Assembly: GCA_019638185.1 (NCBI GenBank)
Contig: JAHBUH010000026.1
Span: 1 to 59,178, forward strand
Direction: 5' to 3'
Length of the DNA: 59,178 bases
Origin: Leadbetterella sp.
GTDB lineage: Bacteria; Bacteroidota; Bacteroidia; Cytophagales; Spirosomataceae
Both the position numbers and the translations under genes were made by a program. The notes beneath the pieces were generated by a model that saw only the letters and a program-made list of their open reading frames with translations, was not told where the DNA came from and made no database searches. Positions 1-59,178 of this stretch are shown here, piece by piece (positions within the stretch are counted from its first letter, which is position 1; each line of letters begins with the position of its first letter).

Positions 1-9
1 ATAAAAAAA

Positions 10-318
10 TTAGTACGCTATTGTCTGATTATTCAGCTCTACATTAAAGTGCACTTTCGCCCCAAGTGCTTTGAATACCTTTAAGACGGTTGTAAATCTT
101 GCATCAGTGGTGCTGTTTTCTATTTTTGAAATTTGGGATTTCTTTACTCCCACAAGTTCTCCAAGTTCTTCCTGTGTCAGGTTCTTTTCCTGTCTTGCAT
201 GCCTGATGGCTTGCCCCAACAAGTCAAGCTGAAGTTCATTCTCAAATTCATCTCGTTTTTGAGTTCCTTTTTTTCCGATGTAGTTATCGGTCAACTCTTC
301 CAGACTATATTTTTTCAT
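10..318 (-). CDS. HigA-like XRE-family antitoxin / transcriptional regulator
   Basis: 102-residue protein with a helix-turn-helix of the XRE class at about residues 33-87: the segment LTQEELGELVGVKKSQISKI carries the typical Q-E-E-L, V-x-K-S-Q-I-S-K-I-E-N pattern. The N-terminal part (DNYIGKKGTQKRDEFENEL) is the arrangement known from Bacteroidota HigA/RelB-type antitoxins that sit directly after a RelE/HigB toxin gene. In those loci the antitoxin neutralises the toxin and represses the promoter. Here no toxin gene precedes it: only an 18-codon frame (318-374) lies upstream, and its TAA stop overlaps the ATG (TAATG). It may be an orphan antitoxin, a remnant, or a regulator recruited to another role; a partner beyond the left edge cannot be excluded. 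Start chosen at the ATG coupled to that frame. Confidence 0.8.
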   Translation of the reverse strand: MKKYSLEELTDNYIGKKGTQKRDEFENELQLDLLGQAIRHARQEKNLTQEELGELVGVKKSQISKIENSTTDARFTTVLKVFKALGAKVHFNVELNNQTIAY

Positions 319-374
319 TAAAATCTTTTAGTATGGATATAAGACTCTTTATCAAGGTTAAGTCTTTCTGCCAT
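318..374 (-). other. 18-codon frame coupled to the antitoxin start
   Basis: Short frame MAERLNLDKESYIHTKRF, preceded immediately by an in-frame TAG and ending in a TAA that overlaps the antitoxin ATG by one base. Such stop-start overlap is how HigB-type toxin genes join their antitoxin genes. It may therefore be the degenerate 3' end of a lost upstream gene or a leader peptide; no similarity to a toxin C terminus can be asserted. Confidence 0.25.
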
Positions 375-433
375 CTATAAGTAAGAGAGGGATGTTTATA
401 GGCGGTTAAATCTCATAGTATTTTATACAGATC

Positions 434-2536
434 CTATTTCCTGTCTTCCACATACCGTTGCAAACTGGATTGAACACCCAGCTGCATCTGGTGGAAGAAC
501 GTGCCTTTGTCTAAACGGTTATATGACCATCGGAAAAAGAATTTGTTAGTGGATGACGTTTTAATAAAACCATCAAAAGACATAATGCTGAACCCTTTAT
601 TTTTGAGTTCTCCTTTGATAAGGTCGAGGTGATTGTCTAAAATTTTAAAATTAATTGGAAACATATATCTGAAACTGGCACCCCATCGGCTTTCGGGCCT
701 CGATTCTACTATAAATCCATACCGGTTTACATTAGAAAACACCCGGGTGTTTTTTACCGTGACATTACTACCTTGTGGAATAGAATGTTTAGCTACACTG
801 TCTACAATATTACTCCCTATCCAATGTGTACTTAGTACAAACTGAAAATTTAGCTGGGCATTAGGAATACTATATTTTACAATTCCCGCTTCAGCACCGA
901 ACTTTACAAACTGATGCCTGTATAATTCGGTAGATTTCAGTTTTTCATTTTTATTATAAATATATTCCTGGTCCTTCTGGTCGATTTTCGAGATAACAAA
1001 TTCAGGCGTGACATATCTGAGATACGCCAGATTATGGTTAATTACTTTTCTTGTGAATTGCCTGTGTCTTGTATTGAGCGTGATTTTCCTGAAAATGGAA
1101 GCTTGAATCAGCCCTTGTGGGTTTCCAACCTGTAAACCGGCCAGATCACTGAATATTTTAACATCCAGTATCTCAGACGTTTTTTCTTTTTCCATCTCAA
1201 TTACCGTTTGTCCTACTGAAGGTATAAGTTTTATCACTGAATTTTCAGGAGCATAGTTTTCGGAATAAGGCCTCAATACCGGATAATACGCAATTAAGTT
1301 AGCCAGGTTAACAGTTAAAAACTGAGTATTTCCAGTCCGACAAAATAAATCAATATCCTGTAAGAAATCGGGATGAAATTTTCCGGTAATTCCTATAGGC
1401 TTTAGGTTTCTAAACCGCAAATAATTATTTAATTTCGTACTATTATCCTCTCCGTGTAGTATGGCTTCTATATTTTTAATGACACCATCTTCAAACTCCA
1501 CACTAATCTCCTTTATCCTGTAAATTCCCTTTTCTCTTGCGTGCTGTGAAACCAGCACCCTATCGGTTATAAGCATTAATACCCCGGCTATGGGTTTTTC
1601 ATCTTCAAAAGCAAGGCGGGTTTGCAGAGTGTAAAAAAGGCGTGTGGCCAGTTCTTCCAAACGGCTTTTATCCTTTACTTTCTGTACTTTCAGATCTTGC
1701 AAATATTTACCGTCTATGGTTTCTAACTGCTGTGCCAGAATCCCTTCAAAAATATCCCTCTCAAATTCATAAAAGGCCGTTTCCATACGCTCTTTTCCTT
1801 CCAAAATACCTAACATGGTCAGTACGTGCCGGCTCAGTTCCTCGTGCACTTCCCGGAGGCGGGTCAGAGATTGCTTATTTTTATTCATAAGGTCATCAAC
1901 GGCCTGTTTTTTCTTTTCTATGTCCTGTTCTTTTAATTTAGCATCCAATTCTTCGCTGTTTGCGTCAGAGTAACGGCCTATATCCCCTTCTTTTAATGAG
2001 TTAATAGCCTTTAAAGCCTCATCTACTTCGGTAAATCCCAGTATCAGGGTAGCAGGAGTAAACGCCTGAATCTTTGAAATACGGGTGGCTGTAAACTTAG
2101 TTTTGTTTAAAATAATTTTTAAGTCTTTGCTTATCACCTGAAGGGAAGAATCTATCTCCGCATATTTTTCAATGACCCGAAGAAGTGTAAGCTCTTTTGG
2201 GTCCTTTGCTTCCTTGCTTTTTAATAAAGAATCCACTTTTCCTAAGGCTTTTTTATGTCCTTCTGCTGAGGTGTTCAGACTATTTAAGCTCTCTACAAGG
2301 CTATTTAACTCATCTTTTTTACCCGTTTCTTCCAGTTTCTTCATAGATTCTGAGACGCTTACTATCGGATGGGTTACAGGCATTACCTTAAGCGTGTAGC
2401 CAACCCCCGGGTTATGGATAAATTCATAGTTAAACACTTTCTGATTTTCTATAAAAGTGCCGTAGAACTTTCGGGCTTCCTTATTTTGCGCTATCAGGCA
2501 GGAAGGCAGGAGGAGAAACAGGATTATTTTTTTCAT
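434..2536 (-). CDS. Large secreted protein of unknown function, alpha-helical N-terminal half
   Basis: 700 residues beginning with a signal peptide (MKKIILFLLLPSCLIAQ, probable cleavage after A-Q), so exported to the periplasm or outer membrane. Residues about 55-300 are rich in K, E, L and Q with heptad-like spacing, consistent with long helices or coiled coil. The C-terminal half (about 400-700) has alternating hydrophobic strands and many aromatic residues (for example FRWSYNRLDKGTFFHQMQLG), consistent with a beta-rich or barrel-like domain. I do not recognise the family. It is transcribed away from the sensor kinase at 3018, sharing a 481-bp divergent upstream region. No enzyme motif is evident. 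The start is the ATG in front of the signal peptide. Confidence 0.75.
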   Translation of the reverse strand: MKKIILFLLLPSCLIAQNKEARKFYGTFIENQKVFNYEFIHNPGVGYTLKVMPVTHPIVSVSESMKKLEETGKKDELNSLVESLNSLNTSAEGHKKALGKVDSLLKSKEAKDPKELTLLRVIEKYAEIDSSLQVISKDLKIILNKTKFTATRISKIQAFTPATLILGFTEVDEALKAINSLKEGDIGRYSDANSEELDAKLKEQDIEKKKQAVDDLMNKNKQSLTRLREVHEELSRHVLTMLGILEGKERMETAFYEFERDIFEGILAQQLETIDGKYLQDLKVQKVKDKSRLEELATRLFYTLQTRLAFEDEKPIAGVLMLITDRVLVSQHAREKGIYRIKEISVEFEDGVIKNIEAILHGEDNSTKLNNYLRFRNLKPIGITGKFHPDFLQDIDLFCRTGNTQFLTVNLANLIAYYPVLRPYSENYAPENSVIKLIPSVGQTVIEMEKEKTSEILDVKIFSDLAGLQVGNPQGLIQASIFRKITLNTRHRQFTRKVINHNLAYLRYVTPEFVISKIDQKDQEYIYNKNEKLKSTELYRHQFVKFGAEAGIVKYSIPNAQLNFQFVLSTHWIGSNIVDSVAKHSIPQGSNVTVKNTRVFSNVNRYGFIVESRPESRWGASFRYMFPINFKILDNHLDLIKGELKNKGFSIMSFDGFIKTSSTNKFFFRWSYNRLDKGTFFHQMQLGVQSSLQRYVEDRK

Positions 2537-2634
2537 AGGGCAGTTTATTTATGGCAAAACTTTTTAAGGGTATACAGGGCATCCGGGCTTACAAAAGTTT
2601 CTGTAAAAGTGCACCCCGTCACCCCTAAGCTCCT

Positions 2635-2657
2635 ATCCCCCAAACGGGGGATTTTTC
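2635..2657. repeat. C5/G5 hairpin followed by T-run, first copy
   Basis: ATCCCCC, loop AAAC, GGGGGAT, then TTTTC. The stem is 7 bp and perfect. A second copy with the complementary loop (GTTT) is at 11760-11781. Both resemble terminators but both lie between divergent genes, upstream of a sensor kinase gene, where a terminator would not be expected for the flanking genes. It may be a dispersed intergenic repeat or an operator. Confidence 0.5.
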
Positions 2658-2765
2658 AAATGATCATTGGTAATTATATTTACAGAAACCATAGCCCTGA
2701 AATGCGCTGGAGCACCTGTTTACGGGCTGTACAATCTTACGTTTGAGATAGGGGTGTGTGAGGAT

Positions 2766-2792
2766 AATATCTAATAAACGTTATTAGATATT
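2766..2792. promoter_or_regulatory. 12-bp perfect inverted repeat, operator-like
   Basis: Arms AATATCTAATAA (2766-2777) and TTATTAGATATT (2781-2792) separated by three bases. It lies about 230 bp from each of the two divergent start codons. The arm length and short spacer fit a dimeric DNA-binding protein site; no binding protein can be named. Confidence 0.4.
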
Positions 2793-2906
2793 TCACTAAG
2801 TTGTATGACTGTATTCTTCAAAGTCAGGTTTATTTCAGGGGTTATACCTTACATGCAAATTTCGTATGATTACAGGCTGGAGTCCATACCCTACAGGCAG
2901 TATTTT

Positions 2907-2926
2907 AATACCGGGTAACCGGTATT
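2907..2926. promoter_or_regulatory. 8-bp inverted repeat upstream of sensor kinase
   Basis: Arms AATACCGG and CCGGTATT with a four-base spacer, about 92 bp before the kinase ATG at 3018. It could be an operator; the TTTT that follows also allows a short attenuator-like hairpin on the plus strand. Confidence 0.3.
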
Positions 2927-3017
2927 TTAGCCTGAATGCTGAAAATCAAAAAGATGTAAATTATATTTAAGGGGAGAAGAGGCAGATTAGAATACGTACA
3001 CCTTATAAACCTTAGCT

Positions 3018-4820
3018 ATGCGCATTTTAAAAGTTCTTTTTGGAGTACTGATGGTTATTCCTGTGTATGGTAATATAGACAGGGTGTCAACGTACGTTCA
3101 ACAGCAGCTGGAAACCGCCAAAACTGTCCCCACGCCTCAAAAACTGGAAATACTGAACTCTGCCCTGGCACGCAGTGAGAAAAATGTCAGCTACACCGAT
3201 CAGCTCTCAATATTAAATGAACTTGCTGAATTTTATAGGGAACACCCTTCCCGGAGAATACAGTTTCTGCTAAAGGCACTGGCCATAGCAGAACATATTC
3301 ATTCTGATTCGCTCCGGAAGGAATACTCGGAGAAATTATTTAGTGGTCAGTTGATTATAGGTAATTATGAAAAAGTATTGGAATACGCCATCTACAATTA
3401 TACCCTTTACAAGGATGAATTGAGCGAGGCCTCTCTAATAAGCCTCAATGATATAGGTGTTGCGTATTTTGTCCTTAAAAATTACGATAAAGCCCTGGAA
3501 ATATTCAGAGAGTGCAATGCAAAAAACAGGGATTTGAACAGTAAAAAAGTAACCAATGCCTATCTTATAAATTCATCAAAAGTTTTTACTGAAACCCGGA
3601 ATTATGAAGAGGCGGTCAGGCTACTAAGCCAGGCTCTTAATATACAAGATGGTTATCTCGACAGGGAAATGTTTATTTATCGAGAGTTAGCATATAACTA
3701 TTTAAGCATGAATGATCCTGAGTCTGCGTTGAAAGCAGCAGAAAAAGGTTTAATGGCGGCAAGAAACTTAGATGAAAGCCTTAAAATGGATTTGTATGTG
3801 GTTTTAAGCAATATCTACCAGAAGAAAAATGATTTAAAGAACTATGTTTTATACCAGGGGAAATATACCCGTTACCAGCAGAAAGAAGATTCATTACGGA
3901 CACTGAGATTTACAGAACTCATGGATATTGATTACCAAAGCCATCAGAAATCACTGGAAATAAATGAACTGTCACAAGGGCTGGCCAGGCAGAGGTATCA
4001 TAACAAGCTATTACTTCTGGGGCTATCGGGATTCTTGCTAATTTCTGTCCTGGTGGGATACTTCTACCTGCTGCTCAAACGAAAAAAAGACCAGATTGCT
4101 GAAAAAACCAGGGAGATAGAGGCTTTAAACACAGCCCTGGAAGAAAAGGTGCAGGAGAGAACCCGGGAACTGGTAACGGCGAATGAAGAACTCATCAAAA
4201 AGAATGATGAAATTACGGAAGCTTTGTTTAAGGGGAAATCAATAGAAAGAGAGCGGGTAGCGGCAGAGCTTCATGATAACCTGGGCGGCACGCTTACCGC
4301 CATAAGGTGGCGACTGGCCGCCCTGCAATCGGAAAACCTTAGCCCGGAAGAACAAAAGATCTATGCCGGTATTAAGAGTATGATGGATACAGCTTATGGA
4401 GAAGTCAGGAATATATCTCATAATCTTAGCCCCAAAGAGCTGGAGAACGGCATTGTAGTAGCCCTTACCCGCTTAATCCAGAGCTTACAGGAAAACTCCA
4501 CTTTAGATATCCATATCCGAACTTCAAGTGATTTCCAAGGGTTGGATCGTAACATATGTCTTGAAATTTATAGTATTGTGTTAGAATTAATTACGAATAT
4601 CATTAAGCATTCAGGTGCTACAAAGGCTGAAATTGAATTATCGGAAACCGGGAAATCTATTTTATTACAAGTAAAAGATAACGGTATCGGCCTGCTTAAT
4701 CCGCAGGCTCGTGGTAAGGGGCTGAAAAATGTGGAAGAGCGGTTGAAGCGTATTAACGGCTTTATGCACCTTCACTCTTCTGAGCTTTTCAAAACCATAT
4801 ATCATATAGAAATTATCTGA
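3018..4820 (+). CDS. TPR-repeat sensor histidine kinase (HisKA_3 type)
   Basis: 600 residues. A signal peptide (residues 1-19) leads into a periplasmic region of TPR-like helical repeats (about 25-310, for example residues around SLNDIGVAYFVLKNYDKALE). One membrane segment follows (about 331-353), then a coiled coil (about 358-410), then a HisKA_3 dimerisation/phosphoacceptor helix with ERVAAELHDNLGGTLTAIRW and phosphorylatable H419. The HATPase_c domain has an N box (ELITNIIKHSG), a G1 box (DNGIG) and a G2 region (GKGLKNVEERL). This family pairs with NarL/LuxR-type response regulators. The nearest such regulator is at 7718-8377 on the opposite strand, beyond the kinase/HopA1 operon. The 3' end overlaps the end of the convergent HopA1-family gene by 19 bp. 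The partner assignment is an inference; the kinase identity is clear. Confidence 0.9.
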   Translation: MRILKVLFGVLMVIPVYGNIDRVSTYVQQQLETAKTVPTPQKLEILNSALARSEKNVSYTDQLSILNELAEFYREHPSRRIQFLLKALAIAEHIHSDSLRKEYSEKLFSGQLIIGNYEKVLEYAIYNYTLYKDELSEASLISLNDIGVAYFVLKNYDKALEIFRECNAKNRDLNSKKVTNAYLINSSKVFTETRNYEEAVRLLSQALNIQDGYLDREMFIYRELAYNYLSMNDPESALKAAEKGLMAARNLDESLKMDLYVVLSNIYQKKNDLKNYVLYQGKYTRYQQKEDSLRTLRFTELMDIDYQSHQKSLEINELSQGLARQRYHNKLLLLGLSGFLLISVLVGYFYLLLKRKKDQIAEKTREIEALNTALEEKVQERTRELVTANEELIKKNDEITEALFKGKSIERERVAAELHDNLGGTLTAIRWRLAALQSENLSPEEQKIYAGIKSMMDTAYGEVRNISHNLSPKELENGIVVALTRLIQSLQENSTLDIHIRTSSDFQGLDRNICLEIYSIVLELITNIIKHSGATKAEIELSETGKSILLQVKDNGIGLLNPQARGKGLKNVEERLKRINGFMHLHSSELFKTIYHIEII

Positions 4821-6250
4821 CGAAGAAAATGAGTTCCGATGTACACATAACCAAAATTATGATAGGATGCTATAAATTCATCATTAGGTAAATACGATAC
4901 TACACCCCGATGCCGAAAATTTTGAATCAGGTTTTTCTGATACACCTCATATATGGGTTGTGTCTGCTCCTCTCCCAGAAATTGGATATGTATAGCCTGA
5001 TTTACTTCTCCTCCACAATGTGTTTCCAGGGTGTTTAATCTATCCTCAAACTTCTCAATAGCAGACTTAGTTTGAAATGATCGTAAATAATACTTCACAA
5101 ATTCAAGTACGTAGTGATCAGCTAAATTTTTCTTACGTAGTGCTTCGAGGTAATTCAACAGGAAATAAATAATCTCTTCTTTTTCATCATCGGAACATAG
5201 CTTATAGGTTGTCTTGTCATTTACAAGAGCTATCTCACCCGGCTTATTTTTACATTCCGGGATATGAAAAAGAAAATTTTCTCCATCCTGATATACAATA
5301 AAGTTTTTAAGAATCAGGTAGACTATTTTTTTGACCATGGATAACCTGATATATCCTTTTCCCGATGGTAAATTTACGATATAATCATGAAAATCAATTC
5401 TCTGGTCAAATACACTGAAATTATAGGGGAAATTGGTATAAGGATTAAGATAGAATTTTTCCGGATTAAATCCCCTTTCCTTTAATTCCTGATCAATGAC
5501 AGCGATGTTTCCTCCGTTATTAATTAAAATTTCAGCCAGTACCTGGCACCTTTGTTGCCCAAAACTCTGGCCACTATCCGGATCTTCTGCAAAAGCCACA
5601 CCGGGAAATTCCGGGAAAGTTTTTACAAAGGGAAAGCATTGCGGCTGCTGAAAAATTCCGTACTTGGAGTAGTAGTTTTTTACAATGAGAAATACGAGGA
5701 AATAGTGCGATTTATCGAAGTAAAGCACACAGTTTTCGTTTCTTTTAGTGAATTTTTTCTCATACTTTAGCCTAAACGGAATTTCTTTGTCATTCAGGAC
5801 TTTTGCTAAATCCTGAATAAATTGGATGCTGTCTCTGCCTCCGCTTAAGCTGAAATAGAGCCTGGCCTGGTATGAGAAACTATGGTAGTGCTTTCCATGA
5901 AGCCAAATCCAATGAGCGGTTTCTATCTTTTTGGGAATAAGAATATTCACCAGGTTCTTTTGACCAATGCTCTCCTGCCAGGGGTCAATAGAAAACTCTT
6001 CATGACCAGCCACTACCGCGTCACTCCCCTTTTTCAGCAGATATTTCCCTATTGATTTAAAGTACTGATCTAATCGCTTGTCGTAAAACCAGCCCTGGTC
6101 TTTATAATACCCCCCTTTTATATTACTGTAGTCTGTTGAGAAAGGTAGGGCCTCACTGTTAGAGTAATGGAGATAAATAAGATCAGAAAGGGTCTCTAAT
6201 GAAGTTCCTCCCTGAAGAAATAATTTCCGGAGTACGTCGTAATCAATCAT
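4802..6250 (-). CDS. HopA1-family protein, probable phospho-Ser/Thr lyase of a RiPP-type dehydratase
   Basis: 482 residues. The central part (about 130-240) has the HopA1-family signature: a strand-rich segment RLYFSLSGG, a helix leading to IPFRLKYEKKF, a later VLYFDKSHYF, and the hallmark GVAFAEDPDSGQSFGQQRC at 217-235. HopA1 was named from a Pseudomonas effector, but in thioamitide (TvaD) and class V lanthipeptide (LxmY) clusters such proteins act with an aminoglycoside-phosphotransferase-like kinase, the pair dehydrating Ser/Thr in a precursor peptide. Here the ATG overlaps the stop of exactly such a kinase gene by 8 bp (ATGATTGA), so translational coupling is likely. No signal peptide or membrane segment, hence cytoplasmic. 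The 3' end overlaps the convergent sensor kinase gene. Family assignment comes from motif recognition; the lyase role is inferred from the pairing. Confidence 0.75.
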   Translation of the reverse strand: MIDYDVLRKLFLQGGTSLETLSDLIYLHYSNSEALPFSTDYSNIKGGYYKDQGWFYDKRLDQYFKSIGKYLLKKGSDAVVAGHEEFSIDPWQESIGQKNLVNILIPKKIETAHWIWLHGKHYHSFSYQARLYFSLSGGRDSIQFIQDLAKVLNDKEIPFRLKYEKKFTKRNENCVLYFDKSHYFLVFLIVKNYYSKYGIFQQPQCFPFVKTFPEFPGVAFAEDPDSGQSFGQQRCQVLAEILINNGGNIAVIDQELKERGFNPEKFYLNPYTNFPYNFSVFDQRIDFHDYIVNLPSGKGYIRLSMVKKIVYLILKNFIVYQDGENFLFHIPECKNKPGEIALVNDKTTYKLCSDDEKEEIIYFLLNYLEALRKKNLADHYVLEFVKYYLRSFQTKSAIEKFEDRLNTLETHCGGEVNQAIHIQFLGEEQTQPIYEVYQKNLIQNFRHRGVVSYLPNDEFIASYHNFGYVYIGTHFLRQIISI

Positions 6251-7322
6251 TTTGGATATACAGATCTAATGCTACATCATCTAAATACCAATCCGTTGCC
6301 TTATAGCGAACTAATTTCAGGATTAAATCCAGGTGCTTCCTAAAATTCTTTACCTTCTTGAAAACTAATTTTTGTAAACGGTGCAAAATAAATAAGTAGT
6401 AATACTTTTCAAGAATAGTGGCTTCCTCCTCGCCTGTAATTTCCGAGATTTTTTTCACCGCCTCTTTCATGAAAAACCTTAGCTGTCCCCTCCTTTCTTC
6501 TGATTTCGAATTACTTCCGAATTTTAAACATAATTCTGCAACTATTGAACTTGTAAGAGTTACCAGGTCATAAACTCTGTCTCCTACGGCCAGGTTTTCA
6601 AAATCAATCAAATACAATTCCGGAACAGCAGGATAGCCTTTCTCTTTCATCAGAATATTTCGGACAAACAGATCTCCATGAATAATGTCTCTTTTAAAGA
6701 CTACAGCTGTACATTTGTTTAACAGGAAATCAGTAACATCCGGATGGTTTAAAAAGTGCTTGACTGCATTCTTCTGATCACTCTCTGCCCCCCTCAATTC
6801 AAAAAGCAGTTCAATATCATCAAAAGTATAATAGTTCTTAAAGGCATTAAGTATCACCTCGTATTCAGCTATTCCGGCTACTCCTTTGAAATTATCAGTA
6901 GAAATGTAAAATGCAGTTATGCACTTTTCCAAGGCTGATAATAAGTAATTTGTGCCATTTTCAAAAGCGTTTTCATCCTTAGCAAAAAGCAGGTCACATA
7001 GCCAGGAATAGCCAAGTGGATAACCTCGGGGCATCAAAAAATATTTATGGGGGGAAGACAGGTATTTGAGACTTTTCGCATCTATATGTTTATAATAAGA
7101 AACCTCCCGGTTAAAACCAAAATATACGTTTCCTGAGTACACAATAGCCTGCTTAAGTATCCATCTGTCTTCCCCGCTTTTCAGCTCAAAGATTTCATTT
7201 CGTGTACCTTCATTTTGGAGCGTGGTCAACTCCAGATTCTGAATCTGAGAAGCACCTAGTAAGCCCTGAAATCCGTTACTTGAAATTACTTCAAAGTAGA
7301 AATTTTTAGATGTTAGAAACAT
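6243..7322 (-). CDS. Aminoglycoside-phosphotransferase-like kinase paired with HopA1 protein
   Basis: 359 residues with the protein-kinase-like fold of the APH family. An ATP-binding lysine is in WILKQA (K57), a partner glutamate in NREVSYYK (E73), the catalytic loop HGDLFVRN (H215-N222, with D217) and the metal-binding LIDFEN (D240). All core catalytic residues are present, so it should be active. In thioamitide (TvaC) and class V lanthipeptide (LxmK) pathways a kinase of this type phosphorylates Ser/Thr of a precursor peptide before a HopA1 protein eliminates phosphate. It lies 9 bp after the 106-residue gene and overlaps the HopA1 gene by 8 bp, so the three form one transcription unit. Alternative: a small-molecule or choline-type kinase. 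The pairing makes peptide phosphorylation more likely. Confidence 0.75.
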   Translation of the reverse strand: MFLTSKNFYFEVISSNGFQGLLGASQIQNLELTTLQNEGTRNEIFELKSGEDRWILKQAIVYSGNVYFGFNREVSYYKHIDAKSLKYLSSPHKYFLMPRGYPLGYSWLCDLLFAKDENAFENGTNYLLSALEKCITAFYISTDNFKGVAGIAEYEVILNAFKNYYTFDDIELLFELRGAESDQKNAVKHFLNHPDVTDFLLNKCTAVVFKRDIIHGDLFVRNILMKEKGYPAVPELYLIDFENLAVGDRVYDLVTLTSSIVAELCLKFGSNSKSEERRGQLRFFMKEAVKKISEITGEEEATILEKYYYLFILHRLQKLVFKKVKNFRKHLDLILKLVRYKATDWYLDDVALDLYIQND

Positions 7323-7331
7323 TGTAAGAAA

Positions 7332-7652
7332 TCAATAACCATGATTTGGAGTATAGGTCTTATTGGCTTCTTTCGCGTTCATTAATTCCGTTATTGACTT
7401 AAACTGTGTCTCCACTTTTTCATGCCAATTTTCAACCTCGTCATTTGTTTCAATTTCATTAAATGAAAGGTTTGTAAAATCACCATCTACTTGAATGGTA
7501 CTCCCGGCCGGGAGAATGTCATCTGTCACAAATGTAGAAATGATGTCATCCTCACCCCGCTTAATAAAAAGTACATAATCAGCCTTAGCCTTATCTCTCC
7601 ATTCGTCAGACAGTTTTTTAACACATCCATTAACTTTTACAGTCTTAGCCAT
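7332..7652 (-). CDS. 106-residue small protein, candidate RiPP precursor or pathway partner
   Basis: First gene of the kinase/HopA1 operon. The protein is acidic, soluble and unrecognised, with no signal peptide. Residues 1-70 show alternating hydrophobic strands (KADYVLFIKRGEDD; STFVTDDILPAGSTIQVDGD), residues 71-96 look helical (ENWHEKVETQFKSITELM), and the tail (about 97-106) is NKTYTPNHGY with two threonines. This is a large leader-like part followed by a short Thr-containing tail, as in long-leader precursors. There is only one Cys (residue 10), so a classical lanthionine in the tail is impossible without another Cys donor; dehydrobutyrine-only modification would still be possible. It could instead be a recognition or scaffold protein. 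Start is the ATG at 7650-7652, and 65 bp separate it from the response regulator gene. Confidence 0.6.
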   Translation of the reverse strand: MAKTVKVNGCVKKLSDEWRDKAKADYVLFIKRGEDDIISTFVTDDILPAGSTIQVDGDFTNLSFNEIETNDEVENWHEKVETQFKSITELMNAKEANKTYTPNHGY

Positions 7653-7717
7653 AGTTTTAATTGTTTTGGGTTCTTATAAATACTTAATTTCGAAATACCA
7701 TCATTTGATAGGGCCAT

Positions 7718-8377
7718 TCATGTCTCACCCACCACCCCGTTCTTCAGCCCCCACCTCACCAATCCCACTGCCGAGCTTACTCCTATTTTCTTCATCAGGT
7801 TACGGCGGTGGGTATCCACTGTGGCCGGACTGATGTTCAGGCGGGCGGCTATTTCCGTGCTTTCCAGGTCTTCGGCTATTAGGCGGATGATCTCTATTTC
7901 GCGTTTGGTCAGCGACTGGATATCCTGCACGCGGGTTCTGCCGGTGGCCGAGCTATCATCGGGGACTTCGGCCAGCTTACGCACTACCTTTTCCCCGAAG
8001 AATTTTTTACCGGAGGATACCACCTGGATGGCCTTTATCAGTTCTGTTTTTTCAGCGCTCTTCATCACAAAACCGTCTACCCCGGCCTGGATGCTTTCTT
8101 TAATAAAGGTGGCCTCCTCGTTCATGGTGAGCATAATGGTCTTTACCCGGGGGTGTTTTTCACGGAGACGGGCCAGCAGCTCCACTCCGTTCATCACCGG
8201 CATGTGGTAATCTAACAGCACTACATCGGCTTCGTATTTCTCCAGGAAATCCAGGACCTGAACACCGTTTCGCACTATGCCCACTACCTCTATAGTGCTC
8301 ACTGAGCCCATCAGCAGGGAAAGGCTGTCAGCTACGAGGGGGTGGTCATCGGCGATCAGGAGTCGGATCTTGCTCAT
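7718..8377 (-). CDS. NarL/FixJ-type response regulator
   Basis: 219 residues from the ATG of MSKIRLLIADDHP; a TTG two codons further upstream is less likely. The receiver domain (about 4-120) has acidic pocket D10/D11, phosphoacceptor D56 (LLDYHMP), the Thr switch (TMNEE) and the conserved Lys (VMKSAEK). The LuxR-type helix-turn-helix (about 152-210) contains LTKREIEIIRLIAEDLEST and the recognition helix ISPATVDTHRRNLMKKI. It should bind DNA as a dimer when phosphorylated. It lies 65 bp upstream of the small-protein/kinase/HopA1 operon on the same strand with no terminator between, so it could be co-transcribed with and control that operon. Its base composition matches the GC-richer genes to its right rather than the AT-rich cassette. 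The likely cognate kinase is at 3018. Confidence 0.9.
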   Translation of the reverse strand: MSKIRLLIADDHPLVADSLSLLMGSVSTIEVVGIVRNGVQVLDFLEKYEADVVLLDYHMPVMNGVELLARLREKHPRVKTIMLTMNEEATFIKESIQAGVDGFVMKSAEKTELIKAIQVVSSGKKFFGEKVVRKLAEVPDDSSATGRTRVQDIQSLTKREIEIIRLIAEDLESTEIAARLNISPATVDTHRRNLMKKIGVSSAVGLVRWGLKNGVVGET

Positions 8378-8455
8378 ATTCAATTATAAATGTACATTAT
8401 TTATCAATACCTTCCCTACATTAACAATACAAATATGAGCGGAGAAAACGGGTGA

Positions 8456-8481
8456 AAAAATACCGCCTGGGCGGTATTTTT
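8456..8481 (-). terminator. Rho-independent terminator after the lipoprotein gene
   Basis: AAAAATACCGC, loop CTGG, GCGGTATTTTT: an 11-bp perfect stem with A/T runs on both sides, so it works on either strand. It lies 50 bp beyond the stop at 8532 and ends the minus-strand lipoprotein transcript before the response regulator gene. Confidence 0.75.
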
Positions 8482-8531
8482 AGGGTTATGTAAAAATGAA
8501 CATTCCATGGCTGTAGTGATGAGATACCTCC

Positions 8532-10286
8532 TTAATTGCAATCGGGTAGAACAAAATCTCCGGTTATGGTAATCATGTCCAGGGCGGCATTATAGGTGGG
8601 GGTAAGCTCTCTAAAGCGGTGATCCCCGCCAGCCTTGGTAATCCTGGTCTCTTTCCGTCCGAAATGAACATCGAAGTCATTCCATGTCCCCTGGTAACTG
8701 ATCGTGGCTCTATATGTCCTTTCAAAAACATACGTACTTCCGTCCAGTTTCCCGTCTTCAAAATAAGTGAAGAAATCATCGTGGTAGTTTGTATACAAGT
8801 CCTGATTCAGACTAACCCAGCCGCTTGGCTTATAGAGAAGACCTTTTCGCTCGCATACAGCCGTAAGGTTTAAACCCAGGGCCACGGGTTTGGGTGGGTC
8901 AGGAATGGTGATAGTGATGGGAATAGTACTTTGATTGGTGCAGGAAAAATTTACTGTAATATCTGCTTCACCAACTACTTTTCCTGTACCGTTCTCCATT
9001 ATTTTTAGTTTCAACTTATCCCCTTCATAAATACCGTTAAAATTCGTACAGTCAATATAACAAAGACTCCCATTTGCTGTTCTAATGTGCTCTCCGCCGG
9101 TATAATAATACTCAAGAGGAAGTTTATTTCCCTTTTCATCAAACAGGATTCCGTAATAGCTGCCAAGATTATAATTAATATTTGAAGTAACCTTTAAACC
9201 TGTAGAAGCAGCACAGGCATTCTTTAATTCCGAGAAATAACTTATGCTCCAGTAACTCAAATGGGAGACCTCAAATTTAGCCTCCAGTTCGCCGTTGCTG
9301 TTTTTGGATACGACAGCTACACCTTCTTCTTTCCATTTGGATGTCCCCTCATCAAAGCTCCAGGTAGGAATGATAGCGCCCTCTTTAATAGCTTCACGAG
9401 TCTGCGGATTTCTGATGTCATCGGGGATCAGCATGCTTACTTCCAGAGGCTTGGAGAATTTTTTTATTTCTTTCCCTCCTGCATTCATCCTGATTGTGGC
9501 CAACCCTACTACGGTAAACTGAATATTATGTCTTTCTCCGGATTTAAACAGAACATTTTCCTGGATGAGGTTAGTAGGAAAAAGAACGAATGAATTTCCT
9601 TTGTTATAGTGACACATATAAATCTCCGCATTGACATTATCCGTATTGATCACATTACCTGCGGCATCCATTACCTGGGTACCGGGCTGAAAGGCTACCG
9701 AGCCCACTCCTGAGTCGGCATGGGTATTACTGCCGGCGGCTTCCCTCAGGGAAGTGCCTGCTTTAGAGGCTGCAATTCTTGCGGATGGACTCGTGTTAAA
9801 AAGACTGAATTTTCCCCCTGATGTAGACACGTTCGCCTGTACGGAAGTTACTCCTTTGGGTGGGGCTTTTAAGTTTACCAGGGGCATTACTAATTGAACA
9901 GGCTCTGTGCCGGTCAGGGTAAATGTCCGGCGGGAAGTAAGGTAGCCGGGCGCTTCGGCTTCCACGGTAAACTTTACGGGTGCCGACGGAGACGCCACTA
10001 TGCCCCGGGCCAGCTTCAGGGTAAGTATATTTCTTGTAGGGCTAAAGTTTCTCTTACCGGCATCATTTAATACATACGCGGCCTTGTCTCCGGTGATCTT
10101 CACGGTAATCTTGTCAGGTGCGGTTTCATTTTCGGGATTCGCATCCACAAACTGCAATAAAACCGGAGAATTAACCTTGCCATCACTCACCACCAGGCTC
10201 ACCCCCTCAAAAGGATTCATCTCTTTGCACCGCCCGGTGATCAGCACAAGCACCAGGCATGCCATATAAATTGTAATGTTCTTCAT
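8532..10286 (-). CDS. Outer-membrane or surface lipoprotein of unknown function
   Basis: 584 residues from the ATG at 10284-10286, which puts a lipoprotein signal peptide at the N terminus (MKNITIYMACLVLVLITGRC, lipidated Cys at residue 20; Arg at -1 is not the classical lipobox). A longer frame from 10316 would overlap the preceding gene and bury the signal. The body appears to be built of beta-sandwich-like segments: about 30-130 (KVTITGDKAAYVLN; ARGIVASPSAPVKFTVEAEA), about 190-340 with a ZU5/GAIN-like look (GVGSVAFQPGTQVMDAAGNV; FEVSHLSYWSISYF), and a C-terminal part with several cysteines. I do not recognise a named family. It follows the barrel gene at 10300 by 13 bp, so the two probably form one outer-membrane unit. 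Confidence 0.7.
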   Translation of the reverse strand: MKNITIYMACLVLVLITGRCKEMNPFEGVSLVVSDGKVNSPVLLQFVDANPENETAPDKITVKITGDKAAYVLNDAGKRNFSPTRNILTLKLARGIVASPSAPVKFTVEAEAPGYLTSRRTFTLTGTEPVQLVMPLVNLKAPPKGVTSVQANVSTSGGKFSLFNTSPSARIAASKAGTSLREAAGSNTHADSGVGSVAFQPGTQVMDAAGNVINTDNVNAEIYMCHYNKGNSFVLFPTNLIQENVLFKSGERHNIQFTVVGLATIRMNAGGKEIKKFSKPLEVSMLIPDDIRNPQTREAIKEGAIIPTWSFDEGTSKWKEEGVAVVSKNSNGELEAKFEVSHLSYWSISYFSELKNACAASTGLKVTSNINYNLGSYYGILFDEKGNKLPLEYYYTGGEHIRTANGSLCYIDCTNFNGIYEGDKLKLKIMENGTGKVVGEADITVNFSCTNQSTIPITITIPDPPKPVALGLNLTAVCERKGLLYKPSGWVSLNQDLYTNYHDDFFTYFEDGKLDGSTYVFERTYRATISYQGTWNDFDVHFGRKETRITKAGGDHRFRELTPTYNAALDMITITGDFVLPDCN

Positions 10287-10299
10287 TGATATAAAAAGT

Positions 10300-10974
10300 T
10301 TAGTCCAGCCGTACATTGATCTTAAGGTTCAGAATGGGCCAGTATTTCCAGTCTTTGGTATTGTTTTCTATGGTGGAAGCTTCTTCTGACATGCTCACCA
10401 GTTTCTCGGTGCCGGTAAGGGTGATTTTGGGGGAAGACAACAGGAAAGAGCCCAGTTCCACCCCTACACCTACCCGTTTCCGGGGGATGCTGCGCCCTAT
10501 ACCCAGGGCGGCGAACGGGGCCAGGGTGCTGGTATAATCCATGACGTAATTAATTTCTCCCACCTCATCCGGGGTATACGTTTCCCCGTTTACTTCATAG
10601 TTTTCAGCGGCACGAAAATGCAGGTCGGCCTTACCCCGGGTGATGTAAGCGGCCCCGCCCACTATTTTAAAAATACCGGAAGGGGAAGGCGTAAACACCA
10701 GTGAAAGCGCCGGTACAGACATTTTCACAGCGCCGTTCATATTCAGCTTCTGTTCAGATACAGTGAGCGGGAAGTCAGGCTTATACTGCAGGTAGCCGTA
10801 GCTCAGCCGGGCGGTTAAGCGGGGTTTAAACGCATAATTCAGTTCCAGGCCGGGGAAGGTGCCCAGGTTCAGGCTTAACCCGAACCTGCCCGGTGCGGCA
10901 GCCAGGCTGTCCTGTGCCCGGAGGGCAGGCAGGCATCCCAGCATTAAAAAGATAAATAGAATCCTGTTTTTCAT
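10300..10974 (-). CDS. Outer-membrane beta-barrel protein, unknown function
   Basis: 224 residues with a signal peptide (MKNRILFIFLMLGCLPALRAQ). The mature part consists of alternating amphipathic strands ending in hydrophobic/aromatic residues (FGLSLNLGTFPGLELNYAF; LTARLSYGYLQYKPDF; LAPFAALGIGRSIP; VGVGVELGSFLLS) and closes with a strand, WPILNLKINVRLD. This matches small 8-10-stranded barrels of Bacteroidota. It precedes the lipoprotein gene 8532-10286 with a 13-bp gap. Function is unknown; a structural or binding role in the outer membrane together with that lipoprotein is an inference. Confidence 0.75.
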   Translation of the reverse strand: MKNRILFIFLMLGCLPALRAQDSLAAAPGRFGLSLNLGTFPGLELNYAFKPRLTARLSYGYLQYKPDFPLTVSEQKLNMNGAVKMSVPALSLVFTPSPSGIFKIVGGAAYITRGKADLHFRAAENYEVNGETYTPDEVGEINYVMDYTSTLAPFAALGIGRSIPRKRVGVGVELGSFLLSSPKITLTGTEKLVSMSEEASTIENNTKDWKYWPILNLKINVRLD

Positions 10975-11086
10975 ATAAAATGGTTTTTGAGTACGTGTAT
11001 AATTTTCGGAAATGGGGCGCTTTCCGCAGGCGCACGCAGAATCAGGTAAATCATGGTATTAAGGGTTTATTTCAGGGGTTTTGGGT

Positions 11087-11707
11087 TTATTTCAGGGTTT
11101 GAATGATACAGATATAAGGTTTACGTTTTCGCTGTTTTATCAGCCCGTTTTTACGGAGTTTTACCCGGCTTTTCCGGACGGTGTCACGCTCATTACCACC
11201 GATGGTTTCGGCATATTTCCGGAAGAGGCCCTTCCCGGTTCTCACCACGATGGCGCCATGGGAAGCATAACTGCTGTCTCTCCGGGCGTGCTCAAAATCA
11301 ATGCGTACCCTGGTACGGTTAGCCTGGATAATATCGCCGGGGCGAGGTGCGTAGGCGTTCACTGGCCGGGCCCGGAATACGCCTTCTTCGCGGTCGGTAT
11401 TGCGGATAGCTTCGTAAACAAACTGCGAATGCGCATCGGCAAACCGGAATTCAGCGGGTGTGGCCCCGGCCGTTTTCACACAGTAAGATACAAACACCGC
11501 TGACCAGGGATCAGTCACACATTCGGTTACGGTGGTCCCCACTACCTGCCAGTATTTCCTGATCTGCTCGCAGAAAACGGGGTCTGTCTCTTTTAGCCGG
11601 TGGTATGCCGCATGCTCTGCCAAAGCCGTACTTACCAGTCCCCGGGCATAGGGGCTAAGTGTATCGGGAGGCAGGGCAAATGCCACAAAAGCAAAGAGAA
11701 GGGTCAT
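11087..11707 (-). CDS. DUF2272 domain protein, putative CHAP/NlpC-like hydrolase
   Basis: 206 residues with a hydrophobic, signal-like N terminus (MTLLFAFVAFALPP). The DUF2272 pattern is clear: PWSAVFVSYCVKTAG with a candidate catalytic Cys, then AHSQFVYEAIR, PGDIIQANR, SHGAIVV with a candidate catalytic His, and GGNERDTVRKSRVKL. The order Cys, then Pro-Gly-Asp, then His matches CHAP/NlpC-P60 cysteine hydrolases that act on peptidoglycan; DUF2272 itself has no proven activity known to me. It is transcribed divergently from the sensor kinase at 11830 and is separated by 112 bp from the barrel gene downstream. Confidence 0.75.
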   Translation of the reverse strand: MTLLFAFVAFALPPDTLSPYARGLVSTALAEHAAYHRLKETDPVFCEQIRKYWQVVGTTVTECVTDPWSAVFVSYCVKTAGATPAEFRFADAHSQFVYEAIRNTDREEGVFRARPVNAYAPRPGDIIQANRTRVRIDFEHARRDSSYASHGAIVVRTGKGLFRKYAETIGGNERDTVRKSRVKLRKNGLIKQRKRKPYICIIQTLK

Positions 11708-11759
11708 ATCTGTTGGCTATTTAACGTCACAAAGATGCGGCCGCCCCCTGAAAGCCGGA

Positions 11760-11781
11760 ATCCCCCGTTTGGGGGATTTTT
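11760..11781. repeat. C5/G5 hairpin followed by T-run, second copy
   Basis: ATCCCCC, loop GTTT, GGGGGAT, then TTTT. It has the same stem as the hairpin at 2635-2652 with a complementary loop. Again it lies between divergent genes, upstream of a sensor kinase gene; its T-run overlaps the predicted -33 region of the 11800 promoter. Confidence 0.5.
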
Positions 11782-11807
11782 CAGCCCAACTTTCTTTTCT
11801 ACTTTTG
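11777..11807 (+). promoter_or_regulatory. Bacteroidota-type promoter for the 7TMR-DISM kinase gene
   Basis: The -7 element TACTTTTG (11800-11807) matches TAnnTTTG. A TTTT lies 19 bases upstream (11777-11780), in the place of the -33 TTTG. Transcription should start near 11814, about 16 bases before the ATG. Confidence 0.5.
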
Positions 11808-11829
11808 ATCTATAAATTTTGGCGGTTTT

Positions 11830-13602
11830 ATGATAAAAGCTTTTTTACTGCTTATTATCCCCCTGGCCCAGGTCATTTTCAGGCCGGAGGCTTCCATGCA
11901 GACTTTTGAAAACCAATATGCGTATTACGTAGACAGCACGAACGCCCTGTCGGTAGAGGCGCTGCTGGCCGCGCCCCGGCACTTTACCGTGATCCCCACG
12001 CCGTCAGCCCATTTTGGCCGCAACCTGAACACCCATTGGCTCCGCTTACCCGTCAGAAACACCCAAAACAAAGCCATAAAACTCTATCTCCAAAACAGCC
12101 ACCCGTACATTGATAACCTGGAATTCTACCAGGTCAGAAACGGACGGGTAGTGAAAGAAGCGGCCTTTGATTACGAAAAAAAACGGAAAGTAAACCTGGT
12201 CAGGGAAGTGGCCCGGCCTACTTTCCAGGTAGACCTGGAGGCCGGGGAAGAGGCCGTGGTGTATGCTAAATTCAGAAACGCGGCCGGTACCCTCATCTTT
12301 GACGTAAGGCTCTTCGGTGAAGAATCTTTCCTGCGTTCCACCCTGCACGAAGAACGGATCTACAATGTGCTGATGGGTACTCTGCTGGCGTTTTCGGTTT
12401 TGGCATTCTGCTATTTTATCATATCAAAATCAGCGATTTATTTATACTACGGCCTCTATACTTTATTCATCAATATTGCCATCCAGGGCCAGACCGGCCG
12501 GCTCTATAATATGCTGGATTTTAAAATTGACTTTTTTAACGGCGATTCCAGCTTCCGCTACTACGGAAGCCTGGCACTCATAGCTAACATCCTCTTCCTG
12601 AAAGAGCTGTTCGGCGAAAAGCCCTGGAAAGGCATCTATAAATACATGAGCCTTACTTTTCTGAGCCTGGGCATCTTCCTGAACGTGGTCACGTTTTTTG
12701 ACTGGGGTTTTATTTATTACAAAGTAAACAGCCTGGTGAATGTGTACACCCTGTTCAGCGGCGTATTCCTTCTTAATCTCTTGTATTTTATCAATAAAAA
12801 GAAAAAAGCCTATGTGCTATACCTGGTCAGCTTCCTGCCCCTCATTATTTTACTGGCTTACCGTTTAGTGACGCTGGCCGGTGTGATGCATACTCCCGTT
12901 AACTTCTCGCACTTTACCCCGCCGGCCCTGGCGCTGGAGTCGCTTATTCTGCTGGTAGGGCTATCCAAGAGCTTTATCCGCCAGCTGTTGGAAAAAAATA
13001 GGCTCGAAAAACACTTGAAAGTGGCGCATATTGAAACCCAGGAAGCGGAAAGACAGAAGATTGCGGCTGACCTGCACGATGACCTGGGCTCTACCCTGGC
13101 CCTGCTGAAAGATAAGATTGCGAGCGGTTCCGATGCCTCGCTGGACATTGTCAATAAAGCCCTGAAAGACCTTCGTTCCATCTCTCACCAGCTCATGCCC
13201 CAGGAGTTTGAGCATCTGGGGTTCCGGAAATCGCTAGAGAAATATATCCTGGAGCACAATGAATCGGCAGAACTGCAGATAAGCCTGATTTTTTACGGGG
13301 AAAATACCGGTTTGCCGCCTGAAAAAGAGTTGAACATCTACCGCATCCTGACGGAGCTCATCCATAATACTAAAAAACACAGTACGGCAAAAGAGGTATG
13401 CATCCAGATGACACGGCGGGACGACTGCTTTTCCGTAAGCTACGAAGAATCCGGCGGCGGCGCACCTGACGCTCCTGATGCCGGAGGCCTGGGGCAGCGG
13501 TCAGTGGAATCCCGGCTAAGGTATATTGATGCCCGTATCCTGGAAAATAAATTCGGAAAAAACGGCTACCTGCTGGTTTTTGAAACTAAGCCCGGCGAAT
13601 AA
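11830..13602 (+). CDS. 7TMR-DISM sensor histidine kinase
   Basis: 590 residues. Signal-like N terminus, then an extracytoplasmic 7TMR-DISMED2-type sensor (about 30-170; NTHWLRLPVRNTQNKAIKLY, IDNLEFYQV), a seven-helix 7TMR-DISM membrane domain (about 180-385), a short coiled coil, and a HisKA_3 domain with QKIAADLHDDLGSTLALLKD (H416). DISM sensors are thought to bind carbohydrate or similar ligands. The HATPase part has a normal N box (ELIHNTKKHS), but the G1 box reads YEESGGGAP where D-x-G-x-G is expected, so the adenine-contacting Asp appears replaced by Glu or Ser. The cognate regulator gene follows after 86 bp. Together they may control the TonB receptor/lipoprotein pair directly downstream. 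Confidence 0.88.
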   Translation: MIKAFLLLIIPLAQVIFRPEASMQTFENQYAYYVDSTNALSVEALLAAPRHFTVIPTPSAHFGRNLNTHWLRLPVRNTQNKAIKLYLQNSHPYIDNLEFYQVRNGRVVKEAAFDYEKKRKVNLVREVARPTFQVDLEAGEEAVVYAKFRNAAGTLIFDVRLFGEESFLRSTLHEERIYNVLMGTLLAFSVLAFCYFIISKSAIYLYYGLYTLFINIAIQGQTGRLYNMLDFKIDFFNGDSSFRYYGSLALIANILFLKELFGEKPWKGIYKYMSLTFLSLGIFLNVVTFFDWGFIYYKVNSLVNVYTLFSGVFLLNLLYFINKKKKAYVLYLVSFLPLIILLAYRLVTLAGVMHTPVNFSHFTPPALALESLILLVGLSKSFIRQLLEKNRLEKHLKVAHIETQEAERQKIAADLHDDLGSTLALLKDKIASGSDASLDIVNKALKDLRSISHQLMPQEFEHLGFRKSLEKYILEHNESAELQISLIFYGENTGLPPEKELNIYRILTELIHNTKKHSTAKEVCIQMTRRDDCFSVSYEESGGGAPDAPDAGGLGQRSVESRLRYIDARILENKFGKNGYLLVFETKPGE

Positions 13603-13688
13603 AAACGGGGGCGGGCTTGTGGTTTACCGGTTTTTTTGATAAATTTATTATGAGAATACCGGATACGTATTTTTATAAGACCACCCCT

Positions 13689-14303
13689 ATGACCAAAATA
13701 CTGATTGCTGACGACCACCAGCTGTATAGCGACGGCCTGAAATATACACTGGAAAAAGAGTTTAACGTGGTTTCCCAGATTTTTCACGGGAGAGATGTAT
13801 TGTTTGAAATTCAGCGCCATTTTCCCCACCTGGCTATATTGGATATTAACCTGCCCGGCACTAACGGACTGGACCTGGGCCGGATCGTCCGAAGCGACTT
13901 CCCCGAAGTAAAGGTGGTCTTTCTGAGCATGTACCGCGAGGAGGCCTTTGTGAAAATAGCCCGGGAAATAGGGGCCTACGGGTATTTTTGTAAAGAATCC
14001 AGCGGATCTGATATCCTGCAGGGCATTAAAAGAGTGCTCCGGGGAGAAGCGGTCTTCGAAACGCATCCGCCGGAAATACGCTCTGTACACTCCGGTGATT
14101 ATTTTGTAAAAACCTTTTCCCTCAGCCGGCGGGAACTGGAGGTCATTAAACAGATACGGCTCGGGCTAAGCTCAGAGCAGATCGCCGAGGCCATGTGTCT
14201 AAGCTATGAAACCATAAAATCACATCGCAAAAACATCTTCTTTAAGCTCAATATCAGCAAAGTATCCGAGCTCATAGCCTTTGCCATTAAAAACGGGATC
14301 TGA
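13689..14303 (+). CDS. NarL/FixJ-type response regulator (partner of the 7TMR-DISM kinase)
   Basis: 204 residues from the ATG of MTKILIADDHQLYSDG. A longer frame from 13617 would add 24 residues with no place in the receiver fold, so the internal ATG is preferred. The receiver has D8/D9, phosphoacceptor D52 (LAILDINLPG), a Ser switch (LSMYREE) and Lys in FCKESSG. A LuxR-type helix-turn-helix at the C terminus carries LSRRELEVIKQI and YETIKSHRKNIFFKLNI. Located just after its likely kinase and before a TonB-dependent receptor operon, which suggests ligand-responsive control of that uptake system. Confidence 0.9.
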   Translation: MTKILIADDHQLYSDGLKYTLEKEFNVVSQIFHGRDVLFEIQRHFPHLAILDINLPGTNGLDLGRIVRSDFPEVKVVFLSMYREEAFVKIAREIGAYGYFCKESSGSDILQGIKRVLRGEAVFETHPPEIRSVHSGDYFVKTFSLSRRELEVIKQIRLGLSSEQIAEAMCLSYETIKSHRKNIFFKLNISKVSELIAFAIKNGI

Positions 14304-14409
14304 CCTCCCGGCCCGGTACATTATGCCAATGTTAAATCAGCACCCCTATTCTTAACATAAACACAATATTCGGGAAGAGCTGCTTAAAACTCAGTTAACA
14401 CACGGGGTC

Positions 14410-14417
14410 TAATTTTG
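14410..14417 (+). promoter_or_regulatory. -7 promoter element for the TonB receptor gene
   Basis: TAATTTTG fits TAnnTTTG and lies 23 bp before the ATG at 14441. No clear -33 TTTG is present at the usual distance, which fits a promoter that needs an activator such as the adjacent response regulator (inference). Confidence 0.4.
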
Positions 14418-14440
14418 CGGAGAATTTCAGAATATCAAAT

Positions 14441-17212
14441 ATGTATAAGACCGTTATAGGCTGTTTAATTTTTTTATTTACTGCGTTTTATGTGCAGGCA
14501 CAGACCGGGTCGGTGACCGGTATTATCACGGATGCCCAGTCGCAGGAAACCCTCATCGGGGTGACCATACGGGCCGAAGGCTCCGCTAAAGGAACCGCCA
14601 CAGATGTGGAAGGAAAATTCCGGCTGACAGAGCTGGCAGCAGGTACACATACTCTGACCGTTTCCTACGTAGGCTACAAAACCCTGAAAGTAGAAGATGT
14701 AAAAATAGAACGGGGAAAGACTACTGAGCTGAGCATAGCGCTTCAGGCCGACTTCGGCCTGCTGGAAGAAGTGGTAGTGACCGCGCGCGTGGATAAAGGC
14801 AGCAGCCTGGCCCTGATCAACGACCGCAAGCTCTCTTCCCTGGTTATTCAGAAAGTAGGAGCGGAGGAGCTGAGCCTGAAGGGCATCGGTAATGTGGGTG
14901 AAGGCCTGAAAAAGGTAGTAGGAGTGGCTATGGTAGGTGATAAGTCGCTTTTTGTGCGGGGCCTCGGTGACCGCTACAATAACGCCACCCTGAACGGGCT
15001 GCCCATTCCGTCTACCAACCCGGATGTAAAACTGATCCCGCTGGATATTTTTCCTACGTCCATTGTCAAGAACATTGAGGTGCTTAAATCCTATAATCCC
15101 GTGTACTACGGCGACTTTTCCGGCGGCACCATTGACATCGTCACCCGCGATTACCCGGAGAAAGGCTTCACCAAAATTTCGCTGTCGGCCGGGTATAACT
15201 CCATCTCCACCGGTAAGTCCTTCTTGGGAAAGAAAAAAGGATTCTCCGACCTGCTGGGCTTTTCCCGCAGCGGGCGCAGCATGCCTGAGCTGGTAGCCGG
15301 CAGCGGCGCGTATGATTCCTATTATAACGATAACACGGATCCGGGCTTTAAAACGCCCTTTGCCCCGTATACCTATACCGCCCCGGTAAATACGGGCCTT
15401 TCTTTCTCTTCCGGGAACCGCTACCTGCTGAATAATAACCGGACTTTCGGCTACCTGCTGACGGTGAGCAACAGCAACGAATACAGCTACCAGCCGGGGA
15501 AATCGGCCTGGTTCAATGCCCAGCAGGACGCCATCTATGATTTTACCACGGAAGATTATTTCTATAAAACCAATACTTCGGCGCTGCTGAGCCTTTACCT
15601 GAAATCCAGCCCCAAGACCAATATGTCAGTGACGGGGCTGTTTGTAAACGACTCACGTGACGGCGTACAGGATAACTACGGCGAAAACTGGGACCTGGGC
15701 CCCATCTATGGCCGCCGGAATACCCTCATCCAGAATACCCTGGCTACCGGCCAGGTAAGCGTAAACCATCGCCTGACGGATACCTGGACCCTTTCGGGAT
15801 CAGCCGGTTACACTAAAACTGTGGGGAGCATCCCGGACCGCGCACAGATCATGGTGGAATCCCGGGGTGGAGAAGAGCCGCAGTACCAGTTCTCACCGAA
15901 CGGCATTACCGATATTAACCGCTTCTTTGCTGACCTGCATGACCATGACATGGCTACCCACATCAACTCCCACATTAAGCCGGGCGGAGTATTTAACGAG
16001 ATCAATTTCGGGTTTGATGCCCGGTATAAAAAACGGAAATTTGACGCCCGCCAGATTGATGCCGATGTGAAAAGCATCCGTAACCTGTTTACCCTGGATG
16101 AGCTGGACGAGGTGCTGTCGCCTTCCCGACTGGGTGTAGGCTCCGCCAATACCTGGCGATACAAGGAGGTACCCAACGAGCAAAACCGCTACCGCTCCGA
16201 AATGCAGATCTATGCCCCCTACGTCAGCGCCAACTTTATCTGGGCAGAAAAGTGGAACCTGACCGCCGGCCTGCGTTTTGAAGCATCGGTACAGAGCACA
16301 GACTACAAACTGGACCGCGATGTGGTGACCGCTCCTTACCGGAATAACACCATTACCGGCAATGACCTGCTGCCCAGTGTAACCCTGAAATACGCGGTTA
16401 CGCCTAACTCCAGCCTGATCCTGGCAGGAAGCAAGACCATCTCGCGCCCGCTGTTTACCGAGGCCGCACCTTTCCGCTATAACGAGTCGGCCGGTACCGC
16501 GCAGCGCCAGGGCAATCAATACCTGAGAAACGGCTCAAACTATAACGCCGACGTACGCTATGACATCTTCCCGAACCCGGGCGAGATCATTTCCTTCTCG
16601 GTATTTGGTAAACGCCTGGTAGACCCCATAGAACTGGTAAGGCTGAACGGCTCTGAACCCATGTTCTCCTACGTAAACTCGGACCGGGCCGTGGTGGCGG
16701 GGATAGAAATAGAACTGAACAAAAACCTGGGAAGCCTGTTAGGTGCCCCGGCGTTCCGCGACTTTTCCGTAGGCCTGAACGGTTCTTACCTCTACTCGCA
16801 GGTGGAATTTGACAAAGATAAGCTGGATCAGAAAGGGGTGCCTTTTTATCCCACAAACTTCAAAAGACCGCTCTTTGGCGCTTCCCCTTACCTGGTTAAT
16901 GCTGACCTCATGTACCGGGCTAACTGGTCGGAGAAAAGCGCTACCAGCTTTAGCCTGACCTACAATGTCTTCGGAAAGCGGCTGTTTATAGCCGGTGCCC
17001 AGGGCACGGGAGACATCTACGAAATGCCAGTGAATACCCTGAATTTCAATATTAACAATACGCTTTCGAAAAACGTGGATCTGAAGCTCGGATTCAATAA
17101 CCTGCTGAACCCGAACATCGTGTATAACCAGGAGTTTGCTACCAATAACCTGGAATACATGAACATCCGCAAGGGCGTTTCGGTCAGCGCTACATTGAGC
17201 TATTCATTTTAA
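14441..17212 (+). CDS. TonB-dependent outer-membrane receptor with carboxypeptidase-like N domain
   Basis: 923 residues. Signal peptide (MYKTVIGCLIFLFTAFYVQAQ), a CarboxypepD_reg-like domain (about 23-105: GSVTGIITDAQSQETLIGVT), a TonB-box-like stretch (EEVVVTAR, about 108), a plug domain with SLFVRGLGDRYNNATLNGLP and a long barrel ending in the typical terminal Phe (SATLSYSF). It imports an unknown substrate across the outer membrane using TonB energy. It is not the SusC subtype: the partner gene 33 bp downstream encodes a beta-helix lipoprotein rather than a SusD. Receptor/beta-helix lipoprotein pairs of this kind recur in Bacteroidota, but their substrate cannot be read from sequence. Position after a 7TMR-DISM two-component system suggests inducible expression. 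Confidence 0.88.
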   Translation: MYKTVIGCLIFLFTAFYVQAQTGSVTGIITDAQSQETLIGVTIRAEGSAKGTATDVEGKFRLTELAAGTHTLTVSYVGYKTLKVEDVKIERGKTTELSIALQADFGLLEEVVVTARVDKGSSLALINDRKLSSLVIQKVGAEELSLKGIGNVGEGLKKVVGVAMVGDKSLFVRGLGDRYNNATLNGLPIPSTNPDVKLIPLDIFPTSIVKNIEVLKSYNPVYYGDFSGGTIDIVTRDYPEKGFTKISLSAGYNSISTGKSFLGKKKGFSDLLGFSRSGRSMPELVAGSGAYDSYYNDNTDPGFKTPFAPYTYTAPVNTGLSFSSGNRYLLNNNRTFGYLLTVSNSNEYSYQPGKSAWFNAQQDAIYDFTTEDYFYKTNTSALLSLYLKSSPKTNMSVTGLFVNDSRDGVQDNYGENWDLGPIYGRRNTLIQNTLATGQVSVNHRLTDTWTLSGSAGYTKTVGSIPDRAQIMVESRGGEEPQYQFSPNGITDINRFFADLHDHDMATHINSHIKPGGVFNEINFGFDARYKKRKFDARQIDADVKSIRNLFTLDELDEVLSPSRLGVGSANTWRYKEVPNEQNRYRSEMQIYAPYVSANFIWAEKWNLTAGLRFEASVQSTDYKLDRDVVTAPYRNNTITGNDLLPSVTLKYAVTPNSSLILAGSKTISRPLFTEAAPFRYNESAGTAQRQGNQYLRNGSNYNADVRYDIFPNPGEIISFSVFGKRLVDPIELVRLNGSEPMFSYVNSDRAVVAGIEIELNKNLGSLLGAPAFRDFSVGLNGSYLYSQVEFDKDKLDQKGVPFYPTNFKRPLFGASPYLVNADLMYRANWSEKSATSFSLTYNVFGKRLFIAGAQGTGDIYEMPVNTLNFNINNTLSKNVDLKLGFNNLLNPNIVYNQEFATNNLEYMNIRKGVSVSATLSYSF

Positions 17213-17245
17213 CAAATAAGAGAGAATTAACTAAAATTAAATTTT

Positions 17246-18559
17246 ATGAAAAGTAAGAATTGGAGAGGATTAGCTTTTTCAGCCTGGGCAATGATTTCAC
17301 TTATGGCCTGTGAAAAAGATAACAATGGAGGAACTACCGTAGGCCGGGAAGGCGAGCTGCCTAACGGAACGGAGATTGTAGGCGATATCACTAAAAATAC
17401 CATCCTTGCAAAAGGCAATACCTACACACTGCGCGGCGGGGTACACGTGTCTAAAGGCGCTACACTGACCATTGAAGAAGGCGTGACGGTAAAAGCCATT
17501 ACAAACAGCAAAACTGACTTCGCAAACACCGCCTATTTACTGGTGGAGCCGGGTTCTAAAATTCAGGCTACCGGTACAGCTACAGCGCCTATCGTATTTA
17601 CCTCTAACTCCGCTACTCCTGCACCTCAGGACTGGGGTGGGGTCATCATCTGCGGTAAAGCGCCTATTAACCCCCAGGGGGGGACAGCACCTTCAGAAAT
17701 GGGTACGGGAGTGGTATACGGCGGAACCGTAGCTAACGATAACTCCGGAACCCTGAAATACGTACGGGTAGAATATACCGGTAAAAAACAAAGTGACTCC
17801 AAAGAGCACAACGGCTTTACTTTTGAAGGAGTAGGCAGCGGCACCACACTGGAATACCTGGCCGTGTATAAAGGCGCTGATGACGGCATCGAGTTCTTCG
17901 GCGGTACCGCCAATATCCGGTATGCGTTTGTGAACGGCGCACAGGATGACCTGTTCGACTGGACCTACGGCTGGTCAGGAAATGCCCAGTACCTGGTAGG
18001 TATCCAGGGAAATGACGTGGCTGACAGGGGTATGGAGGCAGATAATAACGGCGACAATAACTCGCTCTCCCCGCTGTCTTCCCCCACCATCTCTAACGTA
18101 ACGCTGGTAGGTTCACGGGAAGCAAAAACAAATGATAACCCCGATGCTGCCACCGATGCCGACAAAGGCAAGACCCTCGGTCTGAAGCTCCGTGCCGGAA
18201 CCGGCGGAAAGCTGTATAACTTCGTGGTTTACGGTTTCAATAACGGGGTGAACGTAGAGCACCAGGTGACCATAGACAATGCCCTTAATGGCAAGCTGAT
18301 TTTTGCGAACTCGGATCTTTACGGCCCGAATCCGTTTAAATCTTCCCTGGCCGCACTCGTGCAAAGCGCCTTCTTCAAAACCGAAGTAACAGTAAGCGCT
18401 AACGACAAGCCTTCATACATGAACGGCTATGTAGGTACTTCCGCCACCGGCGCCATTAACCCGTCTACCCTGGGAGCCTTCTTCACCGGAGGAAACTTCA
18501 AAGGAGCCGTAGAAACCGGAAAAGACTGGGTCTCAGAAGGTACCTGGGCAAGAAAATAA
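17246..18559 (+). CDS. Surface lipoprotein with right-handed beta-helix-like repeats
   Basis: 437 residues with lipoprotein signal and lipobox LMAC (Cys at about residue 22), followed by a flexible acidic/Gly segment (EKDNNGGTTVGREGE). The body has successive short strands typical of parallel beta-helices: TLRGGVHVSKGATLTIEEGV, KIQATGTATAPIVFTSN, GVVYGGTVANDNSGTLKYVR, TLEYLAVYKGADDGIEFFGG. Similar proteins are often mislabelled multidrug transporter in databases; no membrane helices exist here, so that label would be wrong. It probably works with the TonB receptor encoded 33 bp upstream, either capturing the ligand at the cell surface or binding a polymer. A strong terminator follows at 18579. 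Confidence 0.8.
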   Translation: MKSKNWRGLAFSAWAMISLMACEKDNNGGTTVGREGELPNGTEIVGDITKNTILAKGNTYTLRGGVHVSKGATLTIEEGVTVKAITNSKTDFANTAYLLVEPGSKIQATGTATAPIVFTSNSATPAPQDWGGVIICGKAPINPQGGTAPSEMGTGVVYGGTVANDNSGTLKYVRVEYTGKKQSDSKEHNGFTFEGVGSGTTLEYLAVYKGADDGIEFFGGTANIRYAFVNGAQDDLFDWTYGWSGNAQYLVGIQGNDVADRGMEADNNGDNNSLSPLSSPTISNVTLVGSREAKTNDNPDAATDADKGKTLGLKLRAGTGGKLYNFVVYGFNNGVNVEHQVTIDNALNGKLIFANSDLYGPNPFKSSLAALVQSAFFKTEVTVSANDKPSYMNGYVGTSATGAINPSTLGAFFTGGNFKGAVETGKDWVSEGTWARK

Positions 18560-18578
18560 AAATACAATTTGTGAGAAA

Positions 18579-18608
18579 ACGGGGAGTAGGGATACTCCTC
18601 GTTTTTTT
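18579..18608 (+). terminator. Rho-independent terminator of the receptor/lipoprotein operon
   Basis: ACGGGGAGTA, loop GGGA, TACTCCTCGT (one G-U pair), then seven T. It lies 20 bp after the stop at 18559. Confidence 0.85.
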
Positions 18609-18627
18609 ATGTTAAATCCTGCTAACC

Positions 18628-19443
18628 TCACTTCCCTATCTTCCACGCCTCCACCGTATTCCCAAAGAAAGTAGGAATATACAGGATGCCCTTTGCGGGA
18701 TCCAGGCCGATATCCGCGGTTTTGAACTTATCTGTCTGATGGGTTTCCCGCAGGGTGGTGCGGTGGCCATGAGCATCTACATGATATACGTAGCCTGACC
18801 AGGCCGTCACAAAGAAACCGTCCTTATAGGGCTCTACACCGTCACCCCCGTTTTCCAGCTTGCAGATCTCGCGCTGGGTTTTGGTCTCAGGCGTGTACTC
18901 TATAAAGGCATTGTTCCCGGTTACGTACAGTTTGTTATTGTGCCATTTTACCCCGTTTACACCCTTCAAATCCCGGAGGTATACTTCGGCTTTGCCGTCT
19001 TTATAAGCCAGTACTTTCCCGGTGCGGGAGTCGGATACGTAAACGATGCCCCGGCCGTCAGCCGTAACATCATTCAGGCCTTCGGCGCCGTCCAGCTTAT
19101 CTTTTTTCAGGACTTTCCCGGTTTTGGCGTCAATGACCACCAGTTCGCTGATATCGGCCACGTACAGCCGGTTACCTACCAGTGCCATGCCTTTGGGGGC
19201 GTTCAGTCCTGTGACCCACCGGGCATTCGTCACTTTTCCTTCTGTATTCACCAGGGCCACGCCGCCTTTGCCGTCTGCCTCCCAGGGGGCACCGTCTATG
19301 AGGCTGACGTAGAGTAATTTACCGGTAGAAAGTACACTTTCAGGTGTGGCCAGAGTACTGTCGGTTTGCCAGAGCCGGGTAAGGGTCTGTGCATGGCCGG
19401 AAGCAAAAATTAAGGTCAGGATAATTACCAGGAATGTTTTCAT
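18628..19443 (-). CDS. Exported SMP-30/NHL-like beta-propeller protein
   Basis: 271 residues with a signal peptide (MKTFLVIILTLIFASGHAQ). The body carries repeated propeller-blade motifs: GKLLYVSLIDG, GNRLYVADISELVVIDAKTG, GIVYVSDSRTGKVLAYKDG, NNKLYVTGNNAFIEY, GFFVTAWSGYVYHVD and GILYIPTFFGNTVEAW. This fits the SMP-30/gluconolactonase/strictosidine-synthase-like superfamily. Lactonase metal ligands cannot be assigned with confidence, so it may be a binding protein rather than an enzyme. It stands alone, between the convergent receptor operon and dnaN; a terminator hairpin for dnaN lies immediately upstream. Confidence 0.75.
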   Translation of the reverse strand: MKTFLVIILTLIFASGHAQTLTRLWQTDSTLATPESVLSTGKLLYVSLIDGAPWEADGKGGVALVNTEGKVTNARWVTGLNAPKGMALVGNRLYVADISELVVIDAKTGKVLKKDKLDGAEGLNDVTADGRGIVYVSDSRTGKVLAYKDGKAEVYLRDLKGVNGVKWHNNKLYVTGNNAFIEYTPETKTQREICKLENGGDGVEPYKDGFFVTAWSGYVYHVDAHGHRTTLRETHQTDKFKTADIGLDPAKGILYIPTFFGNTVEAWKIGK

Positions 19444-19477
19444 AGTACAGTATAATTCGGTTTGGGAGATGAAGATA

Positions 19478-19507
19478 CTAAAAATGCCACGGGAAACCGT
19501 GGCATTT
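19478..19507 (-). terminator. Terminator of dnaN
   Basis: AAATGCCACGG, four-base loop, CCGTGGCATTT: an 11-bp perfect stem. On the minus strand it is followed by TTTT. It lies 25 bp beyond the dnaN stop at 19532. Confidence 0.8.
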
Positions 19508-19531
19508 CAGATATTCGATGGTAAAAAAATC

Positions 19532-20656
19532 TTAAGAATACGAATTCAGCATCACCGGCATCACCAGCATCAGGATATCTTCATGATCCTGTTTGGAAGT
19601 AGGCACGATCAGCCCGGCCCGGTTAGGCTGAGAAAGCTCCATCATCACGGTAGAAGAAGACAGGTTACTCAGCATCTCCGAAAGGAATTTGGCGTTAAAG
19701 CCGATCTCCAGGGACTCCCCGTCAAATTCACAGGCGATCTTCTCCACGGCCTCGTTTGAATAATCCAGGTCTTCGGCAGAAATGGTGAGCTCGTTCGGCT
19801 CCATTTTCAGACGGATCTGGTGCGTGGTTTTATTGGAGAAGATAGAAATCCTTTTCAGGGTAGCCAGGAAAGTAGCCCGCTCCACGATCAGCTTATGCGG
19901 GTTAGCTTTCGGGATCACATTGTCATAATCCGGGTAGCGCTCATCTATCAGGCGACAGATCAGCTTGATGTTCCCGAAGCTGAAGAAGGCATTGGAGCTG
20001 CTGAACTCCGTGATCACCGGGACCGTCTCTGAAGGCAGGGAGCTTTTGATCAGGTTCAGGGCCTTCCGGGGAAGGATCAGCCGGTTTTCCGTAGACGACT
20101 GTATATCTGACCGCCGGTAGCGGATCAGCCGGTGGCCGTCTGTAGCCACAAACGTGGTGTTATCCGACTGGATATCGATAAACACGCCGGTCATGGCCGG
20201 GCGCAGGTCATCGGTACTGGTGGCAAAGATGGTATTGTTAATGGCGGCAGCCAGCACATCCGAGTTCAGTTCAATATTAAAATTCCGGTTCACCTGTGGC
20301 GGTCTCGGGAAATCCAGCGGATTTTCACCGGCTATTTTAAACCGGCCCGTAGAGGTCATGATCTCCAGGCCGAAAGTATCCGTATTAATATTTACCGTGA
20401 TGGGCTGCTCAGGCAGGCTTTTCAGGGTATCCAGGAAAAGCCGGGCCGGGATAGCTATCGATGCCGTATCAGAAGACGTTACTTCCAGCTCCGCCACCAT
20501 GACCGTCTGCATATCGGAGGCGGTCACCACCAGCTTATTTTTATCGAGTTCAAAAAGAAAATTCTCTAAAATAGGAACAATCGGGTTAGGCGCGATAACC
20601 CCGCTTATATAGGAAAGATTTTTTAAGAGTTCTGTACTTGAAACGATAAACTTCAT
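19532..20656 (-). CDS. dnaN: DNA polymerase III subunit beta (sliding clamp)
   Basis: 374 residues from the ATG of MKFIVSSTELLKNLSYISGVI. The frame is open a further 40 codons upstream, but that stretch is not clamp sequence and lies across the promoter, so the ATG at 20654-20656 is used. The three clamp domains are visible: domain 1 (about 1-125, with LDTLKSLPEQPITV), domain 2 (about 130-245, RPAMTGVFIDI and ATDGHRLIRYRR) and domain 3 (about 246-374, GFNAKFLSEMLSNL), ending in the typical L-M-L-V-M-P-V. The clamp encircles DNA and holds polymerase III on the template. As usual in Bacteroidota it is not next to dnaA here. It has its own promoter and terminator. Confidence 0.97.
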   Translation of the reverse strand: MKFIVSSTELLKNLSYISGVIAPNPIVPILENFLFELDKNKLVVTASDMQTVMVAELEVTSSDTASIAIPARLFLDTLKSLPEQPITVNINTDTFGLEIMTSTGRFKIAGENPLDFPRPPQVNRNFNIELNSDVLAAAINNTIFATSTDDLRPAMTGVFIDIQSDNTTFVATDGHRLIRYRRSDIQSSTENRLILPRKALNLIKSSLPSETVPVITEFSSSNAFFSFGNIKLICRLIDERYPDYDNVIPKANPHKLIVERATFLATLKRISIFSNKTTHQIRLKMEPNELTISAEDLDYSNEAVEKIACEFDGESLEIGFNAKFLSEMLSNLSSSTVMMELSQPNRAGLIVPTSKQDHEDILMLVMPVMLNSYS

Positions 20657-20692
20657 TTTCGTAGTTGATAATGTGATCCTCAAAAGAATCAG

Positions 20693-20700
20693 CAAAAATA
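20693..20700 (-). promoter_or_regulatory. -7 promoter element of dnaN
   Basis: On the minus strand TATTTTTG matches TAnnTTTG. It lies 36 bp upstream of the dnaN ATG, giving an expected leader of about 30 bases. No clear -33 element was found. It supports the shorter dnaN start. Confidence 0.4.
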
Positions 20701-20861
20701 GTAAAATCCTTTCATTTTGTATGTCTCGGGATTCAGAATTATTGCGGGGTAATGATTTCGCGATCCGGTCCGGCAAAACCGGTCGTTCCGCCGCCTCGTC
20801 CGCTTAAAATCATCCCATCAGATTTTACGGTTTTCCCGCTGATAATCCGGGCGTATTGTTC

Positions 20862-20869
20862 TATCTTTA
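20862..20869 (+). promoter_or_regulatory. -7-like promoter element of the phosphodiesterase gene
   Basis: TATCTTTA differs from TAnnTTTG at the last base and lies 20 bp before the ATG at 20890. No good -33 element. Confidence 0.3.
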
Positions 20870-20889
20870 GGGACTAAACAAAAGAATAC

Positions 20890-21666
20890 ATGCGTCTCAT
20901 TGCTATCCTTTCCTTACTGATGATCACCCAAATATCTGTGGCTCAAAATAAAGTGGACGCCCGCCAGGTAATAGCCCACCGCGGCGCCTGGAAAAATACC
21001 GGTGCCCCCCAGAATTCCCTGGAATCGCTGAAGCACGCCTTTGAACTGGGCTGCGGTGGAAGTGAGTTTGATATTAACATGACCCGTGACGGCGTGCTGG
21101 TGATCAATCACGACGCCGACTACTTCGGTTCCAAAATAGAAGAGCTGACCTATGCAGAGCTCAATAAAACCAAGCTCAAAAACGGGGAAGACCTGCCCCT
21201 CCTGGAAAATTTCTTTAAAATGGCCGGCAAAAACCCGAAAACTTTGCTGGTAGCCGAGATCAAACCCTCACCGTCAGGTGCCGAGCGGTCAGAAAAAATA
21301 GCGGCCGAAGCCTACAAAATGGCCAAAAAATACAAGCTGCTGAAGCATACCGTCTTCATCAGCTTTAGTTACGAAGCCGTATTAAAGCTGGTTTCGCTGG
21401 ATAAGAAAATAAAAGTGCAATACCTCACCGGGGATAAGAGCCCTGACGTCTTAAAAGCCGCAAAAGTCCCCGGGCTGGACTACCATTTCTCGGTTTTCGA
21501 GAAAAATCCCGACTGGCTGAAGAAAGCGCAGGCCCTGGGCCTGAGCACAAACGCCTGGACCGTAAATAAACCGGAGCTCATGGAAGACCTGTTGAAGCAG
21601 GGAATCAGCTACATCACTACCGATGAGCCGGAGAAAGCATTGGAATTAGTCAGAAAGGGGCTGTAA
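20890..21666 (+). CDS. Periplasmic glycerophosphodiester phosphodiesterase
   Basis: 258 residues with a signal peptide (MRLIAILSLLMITQISVAQ), so periplasmic. The GDPD TIM-barrel motifs are complete: AHRGAW (H30, R31), GGSEFDINMTRDG (E59, D61 for metal binding) and VINHD (catalytic H74), later VAEIKPS and a C-terminal NAWTVNKPE. It cleaves glycerophosphodiesters, the deacylation products of phospholipids, to glycerol 3-phosphate and an alcohol. It is followed after 345 bp by a SusC/SusD pair in the same direction; a joint role in scavenging phosphodiesters is possible but not shown. Confidence 0.9.
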   Translation: MRLIAILSLLMITQISVAQNKVDARQVIAHRGAWKNTGAPQNSLESLKHAFELGCGGSEFDINMTRDGVLVINHDADYFGSKIEELTYAELNKTKLKNGEDLPLLENFFKMAGKNPKTLLVAEIKPSPSGAERSEKIAAEAYKMAKKYKLLKHTVFISFSYEAVLKLVSLDKKIKVQYLTGDKSPDVLKAAKVPGLDYHFSVFEKNPDWLKKAQALGLSTNAWTVNKPELMEDLLKQGISYITTDEPEKALELVRKGL

Positions 21667-22011
21667 GGCCGGCCCCTGCCATCCCGGGGAGAGTATCCCC
21701 GAGTCCCGGGAACCGGCTTATAAAGCTGGACGGATTTCCTATGGAATAAACCACGCGTGCGTTTTCGAACACTCCTTCCGGTGCAGCCCCTTCTTAGGGG
21801 TTATTTATGCATATTTTTGAATAATTTGCTGTTTGTATCTTCTGCTATTGCGTAAAAAATCAGACAAAAAATTGGTTGTAGCATAAATATGCCAAATAAA
21901 ATATTTTCTTTCTTTTATTTTATTATTGAACGGAATATTTACATTTACAGCGAATAATACGAAGACCACTTTTTCTCCTTCTTTATTCAGTTAAACAACA
22001 ACCTTAAATTA
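21667..22011. other. 345-bp intergenic region before SusC
   Basis: No gene seen. The left part holds a GC-rich hairpin (CGGGGA, loop GAGTA, TCCCCG at 21685-21701) without a T-run, which may end the phosphodiesterase transcript weakly. A TATTTTTG at 21812-21819 fits a -7 element but would give a leader of nearly 190 bases and lacks a -33 partner. The right part is strongly AT-rich up to the SusC ATG. Confidence 0.4.
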
Positions 22012-25000
22012 ATGGAAAAAAACTACTCCCTGATGAGATTGGTAAGCAGCTTACCAGCACTCTTGTTGTGTCTGGTGTCCAGCTTTACGCATGCCCAGAT
22101 GAAGGTGACCGGAAAGGTAACCGAGGTTGGAACCGGTGAGACGATTCCCGGTGTCAATGTTCTTCTTAAAGGTACCACACGTGGTACTACCACAGACGCA
22201 AACGGCTTCTATTCACTGGAGGTGAATGACAGCAAAAGTGTTTTGATCTATCAGTCCGTAGGTTATAACTCGTTCGAAGTCACGGTAGGATCCCGGTCCG
22301 TGATTGACGTGGAGCTGACCACAGACAGTCATTTACTGGGTGACGTAGTGGTGACAGGCTACGCCAGCCAGCGCAAAAAAGACATTACCGGAGCCGTAAC
22401 GGTGGTCAATGCGGAAGAGCTGACGGCTACTCCCACCGCCAGCGTGACCCAGATGCTTCAGGGCCGGGCGTCCGGTGTAGTGGTAGGAAACGATAACTCG
22501 CCCGGAGGAGGTACCATGGTCCGGATCCGGGGTTTTGGTACAGTCAATAATAACAGCCCCCTCTTTGTGATTGACGGTGTGCCTACACAGGGAACCCTGA
22601 ATAACATTAACCCTAATGACATTGAGTCTATGCAGGTGCTGAAAGACGCTTCTGCGGCCTCCATCTACGGTGCCCGGGCGGCTAACGGAGTAGTGATCAT
22701 CACTACTAAAAAAGGAAAACCCGGTGAGCCAAACATTACCTTTGACTTTTATACGGGTGTTCAGAAACCCGGGAAAATGCTGAATCTGCTGAATGCGGAA
22801 GAGCTGGGAAGCTACCTCTACCAGGCGGAGATCGGAGCAGGAAGAAATCCTTCCGTTAACTCACCCTCCGTTCAGTACCGGTTTGGATCAAACGGTGAAA
22901 TCACCATGGCCGACTACATCTACCCGAATTATTACGGTGCCCAGCTGCCATCTAACTATACGTATACCAATGATATCGCCGACCCGAACCTGGGAAAAAC
23001 GGCCTTCAATATTACCAAAGCTAACAAAGAAGGCACCGACTGGCAGGATGTGATCTTTGATCCGGCTCCTATCACGAATTACCAGCTGGGGGCTACGGGA
23101 GGTTCCGGTTCCGGCCGTTATGCCATCTCCGGAAACTACTTTAAACAAGACGGTATCCTGAGATATACTACCTACAGTCGCTATTCCTTAAGAGCCAATA
23201 CGGAGTTTAAGAAGAAGTTTGTGACCGTGGGGGAAAACTTCACTTTTTCCTATGATCAGCGCCAGGGAATCACCAATAACGATGAATCAAACCCCATTAT
23301 GTTTGCCATCCGGATACACCCCATTATTCCGGTATATGACATTACCGGTGGGCCGGTGGCGCTGGGCGGCACAAACACCTCTCCCTATAACGGTTTTGCC
23401 GGAAGCCGGGGTTCTAACCTGGGCAATGCCCCTAACCCCCTGGCCCGCCTCTATCGCGAAAAAGATAACCTGACCAAAGGAACACACGTTTTCGGAAATG
23501 TATTCATCGAGTTTGATATCCTGGAAGGCCTCAAAGCCCGCAGTAGCTATGGGCTGGAATATAACCAGTTTAACCGCTCGGAATACTTTCACCGCGATAT
23601 AGAAGCTGCCGAGGCCCGTGCTGCTAACAGCCTGAATGTGATTAATAACTATGATAAATCACAAACCTGGTTTAACACGCTGACCTATAACCGGGCTTTC
23701 GGTAATCATAACATGAATGTACTGGTGGGAACAGAGGCCGTAACTACTTATTCTATGCTGTTTTCAGGCAGCCGGAGTAACTTTGCGTTTGATGACCTCG
23801 ACTACCGCTACCTGAATGCCGGTTCTGCTGCCGGTCTGGCTAACGCCCAGGACGGCGCCCTGATCAGCTCACTCTTTTCCCAGTTCGGAAAAATAAACTA
23901 CGGCTTCAAAGATATCTACCTGGCTGACTTCACGCTTCGGCGCGATGGCTCCTCCCGTTTTTCAGAGGCCAATCGTTACGGGGTTTTCCCTGCATTCTCA
24001 GTGGGGGTAAGGGTGACCGAATATGATTTCCTGAGCAAGGTTAAATTCCTGGATGACCTGAAGCTGAGATACGGCTGGGGTAAAACCGGTAACCAGCTCA
24101 TTCCGAACGTGTACAATGCCTATACCCTGTATGCCTCTGATCCGCTTAATAATGCCTATGACATTAACGGTACGGGCTCGTCTATCGTAGGCGGTTTTGA
24201 CCTGGTGCAGTTTGGAAACGCAAACGGCAAGTGGGAAACCACCACCTCCTCTAACGTAGGTTTTGATGCTGTATTATTTGGCGGTAAAGTGGATTTTGTG
24301 TTTGACTGGTATAACCGGGTCACCAGTGATATGCTTACCCAGATAGCCATACCCCGTACCGCCGGAACAGGAACTATCCCTTACACAAACATCGGTAAAG
24401 TGCAAAACAAAGGGATAGACCTGGGGCTGAACTACCGGAACAAAGCCGGCGAATTCAGGTACCAGGCTGGCGTTAGCTTCGGCCATTATAAAAATAAGGT
24501 ACTGAAGCTTAATAATGACCCGAATGCCACCATTTTCGGCTTTGCTACACGTCTGCCGGCTATTTCTGCCACCAAAGCAGGGGAGCCCATCGCCAGCTTC
24601 TACGGCTATATCGTAGACGGCGTGATCAAAGATGACGCGGAAGCAGCAGCAGCGCCTAAATTTGGCACCTACACCCGGGCCGGTACATTTAAATTCAGGG
24701 ATATAAACGGCGATGGCATCATTACGGCAGCTGACCGGACCATTATCGGCAGCCCGCATCCTGATTTCACCTATGGGATTAACCTGAGCCTGGGCTATAA
24801 AAACTTTGATCTGACGGCATTTGCCCAGGGGGTTTACGGTAATCAGATCTTTAACTACCTGCGTTACTGGACCGACTTTAACACCTTCCAGGGTAACCGG
24901 TCTAAAGACATGCTGTATAACTCCTGGAAGAAAAACGGGGATGATGCGAAACTTCCGCGGCTGAATGCCTCTGACGCCACCAGCCAGCAGGTGTCTACCT

Positions 25001-25272
25001 ACTTCCTTGAAGATGGTTCTTACCTGAGGCTCAAAAACGTTCAGCTGACCTATACTATTCCTACGAAACTCCTGAGCAGCATTAAATTAGATCATGCCCA
25101 GATTTACGTGCAGGGACAAAACCTCTTTACGCTGACTAAATATACGGGCCTTGATCCGGATATTAACCTGCGCCGTTCAGGCCTGGATAACCAGGATACC
25201 CATCTCGGAATGGACGAAGGAGCCTATCCCGTGGCGAAATCTCTCTTGTTTGGTGTACGCTTAGGTATTTAA
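22012..25272 (+). CDS. susC: SusC/RagA-family TonB-dependent transporter
   Basis: 1086 residues. Signal peptide (about 1-28), CarboxypepD_reg-like domain (about 31-110: VTGKVTEVGTGETIPGVNVLL), TonB box (GDVVVTGY, about 116), then a plug with the SusC hallmarks MLQGRASGVVV, VRIRGFGTVNNNSPLFVIDG and LKDASAASIYGARAANGVVI, and a large barrel. It transports a ligand, usually an oligosaccharide or peptide, captured by the SusD lipoprotein whose gene starts 12 bp downstream. No glycoside hydrolase, sulfatase, ECF sigma factor or hybrid regulator is adjacent, so the substrate is unknown. Confidence 0.95.
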   Translation: MEKNYSLMRLVSSLPALLLCLVSSFTHAQMKVTGKVTEVGTGETIPGVNVLLKGTTRGTTTDANGFYSLEVNDSKSVLIYQSVGYNSFEVTVGSRSVIDVELTTDSHLLGDVVVTGYASQRKKDITGAVTVVNAEELTATPTASVTQMLQGRASGVVVGNDNSPGGGTMVRIRGFGTVNNNSPLFVIDGVPTQGTLNNINPNDIESMQVLKDASAASIYGARAANGVVIITTKKGKPGEPNITFDFYTGVQKPGKMLNLLNAEELGSYLYQAEIGAGRNPSVNSPSVQYRFGSNGEITMADYIYPNYYGAQLPSNYTYTNDIADPNLGKTAFNITKANKEGTDWQDVIFDPAPITNYQLGATGGSGSGRYAISGNYFKQDGILRYTTYSRYSLRANTEFKKKFVTVGENFTFSYDQRQGITNNDESNPIMFAIRIHPIIPVYDITGGPVALGGTNTSPYNGFAGSRGSNLGNAPNPLARLYREKDNLTKGTHVFGNVFIEFDILEGLKARSSYGLEYNQFNRSEYFHRDIEAAEARAANSLNVINNYDKSQTWFNTLTYNRAFGNHNMNVLVGTEAVTTYSMLFSGSRSNFAFDDLDYRYLNAGSAAGLANAQDGALISSLFSQFGKINYGFKDIYLADFTLRRDGSSRFSEANRYGVFPAFSVGVRVTEYDFLSKVKFLDDLKLRYGWGKTGNQLIPNVYNAYTLYASDPLNNAYDINGTGSSIVGGFDLVQFGNANGKWETTTSSNVGFDAVLFGGKVDFVFDWYNRVTSDMLTQIAIPRTAGTGTIPYTNIGKVQNKGIDLGLNYRNKAGEFRYQAGVSFGHYKNKVLKLNNDPNATIFGFATRLPAISATKAGEPIASFYGYIVDGVIKDDAEAAAAPKFGTYTRAGTFKFRDINGDGIITAADRTIIGSPHPDFTYGINLSLGYKNFDLTAFAQGVYGNQIFNYLRYWTDFNTFQGNRSKDMLYNSWKKNGDDAKLPRLNASDATSQQVSTYFLEDGSYLRLKNVQLTYTIPTKLLSSIKLDHAQIYVQGQNLFTLTKYTGLDPDINLRRSGLDNQDTHLGMDEGAYPVAKSLLFGVRLGI

Positions 25273-25284
25273 TTAATTTGAGAA

Positions 25285-27048
25285 ATGAAAAAGACGATAC
25301 TATTTATACTCAGCATCGGGCTGATCACATCATGCTCCGACAGCTACTTTGATCTGAAGCCCCAGGGCCGCGCCTCCATTCAGCAGCTATCCAATAAAAA
25401 CGGGGTAAGTGCGCTTTTGATCGGAACCTATTCGCTTCTGGATGGGGTAGGAGCCGGTAATACGGGTCGCCAGTCTACCATATCTAACTACGTTTTTGGC
25501 GGAATCACCTCCGATGACGCTGTGAAAGGCACCGATGCCGGTGACCAGCCGGAGCAGTCGTTTATTGAACAGTACAACTGGCTGTCAGATAACACCTATT
25601 TCCTGGGGAAATGGTGGCACTCCTATGACGGGGTAGGCCGGGCCAATGAAGTGATCCAGATCGTAGCCAGCCCGGATGTCAAAGATATGACCGAAGCGGA
25701 AAAAGCACAGGTCATCGCCGAAGCAAGATTCCTGCGGGGGCATTACCATTTTGAAGCCAAGAAAATGTGGAACATGGTGCCCTATATTGATGAGAAAATC
25801 TATAACCGTGATGATCCGGGCTCTACAAAAATCCCGAATAATGAGGATATATGGCCCAAAATAGAAGCGGATTTCCAGTTTGCCGCCAATACCCTGCCGG
25901 CAGTACAGACCCAGAAAGGACGGGCCACCAAATGGGCCGCCATGACCTACCTGGCCAAAGCCAAAATATTTCAGAATAAATGGGCAGAGGCCAAAGCACT
26001 CCTGGAAGACGTTTATAAAAACTCGGGGAAAAAGCTCGCACCGAACTACCACGATAATTACCGGAACATTACCAATAATAATTCGGAATCCATTTTTGAA
26101 GTCCAGTTTTCGGTAAACGACGGTACCAACGGGAATAACGGAAACGCCGGTGATAACCTGAACTGGCCCTATTCGGCCACGGCGCCGGGCCGGGGCTGCT
26201 GCGGGTTTTACCAGCCGTCGCATAACCTGGTCAACGCCTTTAAAACCACGGATGGCCTGCCCCAGATCGGTAATGCGGCTGATGGCTCGCAGGATACCTA
26301 TAATAACATAGACCTGCCTAATGATCAGGGTATTACAGCAGCCAACCCCTTCACTCTTGACAAGACCATACCGGTAGACCCCCGCCTCGACTGGACCGTG
26401 GGAAGAAGAGCGGTGAATTTCCTGGATTGGGGGCCGATGCCCGGTTCCACCTGGATTCGTGATCAGGGTTACGCAGGGCCGTTTACCGGTAAAAAATGGA
26501 TGTACTACGTAGCGGATGAAAACAGCAGTACCCACTCTACCAGCCGCAGAAACGTCAATAATAACTATCGTCTCCTGAAGCTGTCGCACGTGATCCTGTG
26601 GCTGGCAGAATGCGAGGTGGAGCTGGGTAACCTTGACGCTGCGCAAACGTACGTTAACATGATTCGGAACCGGGCTAAAACCGGTTCGGTGCAGGATCCG
26701 TCCGTAACCTATAAGGTAGAACCCTACCCGGCAGGAACGTTTACGCAGAAAGGCGTTAATTTCGCCCGGAATGCTACCCGCATGGAAGAGCGCCTGGAAT
26801 TTGCGATGGAAGGTCACCGCTTTTTTGACCTGGTACGCTGGGGAATCGCTGAAAAAGTGCTGAACAAATACGCCCTGGAAGAATCAAAAGACGGCAAAGA
26901 ACCTTCTAACAGAACTTTCAAGAAGCGCGCCTACATGGCCGGCAAGGTCTTTACCGCCAAAAACAATTATTTCCCGATACCCCAGGATGAGATTCTGAAC
27001 AGCCAGAAAGACGGGAAACCGGTGCTGGTGCAGAACCAGGGATATTAA
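25285..27048 (+). CDS. susD: SusD/RagB-family nutrient-binding lipoprotein
   Basis: 587 residues with lipobox ITSC (Cys at about residue 17) and an early SusD signature (DSYFDLKPQGRASIQQL). The N-terminal TPR-like helices include EAEKAQVIAEARFLRGHYHF, and the C-terminal part has MEERLEFAMEGHRFFDLVRWG, the most conserved SusD motif, before a final PIPQDEILNSQ. It forms the hinged surface lid on the SusC barrel encoded 12 bp upstream and captures the substrate. A terminator follows 18 bp after the stop. The ligand is unknown. Confidence 0.95.
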   Translation: MKKTILFILSIGLITSCSDSYFDLKPQGRASIQQLSNKNGVSALLIGTYSLLDGVGAGNTGRQSTISNYVFGGITSDDAVKGTDAGDQPEQSFIEQYNWLSDNTYFLGKWWHSYDGVGRANEVIQIVASPDVKDMTEAEKAQVIAEARFLRGHYHFEAKKMWNMVPYIDEKIYNRDDPGSTKIPNNEDIWPKIEADFQFAANTLPAVQTQKGRATKWAAMTYLAKAKIFQNKWAEAKALLEDVYKNSGKKLAPNYHDNYRNITNNNSESIFEVQFSVNDGTNGNNGNAGDNLNWPYSATAPGRGCCGFYQPSHNLVNAFKTTDGLPQIGNAADGSQDTYNNIDLPNDQGITAANPFTLDKTIPVDPRLDWTVGRRAVNFLDWGPMPGSTWIRDQGYAGPFTGKKWMYYVADENSSTHSTSRRNVNNNYRLLKLSHVILWLAECEVELGNLDAAQTYVNMIRNRAKTGSVQDPSVTYKVEPYPAGTFTQKGVNFARNATRMEERLEFAMEGHRFFDLVRWGIAEKVLNKYALEESKDGKEPSNRTFKKRAYMAGKVFTAKNNYFPIPQDEILNSQKDGKPVLVQNQGY

Positions 27049-27066
27049 CCACGTTTATAACCCCGG

Positions 27067-27096
27067 AATGAGGCTCCTGGAAGGGGGCCTCATTTT
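27067..27096 (+). terminator. Terminator of the first SusC/SusD operon
   Basis: AATGAGGC at 27067-27074 pairs with GCCTCATT at 27087-27094, with additional inner pairing, and TTTT follows the stem. Confidence 0.7.
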
Positions 27097-27125
27097 AATT
27101 TTAGGAGGTGGTGGTTTACGGTTGT

Positions 27126-27148
27126 TTTAACCACATAGAGACATAGAT
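27126..27148. repeat. Left 23-bp terminal inverted repeat of the GxxExxY cassette
   Basis: One mismatch against the reverse complement of 27564-27586 (G against T at position 15 of the arm). Confidence 0.75.
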
Positions 27149-27562
27149 TTATTGACTGGGCAGGGTACTGAAATATTCATTGACAAAGGTTTTTTGCCCT
27201 TCTTTAAATAGGTTGAAGCAGTTGAAATTGATAAGTATACCTTTTGGACATCGTAATAGTTTCATATAGCTGAGCAGTTGAGCTTCATGTGCCGGAACGA
27301 TTTGCTGTACAGATTTCAGTTCCACAACTATACTGCGTTCTACCAATAAGTCGCACCTGAAATTCATGTCAAGCGTTTTCCCTTTATAAACTACAGGGAT
27401 TTTCATTTCTGTGAGAAAGTCTATTTTCCGGTATAAAAGCTCCTCTTTTAGACAGTGATGATATATACTCTCCAGCAATCCTCTTCCCTTAACTTTATGA
27501 ACTTCAATAGCACCACCGATGATTTCATAGGTAAGACTGTCCAGGTATTTTTTAGTCACCAT
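27149..27562 (-). CDS. GxxExxY family protein (PD-(D/E)XK nuclease-like fold)
   Basis: 137 residues. The family signature is in GRGLLESIYHHCL (G-x-x-E-x-x-Y). Nuclease-like core residues follow: FRCDLLVERSIVVELKS has the D...E-x-K order of PD-(D/E)XK enzymes, and QLLSYMKLLR supplies the conserved Gln-helix. The C terminus reads KGILINFNCFNLFKEG. The cellular function of the family is not established; it is widespread in Bacteroidota and patchy between strains, consistent with mobility. The gene is enclosed by nearly perfect 23-bp inverted repeats, and it follows yifB on the same strand with a 24-bp gap, so it may be read from the yifB transcript. Confidence 0.85.
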   Translation of the reverse strand: MVTKKYLDSLTYEIIGGAIEVHKVKGRGLLESIYHHCLKEELLYRKIDFLTEMKIPVVYKGKTLDMNFRCDLLVERSIVVELKSVQQIVPAHEAQLLSYMKLLRCPKGILINFNCFNLFKEGQKTFVNEYFSTLPSQ

Positions 27563-27563
27563 G

Positions 27564-27586
27564 ATCTATGTATCTATGTGGTTAAA
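27564..27586. repeat. Right 23-bp terminal inverted repeat of the GxxExxY cassette
   Basis: Inverted copy of 27126-27148. Its outer end abuts the last codons of yifB (stop at 27587-27589), so the yifB end and the cassette boundary coincide. Confidence 0.75.
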
Positions 27587-29131
27587 TCACCCCGCCCAGT
27601 TCTCCCTATCCAGACTCCTGTACTGAATAGCCTCGGCCAGGTGCTCTATCCTGATTTCTTCCGTACCGGCCAGGTCAGCAATAGTGCGTGACACCTTCAG
27701 GATACGGTCATAGGCCCGCGCCGACAGACCCACTTTCTCCATGGCCCGCTTCAGCAGCAGCCGGCCGGCGTCACCTATCTCGCAAATATTCTTCACCATC
27801 TCAGGGGGCATCATGGCGTTACAGTGAATACCGGGATGGTCTTTGTAGCGTTCGGTCTGGATTTGCCGCGCCTTTACCACCCGTTCCCGGATGGCAGCGG
27901 AAGTTTCACTTTTCCGGGTGCTGGAGATTTGCGTAAAACTCACCGGGGTTACCTCCACGTGCAGGTCTATCCTGTCCAGCAGGGGGCCTGACACCCTGTT
28001 CAGGTATTTTTCTACGGCTCCGGGCGGGCAGGAGCACTCCTTTTCAGGATGGTTATAGTAACCGCAGGGACAGGGATTCATACTGGCCACCAGCATGAAA
28101 CTGGCCGGGAACTCCACGGCCAGGCGGGTTCGTGAAATGACCACTTTCCTTTCTTCGAGGGGCTGGCGCATGACCTCCAGAACCGACCGCTTGAATTCGG
28201 GCAGTTCGTCCAGGAACAGCACGCCGTTATGCGCCAGGGAGATCTCCCCCGGCTGAGGGGTACCTCCGCCACCTACCAGGGCGGCATCAGAAATGGTATG
28301 GTGAGGATTCCGGAAGGGGCGGGTGGAGATCAGGGAGGAGGACTTATTCAGCTTTCCGGCTACCGAATGGATCTTCGTGGTTTCCAGGGCTTCGGAAAGG
28401 GTAAGCGGAGGCAGGATGCCCGGCAGTCGCTTAGCCAGCATGGTTTTACCGGCCCCCGGGGGACCGATCATGATGGCATTATGGCCGCCCGCAGCGGCTA
28501 TTTCCAGGGCTCTTTTGATATTCTCCTGGCCCTGAACATGCGAGAAGTCGGCCTCGTACTCGTTTATGGAATGATAGAATAAGTCGCGGGTGTCAGTGAC
28601 TTGCGGCAGAATGTCATTTTTGCCGCTCAGGAAATCTATGGCGTCCTGCAGGGTTTCCACACCGATCACGTCTAGGTTATTGACAATAGACGCCTCCAGG
28701 GCATTTTCTTTGGGCAGGATAAAGCCCTTCAGTTTTTTAGCCCGGGCTTCAATGGCTATGGGCAAAACCCCTCTAATGGGCCTCAGTTTACCGTCCAGCG
28801 CCAGCTCCCCCAGGATAACATAATCTTTCAGGTCTTTGGCATACGTCACGCTGCCGCCCGAAGCCAGCAGGCACACCGCTATGGGAAGGTCATAAGCCGA
28901 GCCCTCCTTACGGATATCAGCTGGAGCAAGATTAATGATGGTTTTGTAACGTGAAGGATGATAACCCCCGTTTTTCAGGGCGGCATCAATGCGCTGAAGG
29001 CTCTCCCGGACGGTATTGTCAGGCAGGCCCACTACACTCAGGCCAAAACCTCCCTTCAATGCGCTGATTTCTACAGTGATAAGCGTGGCACTTACGCCGA
29101 ATACGGCTGCACCGTTTGTAGTGGATAACAT
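27587..29131 (-). CDS. yifB: YifB/ComM-family Mg-chelatase-like AAA+ ATPase
   Basis: 514 residues. The N-terminal ChlI/Lon-protease-like domain (about 1-170) includes ALKGGFGLSVVGLPDNTVRES and INLAPADIRKEGSAYDLPIA. The AAA+ module has Walker A GPPGAGKT, Walker B GVLFLDELPEF and sensor SMNPCPCGYYNHP, a Cys-rich finger continuing to ECSCPP. The C-terminal Mg_chelatase_C domain has LSARAYDRILKVSRTIADL. ComM in Vibrio is a hexameric helicase that promotes branch migration in natural transformation, and homologues are widespread in bacteria. The start is the ATG at 29129-29131. Its stop borders the inverted repeat of the GxxExxY cassette. Confidence 0.93.
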   Translation of the reverse strand: MLSTTNGAAVFGVSATLITVEISALKGGFGLSVVGLPDNTVRESLQRIDAALKNGGYHPSRYKTIINLAPADIRKEGSAYDLPIAVCLLASGGSVTYAKDLKDYVILGELALDGKLRPIRGVLPIAIEARAKKLKGFILPKENALEASIVNNLDVIGVETLQDAIDFLSGKNDILPQVTDTRDLFYHSINEYEADFSHVQGQENIKRALEIAAAGGHNAIMIGPPGAGKTMLAKRLPGILPPLTLSEALETTKIHSVAGKLNKSSSLISTRPFRNPHHTISDAALVGGGGTPQPGEISLAHNGVLFLDELPEFKRSVLEVMRQPLEERKVVISRTRLAVEFPASFMLVASMNPCPCGYYNHPEKECSCPPGAVEKYLNRVSGPLLDRIDLHVEVTPVSFTQISSTRKSETSAAIRERVVKARQIQTERYKDHPGIHCNAMMPPEMVKNICEIGDAGRLLLKRAMEKVGLSARAYDRILKVSRTIADLAGTEEIRIEHLAEAIQYRSLDRENWAG

Positions 29132-29202
29132 AGGTTTATAGGTATAATAGTGCTGAAAACCCCGTCTCTCTTTAATCTGTAGCCGGAATTCTGTATTCTA
29201 AA

Positions 29203-29210
29203 CAAAAATA
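29203..29210 (-). promoter_or_regulatory. Possible -7 promoter element of yifB
   Basis: Minus-strand TATTTTTG matches TAnnTTTG, 71 bp upstream of the yifB ATG; no -33 element recognised. Confidence 0.3.
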
Positions 29211-29223
29211 AGCCTTTTTAAGT

Positions 29224-31779
29224 TCAGCCGCATTTCGAGCTCCCGCAATCCTTACACGTCAGGCAGCCTTCCTGGTACATCAGGTTCGTGGAGCTGCAGT
29301 TCAGGCACTTCTGGCCTTTGACTTCGGTTTCGTCGGGAACAAACTTCTTCAGGGCGCGGACTACCCCGTTTTTCCAGGTGTTGATCGACTCGCTGTCCAG
29401 TTGGAGCGAGTTAATGAGTTCCACCACCTTTTCTGTGGGCATTCCATGGCGCATCACGCCGGAGATGAGCTTGGCGTAGTTCCAGAACACGGGGTCAAAC
29501 TTATGGGAAAGGCCCTCAATGGTGGTTTTGTAGCCGCGCTGGTTCGTGAAGCGGAAGTCGTACCGGGAGTTTCCGTCTTCGTCGCGGTTTTTGATGATCA
29601 GGCCTTCATTTACCCAGCGGGGCAGCAGGATGCCGTCTTCATCATCCGCCAGCCCGGTGAAGATCTCATAGGGGCGGTCATCTATTTTACCGATAAACGC
29701 TATCCACTTTTCCTTCTTATTCTGAAAGCGCACCACGTCAGCATCCAGTACCTGCGGGCGTTTCAGGGGGAAAGGGAGGGTCGTTTTTACTTCTTCTTTT
29801 TTGGGTTCGCCGGCACTGATCAGCACGCCGGACCGGGAGCCGTCGCGGTACACCGTCACACCTTTGCAGCCCACCTCCCAGGCGGTGATATACAGCTCAT
29901 TCACCAGCTCTTCGCTGGCTTCGTTCGGGATATTAATGGTCACGGAAATGGAGTGATCTACCCATTTCTGAATCTGACCCTGCATTTTCACTTTGTTCAC
30001 CCAGTCCACATCATTGGAGGTGGCTTTGTAATAAGGTGATTTTTCAATCAGCTCATTGATCTCCTGGTCTGTGAGCTGGCGGGTGGTATCCAGGCCGTTT
30101 GCTTCCATCCAGGTTTTGAATTTGTGGTGAAATACCACGTATTCTTCCCAGGAGTCGCCCACTTCATCCACAAAATCCACGCGCACGTTCCGGTCGTTAG
30201 GATTTACTTTGCGCCGTCTTTTGTACACCGGCATAAATACCGGTTCAATGCCCGAGGTGGTTTGCGTCATGATAGACGTGCTGCCGGTGGGGGCAATGGT
30301 CAGCAGGGCAATATTCCGGCGGCCGTACTCCTGGAGATCATGATACAAGGCCGGATCAGCCTCTTTTATCCGCAGCAGGAAGGGGTTATTCTTTTCCCTT
30401 TCGGCCTGAAAGATGGGAAAAGCGCCGCGCTCCCGGGCCATTTCCACGGACGCGCGGTAAGCGGCCAGGGCCAGGGCCTGCTGTACGCGGGTAGCAAAAG
30501 CTATGCCCTCTTCACTGCCGTAGCGGATCCCCAGCGCTGCCAGCATATCGCCTTCGGCGGTGATTCCCACGCCGGTCCGCCGGCCTTCCAGGGCCTTTTT
30601 CCGGATCTCCAGCCAGAGGTTTCTTTCCGTTCTTTTGATCTCTTCGTCTTCGGGGTCTTCGTCTATCTTGGTCAGGATGGCGTCTACTTTTTCCAGCTCC
30701 AGGTCAATGATATCGTCCATGATCCGCTGGGCTGCGTTTACATGCCGGCTGAAAAGCTCAAAATCAAACCGCGCACCGGGCGTAAACGGGTTCTCCACAT
30801 AAGAATAGAGGTTAATGGCCAGCAGGCGGCAGGAGTCGTAGGGGCACAGCGGGATCTCACCGCAGGGATTCGTGGAAACCGTTTTATAACCCAGGTCGGC
30901 ATAGCAGTCGGGGAGCGACTCCCGGATGATGGTATCCCAGAAAAGAATACCCGGTTCCGCCGATTTCCAGGCGTTATGAATGATCTTTTTCCAAAGGCGC
31001 CCGGCCTCAATCTCCTTCTGACTGCGCGGGTTAGCGCTGAAAACCGGGAATTTCTGGATATACGTACCGTTATTTTTGACGGCATGCATGAAGGCGTCAT
31101 CGATCCTTACCGAAACATTCGCTCCTGTGATCTTGCCGGGTTCCAGTTTGGCATCAATAAAATCTTCTGCGTCCGGGTGATTGATGGATACCGATAACAT
31201 GAGGGCGCCCCGACGACCGTCCTGGGCCACCTCCCGGGTGGAATTGGAATACCGCTCCATAAACGGCACCAGGCCGGTGGAGGTCAGCGCTGAGTTTTTC
31301 ACGGGCGAGCCCTTGGGCCGGATGTGGGAGAGGTCATGGCCTACACCACCGCGCCGCTTCATCAGCTGCACCTGCTCCTGGTCTATTTTCATGATGCCGC
31401 CGTAAGAATCACCACCATCACCACGATTACCGATCACGAAGCAGTTAGACAGTGAAGCGACCTGGAAAGGATTGCCGATGCCCGTCATAGGGCTTCCCTG
31501 GGGTACGATATAACGAAAATCCCGGATGAGCTCATAAATCTCGTCGTAGCTCATGGGGTTCGGGTAGAGGGCCTCAATGCGCGCCAGTTCGGAGGCGATC
31601 CTGCTGTGCATATCTTCCGGCGACCTTTCGTAAATGTTCCCTTCCGAATCTTTCAGCGCGTACTTCGTTAGCCATACCCGTGCGGCCAGGTCATCGCCTT
31701 TAAAATAGTTTAGTGATTCAGCAAATGCCTCGTCGCTGCTGTATTTGCGGGTATACGTTTCCTGCATTTGTGTATCCAT
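29224..31779 (-). CDS. nrdJ: Adenosylcobalamin-dependent (class II) ribonucleotide reductase
   Basis: 851 residues. The family features are present: a substrate/redox Cys in VASLSNCFVIG, the loop MKRRGGVGHDLSHIRPKG, the active-site NPCGEIPL (Cys and Glu for radical chemistry), TIAPTGSTSIM, and a C-terminal zinc-ribbon-like CLNCSSTNLMYQEGCLTCKDC. It reduces ribonucleotides to deoxyribonucleotides using a cobalamin radical, independent of oxygen. There is no ATP-cone domain visible at the N terminus. It follows an M28 peptidase gene by 65 bp. No cobalamin riboswitch was recognised upstream. The cell must make or import B12, although no B12 gene is in the window. Confidence 0.95.
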   Translation of the reverse strand: MDTQMQETYTRKYSSDEAFAESLNYFKGDDLAARVWLTKYALKDSEGNIYERSPEDMHSRIASELARIEALYPNPMSYDEIYELIRDFRYIVPQGSPMTGIGNPFQVASLSNCFVIGNRGDGGDSYGGIMKIDQEQVQLMKRRGGVGHDLSHIRPKGSPVKNSALTSTGLVPFMERYSNSTREVAQDGRRGALMLSVSINHPDAEDFIDAKLEPGKITGANVSVRIDDAFMHAVKNNGTYIQKFPVFSANPRSQKEIEAGRLWKKIIHNAWKSAEPGILFWDTIIRESLPDCYADLGYKTVSTNPCGEIPLCPYDSCRLLAINLYSYVENPFTPGARFDFELFSRHVNAAQRIMDDIIDLELEKVDAILTKIDEDPEDEEIKRTERNLWLEIRKKALEGRRTGVGITAEGDMLAALGIRYGSEEGIAFATRVQQALALAAYRASVEMARERGAFPIFQAEREKNNPFLLRIKEADPALYHDLQEYGRRNIALLTIAPTGSTSIMTQTTSGIEPVFMPVYKRRRKVNPNDRNVRVDFVDEVGDSWEEYVVFHHKFKTWMEANGLDTTRQLTDQEINELIEKSPYYKATSNDVDWVNKVKMQGQIQKWVDHSISVTINIPNEASEELVNELYITAWEVGCKGVTVYRDGSRSGVLISAGEPKKEEVKTTLPFPLKRPQVLDADVVRFQNKKEKWIAFIGKIDDRPYEIFTGLADDEDGILLPRWVNEGLIIKNRDEDGNSRYDFRFTNQRGYKTTIEGLSHKFDPVFWNYAKLISGVMRHGMPTEKVVELINSLQLDSESINTWKNGVVRALKKFVPDETEVKGQKCLNCSSTNLMYQEGCLTCKDCGSSKCG

Positions 31780-31844
31780 CGGGTAAAAAGTTTTGGGCAG
31801 GTGAAGTTATGAAAAAAAACGACATAAACGTCTTTTAATTTCAA

Positions 31845-33320
31845 TTACTCTTCCCATCTCCAGTCTTTCCCCAGGATCAGCTCATTTTTTAGATTATGCC
31901 GGATCAGGAAATCGCGCGTTTCTTTGCTGTTCAGCTTTTTAACCGGCAGCGACTCGTCGTTAGCCAGCGCATAAAGCATCATGGCCGTATAGCGTACGTT
32001 ATTATTGATCTGGTTTTTATCGATGAGGTCAAAACGGTCGCAGTTGGCATGATAGCACCCGTAAGCTTTCAGCGGGAAAGAGCCTGACGGCGAACAGATG
32101 GGCACCCCGCTCAGCATGAAAGGCTGGTGGTCACTGTGCAGCCCGGCGCCGTTACTCACGGCATTGGCGTAGGTGCTGTCTACCTGTCGGATCACCTGCC
32201 CGATTTCCTCCATCCGTTTTTTGAGGCGATCATTCCCGCCTGCGTTAAAGCCCCGCACGTTATTCACCATATCCAGGTTCATCATCAGCGCAATCTTCTG
32301 GATGCCTTTATTTTTTTCCAGTTCCTTTACCATGTAGCGTGAACCCAGCAGGCCCTGTTCCTCGCCCATGAAGAGTACAAACTCTACGGGCCGTTTGGTT
32401 TGCAGGTTCAGGCTTTTAAACACGCGGGCTATGTCCATCACCGAGAAAGAGCCCACCCCGTTATCCATAGCGCCTGTGGCCAGATCCCAGGAATCCAGGT
32501 GACCGCCGATCACTATTTTTTCGTTTTTATACTTTTTAGACGTACCGGGCAGGCTGACGATCACGTTCCGGGCCCGGATAGGCCGGCTGTAGTTCATCAT
32601 ATCAATCACCGCCAGGATATTCTTTTCCTCTTTTATCCATTTACGCATGCTTTTACCCGATTCCACCGATACGCACACCGCGGGAATGGGGATCAGTTCA
32701 CCGGTCACTGAGGCCGTACCCGTCAGCAGCACCCCGCCCTGCACGGCATTGGCAATGATCACGCCTTTGGCGCCGTAACGGATGGCCAGCTCGGTTTTTT
32801 CAGAGCGGTGCAGGTTCTTCTTCCCTTTATTCTTTTCATCCTGGATATTGATATTGAACAGGGCTACCTTATCTTTTACCTTATCTTTTACCGCCTCGAA
32901 ATCGCTTTCCAGGCCATCGCCCACATCCACTATCCTGGCCGTAACATGGGAGGAAACCGGTGAGTGGGCCAGTGCCACCACTTCGTAATCCACAAAATTG
33001 TCACTGTTTTCCGGTACCAGCGAGAGGCTGACCGTATCCCTGGACCAGGCTTCCACGTTAAACTCCTGGAAGCGGGCATTGGTATAACCATAACTTTTCA
33101 GCAGGTTCAGGGCATATTCTTCGGCTTTTTTACCGTTAGGGCTTCCTGTAAGCCGGTGTCCGATGCTTTCCGTAGCCTTTCCGAGCGACTCATACGCACG
33201 GCCTTTCTGCAAAACATCTTCATTGATACGTTCAAAAACAAGGCGGAGTTCGTCATCTTTTACTGTAAATGCGCAGACCGTTCCAAGCAGGAGGATGACA
33301 GGCAGTAAACGTCTCTTCAT
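31845..33320 (-). CDS. Exported M28-family zinc aminopeptidase with PA domain
   Basis: 491 residues with a signal peptide (MKRRLLPVILLLGTVCAFTV). A PA insert domain (about 125-240) with VALFNINIQ and IRYGAKGVIIANA is followed by the M28 catalytic domain. Metal ligands are GGHLDSWD (H274), GAMDNGVG (D286), FMGEEQG (E320/E321, including the general base), MNLDMV (D350) and HSDHQPF (H398). It releases N-terminal amino acids from peptides in the periplasm or outside the cell. Directly upstream and divergent is oligopeptidase B, suggesting a small peptide-degradation locus. The nrdJ gene follows with a 65-bp gap, probably unrelated in function. Confidence 0.92.
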   Translation of the reverse strand: MKRRLLPVILLLGTVCAFTVKDDELRLVFERINEDVLQKGRAYESLGKATESIGHRLTGSPNGKKAEEYALNLLKSYGYTNARFQEFNVEAWSRDTVSLSLVPENSDNFVDYEVVALAHSPVSSHVTARIVDVGDGLESDFEAVKDKVKDKVALFNINIQDEKNKGKKNLHRSEKTELAIRYGAKGVIIANAVQGGVLLTGTASVTGELIPIPAVCVSVESGKSMRKWIKEEKNILAVIDMMNYSRPIRARNVIVSLPGTSKKYKNEKIVIGGHLDSWDLATGAMDNGVGSFSVMDIARVFKSLNLQTKRPVEFVLFMGEEQGLLGSRYMVKELEKNKGIQKIALMMNLDMVNNVRGFNAGGNDRLKKRMEEIGQVIRQVDSTYANAVSNGAGLHSDHQPFMLSGVPICSPSGSFPLKAYGCYHANCDRFDLIDKNQINNNVRYTAMMLYALANDESLPVKKLNSKETRDFLIRHNLKNELILGKDWRWEE

Positions 33321-33399
33321 GTTATACTGATGATTTGGAATTCTTAAAAAATGTGCCTAAAGATAGGTATTTTGTTTTTTCTAAACATATTCTTCCTTA

Positions 33400-33407
33400 T
33401 ATCTTTG
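33400..33407 (+). promoter_or_regulatory. -7 promoter element of the oligopeptidase gene
   Basis: TATCTTTG fits TAnnTTTG exactly, with TTTT 19 bases upstream (33377-33380). Transcription would start near 33414, which excludes an ATG at 33351 as start codon and supports 33432. Confidence 0.5.
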
Positions 33408-33431
33408 GCGGAAAAACTAAAACAGGCATAT

Positions 33432-35498
33432 ATGGCAGAAATCCATTCTGATAAACCGGCACCCCGGGCTGCACAGCGGCCACACGAGATCATTACCCAC
33501 GGCCACACGCGGGTAGATAAGTACTATTGGCTGAATGAGCGGGAAAACCCGGAGGTGATCGCTTACCTGGAGGCAGAAAACGAATATCTTGAGCAAGCGA
33601 TGGCCCCCGTAACAGGCCTCCGGGAAGAACTATTCCACGAAATGAAAGGCCGGATCCGGGAAGATGACGAGTCGGTTCCCTACAAAGACGGCAGCTACCT
33701 CTATTATACCCGTTTTGTAACCGGCGGGGAATACCCGGTTTATTGCCGGAAAAAGGTGGGAACTGAAACCGAAGAAATCCTGCTGGATGGCAATGAAATG
33801 GCGGCGGGCTCCGCGTATTTCCAGGTGGGTGGGCTGGAAGTTTCTGACCATGAACGCCTGCTGATCTTTGCGGTGGATACCGTAGGCCGGCGGAACTATA
33901 CCCTGAAGGTGAAAAACCTGGAGACGGGCCAGATCCTCCCGGATGAGATCCCGGACACCGAAGGCGGGAACTATGCCTGGGCAGCCGATAACCAGACCCT
34001 CTACTACGTTTTGAAAGACCAGCAAACCCTGCTGGGCAATAAGGTATACCGCCACGTGCTGGGCACGGATCCTGCAGAAGACGTGCTGGTATATGAAGAA
34101 AAGGATAACCAGTATTATATGGGTATCTTCCGGATGAAATCGCGGAAGTACGTGGCTATCGCCTCCGAGCATATCGGGGTGGCCAGCGAGTTCCAGCTGA
34201 TAGACGCCGCTGACAGCCAGGCGCGGCCCGTCACTTTCCTGGAAAGAGGAAACCGGCACGAATATGCGGTGGAACACTTTGAAGACCGCTTTTATATCCG
34301 TACTAACCGTGATGGGGCAGAGAATTTCCAACTGATGGAAGTGCCGGAAACTGACGCCCACGATCCCTCAAAGTGGAAAGTGACTATCCCGCACCGCCCG
34401 GATGTTTTCCTGGAAGGGCTGGAGGTCTTTAAAGATTTCCTGGTGGTGCAGGAGCGGAAAGAGGGGTTGATCCAGCTGCGTATCATGGACCAGCGGAGCG
34501 GGGAAGAGCATTACCTTGATTTCGGAGAGCCGGCCTACACGGCCTTCATCAGCATTAACCCGGAATTTGACACGCACCTGCTGCGTTTCGGATACACTTC
34601 CCTCACCACGCCGCGCTCTACCTATGATTATGATATGCAGACCCGCCAAAAGACCCTGCTGAAAGAACAGGAGGTGCTGGGCGGTTTTGATAAGACCCAT
34701 TACCGGTCGGAACGGATCTTTGTGACGGCCCGTGACGGCGCCCGCGTTCCGGTTTCGCTGGTGTACCATAAAAATACCCCGATAGACGGCACCTCCCCCC
34801 TGCTGCAGTATGCCTACGGATCCTATGGCGCCACCATGGACGCAGCCTTCAGCCCTTCCCGCTTAAGCCTGCTGGATCGGGGCTTTGTGTATGCCATTGC
34901 GCATATCCGGGGCGGCCTGGAAATGGGCCGGCACTGGTACGAGGAGGGGAGGATGTTCCGCAAGAAAAATACTTTCCACGATTTCACGGACGTGTCGGAA
35001 GCGCTCATCCGGCTGCAGTATGCCGCTCCCGGTAAGCTTTTCGCCATGGGCGGAAGTGCCGGCGGCCTGCTGATGGGAGCCATAATGAATGATGCTCCGC
35101 AGCTTTACCGGGGTGTGGTGGCAGCTGTGCCTTTTGTGGATGTGGTCACTACCATGCTGGACGAGTCCATCCCGCTGACCACCGGCGAATTTGAGGAATG
35201 GGGAAATCCCCGGGATAAAGCGGCCTACGAATACATGCTGTCTTATTCTCCCTATGACAATGTAGCAGAAAAAGAGTATCCGAACACCCTGGTAACCACC
35301 GGGCTACACGACAGCCAGGTGCAGTATTGGGAGCCGGCCAAATGGGTGGCGCGGCTGAGGGAACTGAAGAAAGATAGCCATCTTTTACTGCTGCATACCG
35401 ATATGACCTCGGGTCATGGCGGGGCTTCGGGAAGGTTTGCCTCTTTAAAGACATTGGCCCTGGAATACGCCTTTTTACTGGATTTAGCGAAAGAATAA
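33432..35498 (+). CDS. ptrB: Oligopeptidase B-like S9 serine peptidase
   Basis: 688 residues from MAEIHSDKPAPRAAQRPHEI. A longer in-frame start at 33351 lies upstream of the predicted transcription start and is not favoured, though its hydrophobic stretch could be a signal anchor if used. The N-terminal seven-bladed propeller (about 70-400) opens with HTRVDKYYWLNERENPEV, typical of PtrB. The alpha/beta hydrolase domain carries the triad S542 (MGGSAGGLL), D627 (GLHDSQV) and H662 (SGHGGASG). It cleaves short peptides, classically after basic residues, in the cytoplasm. It diverges from the M28 peptidase gene. Confidence 0.93.
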   Translation: MAEIHSDKPAPRAAQRPHEIITHGHTRVDKYYWLNERENPEVIAYLEAENEYLEQAMAPVTGLREELFHEMKGRIREDDESVPYKDGSYLYYTRFVTGGEYPVYCRKKVGTETEEILLDGNEMAAGSAYFQVGGLEVSDHERLLIFAVDTVGRRNYTLKVKNLETGQILPDEIPDTEGGNYAWAADNQTLYYVLKDQQTLLGNKVYRHVLGTDPAEDVLVYEEKDNQYYMGIFRMKSRKYVAIASEHIGVASEFQLIDAADSQARPVTFLERGNRHEYAVEHFEDRFYIRTNRDGAENFQLMEVPETDAHDPSKWKVTIPHRPDVFLEGLEVFKDFLVVQERKEGLIQLRIMDQRSGEEHYLDFGEPAYTAFISINPEFDTHLLRFGYTSLTTPRSTYDYDMQTRQKTLLKEQEVLGGFDKTHYRSERIFVTARDGARVPVSLVYHKNTPIDGTSPLLQYAYGSYGATMDAAFSPSRLSLLDRGFVYAIAHIRGGLEMGRHWYEEGRMFRKKNTFHDFTDVSEALIRLQYAAPGKLFAMGGSAGGLLMGAIMNDAPQLYRGVVAAVPFVDVVTTMLDESIPLTTGEFEEWGNPRDKAAYEYMLSYSPYDNVAEKEYPNTLVTTGLHDSQVQYWEPAKWVARLRELKKDSHLLLLHTDMTSGHGGASGRFASLKTLALEYAFLLDLAKE

Positions 35499-35554
35499 AT
35501 TATAAATTTGAACAATAATTGCATAAATAATTTTAATAAAAACTATTTTTGTTC

Positions 35555-35562
35555 TACTTTTG
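35555..35562 (+). promoter_or_regulatory. -7 promoter element of the OmpA-like gene
   Basis: TACTTTTG fits TAnnTTTG; a TTTT at 35531-35534 lies 20 bases upstream. This gives a leader of about 79 AT-rich bases before the ATG at 35648, common for strongly expressed outer-membrane protein genes. Confidence 0.45.
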
Positions 35563-35647
35563 TGCAGAGCTTAGGAGAGGTTAAAGCATATAAGTTGATA
35601 TTTTAAATTAATTTTAATTCACAATATTTATATTACTTACTAACAAA

Positions 35648-37363
35648 ATGAATAAGTTAAGAGGTTTAATTCTAGCTTTCTTTGCTTTCGGTACATTTGC
35701 CGTAAATGCACAGGACTCTTGTCAGGTATGTAAGCCATATCCTTGGGAAATCGGTCTTACTGCGGGCATCAACCAGTACTTCGGTGATATGCACTGTAGT
35801 AAACCTTATGCTTCTCAGAACAGTTTTATGGGCGGAATTTTCGTCCGGAGGCATTTGAATGATTTCTTCTCTTTAAGACCACAGATCCTGGTGGGTCGTC
35901 TGGCGGGTCGGGATTTGGACAGCCCTTCAGCCCAGTGGGACTACCGGAGATTACGTTTTAATTCATCTCCTTTTGTTGAGGCAGCTATCCTTGCAGAATA
36001 CTATCCTTTCCGTGAACGGCGCTTTACCTGTGACGGATTCCTGAAAAATGGCCTATCTCCCTATTTATTTGCCGGTGTGGGTGTAGCTTACTCCAAACCT
36101 ACCCTTACACAGGAGGCCGGAGCCCGCTTCCCGGTAAACGAAGCGCTGAAAAAACAGGATGTGGATCATCTTGATAAATTCGGTAACCGCCTGGGAGTGA
36201 TCTTCCCGGTAGGTGTCGGAGTTAAATACAATGTATCTAACCGCTGGACCCTGGGTCTGGAAGGAGGATACCGCTTCTCTACTTCCGATTACCTGGATGG
36301 CCTTTCACTGGCCGGTAACCCGGATCGTAAAGACGGTTACTTCCTGGGTAACGTACTGGCTTCTTACCGCTTCGGCGACAAAGATTCGGACGGTGATGGC
36401 GTAGTAGATAAATGTGATATGTGTCCTGATGAGATCGGTCTTCCCAAATTCCAGGGATGTCCTGACCGTGACGGTGACGGTATCATTGACAAACTTGACC
36501 TTTGTCCTGACGTAGCCGGTTCACACGGGCTGCAGGGATGTCCTGATACAGACGGTGACGGCGTAGCCGATAAAGATGACCTTTGTCCGGATGTAGCCGG
36601 TCTGGCTTCCCTGCAGGGATGTGCGGACAGAGACGGTGACGGCGTAGCTGATAAAGATGATGCCTGTCCGGATCAGGCGGGAACAGCAAACGGCTGTCCT
36701 GACTCAGACGGAGACGGTATTGCGGATAAAGACGATGCCTGTCCTTACTCGGCCGGAACAGCTGCACTGAACGGCTGTCCTGATGCTGACGGTGACGGCG
36801 TGGTAGATAATACAGATAAATGTTTGAACGTGGTAGGATCTGCGGCAGCTGCCGGCTGTCCTGATGCAGACGGTGACGGTGTACCGGATGTAAAAGATAA
36901 ATGTCCGAACCTGGCCGGTCTGGCCACTAACGACGGCTGTCCTGAAGATTACAGAGACGGAGTGCCTTTACTGAAAGGATTCAAATCTGCCAGCGGATGT
37001 TCTATCACCAAAGACGAACTGGATATCCTGAGCTATGCTGCGCAAAGTATCGAATTCCACCCTGGCACCAGCCGCATCAAAGCTGCCTCTAACGCACAGC
37101 TTCAGAAGATCTGTGACGTGATCAAGAGATGTAAAGATGCGAAACTGACCATCCGTACCTATAACGATGGTGCCGCAGATGCCAAAAACCTGAAGCTGGC
37201 CACTTCCAGATCAGCCGCAGTTTATAACTACTTCCTGAGCAAGAAATGTATTGATAAATCAAGACTTTCTTACGAAGGTGCAGCCGACGAAGATCCGAAT
37301 AGCAGCTACGTAAACTCTGCCGGTATCAAGTCAGGTTCAAGAACTGAGTTTATTCTGAAATAA
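35648..37363 (+). CDS. OmpA-like outer-membrane protein with TSP3 calcium-binding repeats
   Basis: 571 residues. Signal peptide (MNKLRGLILAFFAFGTFAVNAQ), then a membrane beta-barrel (about 30-240; the strands include GVGVAYSKPTL and WTLGLEGGYRFSTS). Seven thrombospondin type 3 repeats (about 246-435) of pattern D-x-D-G-D-G-x-x-D-x-x-D-x-C-P follow; these bind calcium and form a stiff spacer. The C-terminal part (about 455-571) aligns with an OmpA domain (IEFHPGTSRIKAASNAQLQK, LATSRSAAVYNYFL, IDKSRLSYEG), but key peptidoglycan-binding positions look changed (NDG instead of HTDN; SGSRTEF instead of NRRVE). It probably links or spaces the outer membrane from the cell wall, with reduced peptidoglycan affinity. 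Own promoter and terminator. Confidence 0.9.
   Translation: MNKLRGLILAFFAFGTFAVNAQDSCQVCKPYPWEIGLTAGINQYFGDMHCSKPYASQNSFMGGIFVRRHLNDFFSLRPQILVGRLAGRDLDSPSAQWDYRRLRFNSSPFVEAAILAEYYPFRERRFTCDGFLKNGLSPYLFAGVGVAYSKPTLTQEAGARFPVNEALKKQDVDHLDKFGNRLGVIFPVGVGVKYNVSNRWTLGLEGGYRFSTSDYLDGLSLAGNPDRKDGYFLGNVLASYRFGDKDSDGDGVVDKCDMCPDEIGLPKFQGCPDRDGDGIIDKLDLCPDVAGSHGLQGCPDTDGDGVADKDDLCPDVAGLASLQGCADRDGDGVADKDDACPDQAGTANGCPDSDGDGIADKDDACPYSAGTAALNGCPDADGDGVVDNTDKCLNVVGSAAAAGCPDADGDGVPDVKDKCPNLAGLATNDGCPEDYRDGVPLLKGFKSASGCSITKDELDILSYAAQSIEFHPGTSRIKAASNAQLQKICDVIKRCKDAKLTIRTYNDGAADAKNLKLATSRSAAVYNYFLSKKCIDKSRLSYEGAADEDPNSSYVNSAGIKSGSRTEFILK
36383..36945 (+). repeat. Seven tandem TSP3 repeats within the OmpA-like gene
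   Basis: In-frame repeats encoding D-x-D-G-D-G-x-x-D units with Cys-Pro ends, unit length varying from about 22 to 28 codons. The central units have nearly identical DNA (GACGGTGACGGCGTAGC type), so unit number could vary by recombination. Confidence 0.85.
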
Positions 37364-37381
37364 TTCTCATAAGATATTAGG

Positions 37382-37413
37382 AAAAGGGAGCAGCGAAAGT
37401 TGCTCCCTTTTTT
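37382..37413. terminator. Bidirectional terminator between OmpA-like gene and respiratory operon
   Basis: AAAAGGGAGCA, short loop, TGCTCCCTTTTTT. It lies 19 bp after the OmpA-like stop. On the minus strand the stem is followed by TTTT, so it can also stop the respiratory operon transcript, about 190 bp after its last gene. Confidence 0.85.
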
Positions 37414-37603
37414 GTGTCATAACAGAAGCAGCAAGAAAGCTAAAATAGGAGTATAGCAGGTATCCGGTCATTAAGTAGTAATAACCTGACAAAGATGGAC
37501 CTATAGAGCGTACCGAAAAGGAAATGAATAATCCGAACCAAAAGAACAGGATAACTGATAAGGGGAAGATGTTTCTGAAGATGCTGAGGCCTGATCTGTG
37601 GCT

Positions 37604-37846
37604 CTAGGCTTGCTGCTCCCGCAGCCGCTGCTTAGCCGCGCGGATATAGAAGAAAACTCCCAAGCTCACTATCAGGTAGGGGATGACCAGGAGGTACAGT
37701 ATACCGAAATTAAGGCCGGTGCCGATGGTGTTACGGCCTTCGCTTAAATTGGAGCCTACGGTGGCCCGGCACATGGCGCATTGGGCGAAGATGTCACTGA
37801 AGGTAAATAAGGCGAACAGCGCCGTTAAAATGAGCTTCTTTTTCAT
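37604..37846 (-). CDS. Small membrane protein with CxxC motif at the end of the respiratory operon
   Basis: 80 residues: signal peptide (MKKKLILTALFALFTFSDIFAQ), then CAMC directly after the predicted cleavage site, a Gly/Asn-rich stretch and one membrane helix (about 46-68, GILYLLVIPYLIVSLGVFFYI) with a basic tail. It lies 6 bp after the DUF420 gene and is the last gene of the oxidase operon. Similar small C-x-x-C proteins sit at this position in other Bacteroidota. The exposed C-x-x-C on the periplasmic side, close to a SCO protein, suggests copper handling or thiol chemistry during oxidase assembly; this is an inference. Confidence 0.75.
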   Translation of the reverse strand: MKKKLILTALFALFTFSDIFAQCAMCRATVGSNLSEGRNTIGTGLNFGILYLLVIPYLIVSLGVFFYIRAAKQRLREQQA

Positions 37847-37852
37847 GCTTCC

Positions 37853-38386
37853 TTAAAAGTTATAGTACGGCTGAATCATCAGGTAAGCTATTACCCCGGT
37901 GATGGATACATACAGCCAGATGGGGTAGGCATACTTCACGACCTTCCGGTGGCTGGTGTCCATCCGCTTCCATCCGTAGTAATAGGCGCGCAGCACTAAA
38001 GGTAAAACAACAAACGAGGCCAGAACGTGCGTAATCAGGATGAAGAAATAGAAATACCGCACGGCGCCTTCGCCACCGAAGGGCGTAGCCTCATTGCTGA
38101 TGTGGTACAATACATAAAAGACCAGGAACAGGCCACCCAGCAGGAAGCCGGCCGACATGCACAGTTTATGCGCTGCGATATTTCGCTGCCGGATAAAGTA
38201 CAGCCCCAGCAGGAGGAAAAAAGCAGTGAGCGAGTTAATGATGGCATTCACAAAGGTGAGCTGTTTGGTCCACTCCCCGATGTACGGCTTCTGGCGCATG
38301 CCCAGCATGATCATCACCACCAGCACGATCACCACAGACAGGATGTTAATGGTACGTATCCCGATTTTATCTTTGATTGTATTCAT
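37853..38386 (-). CDS. DUF420 membrane protein, putative oxidase assembly factor
   Basis: 177 residues with five probable membrane helices. Typical DUF420 features include HKLCMSAGFLLGGLFLVFYVLYH with conserved His, and LVLRAYYYGWKRMDTSHRKVVKYAYPIWLYVSITGV (shown in part: DTSHRKVVKYAYPIWLYVS). DUF420/CtaM proteins are needed for maturation of heme-copper oxidases in Firmicutes. Lies between the SCO gene (23 bp) and the small CxxC gene (6 bp). The assembly role here is inferred from family and place. Confidence 0.85.
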   Translation of the reverse strand: MNTIKDKIGIRTINILSVVIVLVVMIMLGMRQKPYIGEWTKQLTFVNAIINSLTAFFLLLGLYFIRQRNIAAHKLCMSAGFLLGGLFLVFYVLYHISNEATPFGGEGAVRYFYFFILITHVLASFVVLPLVLRAYYYGWKRMDTSHRKVVKYAYPIWLYVSITGVIAYLMIQPYYNF

Positions 38387-38409
38387 ATTTTTAAACTTTG
38401 GCGGTTAGC

Positions 38410-39087
38410 TCACTGCTCATGGCTTAACAGCACCTTAATCTCCACCTTCAGGCGGTCCATCTCGCTCTTCTGGGTGCCGCTGTAGATTCCCCTGAAATGA
38501 CCATCCTGGTCTATGAGCATCACTTTATCCGAGTGGATAAACATCTCATCCACCTGGGTGACCTTGGGGTCATATTCGGAGGCGTCTGCTACCGGCAGCC
38601 GGAAAGCCCCGATGGAGAGGTCATAAATATATTTTTTATCCCCGGTGAGCAGGTCATAATGCAGCCGGTCCATACCCAGGGCCCGGGCGTAAGATTTCAG
38701 TACGGCGGGGGTGTCATATTTAGGATCTACCGTAATGCCGTAAAAATGCACCTCCGGGTTATTTTTAAACTTTTCGGCTATCCGTACCAGGTTCGTGTTA
38801 GCGATAGGGCAGATGGTGCCGCAGCGGGAGAAAAAGAAGTTAACCACGGTAATGGCATCGGGGCGTACCACGGTGCTGTCGCCCAGGGCATTCACCAGGG
38901 TAAACGGCGGCATGCGGGAAAAGACCGTATCACCGGCCATCACCTTCACCTCACCGTTATCGCCGATCTCCGGGAAAAAGTAGGGGAGGTCAAAGTTATT
39001 TTTCCCAAACAGCTTAAGGAATATAAAAGTTAAGACCGGAATACCCAGTATAGCAAAGAGTATTCCGGCCTTCAGTGTTTTATTCAT
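38410..39087 (-). CDS. SCO1/SenC-family copper chaperone
   Basis: 225 residues with one N-terminal membrane anchor (about 7-25) and a periplasmic thioredoxin-like domain. The copper-binding motif CGTICP (C-x-x-x-C-P) is in FFSRCGTICPIANTNL, and the third ligand His is in MFIHSDKVMLIDQDG. SCO proteins deliver copper to, or keep reduced, the CuA site of oxidase subunit II, encoded in the same operon. The gene directly abuts subunit IV with no intervening base. Confidence 0.93.
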   Translation of the reverse strand: MNKTLKAGILFAILGIPVLTFIFLKLFGKNNFDLPYFFPEIGDNGEVKVMAGDTVFSRMPPFTLVNALGDSTVVRPDAITVVNFFFSRCGTICPIANTNLVRIAEKFKNNPEVHFYGITVDPKYDTPAVLKSYARALGMDRLHYDLLTGDKKYIYDLSIGAFRLPVADASEYDPKVTQVDEMFIHSDKVMLIDQDGHFRGIYSGTQKSEMDRLKVEIKVLLSHEQ

Positions 39088-39411
39088 TTAGAAAAACTTT
39101 TCTACCCCAAAGTAGTCCCCTTCTACCAGGAGGGCCACAATGAGCCAGAGTACGAAAATGATGGGTAGCACAATGGTCCATATAAAAGCCTTGGTTTCAC
39201 TGCCCAGGTGCATGAATATGCCCACAATATAATACGCTTTAATGATGGTCATGATCACAAATATCCCGATCTTGGTCCATTTGTAATGATCAGCATCAAT
39301 GCCAAATGCCACGGCAAACTCCAGTCCCGTCAGGATCAGCAGGATCCAGAACACTTTCCAGAGGTGCTTGGTGTTGGGTTGTTGTCTTTCTATAGATGAA
39401 TGCTCTGCCAT
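39088..39411 (-). CDS. coxD: Cytochrome c oxidase subunit IV
   Basis: 107 residues with three membrane helices (about 18-36, 48-70, 77-97). It belongs to the prokaryotic COX4 family; the helix pair joined by TIIKAYYIVGIFMHLGSE is characteristic, with MHL in the second helix. Small stabilising subunit of the aa3 oxidase. It follows a subunit III gene by 20 bp. Confidence 0.9.
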   Translation of the reverse strand: MAEHSSIERQQPNTKHLWKVFWILLILTGLEFAVAFGIDADHYKWTKIGIFVIMTIIKAYYIVGIFMHLGSETKAFIWTIVLPIIFVLWLIVALLVEGDYFGVEKFF

Positions 39412-39431
39412 TTCAATAGTATTTTAATGTT

Positions 39432-40193
39432 TTAAACCAGATAGAAGAAAGTAAATACAAATACCCATACCAGGTCTACAAAGTGCCAGTAGAGGCCTAC
39501 TTTTTCTATCATTTCGTAATGCCCTCTCTTTTGGTATACGCCGTTAGTAGTATTATAAAACACCATGATGTTCAGCAATACCCCGATGAAAACGTGGAAT
39601 CCGTGGAATCCCGTAATAAAGAAGAAGAGATTGGCAAAGTTCGGCGGACCGTACTCATTAGCTCCCAGCTTAGCCCCATAAATGGTGGTGCCGTCAGCCA
39701 GGGTAAGGCCGTGCTCGGTTCCGTGAATAAAGTGGGTCCATTCCCATGCCTGCGAAGAAAGGAAGATGAAACCACCCAGGATGGTCCACAGCATCCATTT
39801 TTCCACATCGGCTTTATCTCTTCTGTGGCCCGCTTCCACGGCAAGTACCATGGTCACTGAGCTGAAGATCAGGATAAAGGTCATGATTCCCACAAAAACC
39901 AGGGGAAGCTCTACTCCGTGAAGGAGGGGCACCGCCTTAAATACCTTCTCCGGGATGGGCCAGTACAGTTGGGAAAACTCAAAGGTCTTGTGGGTCATTC
40001 CGGCCACTACCTCGCTGAAATTAGGATAACCGAAACGGATCATACCATAAGTCACCAGGAAGCCCGAAAATGTGAATACATCGGAAAGGAGGAATATCCA
40101 CATCATGAGTTTACCGTAACCTGCCTTCAGAGGCTGGGTACCGCCCTGCCATAGGAGGTGAGGAGGGTTTATAGATGTTTTCTCAACTGCCAT
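39432..40193 (-). CDS. coxC: Cytochrome c oxidase subunit III (long copy)
   Basis: 253 residues, several membrane helices. Subunit III hallmarks are SSQAWEWTHFIHG, FFFITGFHGFHVFIGVLLN and the C-terminal GLYWHFVDLVWVFVFTFFYL. Structural subunit of the heme-copper oxidase that lines lipid or oxygen access. It has an extra N-terminal part and a longer loop (about 85-120) compared with the 190-residue copy encoded 57 bp upstream; such a long/short pair is usual in Bacteroidota operons of this type. Confidence 0.93.
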   Translation of the reverse strand: MAVEKTSINPPHLLWQGGTQPLKAGYGKLMMWIFLLSDVFTFSGFLVTYGMIRFGYPNFSEVVAGMTHKTFEFSQLYWPIPEKVFKAVPLLHGVELPLVFVGIMTFILIFSSVTMVLAVEAGHRRDKADVEKWMLWTILGGFIFLSSQAWEWTHFIHGTEHGLTLADGTTIYGAKLGANEYGPPNFANLFFFITGFHGFHVFIGVLLNIMVFYNTTNGVYQKRGHYEMIEKVGLYWHFVDLVWVFVFTFFYLV

Positions 40194-40250
40194 AAGTGTA
40201 CGTTAAAAATTCAAACAAATTTATAAATCTATTCTTTAATTCAAAAACTA

Positions 40251-40823
40251 CTATCTGAAATATATCAGGAACAGGAACAGGTAAACCCAAAGAATATCCA
40301 GGAAATGCCAGTAAGTGGCACAAACTTCGATCTGGGTGGTGTTTCCGGCACGAATCTTTCCCCGGAAAGTGCTGTAAAAAGCATACAGCAAAACCCCCAG
40401 GCCGGTAATAATATGAAACAGGTGAGTGCCGGTGAGTATGTAGTAAAACGACTCCGCCGGGTTACCTTTCACATAAATCCCCGCTTTCTGAAGCTCCTGC
40501 CAGCCCAGCACCTGGAGCACCAGGAAGGCTATGCCGCCCACCATGGTCACCGTGATGAGCGTCCGGAGCCGGGCAATATCATCTTTTTTAGCCGCTTTTA
40601 CGGAAAGATGCATGGTCAGGCTGCTGATCAGCAGCACGGCTGTGCTGAAGTAAAAGATCACCGGAATCTCAAACTCGGTCCAGTTCCCCTCGGCTCTCCG
40701 CACCAGGTAGGCGCTGGTAAAAGCCGCAAACAGCATGATGATGGAGATGATAAACAGCCATATGATAAACTTCCAGGGGTTTACCGTATAGATGGGTTTG
40801 ATATGTTGCTCTTGGGTCATCAC
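40251..40823 (-). CDS. coxC: Cytochrome c oxidase subunit III (short copy)
   Basis: 190 residues with five predicted membrane helices. Motifs: AFTSAYLVRRAEGNW, LTGTHLFHIITGLGVLLYAF, and the terminal CATYWHFLDILWVYLFLFLI typical of the family. It begins directly after the cyoE stop codon with no spacer, so translation is probably coupled. Confidence 0.93.
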   Translation of the reverse strand: MMTQEQHIKPIYTVNPWKFIIWLFIISIIMLFAAFTSAYLVRRAEGNWTEFEIPVIFYFSTAVLLISSLTMHLSVKAAKKDDIARLRTLITVTMVGGIAFLVLQVLGWQELQKAGIYVKGNPAESFYYILTGTHLFHIITGLGVLLYAFYSTFRGKIRAGNTTQIEVCATYWHFLDILWVYLFLFLIYFR

Positions 40824-41702
40824 TTAAATTTTGTCCAACAGGTACGCGATTTGTACTACAGGTAAATACAGGAAAGAGCCGAACATCAGCTTCAGGGCCG
40901 CTTTATTGGTTCTTTCTTTCATCAGGTGAAGGGTCTGGGTCAGGAACAGTACGCCTGACAGCAGCGCAATCACCGCCGAATTGATCCCGGTCATGCCCAG
41001 GTAGTAAGGTACCCAGCAGAGGGGCAGCAAAAACAGCGTATACGACATGATCTGGAAAGCGGAAGACAGGTCACGGCCTCCTTCGGAAGGCAGCAGCTTG
41101 AACCCGGCTTTTTTGTAATCGTCATCCAGCACCCAGGCAATGGCCCAGAAATGCGGAAACTGCCAGAAAAACTGGATGGCAAAGAGAATACCGGGCTCCA
41201 GCCCGAAATGCCCTGTGCTGGCCACCCAGCCGATCATGGGAGGGAAGGCCCCCGGCAATGCCCCTACCGCTACGGCCACAGGCCCCACCCGTTTGAGCGG
41301 CGTGTACACAAAACCATACAGCAGCAGCGAAAGCAGCGCCAGCAGGCAGGCGTAAAGATTATAGCCGGCCAGCAGGATACCCAGGCCCGTTACCCCGCAA
41401 AGCAGGCTGAAGCCGGCCGCTTCCCGTACGGAAAGGCGCCCGGAGGGCAGAGGCCGGTTCTGCGTTCTGGACATCATCTTGTCCAGCTCTTTTTCCTTGA
41501 TCTGGTTAATCACATTGGCCGATGCCGTTACCAGGAACGAAGCCAGTGCGAAAAGAAGAAGATGAAATACATTCAGGGAAGGGGCAGCCAGCGCATAGCC
41601 GAAGCAGCTGCTGAAAACCACCGTTATGGAAAGCCTGAACTTGGTCAGTTCAAAATAGGCTTTCATTTTTTCAATCGCCGATATAGATAATGTACTGTTC
41701 AT
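40824..41702 (-). CDS. cyoE: Heme o synthase (protoheme IX farnesyltransferase)
   Basis: 292 residues, UbiA-type membrane prenyltransferase. The first Asp-rich region is in INQIKEKELDKMMSRTQNRP, with the family RTxxRPLPSG sequence. A second motif region includes VGPVAVAVGALPGAFPPMIG, and WQFPHFWAIAWVLDDDYKKA is typical for CyoE/CtaB. It converts heme b to heme o, the precursor of heme a for the oxidase. Its ATG overlaps the ctaA stop (ATGA), so the two heme A steps are translationally coupled. Confidence 0.95.
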   Translation of the reverse strand: MNSTLSISAIEKMKAYFELTKFRLSITVVFSSCFGYALAAPSLNVFHLLLFALASFLVTASANVINQIKEKELDKMMSRTQNRPLPSGRLSVREAAGFSLLCGVTGLGILLAGYNLYACLLALLSLLLYGFVYTPLKRVGPVAVAVGALPGAFPPMIGWVASTGHFGLEPGILFAIQFFWQFPHFWAIAWVLDDDYKKAGFKLLPSEGGRDLSSAFQIMSYTLFLLPLCWVPYYLGMTGINSAVIALLSGVLFLTQTLHLMKERTNKAALKLMFGSFLYLPVVQIAYLLDKI

Positions 41703-42652
41703 TTATTGTTATTGTCCGGGTTCAGGATGAAATACAGGATAAACTGTATAGAAATGATCACCACTGAAAATGTAAGATGCAAAGGCTGAAGCATGGCAGG
41801 AAAGCCCGCCAGGCTGAGTACTGTTCCCGAAACGATCTCCGTAACCACCAGGATCAGCGCCCACAGTGCGAAGTTCCGGAGAACCGGCCCTTCGAACCTG
41901 CCTTTTATCTTTTTAAATATTAAACCGTGCAGCACCAGAATAACCATCGAAAGCACCGCGTGAAAAACTACTTTTCCTTTTACTTCGTCTATCCAGAGGG
42001 CCCGGTTATGATCGCCGAGGAGCCGCTGGGCATGGTCTATGCCTTCACGGATCTGGGTGCCGAAGACAATCTGGCCCAGGGTGACAAAAAGCGCCATGAT
42101 CAGCAGGAACTGAAGGTCAGCTTTCTTTTCATTCCCTTTTACCAGGGGGTGGTCAGCGTAGGATTTTAACACCGCCCAGATCAGGAGGCCCAGGATCAGC
42201 ACCGCCACCACCATGTGAAGGGTGATAAGGGTAGGAGAAAGCTCCGATGAAACCACTTTGGCCCCCAGCCAGCCCTCAAAAGACACCAGCACAAAAGCCA
42301 GCAGGCAGATGTAAAAGATCTTTTTCTCTGTCCGGAAATACGTGCGGTAAGCCAGGATCACCGTAATGAAAATAAAAATCCCTACTGAAACCCCCACCAG
42401 GCGGTTAACGTATTCGGTCCAGGTTTTCATGGCGTTAAACTCCACTTCACCTTTGAGCTTCGCACCGAAGATCTCCTGGTAGTTAACAGGAAGCTGATCA
42501 ATGGAAGTAGGGGGTACCCATCTTCCGAAGCAACGGGGCCAGTCAGGACATCCCATGCCTGAGCCCGTTGCCCTTACAAATCCACCGACAAATATCAGAA
42601 AGATGACGGCAATGATTGTAATGATAGCAAATTTCCTGAATGATCTTCCCAC
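41699..42652 (-). CDS. ctaA: Heme A synthase (CtaA/COX15)
   Basis: 317 residues with eight probable membrane helices. Family motifs are VRATGSGMGCPDWPRCFG near the N terminus (conserved Cys region), EYVNRLVG with a heme-ligand His analogue region, LHMVVAVLILGLLIW, LGQIVFGTQIREGID and LHLTFSVVIISIQF. It hydroxylates/oxidises heme o to heme a. Lies 18 bp after coxA and overlaps cyoE by 4 bp. Confidence 0.94.
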   Translation of the reverse strand: MGRSFRKFAIITIIAVIFLIFVGGFVRATGSGMGCPDWPRCFGRWVPPTSIDQLPVNYQEIFGAKLKGEVEFNAMKTWTEYVNRLVGVSVGIFIFITVILAYRTYFRTEKKIFYICLLAFVLVSFEGWLGAKVVSSELSPTLITLHMVVAVLILGLLIWAVLKSYADHPLVKGNEKKADLQFLLIMALFVTLGQIVFGTQIREGIDHAQRLLGDHNRALWIDEVKGKVVFHAVLSMVILVLHGLIFKKIKGRFEGPVLRNFALWALILVVTEIVSGTVLSLAGFPAMLQPLHLTFSVVIISIQFILYFILNPDNNNK

Positions 42653-42670
42653 TAGCCTAACGAGACTTTA

Positions 42671-44545
42671 TCAGTCCGGAATCGAATAATCGAACTTAAT
42701 ATTTTCTATTTCTTTCTCTTTCGCAATCAGGTCATTCTCTTCCGGCGTATTGGACTCAGGCGTAGCTGAGAACGGCACGTTCTGCGGAATGAAATCATCC
42801 GGAGCACCGGGCTTAGAGTAGTCATAAGGCCACCGGTATACCGTAGGAATCTCTCCCGGCCAGTTTCCGTGTCCCAGATCCACCGGAGTGGTCCACTCCA
42901 GGGTGTTGGATTTCCACGGGTTAGCCGAGGCCTTCTTCCCTTTGAACATAGAGTAGAAGAAGTTATAGATGAAAATGAACTGGGCAAAAACCGTTATAAC
43001 CGCGGCCACAGTGATCACAATGTTCAGATCCGCAAAGGTATCAAACACCTTGAATCCTGACCACTGGTAGTATCTTCTCGGGAAACCGGCGATACCCACG
43101 TAGTGCATGGGAATGAACACCATGTATACCCCGATGAAGGAGATCCAGAAGTGGATATAGCCCAGGGTGCTGTTCATCATGCGGCCGTACATTTTAGGGA
43201 ACCAGTGGTATACCCCTGCAATCATGGCAAAGAAAGCCGCAGAACCCATCACCAGGTGGAAGTGCGCTACCACGAAGTAGGTATCGTGCAACTGGATATC
43301 CAGGGCGGCATTTCCCAGGATGATACCGGTCAGACCCCCTGAAACAAAGAACGACACCATACCAATAGCAAACAGCATAGCCGGCGTGAAGATCAGGTTA
43401 CCTCTCCACAGCGTGGTGATGTAGTTAAACCCTTTCACCGCAGAAGGTACCGCAATGATCAGCGTTAACAGCATGAAGATAGAGCCCAGGAAGGGGTTCA
43501 TACCTGTCACAAACATGTGGTGCGCCCATACAATGAAGGCCAGGAACATGATACCCAGCATAGACAGGATCATGGCTTTGTATCCGAAGATCGGTTTCCG
43601 GGAGTTCGTAGAGATTACCTCAGAAGAAATACCGAAGGCCGGAAGAATCACAATATATACCTCAGGGTGCCCCAGGAACCAGAAAAGGTGCTGGAACAGG
43701 ATAGGACTACCGCCCTGGTTAGGCAGCGCCTGGCCCTGGATGTAAATGTCAGAAAGATAGAAGCTGGTACCGAAGCTCCGGTCAAAGATCAGCAGCAGGG
43801 CTGCCGAGAAGAGTACCGGGAAGGAAAGGATACCCAGGATAGCCGTGAACAGGAAAGACCAGATGGTCAGTGGCAGCTTATCCATAGACATCCCCCGTGT
43901 ACGCAGGTTCAGGATGGTGGTAACATAGTTAATGCTACCCAGCAGGCTGGATGCAATAAATATGGCCATAGAAACAAGCCACAGGGTCATCCCCGCGCCT
44001 GAACCCGGGTTAGCTTCTTCCAGCGCACTTAACGGCGGGTAAATCACCCATCCGCCACCGGCAGGGCCGTGCGGCAGGAACAGGGACGTAAACATGATAA
44101 CACCCGCTAAGAAGAACAGCCAGTAGGAGATCATGTTCATGAAACCGGAGGCCATATCCCGGGCACCCACCTGCAGGGGAATCAGCAGGTTAGAGAAAGT
44201 ACCGCTCAGGCCGGCCGTCAGTACAAAGAATACCATGATGGTACCGTGCATGGTTACCAGCGCCAGGTAAAAGTTATTATCCAGCTTGCCGGATTCGTTG
44301 ATCCAATGCCCCAGAACAGGCTTCAGGAAAGACATATCCATGTCCGGGAAAGCCAGCTGCAAACGGAAAATTACAGACATCAATCCGCCCAATACCGCCC
44401 AGAGAATCCCTGAAATCAGGTACTGCTTGGCAATGGTCTTATGGTCAAGTGAGAAAATATATTTACTGAAGAAGCCTTGTTCGTGGTGCTCCTCATGGCC
44501 GTGTTCTGCGTGACCGTGTCCTTCTGCTATTGAATGAGCTGCCAT
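42671..44545 (-). CDS. coxA: Cytochrome c oxidase subunit I
   Basis: 624 residues. Twelve or more membrane helices with all catalytic motifs: MHGTIMVFF (low-spin heme ligand), WFLGHPEVYI (CuB His cross-linked to Tyr), WAHHMFVTG (two CuB His) and HDTYFVVAHFHLVMG (heme a3 and heme a ligands). It reduces O2 to water and pumps protons. The N terminus carries an unusual His-rich stretch (7 His in the first 22 residues). The C-terminal extension (about 540-624) is soluble. Preceded by coxB (25 bp) and followed by ctaA (18 bp). Confidence 0.97.
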   Translation of the reverse strand: MAAHSIAEGHGHAEHGHEEHHEQGFFSKYIFSLDHKTIAKQYLISGILWAVLGGLMSVIFRLQLAFPDMDMSFLKPVLGHWINESGKLDNNFYLALVTMHGTIMVFFVLTAGLSGTFSNLLIPLQVGARDMASGFMNMISYWLFFLAGVIMFTSLFLPHGPAGGGWVIYPPLSALEEANPGSGAGMTLWLVSMAIFIASSLLGSINYVTTILNLRTRGMSMDKLPLTIWSFLFTAILGILSFPVLFSAALLLIFDRSFGTSFYLSDIYIQGQALPNQGGSPILFQHLFWFLGHPEVYIVILPAFGISSEVISTNSRKPIFGYKAMILSMLGIMFLAFIVWAHHMFVTGMNPFLGSIFMLLTLIIAVPSAVKGFNYITTLWRGNLIFTPAMLFAIGMVSFFVSGGLTGIILGNAALDIQLHDTYFVVAHFHLVMGSAAFFAMIAGVYHWFPKMYGRMMNSTLGYIHFWISFIGVYMVFIPMHYVGIAGFPRRYYQWSGFKVFDTFADLNIVITVAAVITVFAQFIFIYNFFYSMFKGKKASANPWKSNTLEWTTPVDLGHGNWPGEIPTVYRWPYDYSKPGAPDDFIPQNVPFSATPESNTPEENDLIAKEKEIENIKFDYSIPD

Positions 44546-44570
44546 ATCTATATTCGTATTTTTTGTATTC

Positions 44571-45692
44571 TTATTTAGTTTCTACTGCTGCCGCTACCGC
44601 AGTGGCGGTAGAATCTTTGGGAGCCGCTGCTGCAGGGGCTTCCACTTCAATGTATTTCAGAGCCCGGGCTTTCAGCTTCTCGGGAACCTTCACCAGGAGG
44701 TCAGGATTCAGGGTCAGTACCGGCTTCTGCGCTCTTTTCCACTTTTCGTATTCTTCAGGCTCATCTACTTTCAGTACCATCCGCATACCGAAGTGTGATT
44801 TACCGCAGACTTCCGTACAGGCGATCTCGTAGTCAAACTCGGTGTCGTTCAGGGCCGCTTTCATTTCATCGGTAGACTTATCGGCCACGAACCAGAACTT
44901 GGTTGGCATACCCGGAACCGCATCCATTTTCACCCTCATGTGCGGAATGAACACGCTGTGAAGCACGTCACGCGCCTTGATTCTCAGCAGTACCGGCTTT
45001 CCTTTCGGGATATGCAGCTCGGTAGAGTTAGAGAAGTCGTCAAAGGAGTTAGGATCGGCAAAATCCAGACCCAGCGGGTTACCGGAGCCATCGTCCATGA
45101 GCTTGTAATTTGCATCACCGAATTTCCCGTCTTCGCCAGAATAGCGAACCATCCAGGCAAATTGCCGGCCGGTGATCTCAATCACCTCGGCATCTTCAGG
45201 AGCATCACCGGTAATATCACTCCATACAATCAGCCCTGAGAGTACCAGACCGGTCATGACTACGGCCGGAACGGTGGTCCAGATAATCTCCAGCGTATTA
45301 TTATGGGTATAGAACGCCGATCTCCGCTTATTGGAATGCCGGTAAATGTACGAGAACAGGAACAGGAAAGTGTTTACCAGGAAGAAGGCTATGGTAATGA
45401 TGGCCATGGAAAACCAGAACCAGAAGTCGGTTTCCCTGCCGTGTACGGAAGACGCTTCCGGCAGGAAGTACTGGGAGTAGTGAAGGTATGACCACGTAGT
45501 ACCTACCACGGCCAGTATCCAGAACACCAGTAATCCCGCGGCATTGATGTTATTCGCCGAGTCAGCCGCTCCCTGGTAGGGCAGTTCGCCGCCTCCTGCT
45601 TTGTTTTTATTAATAATCTTTCTGGTTTGCGATATAACTTTAAAGGTTAGAACTACAAACAGAATGGCCAGTATTGCAATTATGTATATCAT
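44571..45692 (-). CDS. coxB: Cytochrome c oxidase subunit II (CuA subunit)
   Basis: 373 residues. There are three membrane segments: one near residues 1-20, then two before the cupredoxin domain (FWILAVVGTTWSYLHY; FSMAIITIAFFLVNTFLFLF). The soluble domain has the CuA ligands: DVLHSVFIPHMRVKMD (His), CTEVCGKSHFGM (Cys, Cys, His, Met). There is no fused cytochrome c domain, so this is an aa3- rather than caa3-type subunit; the tail is Ala/Pro-rich. It accepts electrons from ACIII or cytochrome c. It follows actF by 27 bp, which supports an ACIII-oxidase supercomplex. Confidence 0.96.
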   Translation of the reverse strand: MIYIIAILAILFVVLTFKVISQTRKIINKNKAGGGELPYQGAADSANNINAAGLLVFWILAVVGTTWSYLHYSQYFLPEASSVHGRETDFWFWFSMAIITIAFFLVNTFLFLFSYIYRHSNKRRSAFYTHNNTLEIIWTTVPAVVMTGLVLSGLIVWSDITGDAPEDAEVIEITGRQFAWMVRYSGEDGKFGDANYKLMDDGSGNPLGLDFADPNSFDDFSNSTELHIPKGKPVLLRIKARDVLHSVFIPHMRVKMDAVPGMPTKFWFVADKSTDEMKAALNDTEFDYEIACTEVCGKSHFGMRMVLKVDEPEEYEKWKRAQKPVLTLNPDLLVKVPEKLKARALKYIEVEAPAAAAPKDSTATAVAAAVETK

Positions 45693-45719
45693 CTTGTAAT
45701 TAATAACGCTGTTTTAAAA

Positions 45720-47078
45720 TTATATATCGTGGTGCGTACTCTCTTCCAGGAACGGATGGTTCTTGGCATACAGGTTAGCCTTAGTCAACTGATTAGCCAC
45801 GAAAATAATGAATATGGACGCAAATGTCAGGGTAGTGCCCAGCTCAATTAGCCCGATACCGCCCTGATCTTTGGCTACACCCGGCATGATCATCTGGTAG
45901 AAGTCAAACCAGTGGCCGATCAGGATAGAAGCACAGGCCAGTTTCAGTAAAGTAAAATTACGCTTGGAGTTCCTGGCCATCAGGATCAGGAACGGAAACA
46001 CGAAGTTCAGCACCAGGTTTATCAGGAAGGGTGCCAGGTAACGGCCGCCGTATCCGCTGGTTCTCTCTTCAAAATAAATGGTTTCTTCCGGCAGGTTAGC
46101 GTAGAAGATCAGCAGGTACTGGCTGAACCAGGTATAGGTCCAGAAGATAGAGAAACCGAAGATCAGCTTACCCAAATCCTGGATAGTGCTCATGTTCACT
46201 GCTTTCAGGTAACCGTTTTCTTTCAGCAGGATGATGGTCAGCATCATGGCTGAGAGCCCTGCCACGTGCCATGACGACAGGTGGTACCATCCAAACATGG
46301 TAGAGAACCAGTGCGTATCAATAGACATGGTCAGATCCCAGGCTGCAGTAGAAGAAGTCACCGCAAAGAACAGCAGGAATACTTTAGAGTAGTTTCTGCT
46401 TTTGTAATAATAATCCAGGCCGCCGTACTGGTCTTCCAGGATGGAGAACTTCCGTACCTGCATCCACATGAAGTACCATACCACGAAATATACCACCATC
46501 CGGATCATGAAGAACGGAACGTTCAGGAACCAGGTCTTACCGGCAATGATGGCATCGTAATTAGGAGAGGCGGGATCCGTGATCCCGTCATGGGTCCAGT
46601 GGAAGATCATGTGCCGGGTAGACGGAACGATGAAAAGGATAAGCATTATAACGGCCGGTACCACTACAAACGCCGGGAAAGCCTCCGCCACCCGCTTCAT
46701 AGACGCCTGCCATCCGGCTTTAGCCACATAGTTATAGGCAATGAAGAACATACCGGTGAGGGCGATGCCTATAAAATATATGCTGTTCATCCACAGGTTA
46801 GCCACTAAACGGCTGGCCAGGGTGGCACCATGATGGCCGCCGCCGTGATCATCCGCGTGATGGTCACCTTCGTGGTGAGCGGCGTCAGCGTGGGCCTCCA
46901 CGTGTGCTGCTTCGTGATGATCCCCATGTCCGAGAGGCCACCACCCTTTGTGAATGAGAAGAGCACCCAGGGCTACCAGGACCACCCCCAGCAAAGCTGT
47001 CAGAATCAGCTTCTTTCTGAGGGCCGGACTGAATTCAAATGATTCGTCAAGTGAGGGTATATCGTGCTTGTGAGCCAT
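45720..47078 (-). CDS. actF: Alternative complex III quinol-oxidising membrane subunit ActF
   Basis: 452 residues, about ten membrane helices, NrfD-like family, homologous to ActC. ActF lies in the membrane part of ACIII next to ActC and probably contributes to proton movement. A His-rich loop follows the first membrane helix: 12 His between residues 51 and 83, separated by Asp/Glu/Ala/Gly, which could bind copper or other metal. Last act gene; coxB follows after 27 bp. No ActG gene is seen. Confidence 0.92.
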   Translation of the reverse strand: MAHKHDIPSLDESFEFSPALRKKLILTALLGVVLVALGALLIHKGWWPLGHGDHHEAAHVEAHADAAHHEGDHHADDHGGGHHGATLASRLVANLWMNSIYFIGIALTGMFFIAYNYVAKAGWQASMKRVAEAFPAFVVVPAVIMLILFIVPSTRHMIFHWTHDGITDPASPNYDAIIAGKTWFLNVPFFMIRMVVYFVVWYFMWMQVRKFSILEDQYGGLDYYYKSRNYSKVFLLFFAVTSSTAAWDLTMSIDTHWFSTMFGWYHLSSWHVAGLSAMMLTIILLKENGYLKAVNMSTIQDLGKLIFGFSIFWTYTWFSQYLLIFYANLPEETIYFEERTSGYGGRYLAPFLINLVLNFVFPFLILMARNSKRNFTLLKLACASILIGHWFDFYQMIMPGVAKDQGGIGLIELGTTLTFASIFIIFVANQLTKANLYAKNHPFLEESTHHDI

Positions 47079-47126
47079 TATAATGTTAACTTATATTCAA
47101 ATAATAAATTTCTTTTCCAGTGTATA

Positions 47127-47732
47127 TCAGCTTCCTTTTTGTAGTTTTTGTACAAAGTGGACGATCTTCCATCTTTCTTCCGGGTTTACCTGTGCGGCAT
47201 GTGGCCACATCCTTCCTTTTCCGTAGGTGATGGCGAAGAAGATCCGGCCGGCCGGCAGGTTCTTAACGGCATCAGAGGTATAGGAAGGTACCCCGTTATA
47301 GATATCGGCTACTTTCCCGTCAGCACCACCGGTGGCACCGTGACAGTGCGAGCAGTTTCTCTTGTAGAGCACTTCGCCTTCTGCCAGGGTCTGCTCGGTC
47401 AGGGGCACCGGGTTTACCAGTGTTTCCGAGGCTTCCACGTCATTGCGGGTGAGGTTATACATCATCAGATCATGCACTTCGGTGCTGTCACCCGTTTTAA
47501 AGGTGGTATGGTAATTTCTTCGCGCTACGGTACCTTCCACCGGCAGACGCATGTTCATACCGTGCGGGTTAATGGCGTTAGGATCAATCTGGGTTTGCGC
47601 TTCGTAACCTACCGAGTTATACATGTTCGGTGCAAATTCCCATCCTGTACTCTGGGTGCGATCACACGAAGTAAGACCGGCAGCGAATGCGGTAAACAGT
47701 AGTAATCCTGCTAATCTATTGTTCATCTTCAT
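47127..47732 (-). CDS. actE: Alternative complex III monoheme cytochrome c lipoprotein ActE
   Basis: 201 residues from the ATG of MKMNNRLAGLLLFTAFAAG; a more upstream ATG (47753) would overlap actD and spoil the signal peptide. Lipobox LTSC anchors it to the outer face of the cytoplasmic membrane. One heme-binding motif, CSHCH, and a distal Met candidate in GKGRMWPHAAQ. It passes electrons out of ACIII to the oxidase. Starts 4 bp after the actD stop. Confidence 0.92.
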   Translation of the reverse strand: MKMNNRLAGLLLFTAFAAGLTSCDRTQSTGWEFAPNMYNSVGYEAQTQIDPNAINPHGMNMRLPVEGTVARRNYHTTFKTGDSTEVHDLMMYNLTRNDVEASETLVNPVPLTEQTLAEGEVLYKRNCSHCHGATGGADGKVADIYNGVPSYTSDAVKNLPAGRIFFAITYGKGRMWPHAAQVNPEERWKIVHFVQKLQKGS

Positions 47733-47736
47733 AATT

Positions 47737-48258
47737 TTATACCTCTTTAACATTCACTTCTTCAGCCCCTGCCTCTTTCAGGATCTGCGTGATCTCTTCA
47801 TCGGAGATCTTGTTTTTGCTCAGGTCTATGGCCATCGCGAATTTATCATCTGTGGAACGCTCATCAAAAATCACCGGCTTGGCGGTAGGTCCCAGGCCTT
47901 CAGTCAGGAAAAACGTAAATGACATCCCGAAGGCGGCCAGCAGTACCGTTAATTCAAATACGATGGGGATGTTAGTAGGGAAAGGAATAAAGTTCTTTCC
48001 ACCCACGTTCATCGGCCAGTCCCAGCCCATGGTCCAGAAGGTAAGAAGAAAGGCCAGGGAGGTTCCGGTTAATCCGAAAAAGAAAGCGGGAACACCCATA
48101 CGCGGCCGGTCATAGCCCAGCGCGTGGTCAAGACCATGCACGGGATAAGGGCAGTACACTTCCTGTATTTTTACATCCTTCTTCCTTACTGATTCAGCGG
48201 CTCCCAGTACTATATCTTCATCTCCGAAGATTCCTACTAAATATCTCTTTCCAGCCAT
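47737..48258 (-). CDS. actD: Alternative complex III subunit ActD (DUF3341)
   Basis: 173 residues with two membrane helices (about 60-80 and 97-117). DUF3341 features are YLVGIFGDEDIVLGAAESVR, VYCPYPVHGLDHALGY and FGLTGTSLAFLLTFWTMGWDWPMNVGG. Structural membrane subunit holding ActC. It lies 35 bp after actC. Confidence 0.93.
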   Translation of the reverse strand: MAGKRYLVGIFGDEDIVLGAAESVRKKDVKIQEVYCPYPVHGLDHALGYDRPRMGVPAFFFGLTGTSLAFLLTFWTMGWDWPMNVGGKNFIPFPTNIPIVFELTVLLAAFGMSFTFFLTEGLGPTAKPVIFDERSTDDKFAMAIDLSKNKISDEEITQILKEAGAEEVNVKEV

Positions 48259-48293
48259 TTTTATATTCTGATAAGTTCTTTATGTTCTAAAAA

Positions 48294-49667
48294 TTAATGC
48301 TTGTCACCCGGTTTTCTTTCCGAAGAAGATTTCAGAACCGCCTTCACTTCCGCCATGTTAATCACCGGCAGGAATTTAGAGAAGAGTAAGAAGAGGGTTC
48401 CGAACAGTCCGAAAGAGAATACGTAGTCACCGATATCTCCCATACGGGGCGTAAAGTAGGTCCAGCTGGAAGGCAGATAGTCTCTGTGCAGTGAGGTCAC
48501 GATGATCACAAAACGCTCAAACCACATACCGATGTTTACGATAACCGCAATCACGAATGACAGTACAATGTTTTTCCTCAGCTTAGCGCTCCAGAATACC
48601 TGGGGCGACAGTACGTTACAGGTCATCATGGCGGCGTATGACCACCATAGTGGGCCGGTAGCCCGGTTCAGGAAGGCATATTTTTCATATTCCACGCCGG
48701 AATAGGCTGCAATGAAGAACTCGGTGATATAAGCAATACCCACAATAGATCCGGTGAGGGTAATGATTTTATTCATGAGGGAGATGTGCTCCAGGGTAAT
48801 GTAGTCTTCCAGTTTATAAACCACCCGGGTGATGAGCATCAGGTTCTGCACCATGGCAAAACCGGAGAAGATGGCACCCGCCACGAAGTAGGGAGGGAAG
48901 ATGGTGGTGTGCCAGCCGGGAATTACCGAGGTAGCAAAGTCAAAGGATACAATGGTGTGTACCGAAAGTACCAGGGGAGTGGAAAGACCGGAAAGAATCA
49001 GGGAAACGTCTTCATAACGGGCCCAGGTTTTGGCACCGCCTGTCCATCCCAGGGAAAGAATGCCGTAAATGGTTTTCCGGATGCCGGTAGCGCGGTCACG
49101 GATGGTAGCCAGGTCAGGCACCATACCGATGTACCAGAATAAACAGGAAACCGAGAAGTAAGTAGAGATGGCGAAAACGTCCCATACCAGGGGTGAGTTA
49201 AAGTTTACCCACAGGGAACCGAAAGTGTTCGGGAACGGAAGTGCCCAGTATGCCAGCCAGGGGCGTCCCATGTGCATCACAATGAATGAGGCCGCACAGA
49301 TTACGGCAAAGATGGTCATGGCTTCTGCCGCCCGGTTAACGGAGGTTCTCCATTTCTGACGGAAGAGCAGAAGGATGGCTGAGATCAGGGTTCCGGCGTG
49401 ACCGATACCCACCCACCATACGAAGTTAGTGATATCCCAGGCCCAGCCCACGGTTTTATTAAGACCCCACACGCCCAGACCTTCCCACCAGGTTCTCAGC
49501 ACCCAGAATGTACCGTAAACCAGGATGATCAGGCAGATGGTGAATGCTATTTTCCATTCTTTGGTAGGTTTGGCCTCTACGTGTCTGCAAATGTCCTCGG
49601 TAACATCGTGATGCGTCTTACCATTGGTTACCAAATGCTCTCTTATGGGTGAAACTACTGATGACAT
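48294..49667 (-). CDS. actC: Alternative complex III quinol-binding subunit ActC (NrfD family)
   Basis: 457 residues with about ten membrane helices. NrfD/PsrC features include TNFVWWVGIGHAGTLISAIL near the second helix and SVHTIVSFDFATSVIPGWH, with conserved His and Asp in the quinol pocket region. It oxidises menaquinol and passes electrons to the iron-sulfur subunit ActB encoded 47 bp upstream. Confidence 0.95.
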   Translation of the reverse strand: MSSVVSPIREHLVTNGKTHHDVTEDICRHVEAKPTKEWKIAFTICLIILVYGTFWVLRTWWEGLGVWGLNKTVGWAWDITNFVWWVGIGHAGTLISAILLLFRQKWRTSVNRAAEAMTIFAVICAASFIVMHMGRPWLAYWALPFPNTFGSLWVNFNSPLVWDVFAISTYFSVSCLFWYIGMVPDLATIRDRATGIRKTIYGILSLGWTGGAKTWARYEDVSLILSGLSTPLVLSVHTIVSFDFATSVIPGWHTTIFPPYFVAGAIFSGFAMVQNLMLITRVVYKLEDYITLEHISLMNKIITLTGSIVGIAYITEFFIAAYSGVEYEKYAFLNRATGPLWWSYAAMMTCNVLSPQVFWSAKLRKNIVLSFVIAVIVNIGMWFERFVIIVTSLHRDYLPSSWTYFTPRMGDIGDYVFSFGLFGTLFLLFSKFLPVINMAEVKAVLKSSSERKPGDKH

Positions 49668-49714
49668 AATTGTTCCCTAAATAAGTTAGGCTTTCTTTAT
49701 TGATTAAAAACTAA

Positions 49715-52700
49715 TTATACTACTTTGGAATCTTCCTTGTCTTTGTTACGAACTTTCACCAGGTAGCTCAGCTGAGGCTGTACATTGATCTCTTCCAGCA
49801 TGTGGAAGGCACGGCCTTCTTTCTCATGAGCCAGCAGTTTCGAGATCTCTGATTCCGGATCGTTCATATCGCCGAAAGTGATACACCCGGTAGGGCAGGA
49901 AGAACTACAGGCCAGTTTGATGTCACCATCTTTCAGTGGCCGTTTTTCTTTCTTGGCTACCAGCTTACCCGCCTGGATCCGCTGAACGCACATGGAACAT
50001 TTCTCAATTACCCCTCTGGAACGTACGGTTACTTCCGGGTTAATGACCATGCGGCCCAGTTCGTTATTAAAGGCGTAATCGAAATCGTCGTTTTCAAAGT
50101 ATTTAAACCAGTTGAAACGTCTTACTTTATACGGACAGTTATTCGCACAGTAACGGGTTCCCACGCAGCGGTTATAGGTCATCTGGTTAAGCCCTTCCGA
50201 AGAGTGGGTGGTAGCCAGTACCGGGCATACGGTCTCGCACGGTGCATTGGAGCAGTGCTGACACATCATGGGCTGGAAGATCACTTCCGGGTTATCGGAC
50301 GCCACTTCCATGGCCTTGTAGCCGTTCGGGTTATAACCGGTTTCGCGCGGGGCATCACTGCTGTAGTAACGGTCAATACGCACCCAGTGCATTTCACGGG
50401 CGCGGGCCACTTCGGCTTTACCTACCACCGGGATGTTATTTTCAGCCTGGCAGCTCACCACACAGGCGGCACACCCTGTACAGGTGTTCAGGTCAATGAC
50501 CATTCCCCAGCTGTGGTTTTTCTTTTCGTGCCCGTTCCACATGGTGATGGTATTGGGGCGCTTAGGTCCTTCTGAAGTAGCTATTTTAGGCTCAAACCTT
50601 CCGGCTTTTACGTTTTTCACGTATTCGCTCAGGATGGTCTCCTGTACCACGGCCTTCCGGCCCATGTAGGTTTCATGGGTCTGGGTCTGGGCCAGGGTAT
50701 AGCCTGATTTGGTTTTTTCCACCTGGATGCCGTCCGCCCAGAAGTTTCCGGCGCCTTTGGCTCCTCTCAGCAGCGGTAATACATCCACACCCACGTTTCC
50801 GGCTTTTCCGGCTTTGGTGCGGCCGTATCCCCGGGCTATCGCCACGGTGCCGTCAGGCTGTCCGGGCTGGATCAGTACGGGCAGCTCCACAGAGGTGCTG
50901 CCGGCGCTTACTTTCACCCAGTCGCCCTGGGCTATGCCCAGCTCGGTAGCGGTCTTCAGGGAGAAGGCCGCGGTGTTTTCCCAGGTCACTTTGGAGATGG
51001 GATCCGGTGTTTCCTGTAACCAGGGGTTATTGGCATTTTTACCGGTACCGATGGTCGTATTTTCAAAAACATGCAGTTCCAGGCCGTTTCCTTTCTTGGC
51101 GGTAGCCTGAGCGGCCGCTTCCTGGATATTTCCTATGAAAGAAGCGCCGGCCACCGGGGCTGCGCCTAATTCATGCACACCGTCATGCAGGGCCTGGGTC
51201 CAGGATTTTCCACCCAGGATGTTAGACTGCCAGTTGGATTTCAGGTAGTAATGGTAAGCGGTATCTGAGCCTGACCATTTCAGGATGCTGGCTTCCGGCT
51301 GACGTGATTTGAAGATATTGGAGATGGTAGGCTGGATAAGCGAGTAGTACCCGGTTTTGGGGTTAGCATCTCCCCAGTTTTCCAGGAAGTGCGTATTCAG
51401 CGCGATGTACGTACAGTTAGATGCGGTTTCATCGGCTCTGTCGCTTATAGCTACACTCAGTTTTGCTTTTTTAAGTCCTTTTTCGATTTCCGGGCCGGCC
51501 AGGTGATCGTATACGGGGTTAGCGTCTACGAAGATCACGGCGTCTACGGTTCCGCTGTTCAGGTCAGCCACGAACTGCGCCATTTCGGCGTCATTTCCCT
51601 GGCGGTAGTTCACGGTATTTCCGAAGTCGATGGTAGTGCCTACGGTTCCCAGCAGGGCGTTCAGGGCATTCACAAGAACCAGGGTGGAAACGTCACTGGA
51701 GCCGATCACGATCAGGCTTCTGGCACCTGATTTCACGAGATCGGCCGCACATTTATCCAGGAACTCGAAGTCGGCTTTCTGAACGGCCAGAGGAGAGCCC
51801 TGTCCCAGCTTTTCAGAAACTTTGTTATAGAGGTTAGCCACCAGCAGGCCTTCCTGAGAGGGCTTGTACCGGCCGCGGTAGTCGGCGTTAGCACCGGTAA
51901 GGGTCATGGTAGGCTCGTAATGGTAATGGCGTGACATCGCCTTTTTACCCTCTTTAGCACTGCTGACCTTCCGGTTAGTCACCCATCCGGCGTTATATTC
52001 CAGCGGGCTGATCCAGGCGCCGAGAAAGTCGGCGTTAATGCCTACGATCACATCGGCGTTTTCAAATTTATAGTCCGGGATAGCGGCCTTGCCAAAGCTC
52101 TTCTCGTTAGCCTGCACCAGCGGGTAAGCGGAGCTGGCGTCGTATTGAACCAGTTTGGCAGAAGGATATTTGGTAGCAAAATCACCGATCACCTTTTTGA
52201 AAGTAGGTGAAAGGATGGTATTGGATACGATACGGATGTTAGAAGCGCTGCTCAGTCCGGCCATTACTTCTTTATCCAGGCTGGACCAGCTGATCTCTTT
52301 TCCTTTTTTCTGGGGAGTTCTGAGGCGGTCGTTATCGTACAGGGACAGCAGTGAGCCGTGCACCTGTGCACTCAGGCATCCTTTGGAGATGGTGGAGAGG
52401 GAGTTCCCTTCTATCTTGATGGGGCGTCCTTCCACGGTCTTCACCAGGATACTGGCGTAGTCACCGCCCTGTACATAGGATGAAGCGTAGTAGTTAGGGA
52501 TGCCCGGCTCCACATCCACCGGCTTATTCAGGTAAGGAATGGTATGTCTTACGGGGGCATCGCAGGCTGCCAGGGAAACGGCTGCCATACCGAAGCCGAG
52601 AACTTTAAGGAAATCCCTGCGGTAGGTTCCCCCTTCTATTTCGTCAAAGTTAAATTCTTTATCGGCGTTTTTTACGACGTTGATATCATTTTTTAACTCT

Positions 52701-52738
52701 TCAATACCTTTCCAATACCTTTTGTTAGTATCCTCCAT
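49715..52738 (-). CDS. actB: Alternative complex III iron-sulfur subunit ActB (molybdopterin-oxidoreductase-like)
   Basis: 1007 residues. A TAT-type signal (YRRDFLKVLGFGMAAVSLAAC) precedes a molybdopterin-oxidoreductase-like domain (about 60-680) that in ACIII carries no cofactor. The C-terminal ferredoxin-like part holds four cluster motifs, for example CTGCAACVVSC, CQHCSNAPCETVCP, CVGTRYCANNCP and CSMCVQ...CSSSCPTGC, giving three [4Fe-4S] and one [3Fe-4S] cluster in known ACIII. It wires electrons from the quinol site to the cytochromes. Follows actA by 41 bp. Confidence 0.96.
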   Translation of the reverse strand: MEDTNKRYWKGIEELKNDINVVKNADKEFNFDEIEGGTYRRDFLKVLGFGMAAVSLAACDAPVRHTIPYLNKPVDVEPGIPNYYASSYVQGGDYASILVKTVEGRPIKIEGNSLSTISKGCLSAQVHGSLLSLYDNDRLRTPQKKGKEISWSSLDKEVMAGLSSASNIRIVSNTILSPTFKKVIGDFATKYPSAKLVQYDASSAYPLVQANEKSFGKAAIPDYKFENADVIVGINADFLGAWISPLEYNAGWVTNRKVSSAKEGKKAMSRHYHYEPTMTLTGANADYRGRYKPSQEGLLVANLYNKVSEKLGQGSPLAVQKADFEFLDKCAADLVKSGARSLIVIGSSDVSTLVLVNALNALLGTVGTTIDFGNTVNYRQGNDAEMAQFVADLNSGTVDAVIFVDANPVYDHLAGPEIEKGLKKAKLSVAISDRADETASNCTYIALNTHFLENWGDANPKTGYYSLIQPTISNIFKSRQPEASILKWSGSDTAYHYYLKSNWQSNILGGKSWTQALHDGVHELGAAPVAGASFIGNIQEAAAQATAKKGNGLELHVFENTTIGTGKNANNPWLQETPDPISKVTWENTAAFSLKTATELGIAQGDWVKVSAGSTSVELPVLIQPGQPDGTVAIARGYGRTKAGKAGNVGVDVLPLLRGAKGAGNFWADGIQVEKTKSGYTLAQTQTHETYMGRKAVVQETILSEYVKNVKAGRFEPKIATSEGPKRPNTITMWNGHEKKNHSWGMVIDLNTCTGCAACVVSCQAENNIPVVGKAEVARAREMHWVRIDRYYSSDAPRETGYNPNGYKAMEVASDNPEVIFQPMMCQHCSNAPCETVCPVLATTHSSEGLNQMTYNRCVGTRYCANNCPYKVRRFNWFKYFENDDFDYAFNNELGRMVINPEVTVRSRGVIEKCSMCVQRIQAGKLVAKKEKRPLKDGDIKLACSSSCPTGCITFGDMNDPESEISKLLAHEKEGRAFHMLEEINVQPQLSYLVKVRNKDKEDSKVV

Positions 52739-52779
52739 GAGTATAATGTAAGTAAAATTCCAGTTTTAAATAAAGGTAA

Positions 52780-54003
52780 TTAATAGTGACATTTGGCACA
52801 TTCCAGCCCGCCGATATCTTCCACCTTCATGGGCTTGGAAGACACCTGCTCATGCGCTGAAAGCAGCTTGTCGTAATACGCATTACCTTTTGAGTTAACA
52901 TCGGTCTGACGGTGACAGTCGATACACCAGCCCATGGTCAGTGAGTGTCTCTGCTGAACCACTTCCATGTTTTTAATATCGCCGTGACAGTTTTCACAAT
53001 CCAGGCCGCCCACAGCGGTGTGCTGCGAGTGGTTAAAGTAGGCCAGATCCGGCAGGTTATGAACCCGTACCCACTGAACGGGGGTGTTTGTCTCAATAGC
53101 CCGGTAGATCTTCTGGATCTCAGGAGATTCACGCTTGATGGTATTGTGACAGTTCATACAGATGCTGGATGACGGGATACCGGCCTGCTTGCCTTTGTAA
53201 ACGCCGGTATGACAGTAGCCGCAATCGATCTCCATATCGCCGGCGTGCAGCTTATGCGAGAAGTTAATGGGCTGGGCAGGGGCATATCCCTGGTGTACAC
53301 CTATGCTGAACAGGCCGTCCAGGGTAGCTTTGGTGCCCAGGATGATGAAGAGCCAGATGATGGCTGACCGTACCGTGGCGTTGCTGAAAAGAGTTTTCAG
53401 GTTCTCACCAAAGCTGGGTTTAGGCTCAGCCAGCTCCTGGGTGAGGCTTTCGTCGGTTTTGGAAAGGGTGCTCAGCAGGCGGATCACCGCCAGCAGCGCC
53501 ACCAGTACCAGCACCATGATGGCCAGCAGGGAAACCAGGATGATGTTAAAGAATTTTCCGCCACCGGTGTCCTGCCCGGCTGCGGCACCGCCGGCTGCTG
53601 CTCCTGCAGCGGCTACCGGGGCCTCATTGGCTTTCTTGATGTAAGCCAGGATATCGTGTATTTCTTTGTCGCCATAGGCAGGGAAGGCGGTCATAGACAG
53701 CTTATTGAACTTATTAAAAAGGTCAACAGCGTATTTATCGCCACCTTTAATCACCTTATCGGGATTCTGTACCCAGGATTTGATCCAGGCAAAATCCCTT
53801 CTTTCTTCGATTCCCTTTAAGCCGGGGCCTACTACTATTTTGTCTTGGGGGGAGTGACACTGCTTACAGTTATTTTTGAAAAGGGTCTCTCCTGCGGCCG
53901 CATCACCGGCACCTGCAGCGGCTTCCTGTGCGAAAACACCCTGGCCTGACAAAAATACAATGGTGATCAGAAGTAAGAATTTCCTCGTAATGGTATGTAA
54001 CAT
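52780..54003 (-). CDS. actA: Alternative complex III multiheme cytochrome c ActA
   Basis: 407 residues with a signal peptide (about 1-25). Six C-x-x-C-H motifs are present: CKQCH in an N-terminal class I cytochrome domain (about 30-125), then after an Ala/Gly linker and two membrane segments (about 152-175, 215-235) CGYCH, CMNCH, CENCH, CIDCH and CAKCH. Classical ActA is pentaheme; here a monoheme domain is fused in front. First gene of the 16-gene operon, under a consensus promoter 34 bp upstream. It receives electrons from ActB and passes them to ActE or the oxidase. Confidence 0.95.
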   Translation of the reverse strand: MLHTITRKFLLLITIVFLSGQGVFAQEAAAGAGDAAAGETLFKNNCKQCHSPQDKIVVGPGLKGIEERRDFAWIKSWVQNPDKVIKGGDKYAVDLFNKFNKLSMTAFPAYGDKEIHDILAYIKKANEAPVAAAGAAAGGAAAGQDTGGGKFFNIILVSLLAIMVLVLVALLAVIRLLSTLSKTDESLTQELAEPKPSFGENLKTLFSNATVRSAIIWLFIILGTKATLDGLFSIGVHQGYAPAQPINFSHKLHAGDMEIDCGYCHTGVYKGKQAGIPSSSICMNCHNTIKRESPEIQKIYRAIETNTPVQWVRVHNLPDLAYFNHSQHTAVGGLDCENCHGDIKNMEVVQQRHSLTMGWCIDCHRQTDVNSKGNAYYDKLLSAHEQVSSKPMKVEDIGGLECAKCHY

Positions 54004-54036
54004 ATTTAACAGAATATTGCTATTTCATCCAGACTG

Positions 54037-54067
54037 CAAAACTAATGGAGGAATAGTTGGGAACAAA
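54037..54067 (-). promoter_or_regulatory. Consensus Bacteroidota promoter of the respiratory operon
   Basis: On the minus strand TTTG (54064-54067), 19 bases, then TAGTTTTG (54037-54044), an exact match to TTTG-N19-TAnnTTTG. Transcription should begin near 54030, leaving a leader of about 27 bases before the actA ATG. It is the best promoter in the window and fits strong constitutive expression. Confidence 0.75.
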
Positions 54068-54190
54068 ATATCCCTTGGGGATTTTCGGAAGTTGAAAAAA
54101 TTTAGAACAATTTTAAATAGAACTTAATCTATTGATAGTCAATTTCTTATTTATTCTAACTTTCCTGAGTTCCATTTTGGGAAAGGGTGT

Positions 54191-54226
54191 AAATGAAAAA
54201 TCCCGGCGCACCGGGATTTTTCATTT
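54191..54226 (-). terminator. Strong terminator of the second SusC/SusD operon
   Basis: A 16-bp perfect stem (54191-54206 with 54211-54226) around loop CGCA, arms AAATGAAAAATCCCGG type, symmetric T/A runs. It lies 9 bp beyond the SusD stop and insulates the operon from the respiratory promoter downstream. Confidence 0.85.
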
Positions 54227-54234
54227 TTAAACGC

Positions 54235-55770
54235 TTATTTGAGCATCCACAGGGCCTGATTGTTATCATCGTTGCCCCCAAACTGGCTGCGGATGGCGGA
54301 TGATACGTTTTCAGTGTTGTAATTGAGCTCATTGGTGGGGTACATCCAGCGTACCGGCAGGCGGTCAGACGGCACATTGGCGTTAGAGGCCGGGTTAATC
54401 CTGAAGAGGGGATAGCCCGTTCTGCGGTTTTCGAAGAAAGCATCAAACGGCGCCTGCAGGAAGGTACTGATAAAGCGCTGGGTAATGATCTGCTTGATTT
54501 TGTTTTCAGCAGTACCTGTAAGCTTCACTTTATCGGATACGGCGTAGGTATTGATGTAATCATCGGTCATGCGCATACCGTGGTGAAACTGGGCGTTATC
54601 CGGCGTGTAAGAGGCCGTAAACTGCATGGCGGCTTTCACGCCGTCTGTGTAGTGCCCTTCGGCGGTGCTTTCCGGGATCCAGCCCCGGACAGCGGCTTCG
54701 GCCAGGATGAATTTCACCATGGGGTAGCTTAACAGGAATACAGGCTCGGCGTTAGCCAGCTCGGAATACCGGCTGTTGATCGGGGAGTAGTCGCCGGTAG
54801 CAAAGATCCGGGTGATATCCGAGTAGATCATGGCCGGATCAAGGCCGATGTAGGTATCCGCGCTGCTTTGCGACTTGCCGGCAGCCACCTGTACCGGTGA
54901 CGGATTGGCGTAGTAAAACAGGCGGCGGTCGTTTAAGGCTTTCAGCTCATCGGTCAGTACGGAAGAGCTTACCGGGTAAATGATAAACGAGTTCCCCAGC
55001 TTGTACCAGGGGTAACGCTGTCCGGCCACATCCGAGTAAACCAGTTGGAAGTTATCCGCATTGGCCTGGAAAATGGGCTTTGAGCTTACGATCTCGTTAA
55101 AACGCTCCTTTATCCGGAGATCGGATTCGTTTACTTTTTTGGAGAGCGACATCAGTACCTGCAGCTCGAAGGAGTTCACCATCTTACGCCATTTGGTAAC
55201 GTCTCCGCCGTAAATAGGGTCACCGTCAAATTTAGCTCCCTGGGCAAACAGCTTATCGGCTTCTTCCAGCTCGCTCAGCACCCCCTGAAGCACCGTTTTC
55301 TGGGCGTCATACTTAGGCGCGATGTTATTTTTCTGTCCCTGCAGGGCTTCGGTATACGGGATATCCCCTAAACGGATGGTGGTATTGTAGAACTTGTAGG
55401 CCCGCATAAATTTCCCCAGTGCCATATAGGAGTTTTTGATGGCACCTTCGGGTGAGGCCTCGATCATCTTCTCCACGTTAGTAAGGATCACCAGGCCGTC
55501 CAGTGAGCCTCTTCCCAGGAGATTGTACTGGTAGTTTTCGTCAAATTCGGTATAGACGATGGTCTTGCCCAGGAGGAACGGCTGCAGGAAGCCCTTGGTA
55601 CTGCTGATATCTGATTCTGTAATGTTCAGGATCAGCCGGGTAGCCAGCATCTGCGCGGTCACTTTGGTGGCCGCATTCGGATTCGAGTTGATCTCTTCAA
55701 AGTCTGCACAGCTGTTTAGCATTACCATGCCGAGTACCGCCAGAACGAATATTTTTATTCTCAATTTCAT
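54235..55770 (-). CDS. susD: SusD/RagB-family lipoprotein (SusD-like_2 type)
   Basis: 511 residues with lipobox LNSC (Cys at about residue 21). The start of the mature protein, FEEINSNPNAATKVTAQMLA, is typical of the SusD-like_2 subgroup. Helical TPR-like part about 95-230 and a C-terminal region with TQRFISTFLQAPFDAFFENR and RRTGYPLFRINP. Captures substrate for the SusC partner encoded 13 bp upstream. SusD-like_2 pairs are often not linked to glycan degradation; no enzyme gene is adjacent here. Confidence 0.93.
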   Translation of the reverse strand: MKLRIKIFVLAVLGMVMLNSCADFEEINSNPNAATKVTAQMLATRLILNITESDISSTKGFLQPFLLGKTIVYTEFDENYQYNLLGRGSLDGLVILTNVEKMIEASPEGAIKNSYMALGKFMRAYKFYNTTIRLGDIPYTEALQGQKNNIAPKYDAQKTVLQGVLSELEEADKLFAQGAKFDGDPIYGGDVTKWRKMVNSFELQVLMSLSKKVNESDLRIKERFNEIVSSKPIFQANADNFQLVYSDVAGQRYPWYKLGNSFIIYPVSSSVLTDELKALNDRRLFYYANPSPVQVAAGKSQSSADTYIGLDPAMIYSDITRIFATGDYSPINSRYSELANAEPVFLLSYPMVKFILAEAAVRGWIPESTAEGHYTDGVKAAMQFTASYTPDNAQFHHGMRMTDDYINTYAVSDKVKLTGTAENKIKQIITQRFISTFLQAPFDAFFENRRTGYPLFRINPASNANVPSDRLPVRWMYPTNELNYNTENVSSAIRSQFGGNDDNNQALWMLK

Positions 55771-55783
55771 GAAACAGATTGGT

Positions 55784-58700
55784 TTAGAATGTCAGTTGTA
55801 AGTTAAGTCCCACATAGCGCATGGACGGCGAGGTCAGGTCGGTGTCATTGGCCTTATCCGGATCAGCAAAGCGGAACTCTTTGGTCCATAACCATACGTT
55901 TTGGCCGGTCAGGGATACGGAGGCTGATTTCGCACCCACGTATTTGGCAGCCTGCGCAGGCAGACGGTAGCCTAAAGCGATCTCCCGGAGCTTGATAAAA
56001 GTGGCATTGGCCAGGCCGCGGGTGCCGTCACCGTAGTTCCGGGCATAGGACTGGTAAGATACCTTGGTGTCATTCGGTGCATATTCCCGGGTATCGGAAG
56101 TGATGTTACCGTAGTTATCATAAGTAACGGTTCCGCCCACGATCTTCACACCCTGTCCCACATAAGAGCGGTTCTTATTGACCACTTCGTCATACCGGAA
56201 CTGATTATCGGTATCCGGGTGCGAGCCTGTGTCAAACATCTTATAGGAGGTGTAGTTATACAATATACCTCCTACACGGCCATCAAAGCTGAGCGCTGCC
56301 GTGAAGTTTTTATATTTGAAGTTATTGGAAATACCCCATACAAAGGTAGGATTGGTATATCCCTGCACGTAGCTGTAGGTACTGGCCACCGGTAGCCCGT
56401 TCGTGTTATGGATCAGGTTACCTTTACTGTCCCGGAGCCATACGCGGTCAGTATAAACGTCAGTCCGCTTACCGGGTTTTGTCCAGGCGTTATCAGCTGA
56501 ATACACGGGATCCAGGTCTTTATAGTAGGTCTGGTAGTTAGACCAGTTCGCTATAATATCCCAGTTAAACTTCTCTTTCCGTATGGCGGCCGCTTCCAGG
56601 GTAAGCTCCAAACCTTTTCTTACCGTGGTTTGTTCAGTATTGATCAGTGTGCTGGTAAACCCGGATGCCGCTGAAATGGTAGCGCTGGTCTGGGTGTTAT
56701 AGAAGAATTTATTGAAGTAGGCAGCATCAAACTTAAACCGTTTTTTCAGGAAATAAGCCGAGAGACCGGTTTCCCATGTACGGTTAGTCTGTGCATTTAC
56801 CACGCCGTCACGGATGGTGGTAGGGTAGGCGGCGGAGTTATAGGGCAGCCAGTCGGCCAGGGTGGTGCTGTAGGTCTGGTTAGTGGCATATACGCCCAAA
56901 TCCGACTTAGACACGGTCCATGAACCTCTCAGCTTTAAGAAGTCTACCGCTTTAGGCATATCAATAAATTCACTCAGTACCAAACTACCACCCACAGACG
57001 GGTAGAAGTAAGACCGGGAATAACGGGGCATAGTGGAAGACCAGTCGTTACGTCCGGTAACATCCAGGAAAACTGCATTTACATAAGAGAATGAAGCTTT
57101 TCCCAGTACGCTGTTTACCTGCTTACGGCTGAGGCTGGTACTTACGTTAGCCCTTTCCACGGAGTTATTCAGTGAGTACCATCCCGGAATGGTGATTCCA
57201 CCGCGGGTAGAGCTGCTCAGGTTGTCGTCTACCCATGTATATATGGTACCACCACCCAGCAGGTCAAGACCAAAATCGCCGAAGTTCTTATTATACATCA
57301 TGAGGGCATCGCCGTTAAAGCTCCAGCCGGTGGCTTTGCCAAAGGAGTACATACCAGCGGCGTCCCAGCCCCGGTTAGATAAGATATTCGGCGGGTTTCT
57401 TCTTTCGTCGGTATTGGAATACAGGTCAAATCCCGGACGGATCAATAGTTTTGCCCCTTCGAACAGCTTGTAGTTAATAGAGAAGTTGGCGTTCATTTTG
57501 TTTTGCTCTATTCCCTTCAGCTTTTCATACGCCATAATATAGGGGTTGTCGTACCAGGCGGTGTAGTGCCAGTTTTGCTTTTCATTTGGTACCACCCAGT
57601 AGTTATCTTTGTACAGGCTCAGGTCATATTCGGGTCCCATCCATACCAGGATATTATAAATGTATCCCTGGTCGCCGTATCCTGCTCCGAAGGTCTGAGG
57701 TGCCTTTTTCCGGTTGAGGCCCATGGTGCTGGAGATGTTCAGCTTGTCAGACAGCTTTATTTCTCCGCTCACAGAGAAGTTAATGGCGTTCAGTTTCAGG
57801 TTAGGATATTGCCCTTTGTCCAGGATATGGTTTAACGAGATCCGGAAGCTGCCGTTTTCGCCGGTTTGGGCCAGGCTGATGTTATTGTTAGATACCAGGC
57901 CGGTTTGAAGGAAATCAGTGAAGTTATTCTTTCCGGCGGAGGTCAGTTCCCGTACTTCCATTTGTTTGGTAACGGGATTCCACTGATTCGCCATTACGCC
58001 GGCGTCCAGCTTGGCTCCCCACACGTAGTCGGTAGGACTGTATACGCCGCCAAGGCCCGCGCTGTAGCTGGTCTGTACTTCCGGCAGCATCAGGAAGCCG
58101 GCATTCATCATATTATTGGAGTTGAAAGTCACCTGGAGGCCTTTGCCTTTGGCTCCTTTTTTAGTGGTGACAATAACCGCACCGCCGCTACCACGGGAAC
58201 CGTAGAGAGCGGCAGCAGTAGGGCCTTTCAGTACGTCAATGCTTTCGATATCATCCTGGGGGATATTTCCGAGGTTCATATTACCGTAAGGCACGCCGTC
58301 AATCACCAGTAGCGGAGTTTCTCCCCGGAGTAGCAGGGATGGTGCTTCGTTAAACTCGGTACTGTTCCGTACCCAGAGGCCGGAAACTTTACCGGTCATG
58401 GAAGTGGCCACGTTAGCCCCTTTTACGGTGTTCAGGGTTTCGCCGCCCAGTTTCTGGGTGGCATAACCCAGGGATCTTTCCTCCCGTTTCACCCCGAGGG
58501 CGGTAACTACCACTTCTTCCAGCAGCTTGTTGTCGCTGGCCAGCCGGACGTCAATCACAGAACGTACGCCTACCGCTTCTTCCAGGGTTTCGTACCCTAA
58601 GGAAGAGAATACCAGGATGGCGTCATTGGAGGAAACAGACAGGGAGTACTTCCCGTCGGCATTGGTGTAGGTGGCCGTATTGGTGTTTTTCACCTTAACG

Positions 58701-58828
58701 GTCACCCCCGGAACGGCGTCGCCGCTGGCCGGATCGGTCACGGTTCCTGTCACTGTTCTGCTTTGTGCAAACAGTGCGTTTCCAAGAAGGCAGAAGACCA
58801 TCAGCAAAAACAGCCCCGCCTTTTTCAT
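55784..58828 (-). CDS. susC: SusC/RagA-family TonB-dependent transporter
   Basis: 1014 residues from MKKAGLFLLMVFCLLGNALF, which places the signal peptide first; the ATG nine codons upstream is less likely. CarboxypepD_reg-like domain (about 24-105), TonB box EEVVVTALG, and plug motifs MTGKVSGLWV, LLRGETPLLVIDGVPYG and VLKGPTAAALYGSRGSGGAV, then a barrel ending LNLQLTF with terminal Phe. It forms the transport pair with the SusD encoded 13 bp downstream. Substrate unknown. Confidence 0.94.
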   Translation of the reverse strand: MKKAGLFLLMVFCLLGNALFAQSRTVTGTVTDPASGDAVPGVTVKVKNTNTATYTNADGKYSLSVSSNDAILVFSSLGYETLEEAVGVRSVIDVRLASDNKLLEEVVVTALGVKREERSLGYATQKLGGETLNTVKGANVATSMTGKVSGLWVRNSTEFNEAPSLLLRGETPLLVIDGVPYGNMNLGNIPQDDIESIDVLKGPTAAALYGSRGSGGAVIVTTKKGAKGKGLQVTFNSNNMMNAGFLMLPEVQTSYSAGLGGVYSPTDYVWGAKLDAGVMANQWNPVTKQMEVRELTSAGKNNFTDFLQTGLVSNNNISLAQTGENGSFRISLNHILDKGQYPNLKLNAINFSVSGEIKLSDKLNISSTMGLNRKKAPQTFGAGYGDQGYIYNILVWMGPEYDLSLYKDNYWVVPNEKQNWHYTAWYDNPYIMAYEKLKGIEQNKMNANFSINYKLFEGAKLLIRPGFDLYSNTDERRNPPNILSNRGWDAAGMYSFGKATGWSFNGDALMMYNKNFGDFGLDLLGGGTIYTWVDDNLSSSTRGGITIPGWYSLNNSVERANVSTSLSRKQVNSVLGKASFSYVNAVFLDVTGRNDWSSTMPRYSRSYFYPSVGGSLVLSEFIDMPKAVDFLKLRGSWTVSKSDLGVYATNQTYSTTLADWLPYNSAAYPTTIRDGVVNAQTNRTWETGLSAYFLKKRFKFDAAYFNKFFYNTQTSATISAASGFTSTLINTEQTTVRKGLELTLEAAAIRKEKFNWDIIANWSNYQTYYKDLDPVYSADNAWTKPGKRTDVYTDRVWLRDSKGNLIHNTNGLPVASTYSYVQGYTNPTFVWGISNNFKYKNFTAALSFDGRVGGILYNYTSYKMFDTGSHPDTDNQFRYDEVVNKNRSYVGQGVKIVGGTVTYDNYGNITSDTREYAPNDTKVSYQSYARNYGDGTRGLANATFIKLREIALGYRLPAQAAKYVGAKSASVSLTGQNVWLWTKEFRFADPDKANDTDLTSPSMRYVGLNLQLTF

Positions 58829-59178
58829 TGGAGAAATAAGGATAGATTTTAGCATAAGGAAAATAAAGGTTAATTTAGTTAAAGGAAGCCCTCAAATCAG
58901 AAATAAAGGTAATACAAAATTATGATACCAATGTATAGGAGATTGCGTTAACAATAGGGCAAACGGGTGTGTCCCGGCGATAAAATGGCTTATGGGCGCC
59001 TGAATCCGGGGAATTGGTATAATGCAAACGTATGCGCAAATTGGGGAGTAGGGGTGACCTCTCAAATTTTACATCGTAAAAAATATCAGCCGGCCCTTTC
59101 AGATCATCCTGCTGACTTCCAAGGAAATAGGTTTTTTCTCAAAAATTTTTCGAAAAAAAGTGTGAAAATTTTTGAAGG
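58829..59178. other. 350-bp region upstream of the second SusC gene up to the window edge
   Basis: No gene seen. It contains a probable -7 element on the minus strand (58915-58922) and an AT-rich imperfect palindrome at 59139-59175. Nothing else is recognised. Confidence 0.4.
58915..58922 (-). promoter_or_regulatory. -7 promoter element of the second SusC gene
   Basis: Minus-strand TAATTTTG fits TAnnTTTG, about 87 bp before the ATG at 58828. No -33 TTTG at normal spacing, as is common for regulated Sus-like genes. Confidence 0.35.

What the first reader, a model, noticed from the sequence alone, without database searches (positions are those of the whole stretch)
4802..7652. Candidate RiPP/dehydratase operon: small protein + APH-like kinase + HopA1 protein in a Bacteroidota
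Three minus-strand genes are packed with a 9-bp gap and an 8-bp overlap. Seen: the kinase has a full APH catalytic set (K57, HGD-x4-N at 215-222, D240) and the next protein has the HopA1 signature (GVAFAEDPDSGQSFGQQRC). Known: this exact pair forms the split Ser/Thr kinase-lyase dehydratase of thioamitides (TvaC/TvaD) and class V lanthipeptides (LxmK/LxmY), described mostly from Actinobacteria. Inferred: a similar dehydration chemistry here, in a minimal cassette without visible cyclase, decarboxylase, YcaO, peptidase or transporter, which would be unlike the described pathways.
Basis: partly seen in the sequence, partly recalled or inferred. Interest (0 to 1): 0.88.

Follow-up and report, generated by a model that had tools for sequence, protein, structure and literature searches.

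The report
Split dehydratase with variable His-tailed substrate
This bacterium carries a sensor-linked gene cassette whose kinase and phosphate-removing enzyme probably dehydrate, and may then crosslink, the short tail of a fast-changing small protein, a little-studied relative of the machinery that makes lanthipeptide antibiotics.

Summary
The three genes are real and as described. Y carries HopA1 (Pfam 2.6e-20); kinase K has an intact APH active site. K sits directly before Y in 48 of 49 loci of the bacterial family; two genomes fuse them. (1) Y is not a bare lyase: its C-terminal part is a shortened LanC-like domain without the zinc CHG motif. (2) A two-component system brackets the cassette: a convergent histidine kinase directly follows Y in 33 of 49 loci. 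(3) The small protein S is hypervariable (13% mean column identity), yet its tail keeps [ST]x[ST]x(2,3)[HC] in 20 of 31, against 4 of 175 other small ORFs of the same loci; the window has TYTPNH. Sister loci with a separate zinc-type LanC have Cys-rich, lanthipeptide-like precursors. Best reading: K phosphorylates and Y eliminates in the S tail; His, or Cys in some species, may then close a small ring, with the spacing of noursin's residue 8-11 link. The dehydratase is well supported; S as substrate and the ring are inferred. K/HopA1 pairs and HopA1-LanC fusions were noted in 2021; I found no report of this zinc-less, sensor-linked, His-tailed branch in the open-licence papers searched.

The parts
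7332..7652 (-). S: 106-aa small protein, proposed substrate/precursor
   Evidence: no Pfam, NCBIfam, PHROG or PADLOC family; same place before K in 31 aligned loci
7341..7358 (-). S tail motif T99-Y-T101-P-N-H104 (proposed modification site)
6243..7322 (-). K: APH-fold kinase, 359 aa; K57, Q58, H215, D217, N222, D240, E242
   Evidence: the only strong member in its genome (4.5e-64, next 0.019)
4802..6250 (-). Y: HopA1-type phospho-lyase fused to a reduced LanC-like domain, 482 aa
5447..5869 (-). HopA1 lyase domain of Y (residues 128-268), catalytic R130, K162, R170, Y177
4805..5368 (-). LanC-like C-terminal region of Y (about residues 295-482), reduced, no CHG zinc motif
3018..4820 (+). HK: TPR histidine kinase (HisKA_3, HATPase_c), convergent with Y, 3' ends overlap by 19 bp
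7718..8383 (-). RR: NarL/LuxR-type response regulator, 65 bp upstream of S (ATG start at 8377 also possible)

Best explanation
A regulated peptide-modifying cassette. K binds S and phosphorylates Ser/Thr in its C-terminal tail (window T99 and/or T101). The HopA1 domain of Y abstracts the alpha proton with K162, assisted by R130, and eliminates phosphate, leaving dehydrobutyrine/dehydroalanine. The fused, zinc-less LanC-like remnant then holds or helps close a ring to the downstream His104 (Cys in some relatives). The flanking histidine kinase and response regulator probably control the operon. Shown here: gene set, conservation, domains, active-site residues, tail motif, missing zinc motif. 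Inferred: that S is the substrate, that both steps occur, the ring, the regulation, and any biological role.
Confidence: 0.66

Rival explanations
1. Dehydration without ring closure: K and Y leave free Dhb/Dha in the S tail, and the LanC-like part is only a scaffold. The electrophile or the altered tail is the functional end point, or it reacts with another molecule.
For: The LanC-like region is short (185-296 aa in 25 of 26, 403 in L072) and none of 26 has a CHG/CCG motif; three same-family genomes have a short Y without that domain (L046 263 aa, L049 292 aa, L070 broken).
Against: The His/Cys position 3-4 residues after a Ser/Thr is conserved across otherwise unalignable S proteins, which free dehydroamino acids would not need.
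Confidence: 0.2
2. K and Y act on another protein, for example a partner or competitor protein or the flanking signalling pair, and S is an adaptor, inhibitor or cofactor protein.
For: S is large for a precursor (106-193 aa in A3) and very variable; the HopA1 family was first known as effectors acting on proteins in trans (PMC9486802 passages).
Against: S is placed like a precursor, first before K and Y, and carries the Ser/Thr-His/Cys tail; K/Y pairs with LanC in sister loci sit beside Cys-rich repeat precursors.
Confidence: 0.1
3. K is an ordinary small-molecule (aminoglycoside-like) kinase and the grouping is incidental.
For: The K profile matches methylthioribose kinase (1.3e-11) and choline kinase (8e-11) in the PDB; LxmK was not among the best 60 of 408. 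No NCBIfam model reaches its cut-off.
Against: 48 of 49 adjacency, two K-Y fusions, and K next to Y also in 9 of 9 Nostocales and 3 of 3 other Bacteroidia loci. Superfamily hits are expected for any APH fold.
Confidence: 0.02
4. The window copy is a decaying member: its C-terminal part is the least LanC-like and it may be on the way out.
For: Three other loci have a broken Y (L040, L044, L070); the window's C-terminal region is shorter than in most relatives (198 aa).
Against: All three window frames are open and tightly packed, all catalytic residues are kept, and the tail motif is present.
Confidence: 0.06

Closest known systems
Class V lanthipeptide / thioamitide dehydratases (CaoK-CaoY, LxmK-LxmY, TsaC-TsaD)
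   Different: Here Y carries an extra reduced LanC-like domain; the window S tail has no Cys; no decarboxylase or LanX-type second kinase was seen; a two-component system flanks the genes.
HopA1-LanC fusions and HopA1 + LanC clusters noted by Eyles et al. 2021 (PMC8153245) and class Vb LanC (SmoC, as described in PMC12328550)
   Same: Lyase fused to, or beside, a LanC-like cyclase, with an APH kinase before it.
   Different: Deinococcus and Rhizobium fusions (777-800 aa) and the separate LanC proteins examined here keep WCHG and CHG motifs; the window-type domain is shorter and lacks them, and tails favour His.
Noursin synthetase NorKC (LanKC-Hbt, class III; PMC10206099, passages)
   Same: A metal-independent-type (class III) lanthipeptide synthetase that adds His to Dhb; the noursin link joins residues 8 and 11, the same i to i+3 spacing as window T101-H104.
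   Different: NorKC is one protein of a different lyase/kinase family with a full cyclase domain; its substrate also has Cys and labionin.
Class VI lanthipeptide synthetases of Streptococcus (He et al. 2023, seen only as described in PMC10676316 and PMC12328550)
   Same: Kinase with truncated lyase and cyclase parts.
   Different: Single LanKC-like protein, very short substrates; not compared by sequence here.

Membership tests
Class V-type split Ser/Thr dehydratase (LanK/LanY) | APH-family kinase with intact catalytic residues | tested here: met
   PF01636 over cut-off; K57, D217, N222, D240 invariant in 24 of 24
Class V-type split Ser/Thr dehydratase (LanK/LanY) | HopA1-type lyase with the Arg/Lys needed for elimination | tested here: met
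   PF17914 2.6e-20; R130 and K162 26 of 26 with CaoY spacing. Matched by spacing, not by an alignment with CaoY itself
Class V-type split Ser/Thr dehydratase (LanK/LanY) | Kinase and lyase encoded together | tested here: met
   48 of 49 in-family loci, two of them fusions
Class V-type split Ser/Thr dehydratase (LanK/LanY) | Phosphorylation and elimination on the precursor | not testable with these tools
   needs co-expression and mass spectrometry
Lanthipeptide (lanthionine-containing product) | Cys plus Ser/Thr in the core region of the precursor | tested here: not met
   window S has one Cys, at residue 10, none in the tail; 8 of 31 relatives have Cys but no His in the last 34 residues
LanC cyclase | LanC-like sequence or fold | tested here: met
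LanC cyclase | Zinc-ligand Cys / Cys-His motifs | tested here: not met
   no CHG/CCG in the C-terminal part of 26 of 26 window-type Y; present in 5 of 5 separate LanC inspected and in both full-length fusions
LanKC-Hbt (noursin type) | Thr-x-x-His in the substrate | tested here: met
   T101-P-N-H104; Ser/Thr at -3 of 18 of 32 tail His in S
LanKC-Hbt (noursin type) | Single class III LanKC synthetase | tested here: not met
   two separate proteins of other families; LanKC model NF038151 scores 15.1 against a cut-off of 575

The most novel reading that the evidence does not exclude
A branch of Cytophagales uses a class V-type kinase and a HopA1 lyase fused to a zinc-free LanC remnant to build a histidine-dehydroamino-acid ring (Cys in some species) at the C-terminus of a fast-evolving, possibly folded protein, under control of a dedicated two-component system: a ring-tailed protein rather than a classical small lanthipeptide.
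Probability: 0.35. Interest if true: 0.88.

Novelty: new variant of a known kind. Interest (0 to 1): 0.74.

Why it matters
If right, it gives a compact, two-enzyme, zinc-free route to dehydroamino acids and possibly to His crosslinks, on a protein-sized substrate. His-to-butyrine links are described in the noursin paper as unprecedented and chemically hard to make (PMC10206099, passages). The natural series found here, zinc-type LanC with Cys-rich precursors, then fused LanC, then reduced LanC with mostly His tails, is a ready-made set for asking how cyclase chemistry shifts from Cys to His. The link to a histidine kinase suggests a signalling or self-regulating role that can be tested by gene removal.

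Tried and rejected
Rejected: K as a drug-resistance or other small-molecule kinase (adjacency, fusions). Rejected: Y as a bare lyase. Rejected: an anti-phage defence or phage reading; no PADLOC family at E 0.1 for the three proteins, and only two weak PHROG hits for K (0.021, 0.094).

Led nowhere: S structure prediction, pLDDT 41, pTM 0.25. S bodies against the leader part of the Cys-rich precursors: all subgroup comparisons under 1% probability. Most S subgroups do not even match each other; only arc-flec (90%), flec-run (53%), arc-run (39%) and window-g1 (24%) exceeded 20%. The window Y protein found no close relative in genome contigs by its six patterns. No solved structure matched window Y on its own and only weak kinase hits matched K. 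LxmK did not appear among the best 60 of 408 PDB hits for the K profile. Large joint alignment A5 was made and not used. A separate LanC over the cut-off was not found in the window's genome (95% complete draft).

Literature: ten searches, open-licence PMC papers only; no supplements could be read, so the HopA1-LanC families in the supplement of PMC8153245 may include this branch. In the main text of that paper 'Bacteroid', 'histidine kinase', 'two-component' and 'response regulator' occur 0 times.

Full report
What is there. Y has HopA1 (PF17914, 2.6e-20) and K has APH (PF01636, 4.2e-8); S has no family over a cut-off in Pfam, NCBIfam, PHROGs or PADLOC. Upstream on the same strand is a NarL-type response regulator (7718-8383), and Y runs tail-to-tail into a TPR histidine kinase (3018-4820), with 19 bp of overlap. 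The histidine kinase has a hydrophobic N-terminus and one hydrophobic stretch near residue 331, so its TPR part may face outwards (inference).

Where it occurs. HopA1 is found in 44 of 222 genomes of the window's family and in 4 of 395 of a class sample, the window's own included. I took the surroundings of all 49 distinct matches: 48 loci and the window.

Neighbourhood. K lies directly before Y on the same strand, or is fused to it, in 48 of 49; the exception, L044, begins inside Y at a contig end. L043 and L048 encode K-Y fusions of 974 and 976 aa; for L043 Pfam gives APH at 51-285 and HopA1 at 550-708. A convergent histidine kinase lies within 250 bp after Y in 33 of 49 (a 34th, L044, has it behind a broken Y). 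A separate LanC follows Y in 9 of 49. The remaining six are L053, L059, L060, L063 and L070, with two-component genes in other orders, and L067, which ends at a contig end inside Y. A regulator lies upstream on the same strand within 3.5 kb in 27 of 49. Outside the family, 3 of 3 Bacteroidia loci are K-Y-LanC and 9 of 9 Nostocales loci are K-Y.

The small protein. In 31 of the 40 loci without a separate LanC I could align an S gene (A3). Left out: L033 and L066 (near copies), L044 (cut), L053, L059 and L070 (no S recognised), L060 and L063 (S candidate in another place) and L067 (Y cut). Lengths are 106-193 aa and mean column identity is 13%. Yet 20 of 31 have [ST]x[ST]x(2,3)[HC] in the last 34 residues (shuffled tails: mean 2.55, maximum 9 in 3,000) and 28 of 31 have [ST]x(2,3)[HC] (mean 12.5, maximum 22). 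Other ORFs of 90-240 aa in the same loci: 4 and 45 of 175; K tails 2 and 6 of 24; Y tails 1 and 9 of 26. Ser/Thr stands at -3 of 18 of 32 tail His (4 of 59 in the bodies), and at -4 and -6 of 7 and 9 of 13 tail Cys. The last 34 residues hold His in 23 of 31 and Cys without His in 8. The window has T99-Y-T101-P-N-H104. The motif was chosen after seeing the sequences, and of the S-like proteins left out L066 has it, L060 and L063 only the loose form further in, L033 and L067 neither.

Contrast with sister loci. The nine K-Y-LanC loci were read; in five of them I saw directly a 250-278 aa protein with a Cys/Ser/Thr-rich C-terminal part (L050, L051, L052, L055, L057), and L050 also has a subtilase (7.7e-21). 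The outside-family loci L096 and L098 have Cys-repeat proteins just before K. These look like lanthipeptide precursors with a zinc LanC. Their leader part has no detectable relation to S.

Mechanism. Kinase plus HopA1 lyase gives dehydration; that much follows from the family and intact residues. That S is the substrate rests on gene order and the Ser/Thr-rich, His/Cys-ended tail. A ring is my inference: His and Cys replace each other at one place, 3-4 residues after a Ser/Thr. Noursin offers the precedent: its histidinobutyrine joins residues 8 and 11, made by a class III synthetase (PMC10206099, passages). K, Y and histidine-kinase trees agree (r 0.66-0.75, permutation maxima 0.21-0.23), the regulator less (0.37-0.53, maxima 0.38-0.39); this fits a unit that moves together but may reflect common descent.

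Known and new. Eyles et al. 2021 reported the pair in many phyla, 20% of HopA1 proteins near or fused to LanC, and suggested that fusions may be a new lanthionine synthetase (PMC8153245, section 16 read). A 2025 review says class V had only been found in actinobacteria (PMC12328550, passages), while PMC9486802 already lists cyanobacterial precursors. So the dehydratase is a known kind. The zinc-less reduction, the link to a two-component system and the His-type tail on a hypervariable protein I did not find in ten searches of open-licence papers; supplements were out of reach.

Noticed in passing
L050-L058 and L061 (nine loci with separate LanC), L096-L098: K-Y-LanC clusters, several with Cys/Ser/Thr-rich precursor-like proteins and, in L050, a subtilase: likely lanthipeptide clusters in Bacteroidota.
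   Followed up: partly
L043:4532-7456, L048:4403-7333: Kinase and HopA1 protein fused in one chain of 974-976 aa, order kinase-lyase-C-terminal part, unlike the lyase-kinase-cyclase order of LanKC/LanL.
   Followed up: partly
L046:4675-5121, L049:7681-8304, L070:8099-8944: An extra protein-glutaminase-like gene (PF18626 below cut-off, 0.0012 and 0.00044; RefSeq names the L070 copy so) stands between S and K, or before K, where Y is short and has no LanC-like part.
   Followed up: partly
L041, L044, L046, L049, L060, L070, downstream of the histidine kinase: A LytTR-like gene of about 100-120 aa, often with a 67-81 aa protein beside it, recurs near the cassette; not seen in the window's first 14 kb.
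   Followed up: no
L104:3376-8322 (Deinococcus sp. QL22 plasmid), L105:3089-6833 (Rhizobium johnstonii plasmid): Full-length HopA1-LanC fusions with zinc motifs, beside a phosphotransferase (and an S8 peptidase in Deinococcus).
   Followed up: partly
L053, L059: Doubled two-component genes around a K-Y pair with no recognisable S.
   Followed up: no
window 11830-14303: A second two-component pair: 7TMR-DISM histidine kinase and LuxR-type regulator, close to the cassette but of another type.
   Followed up: no
window 434-2536: A 700-aa protein with a signal-like start and no Pfam family.
   Followed up: no
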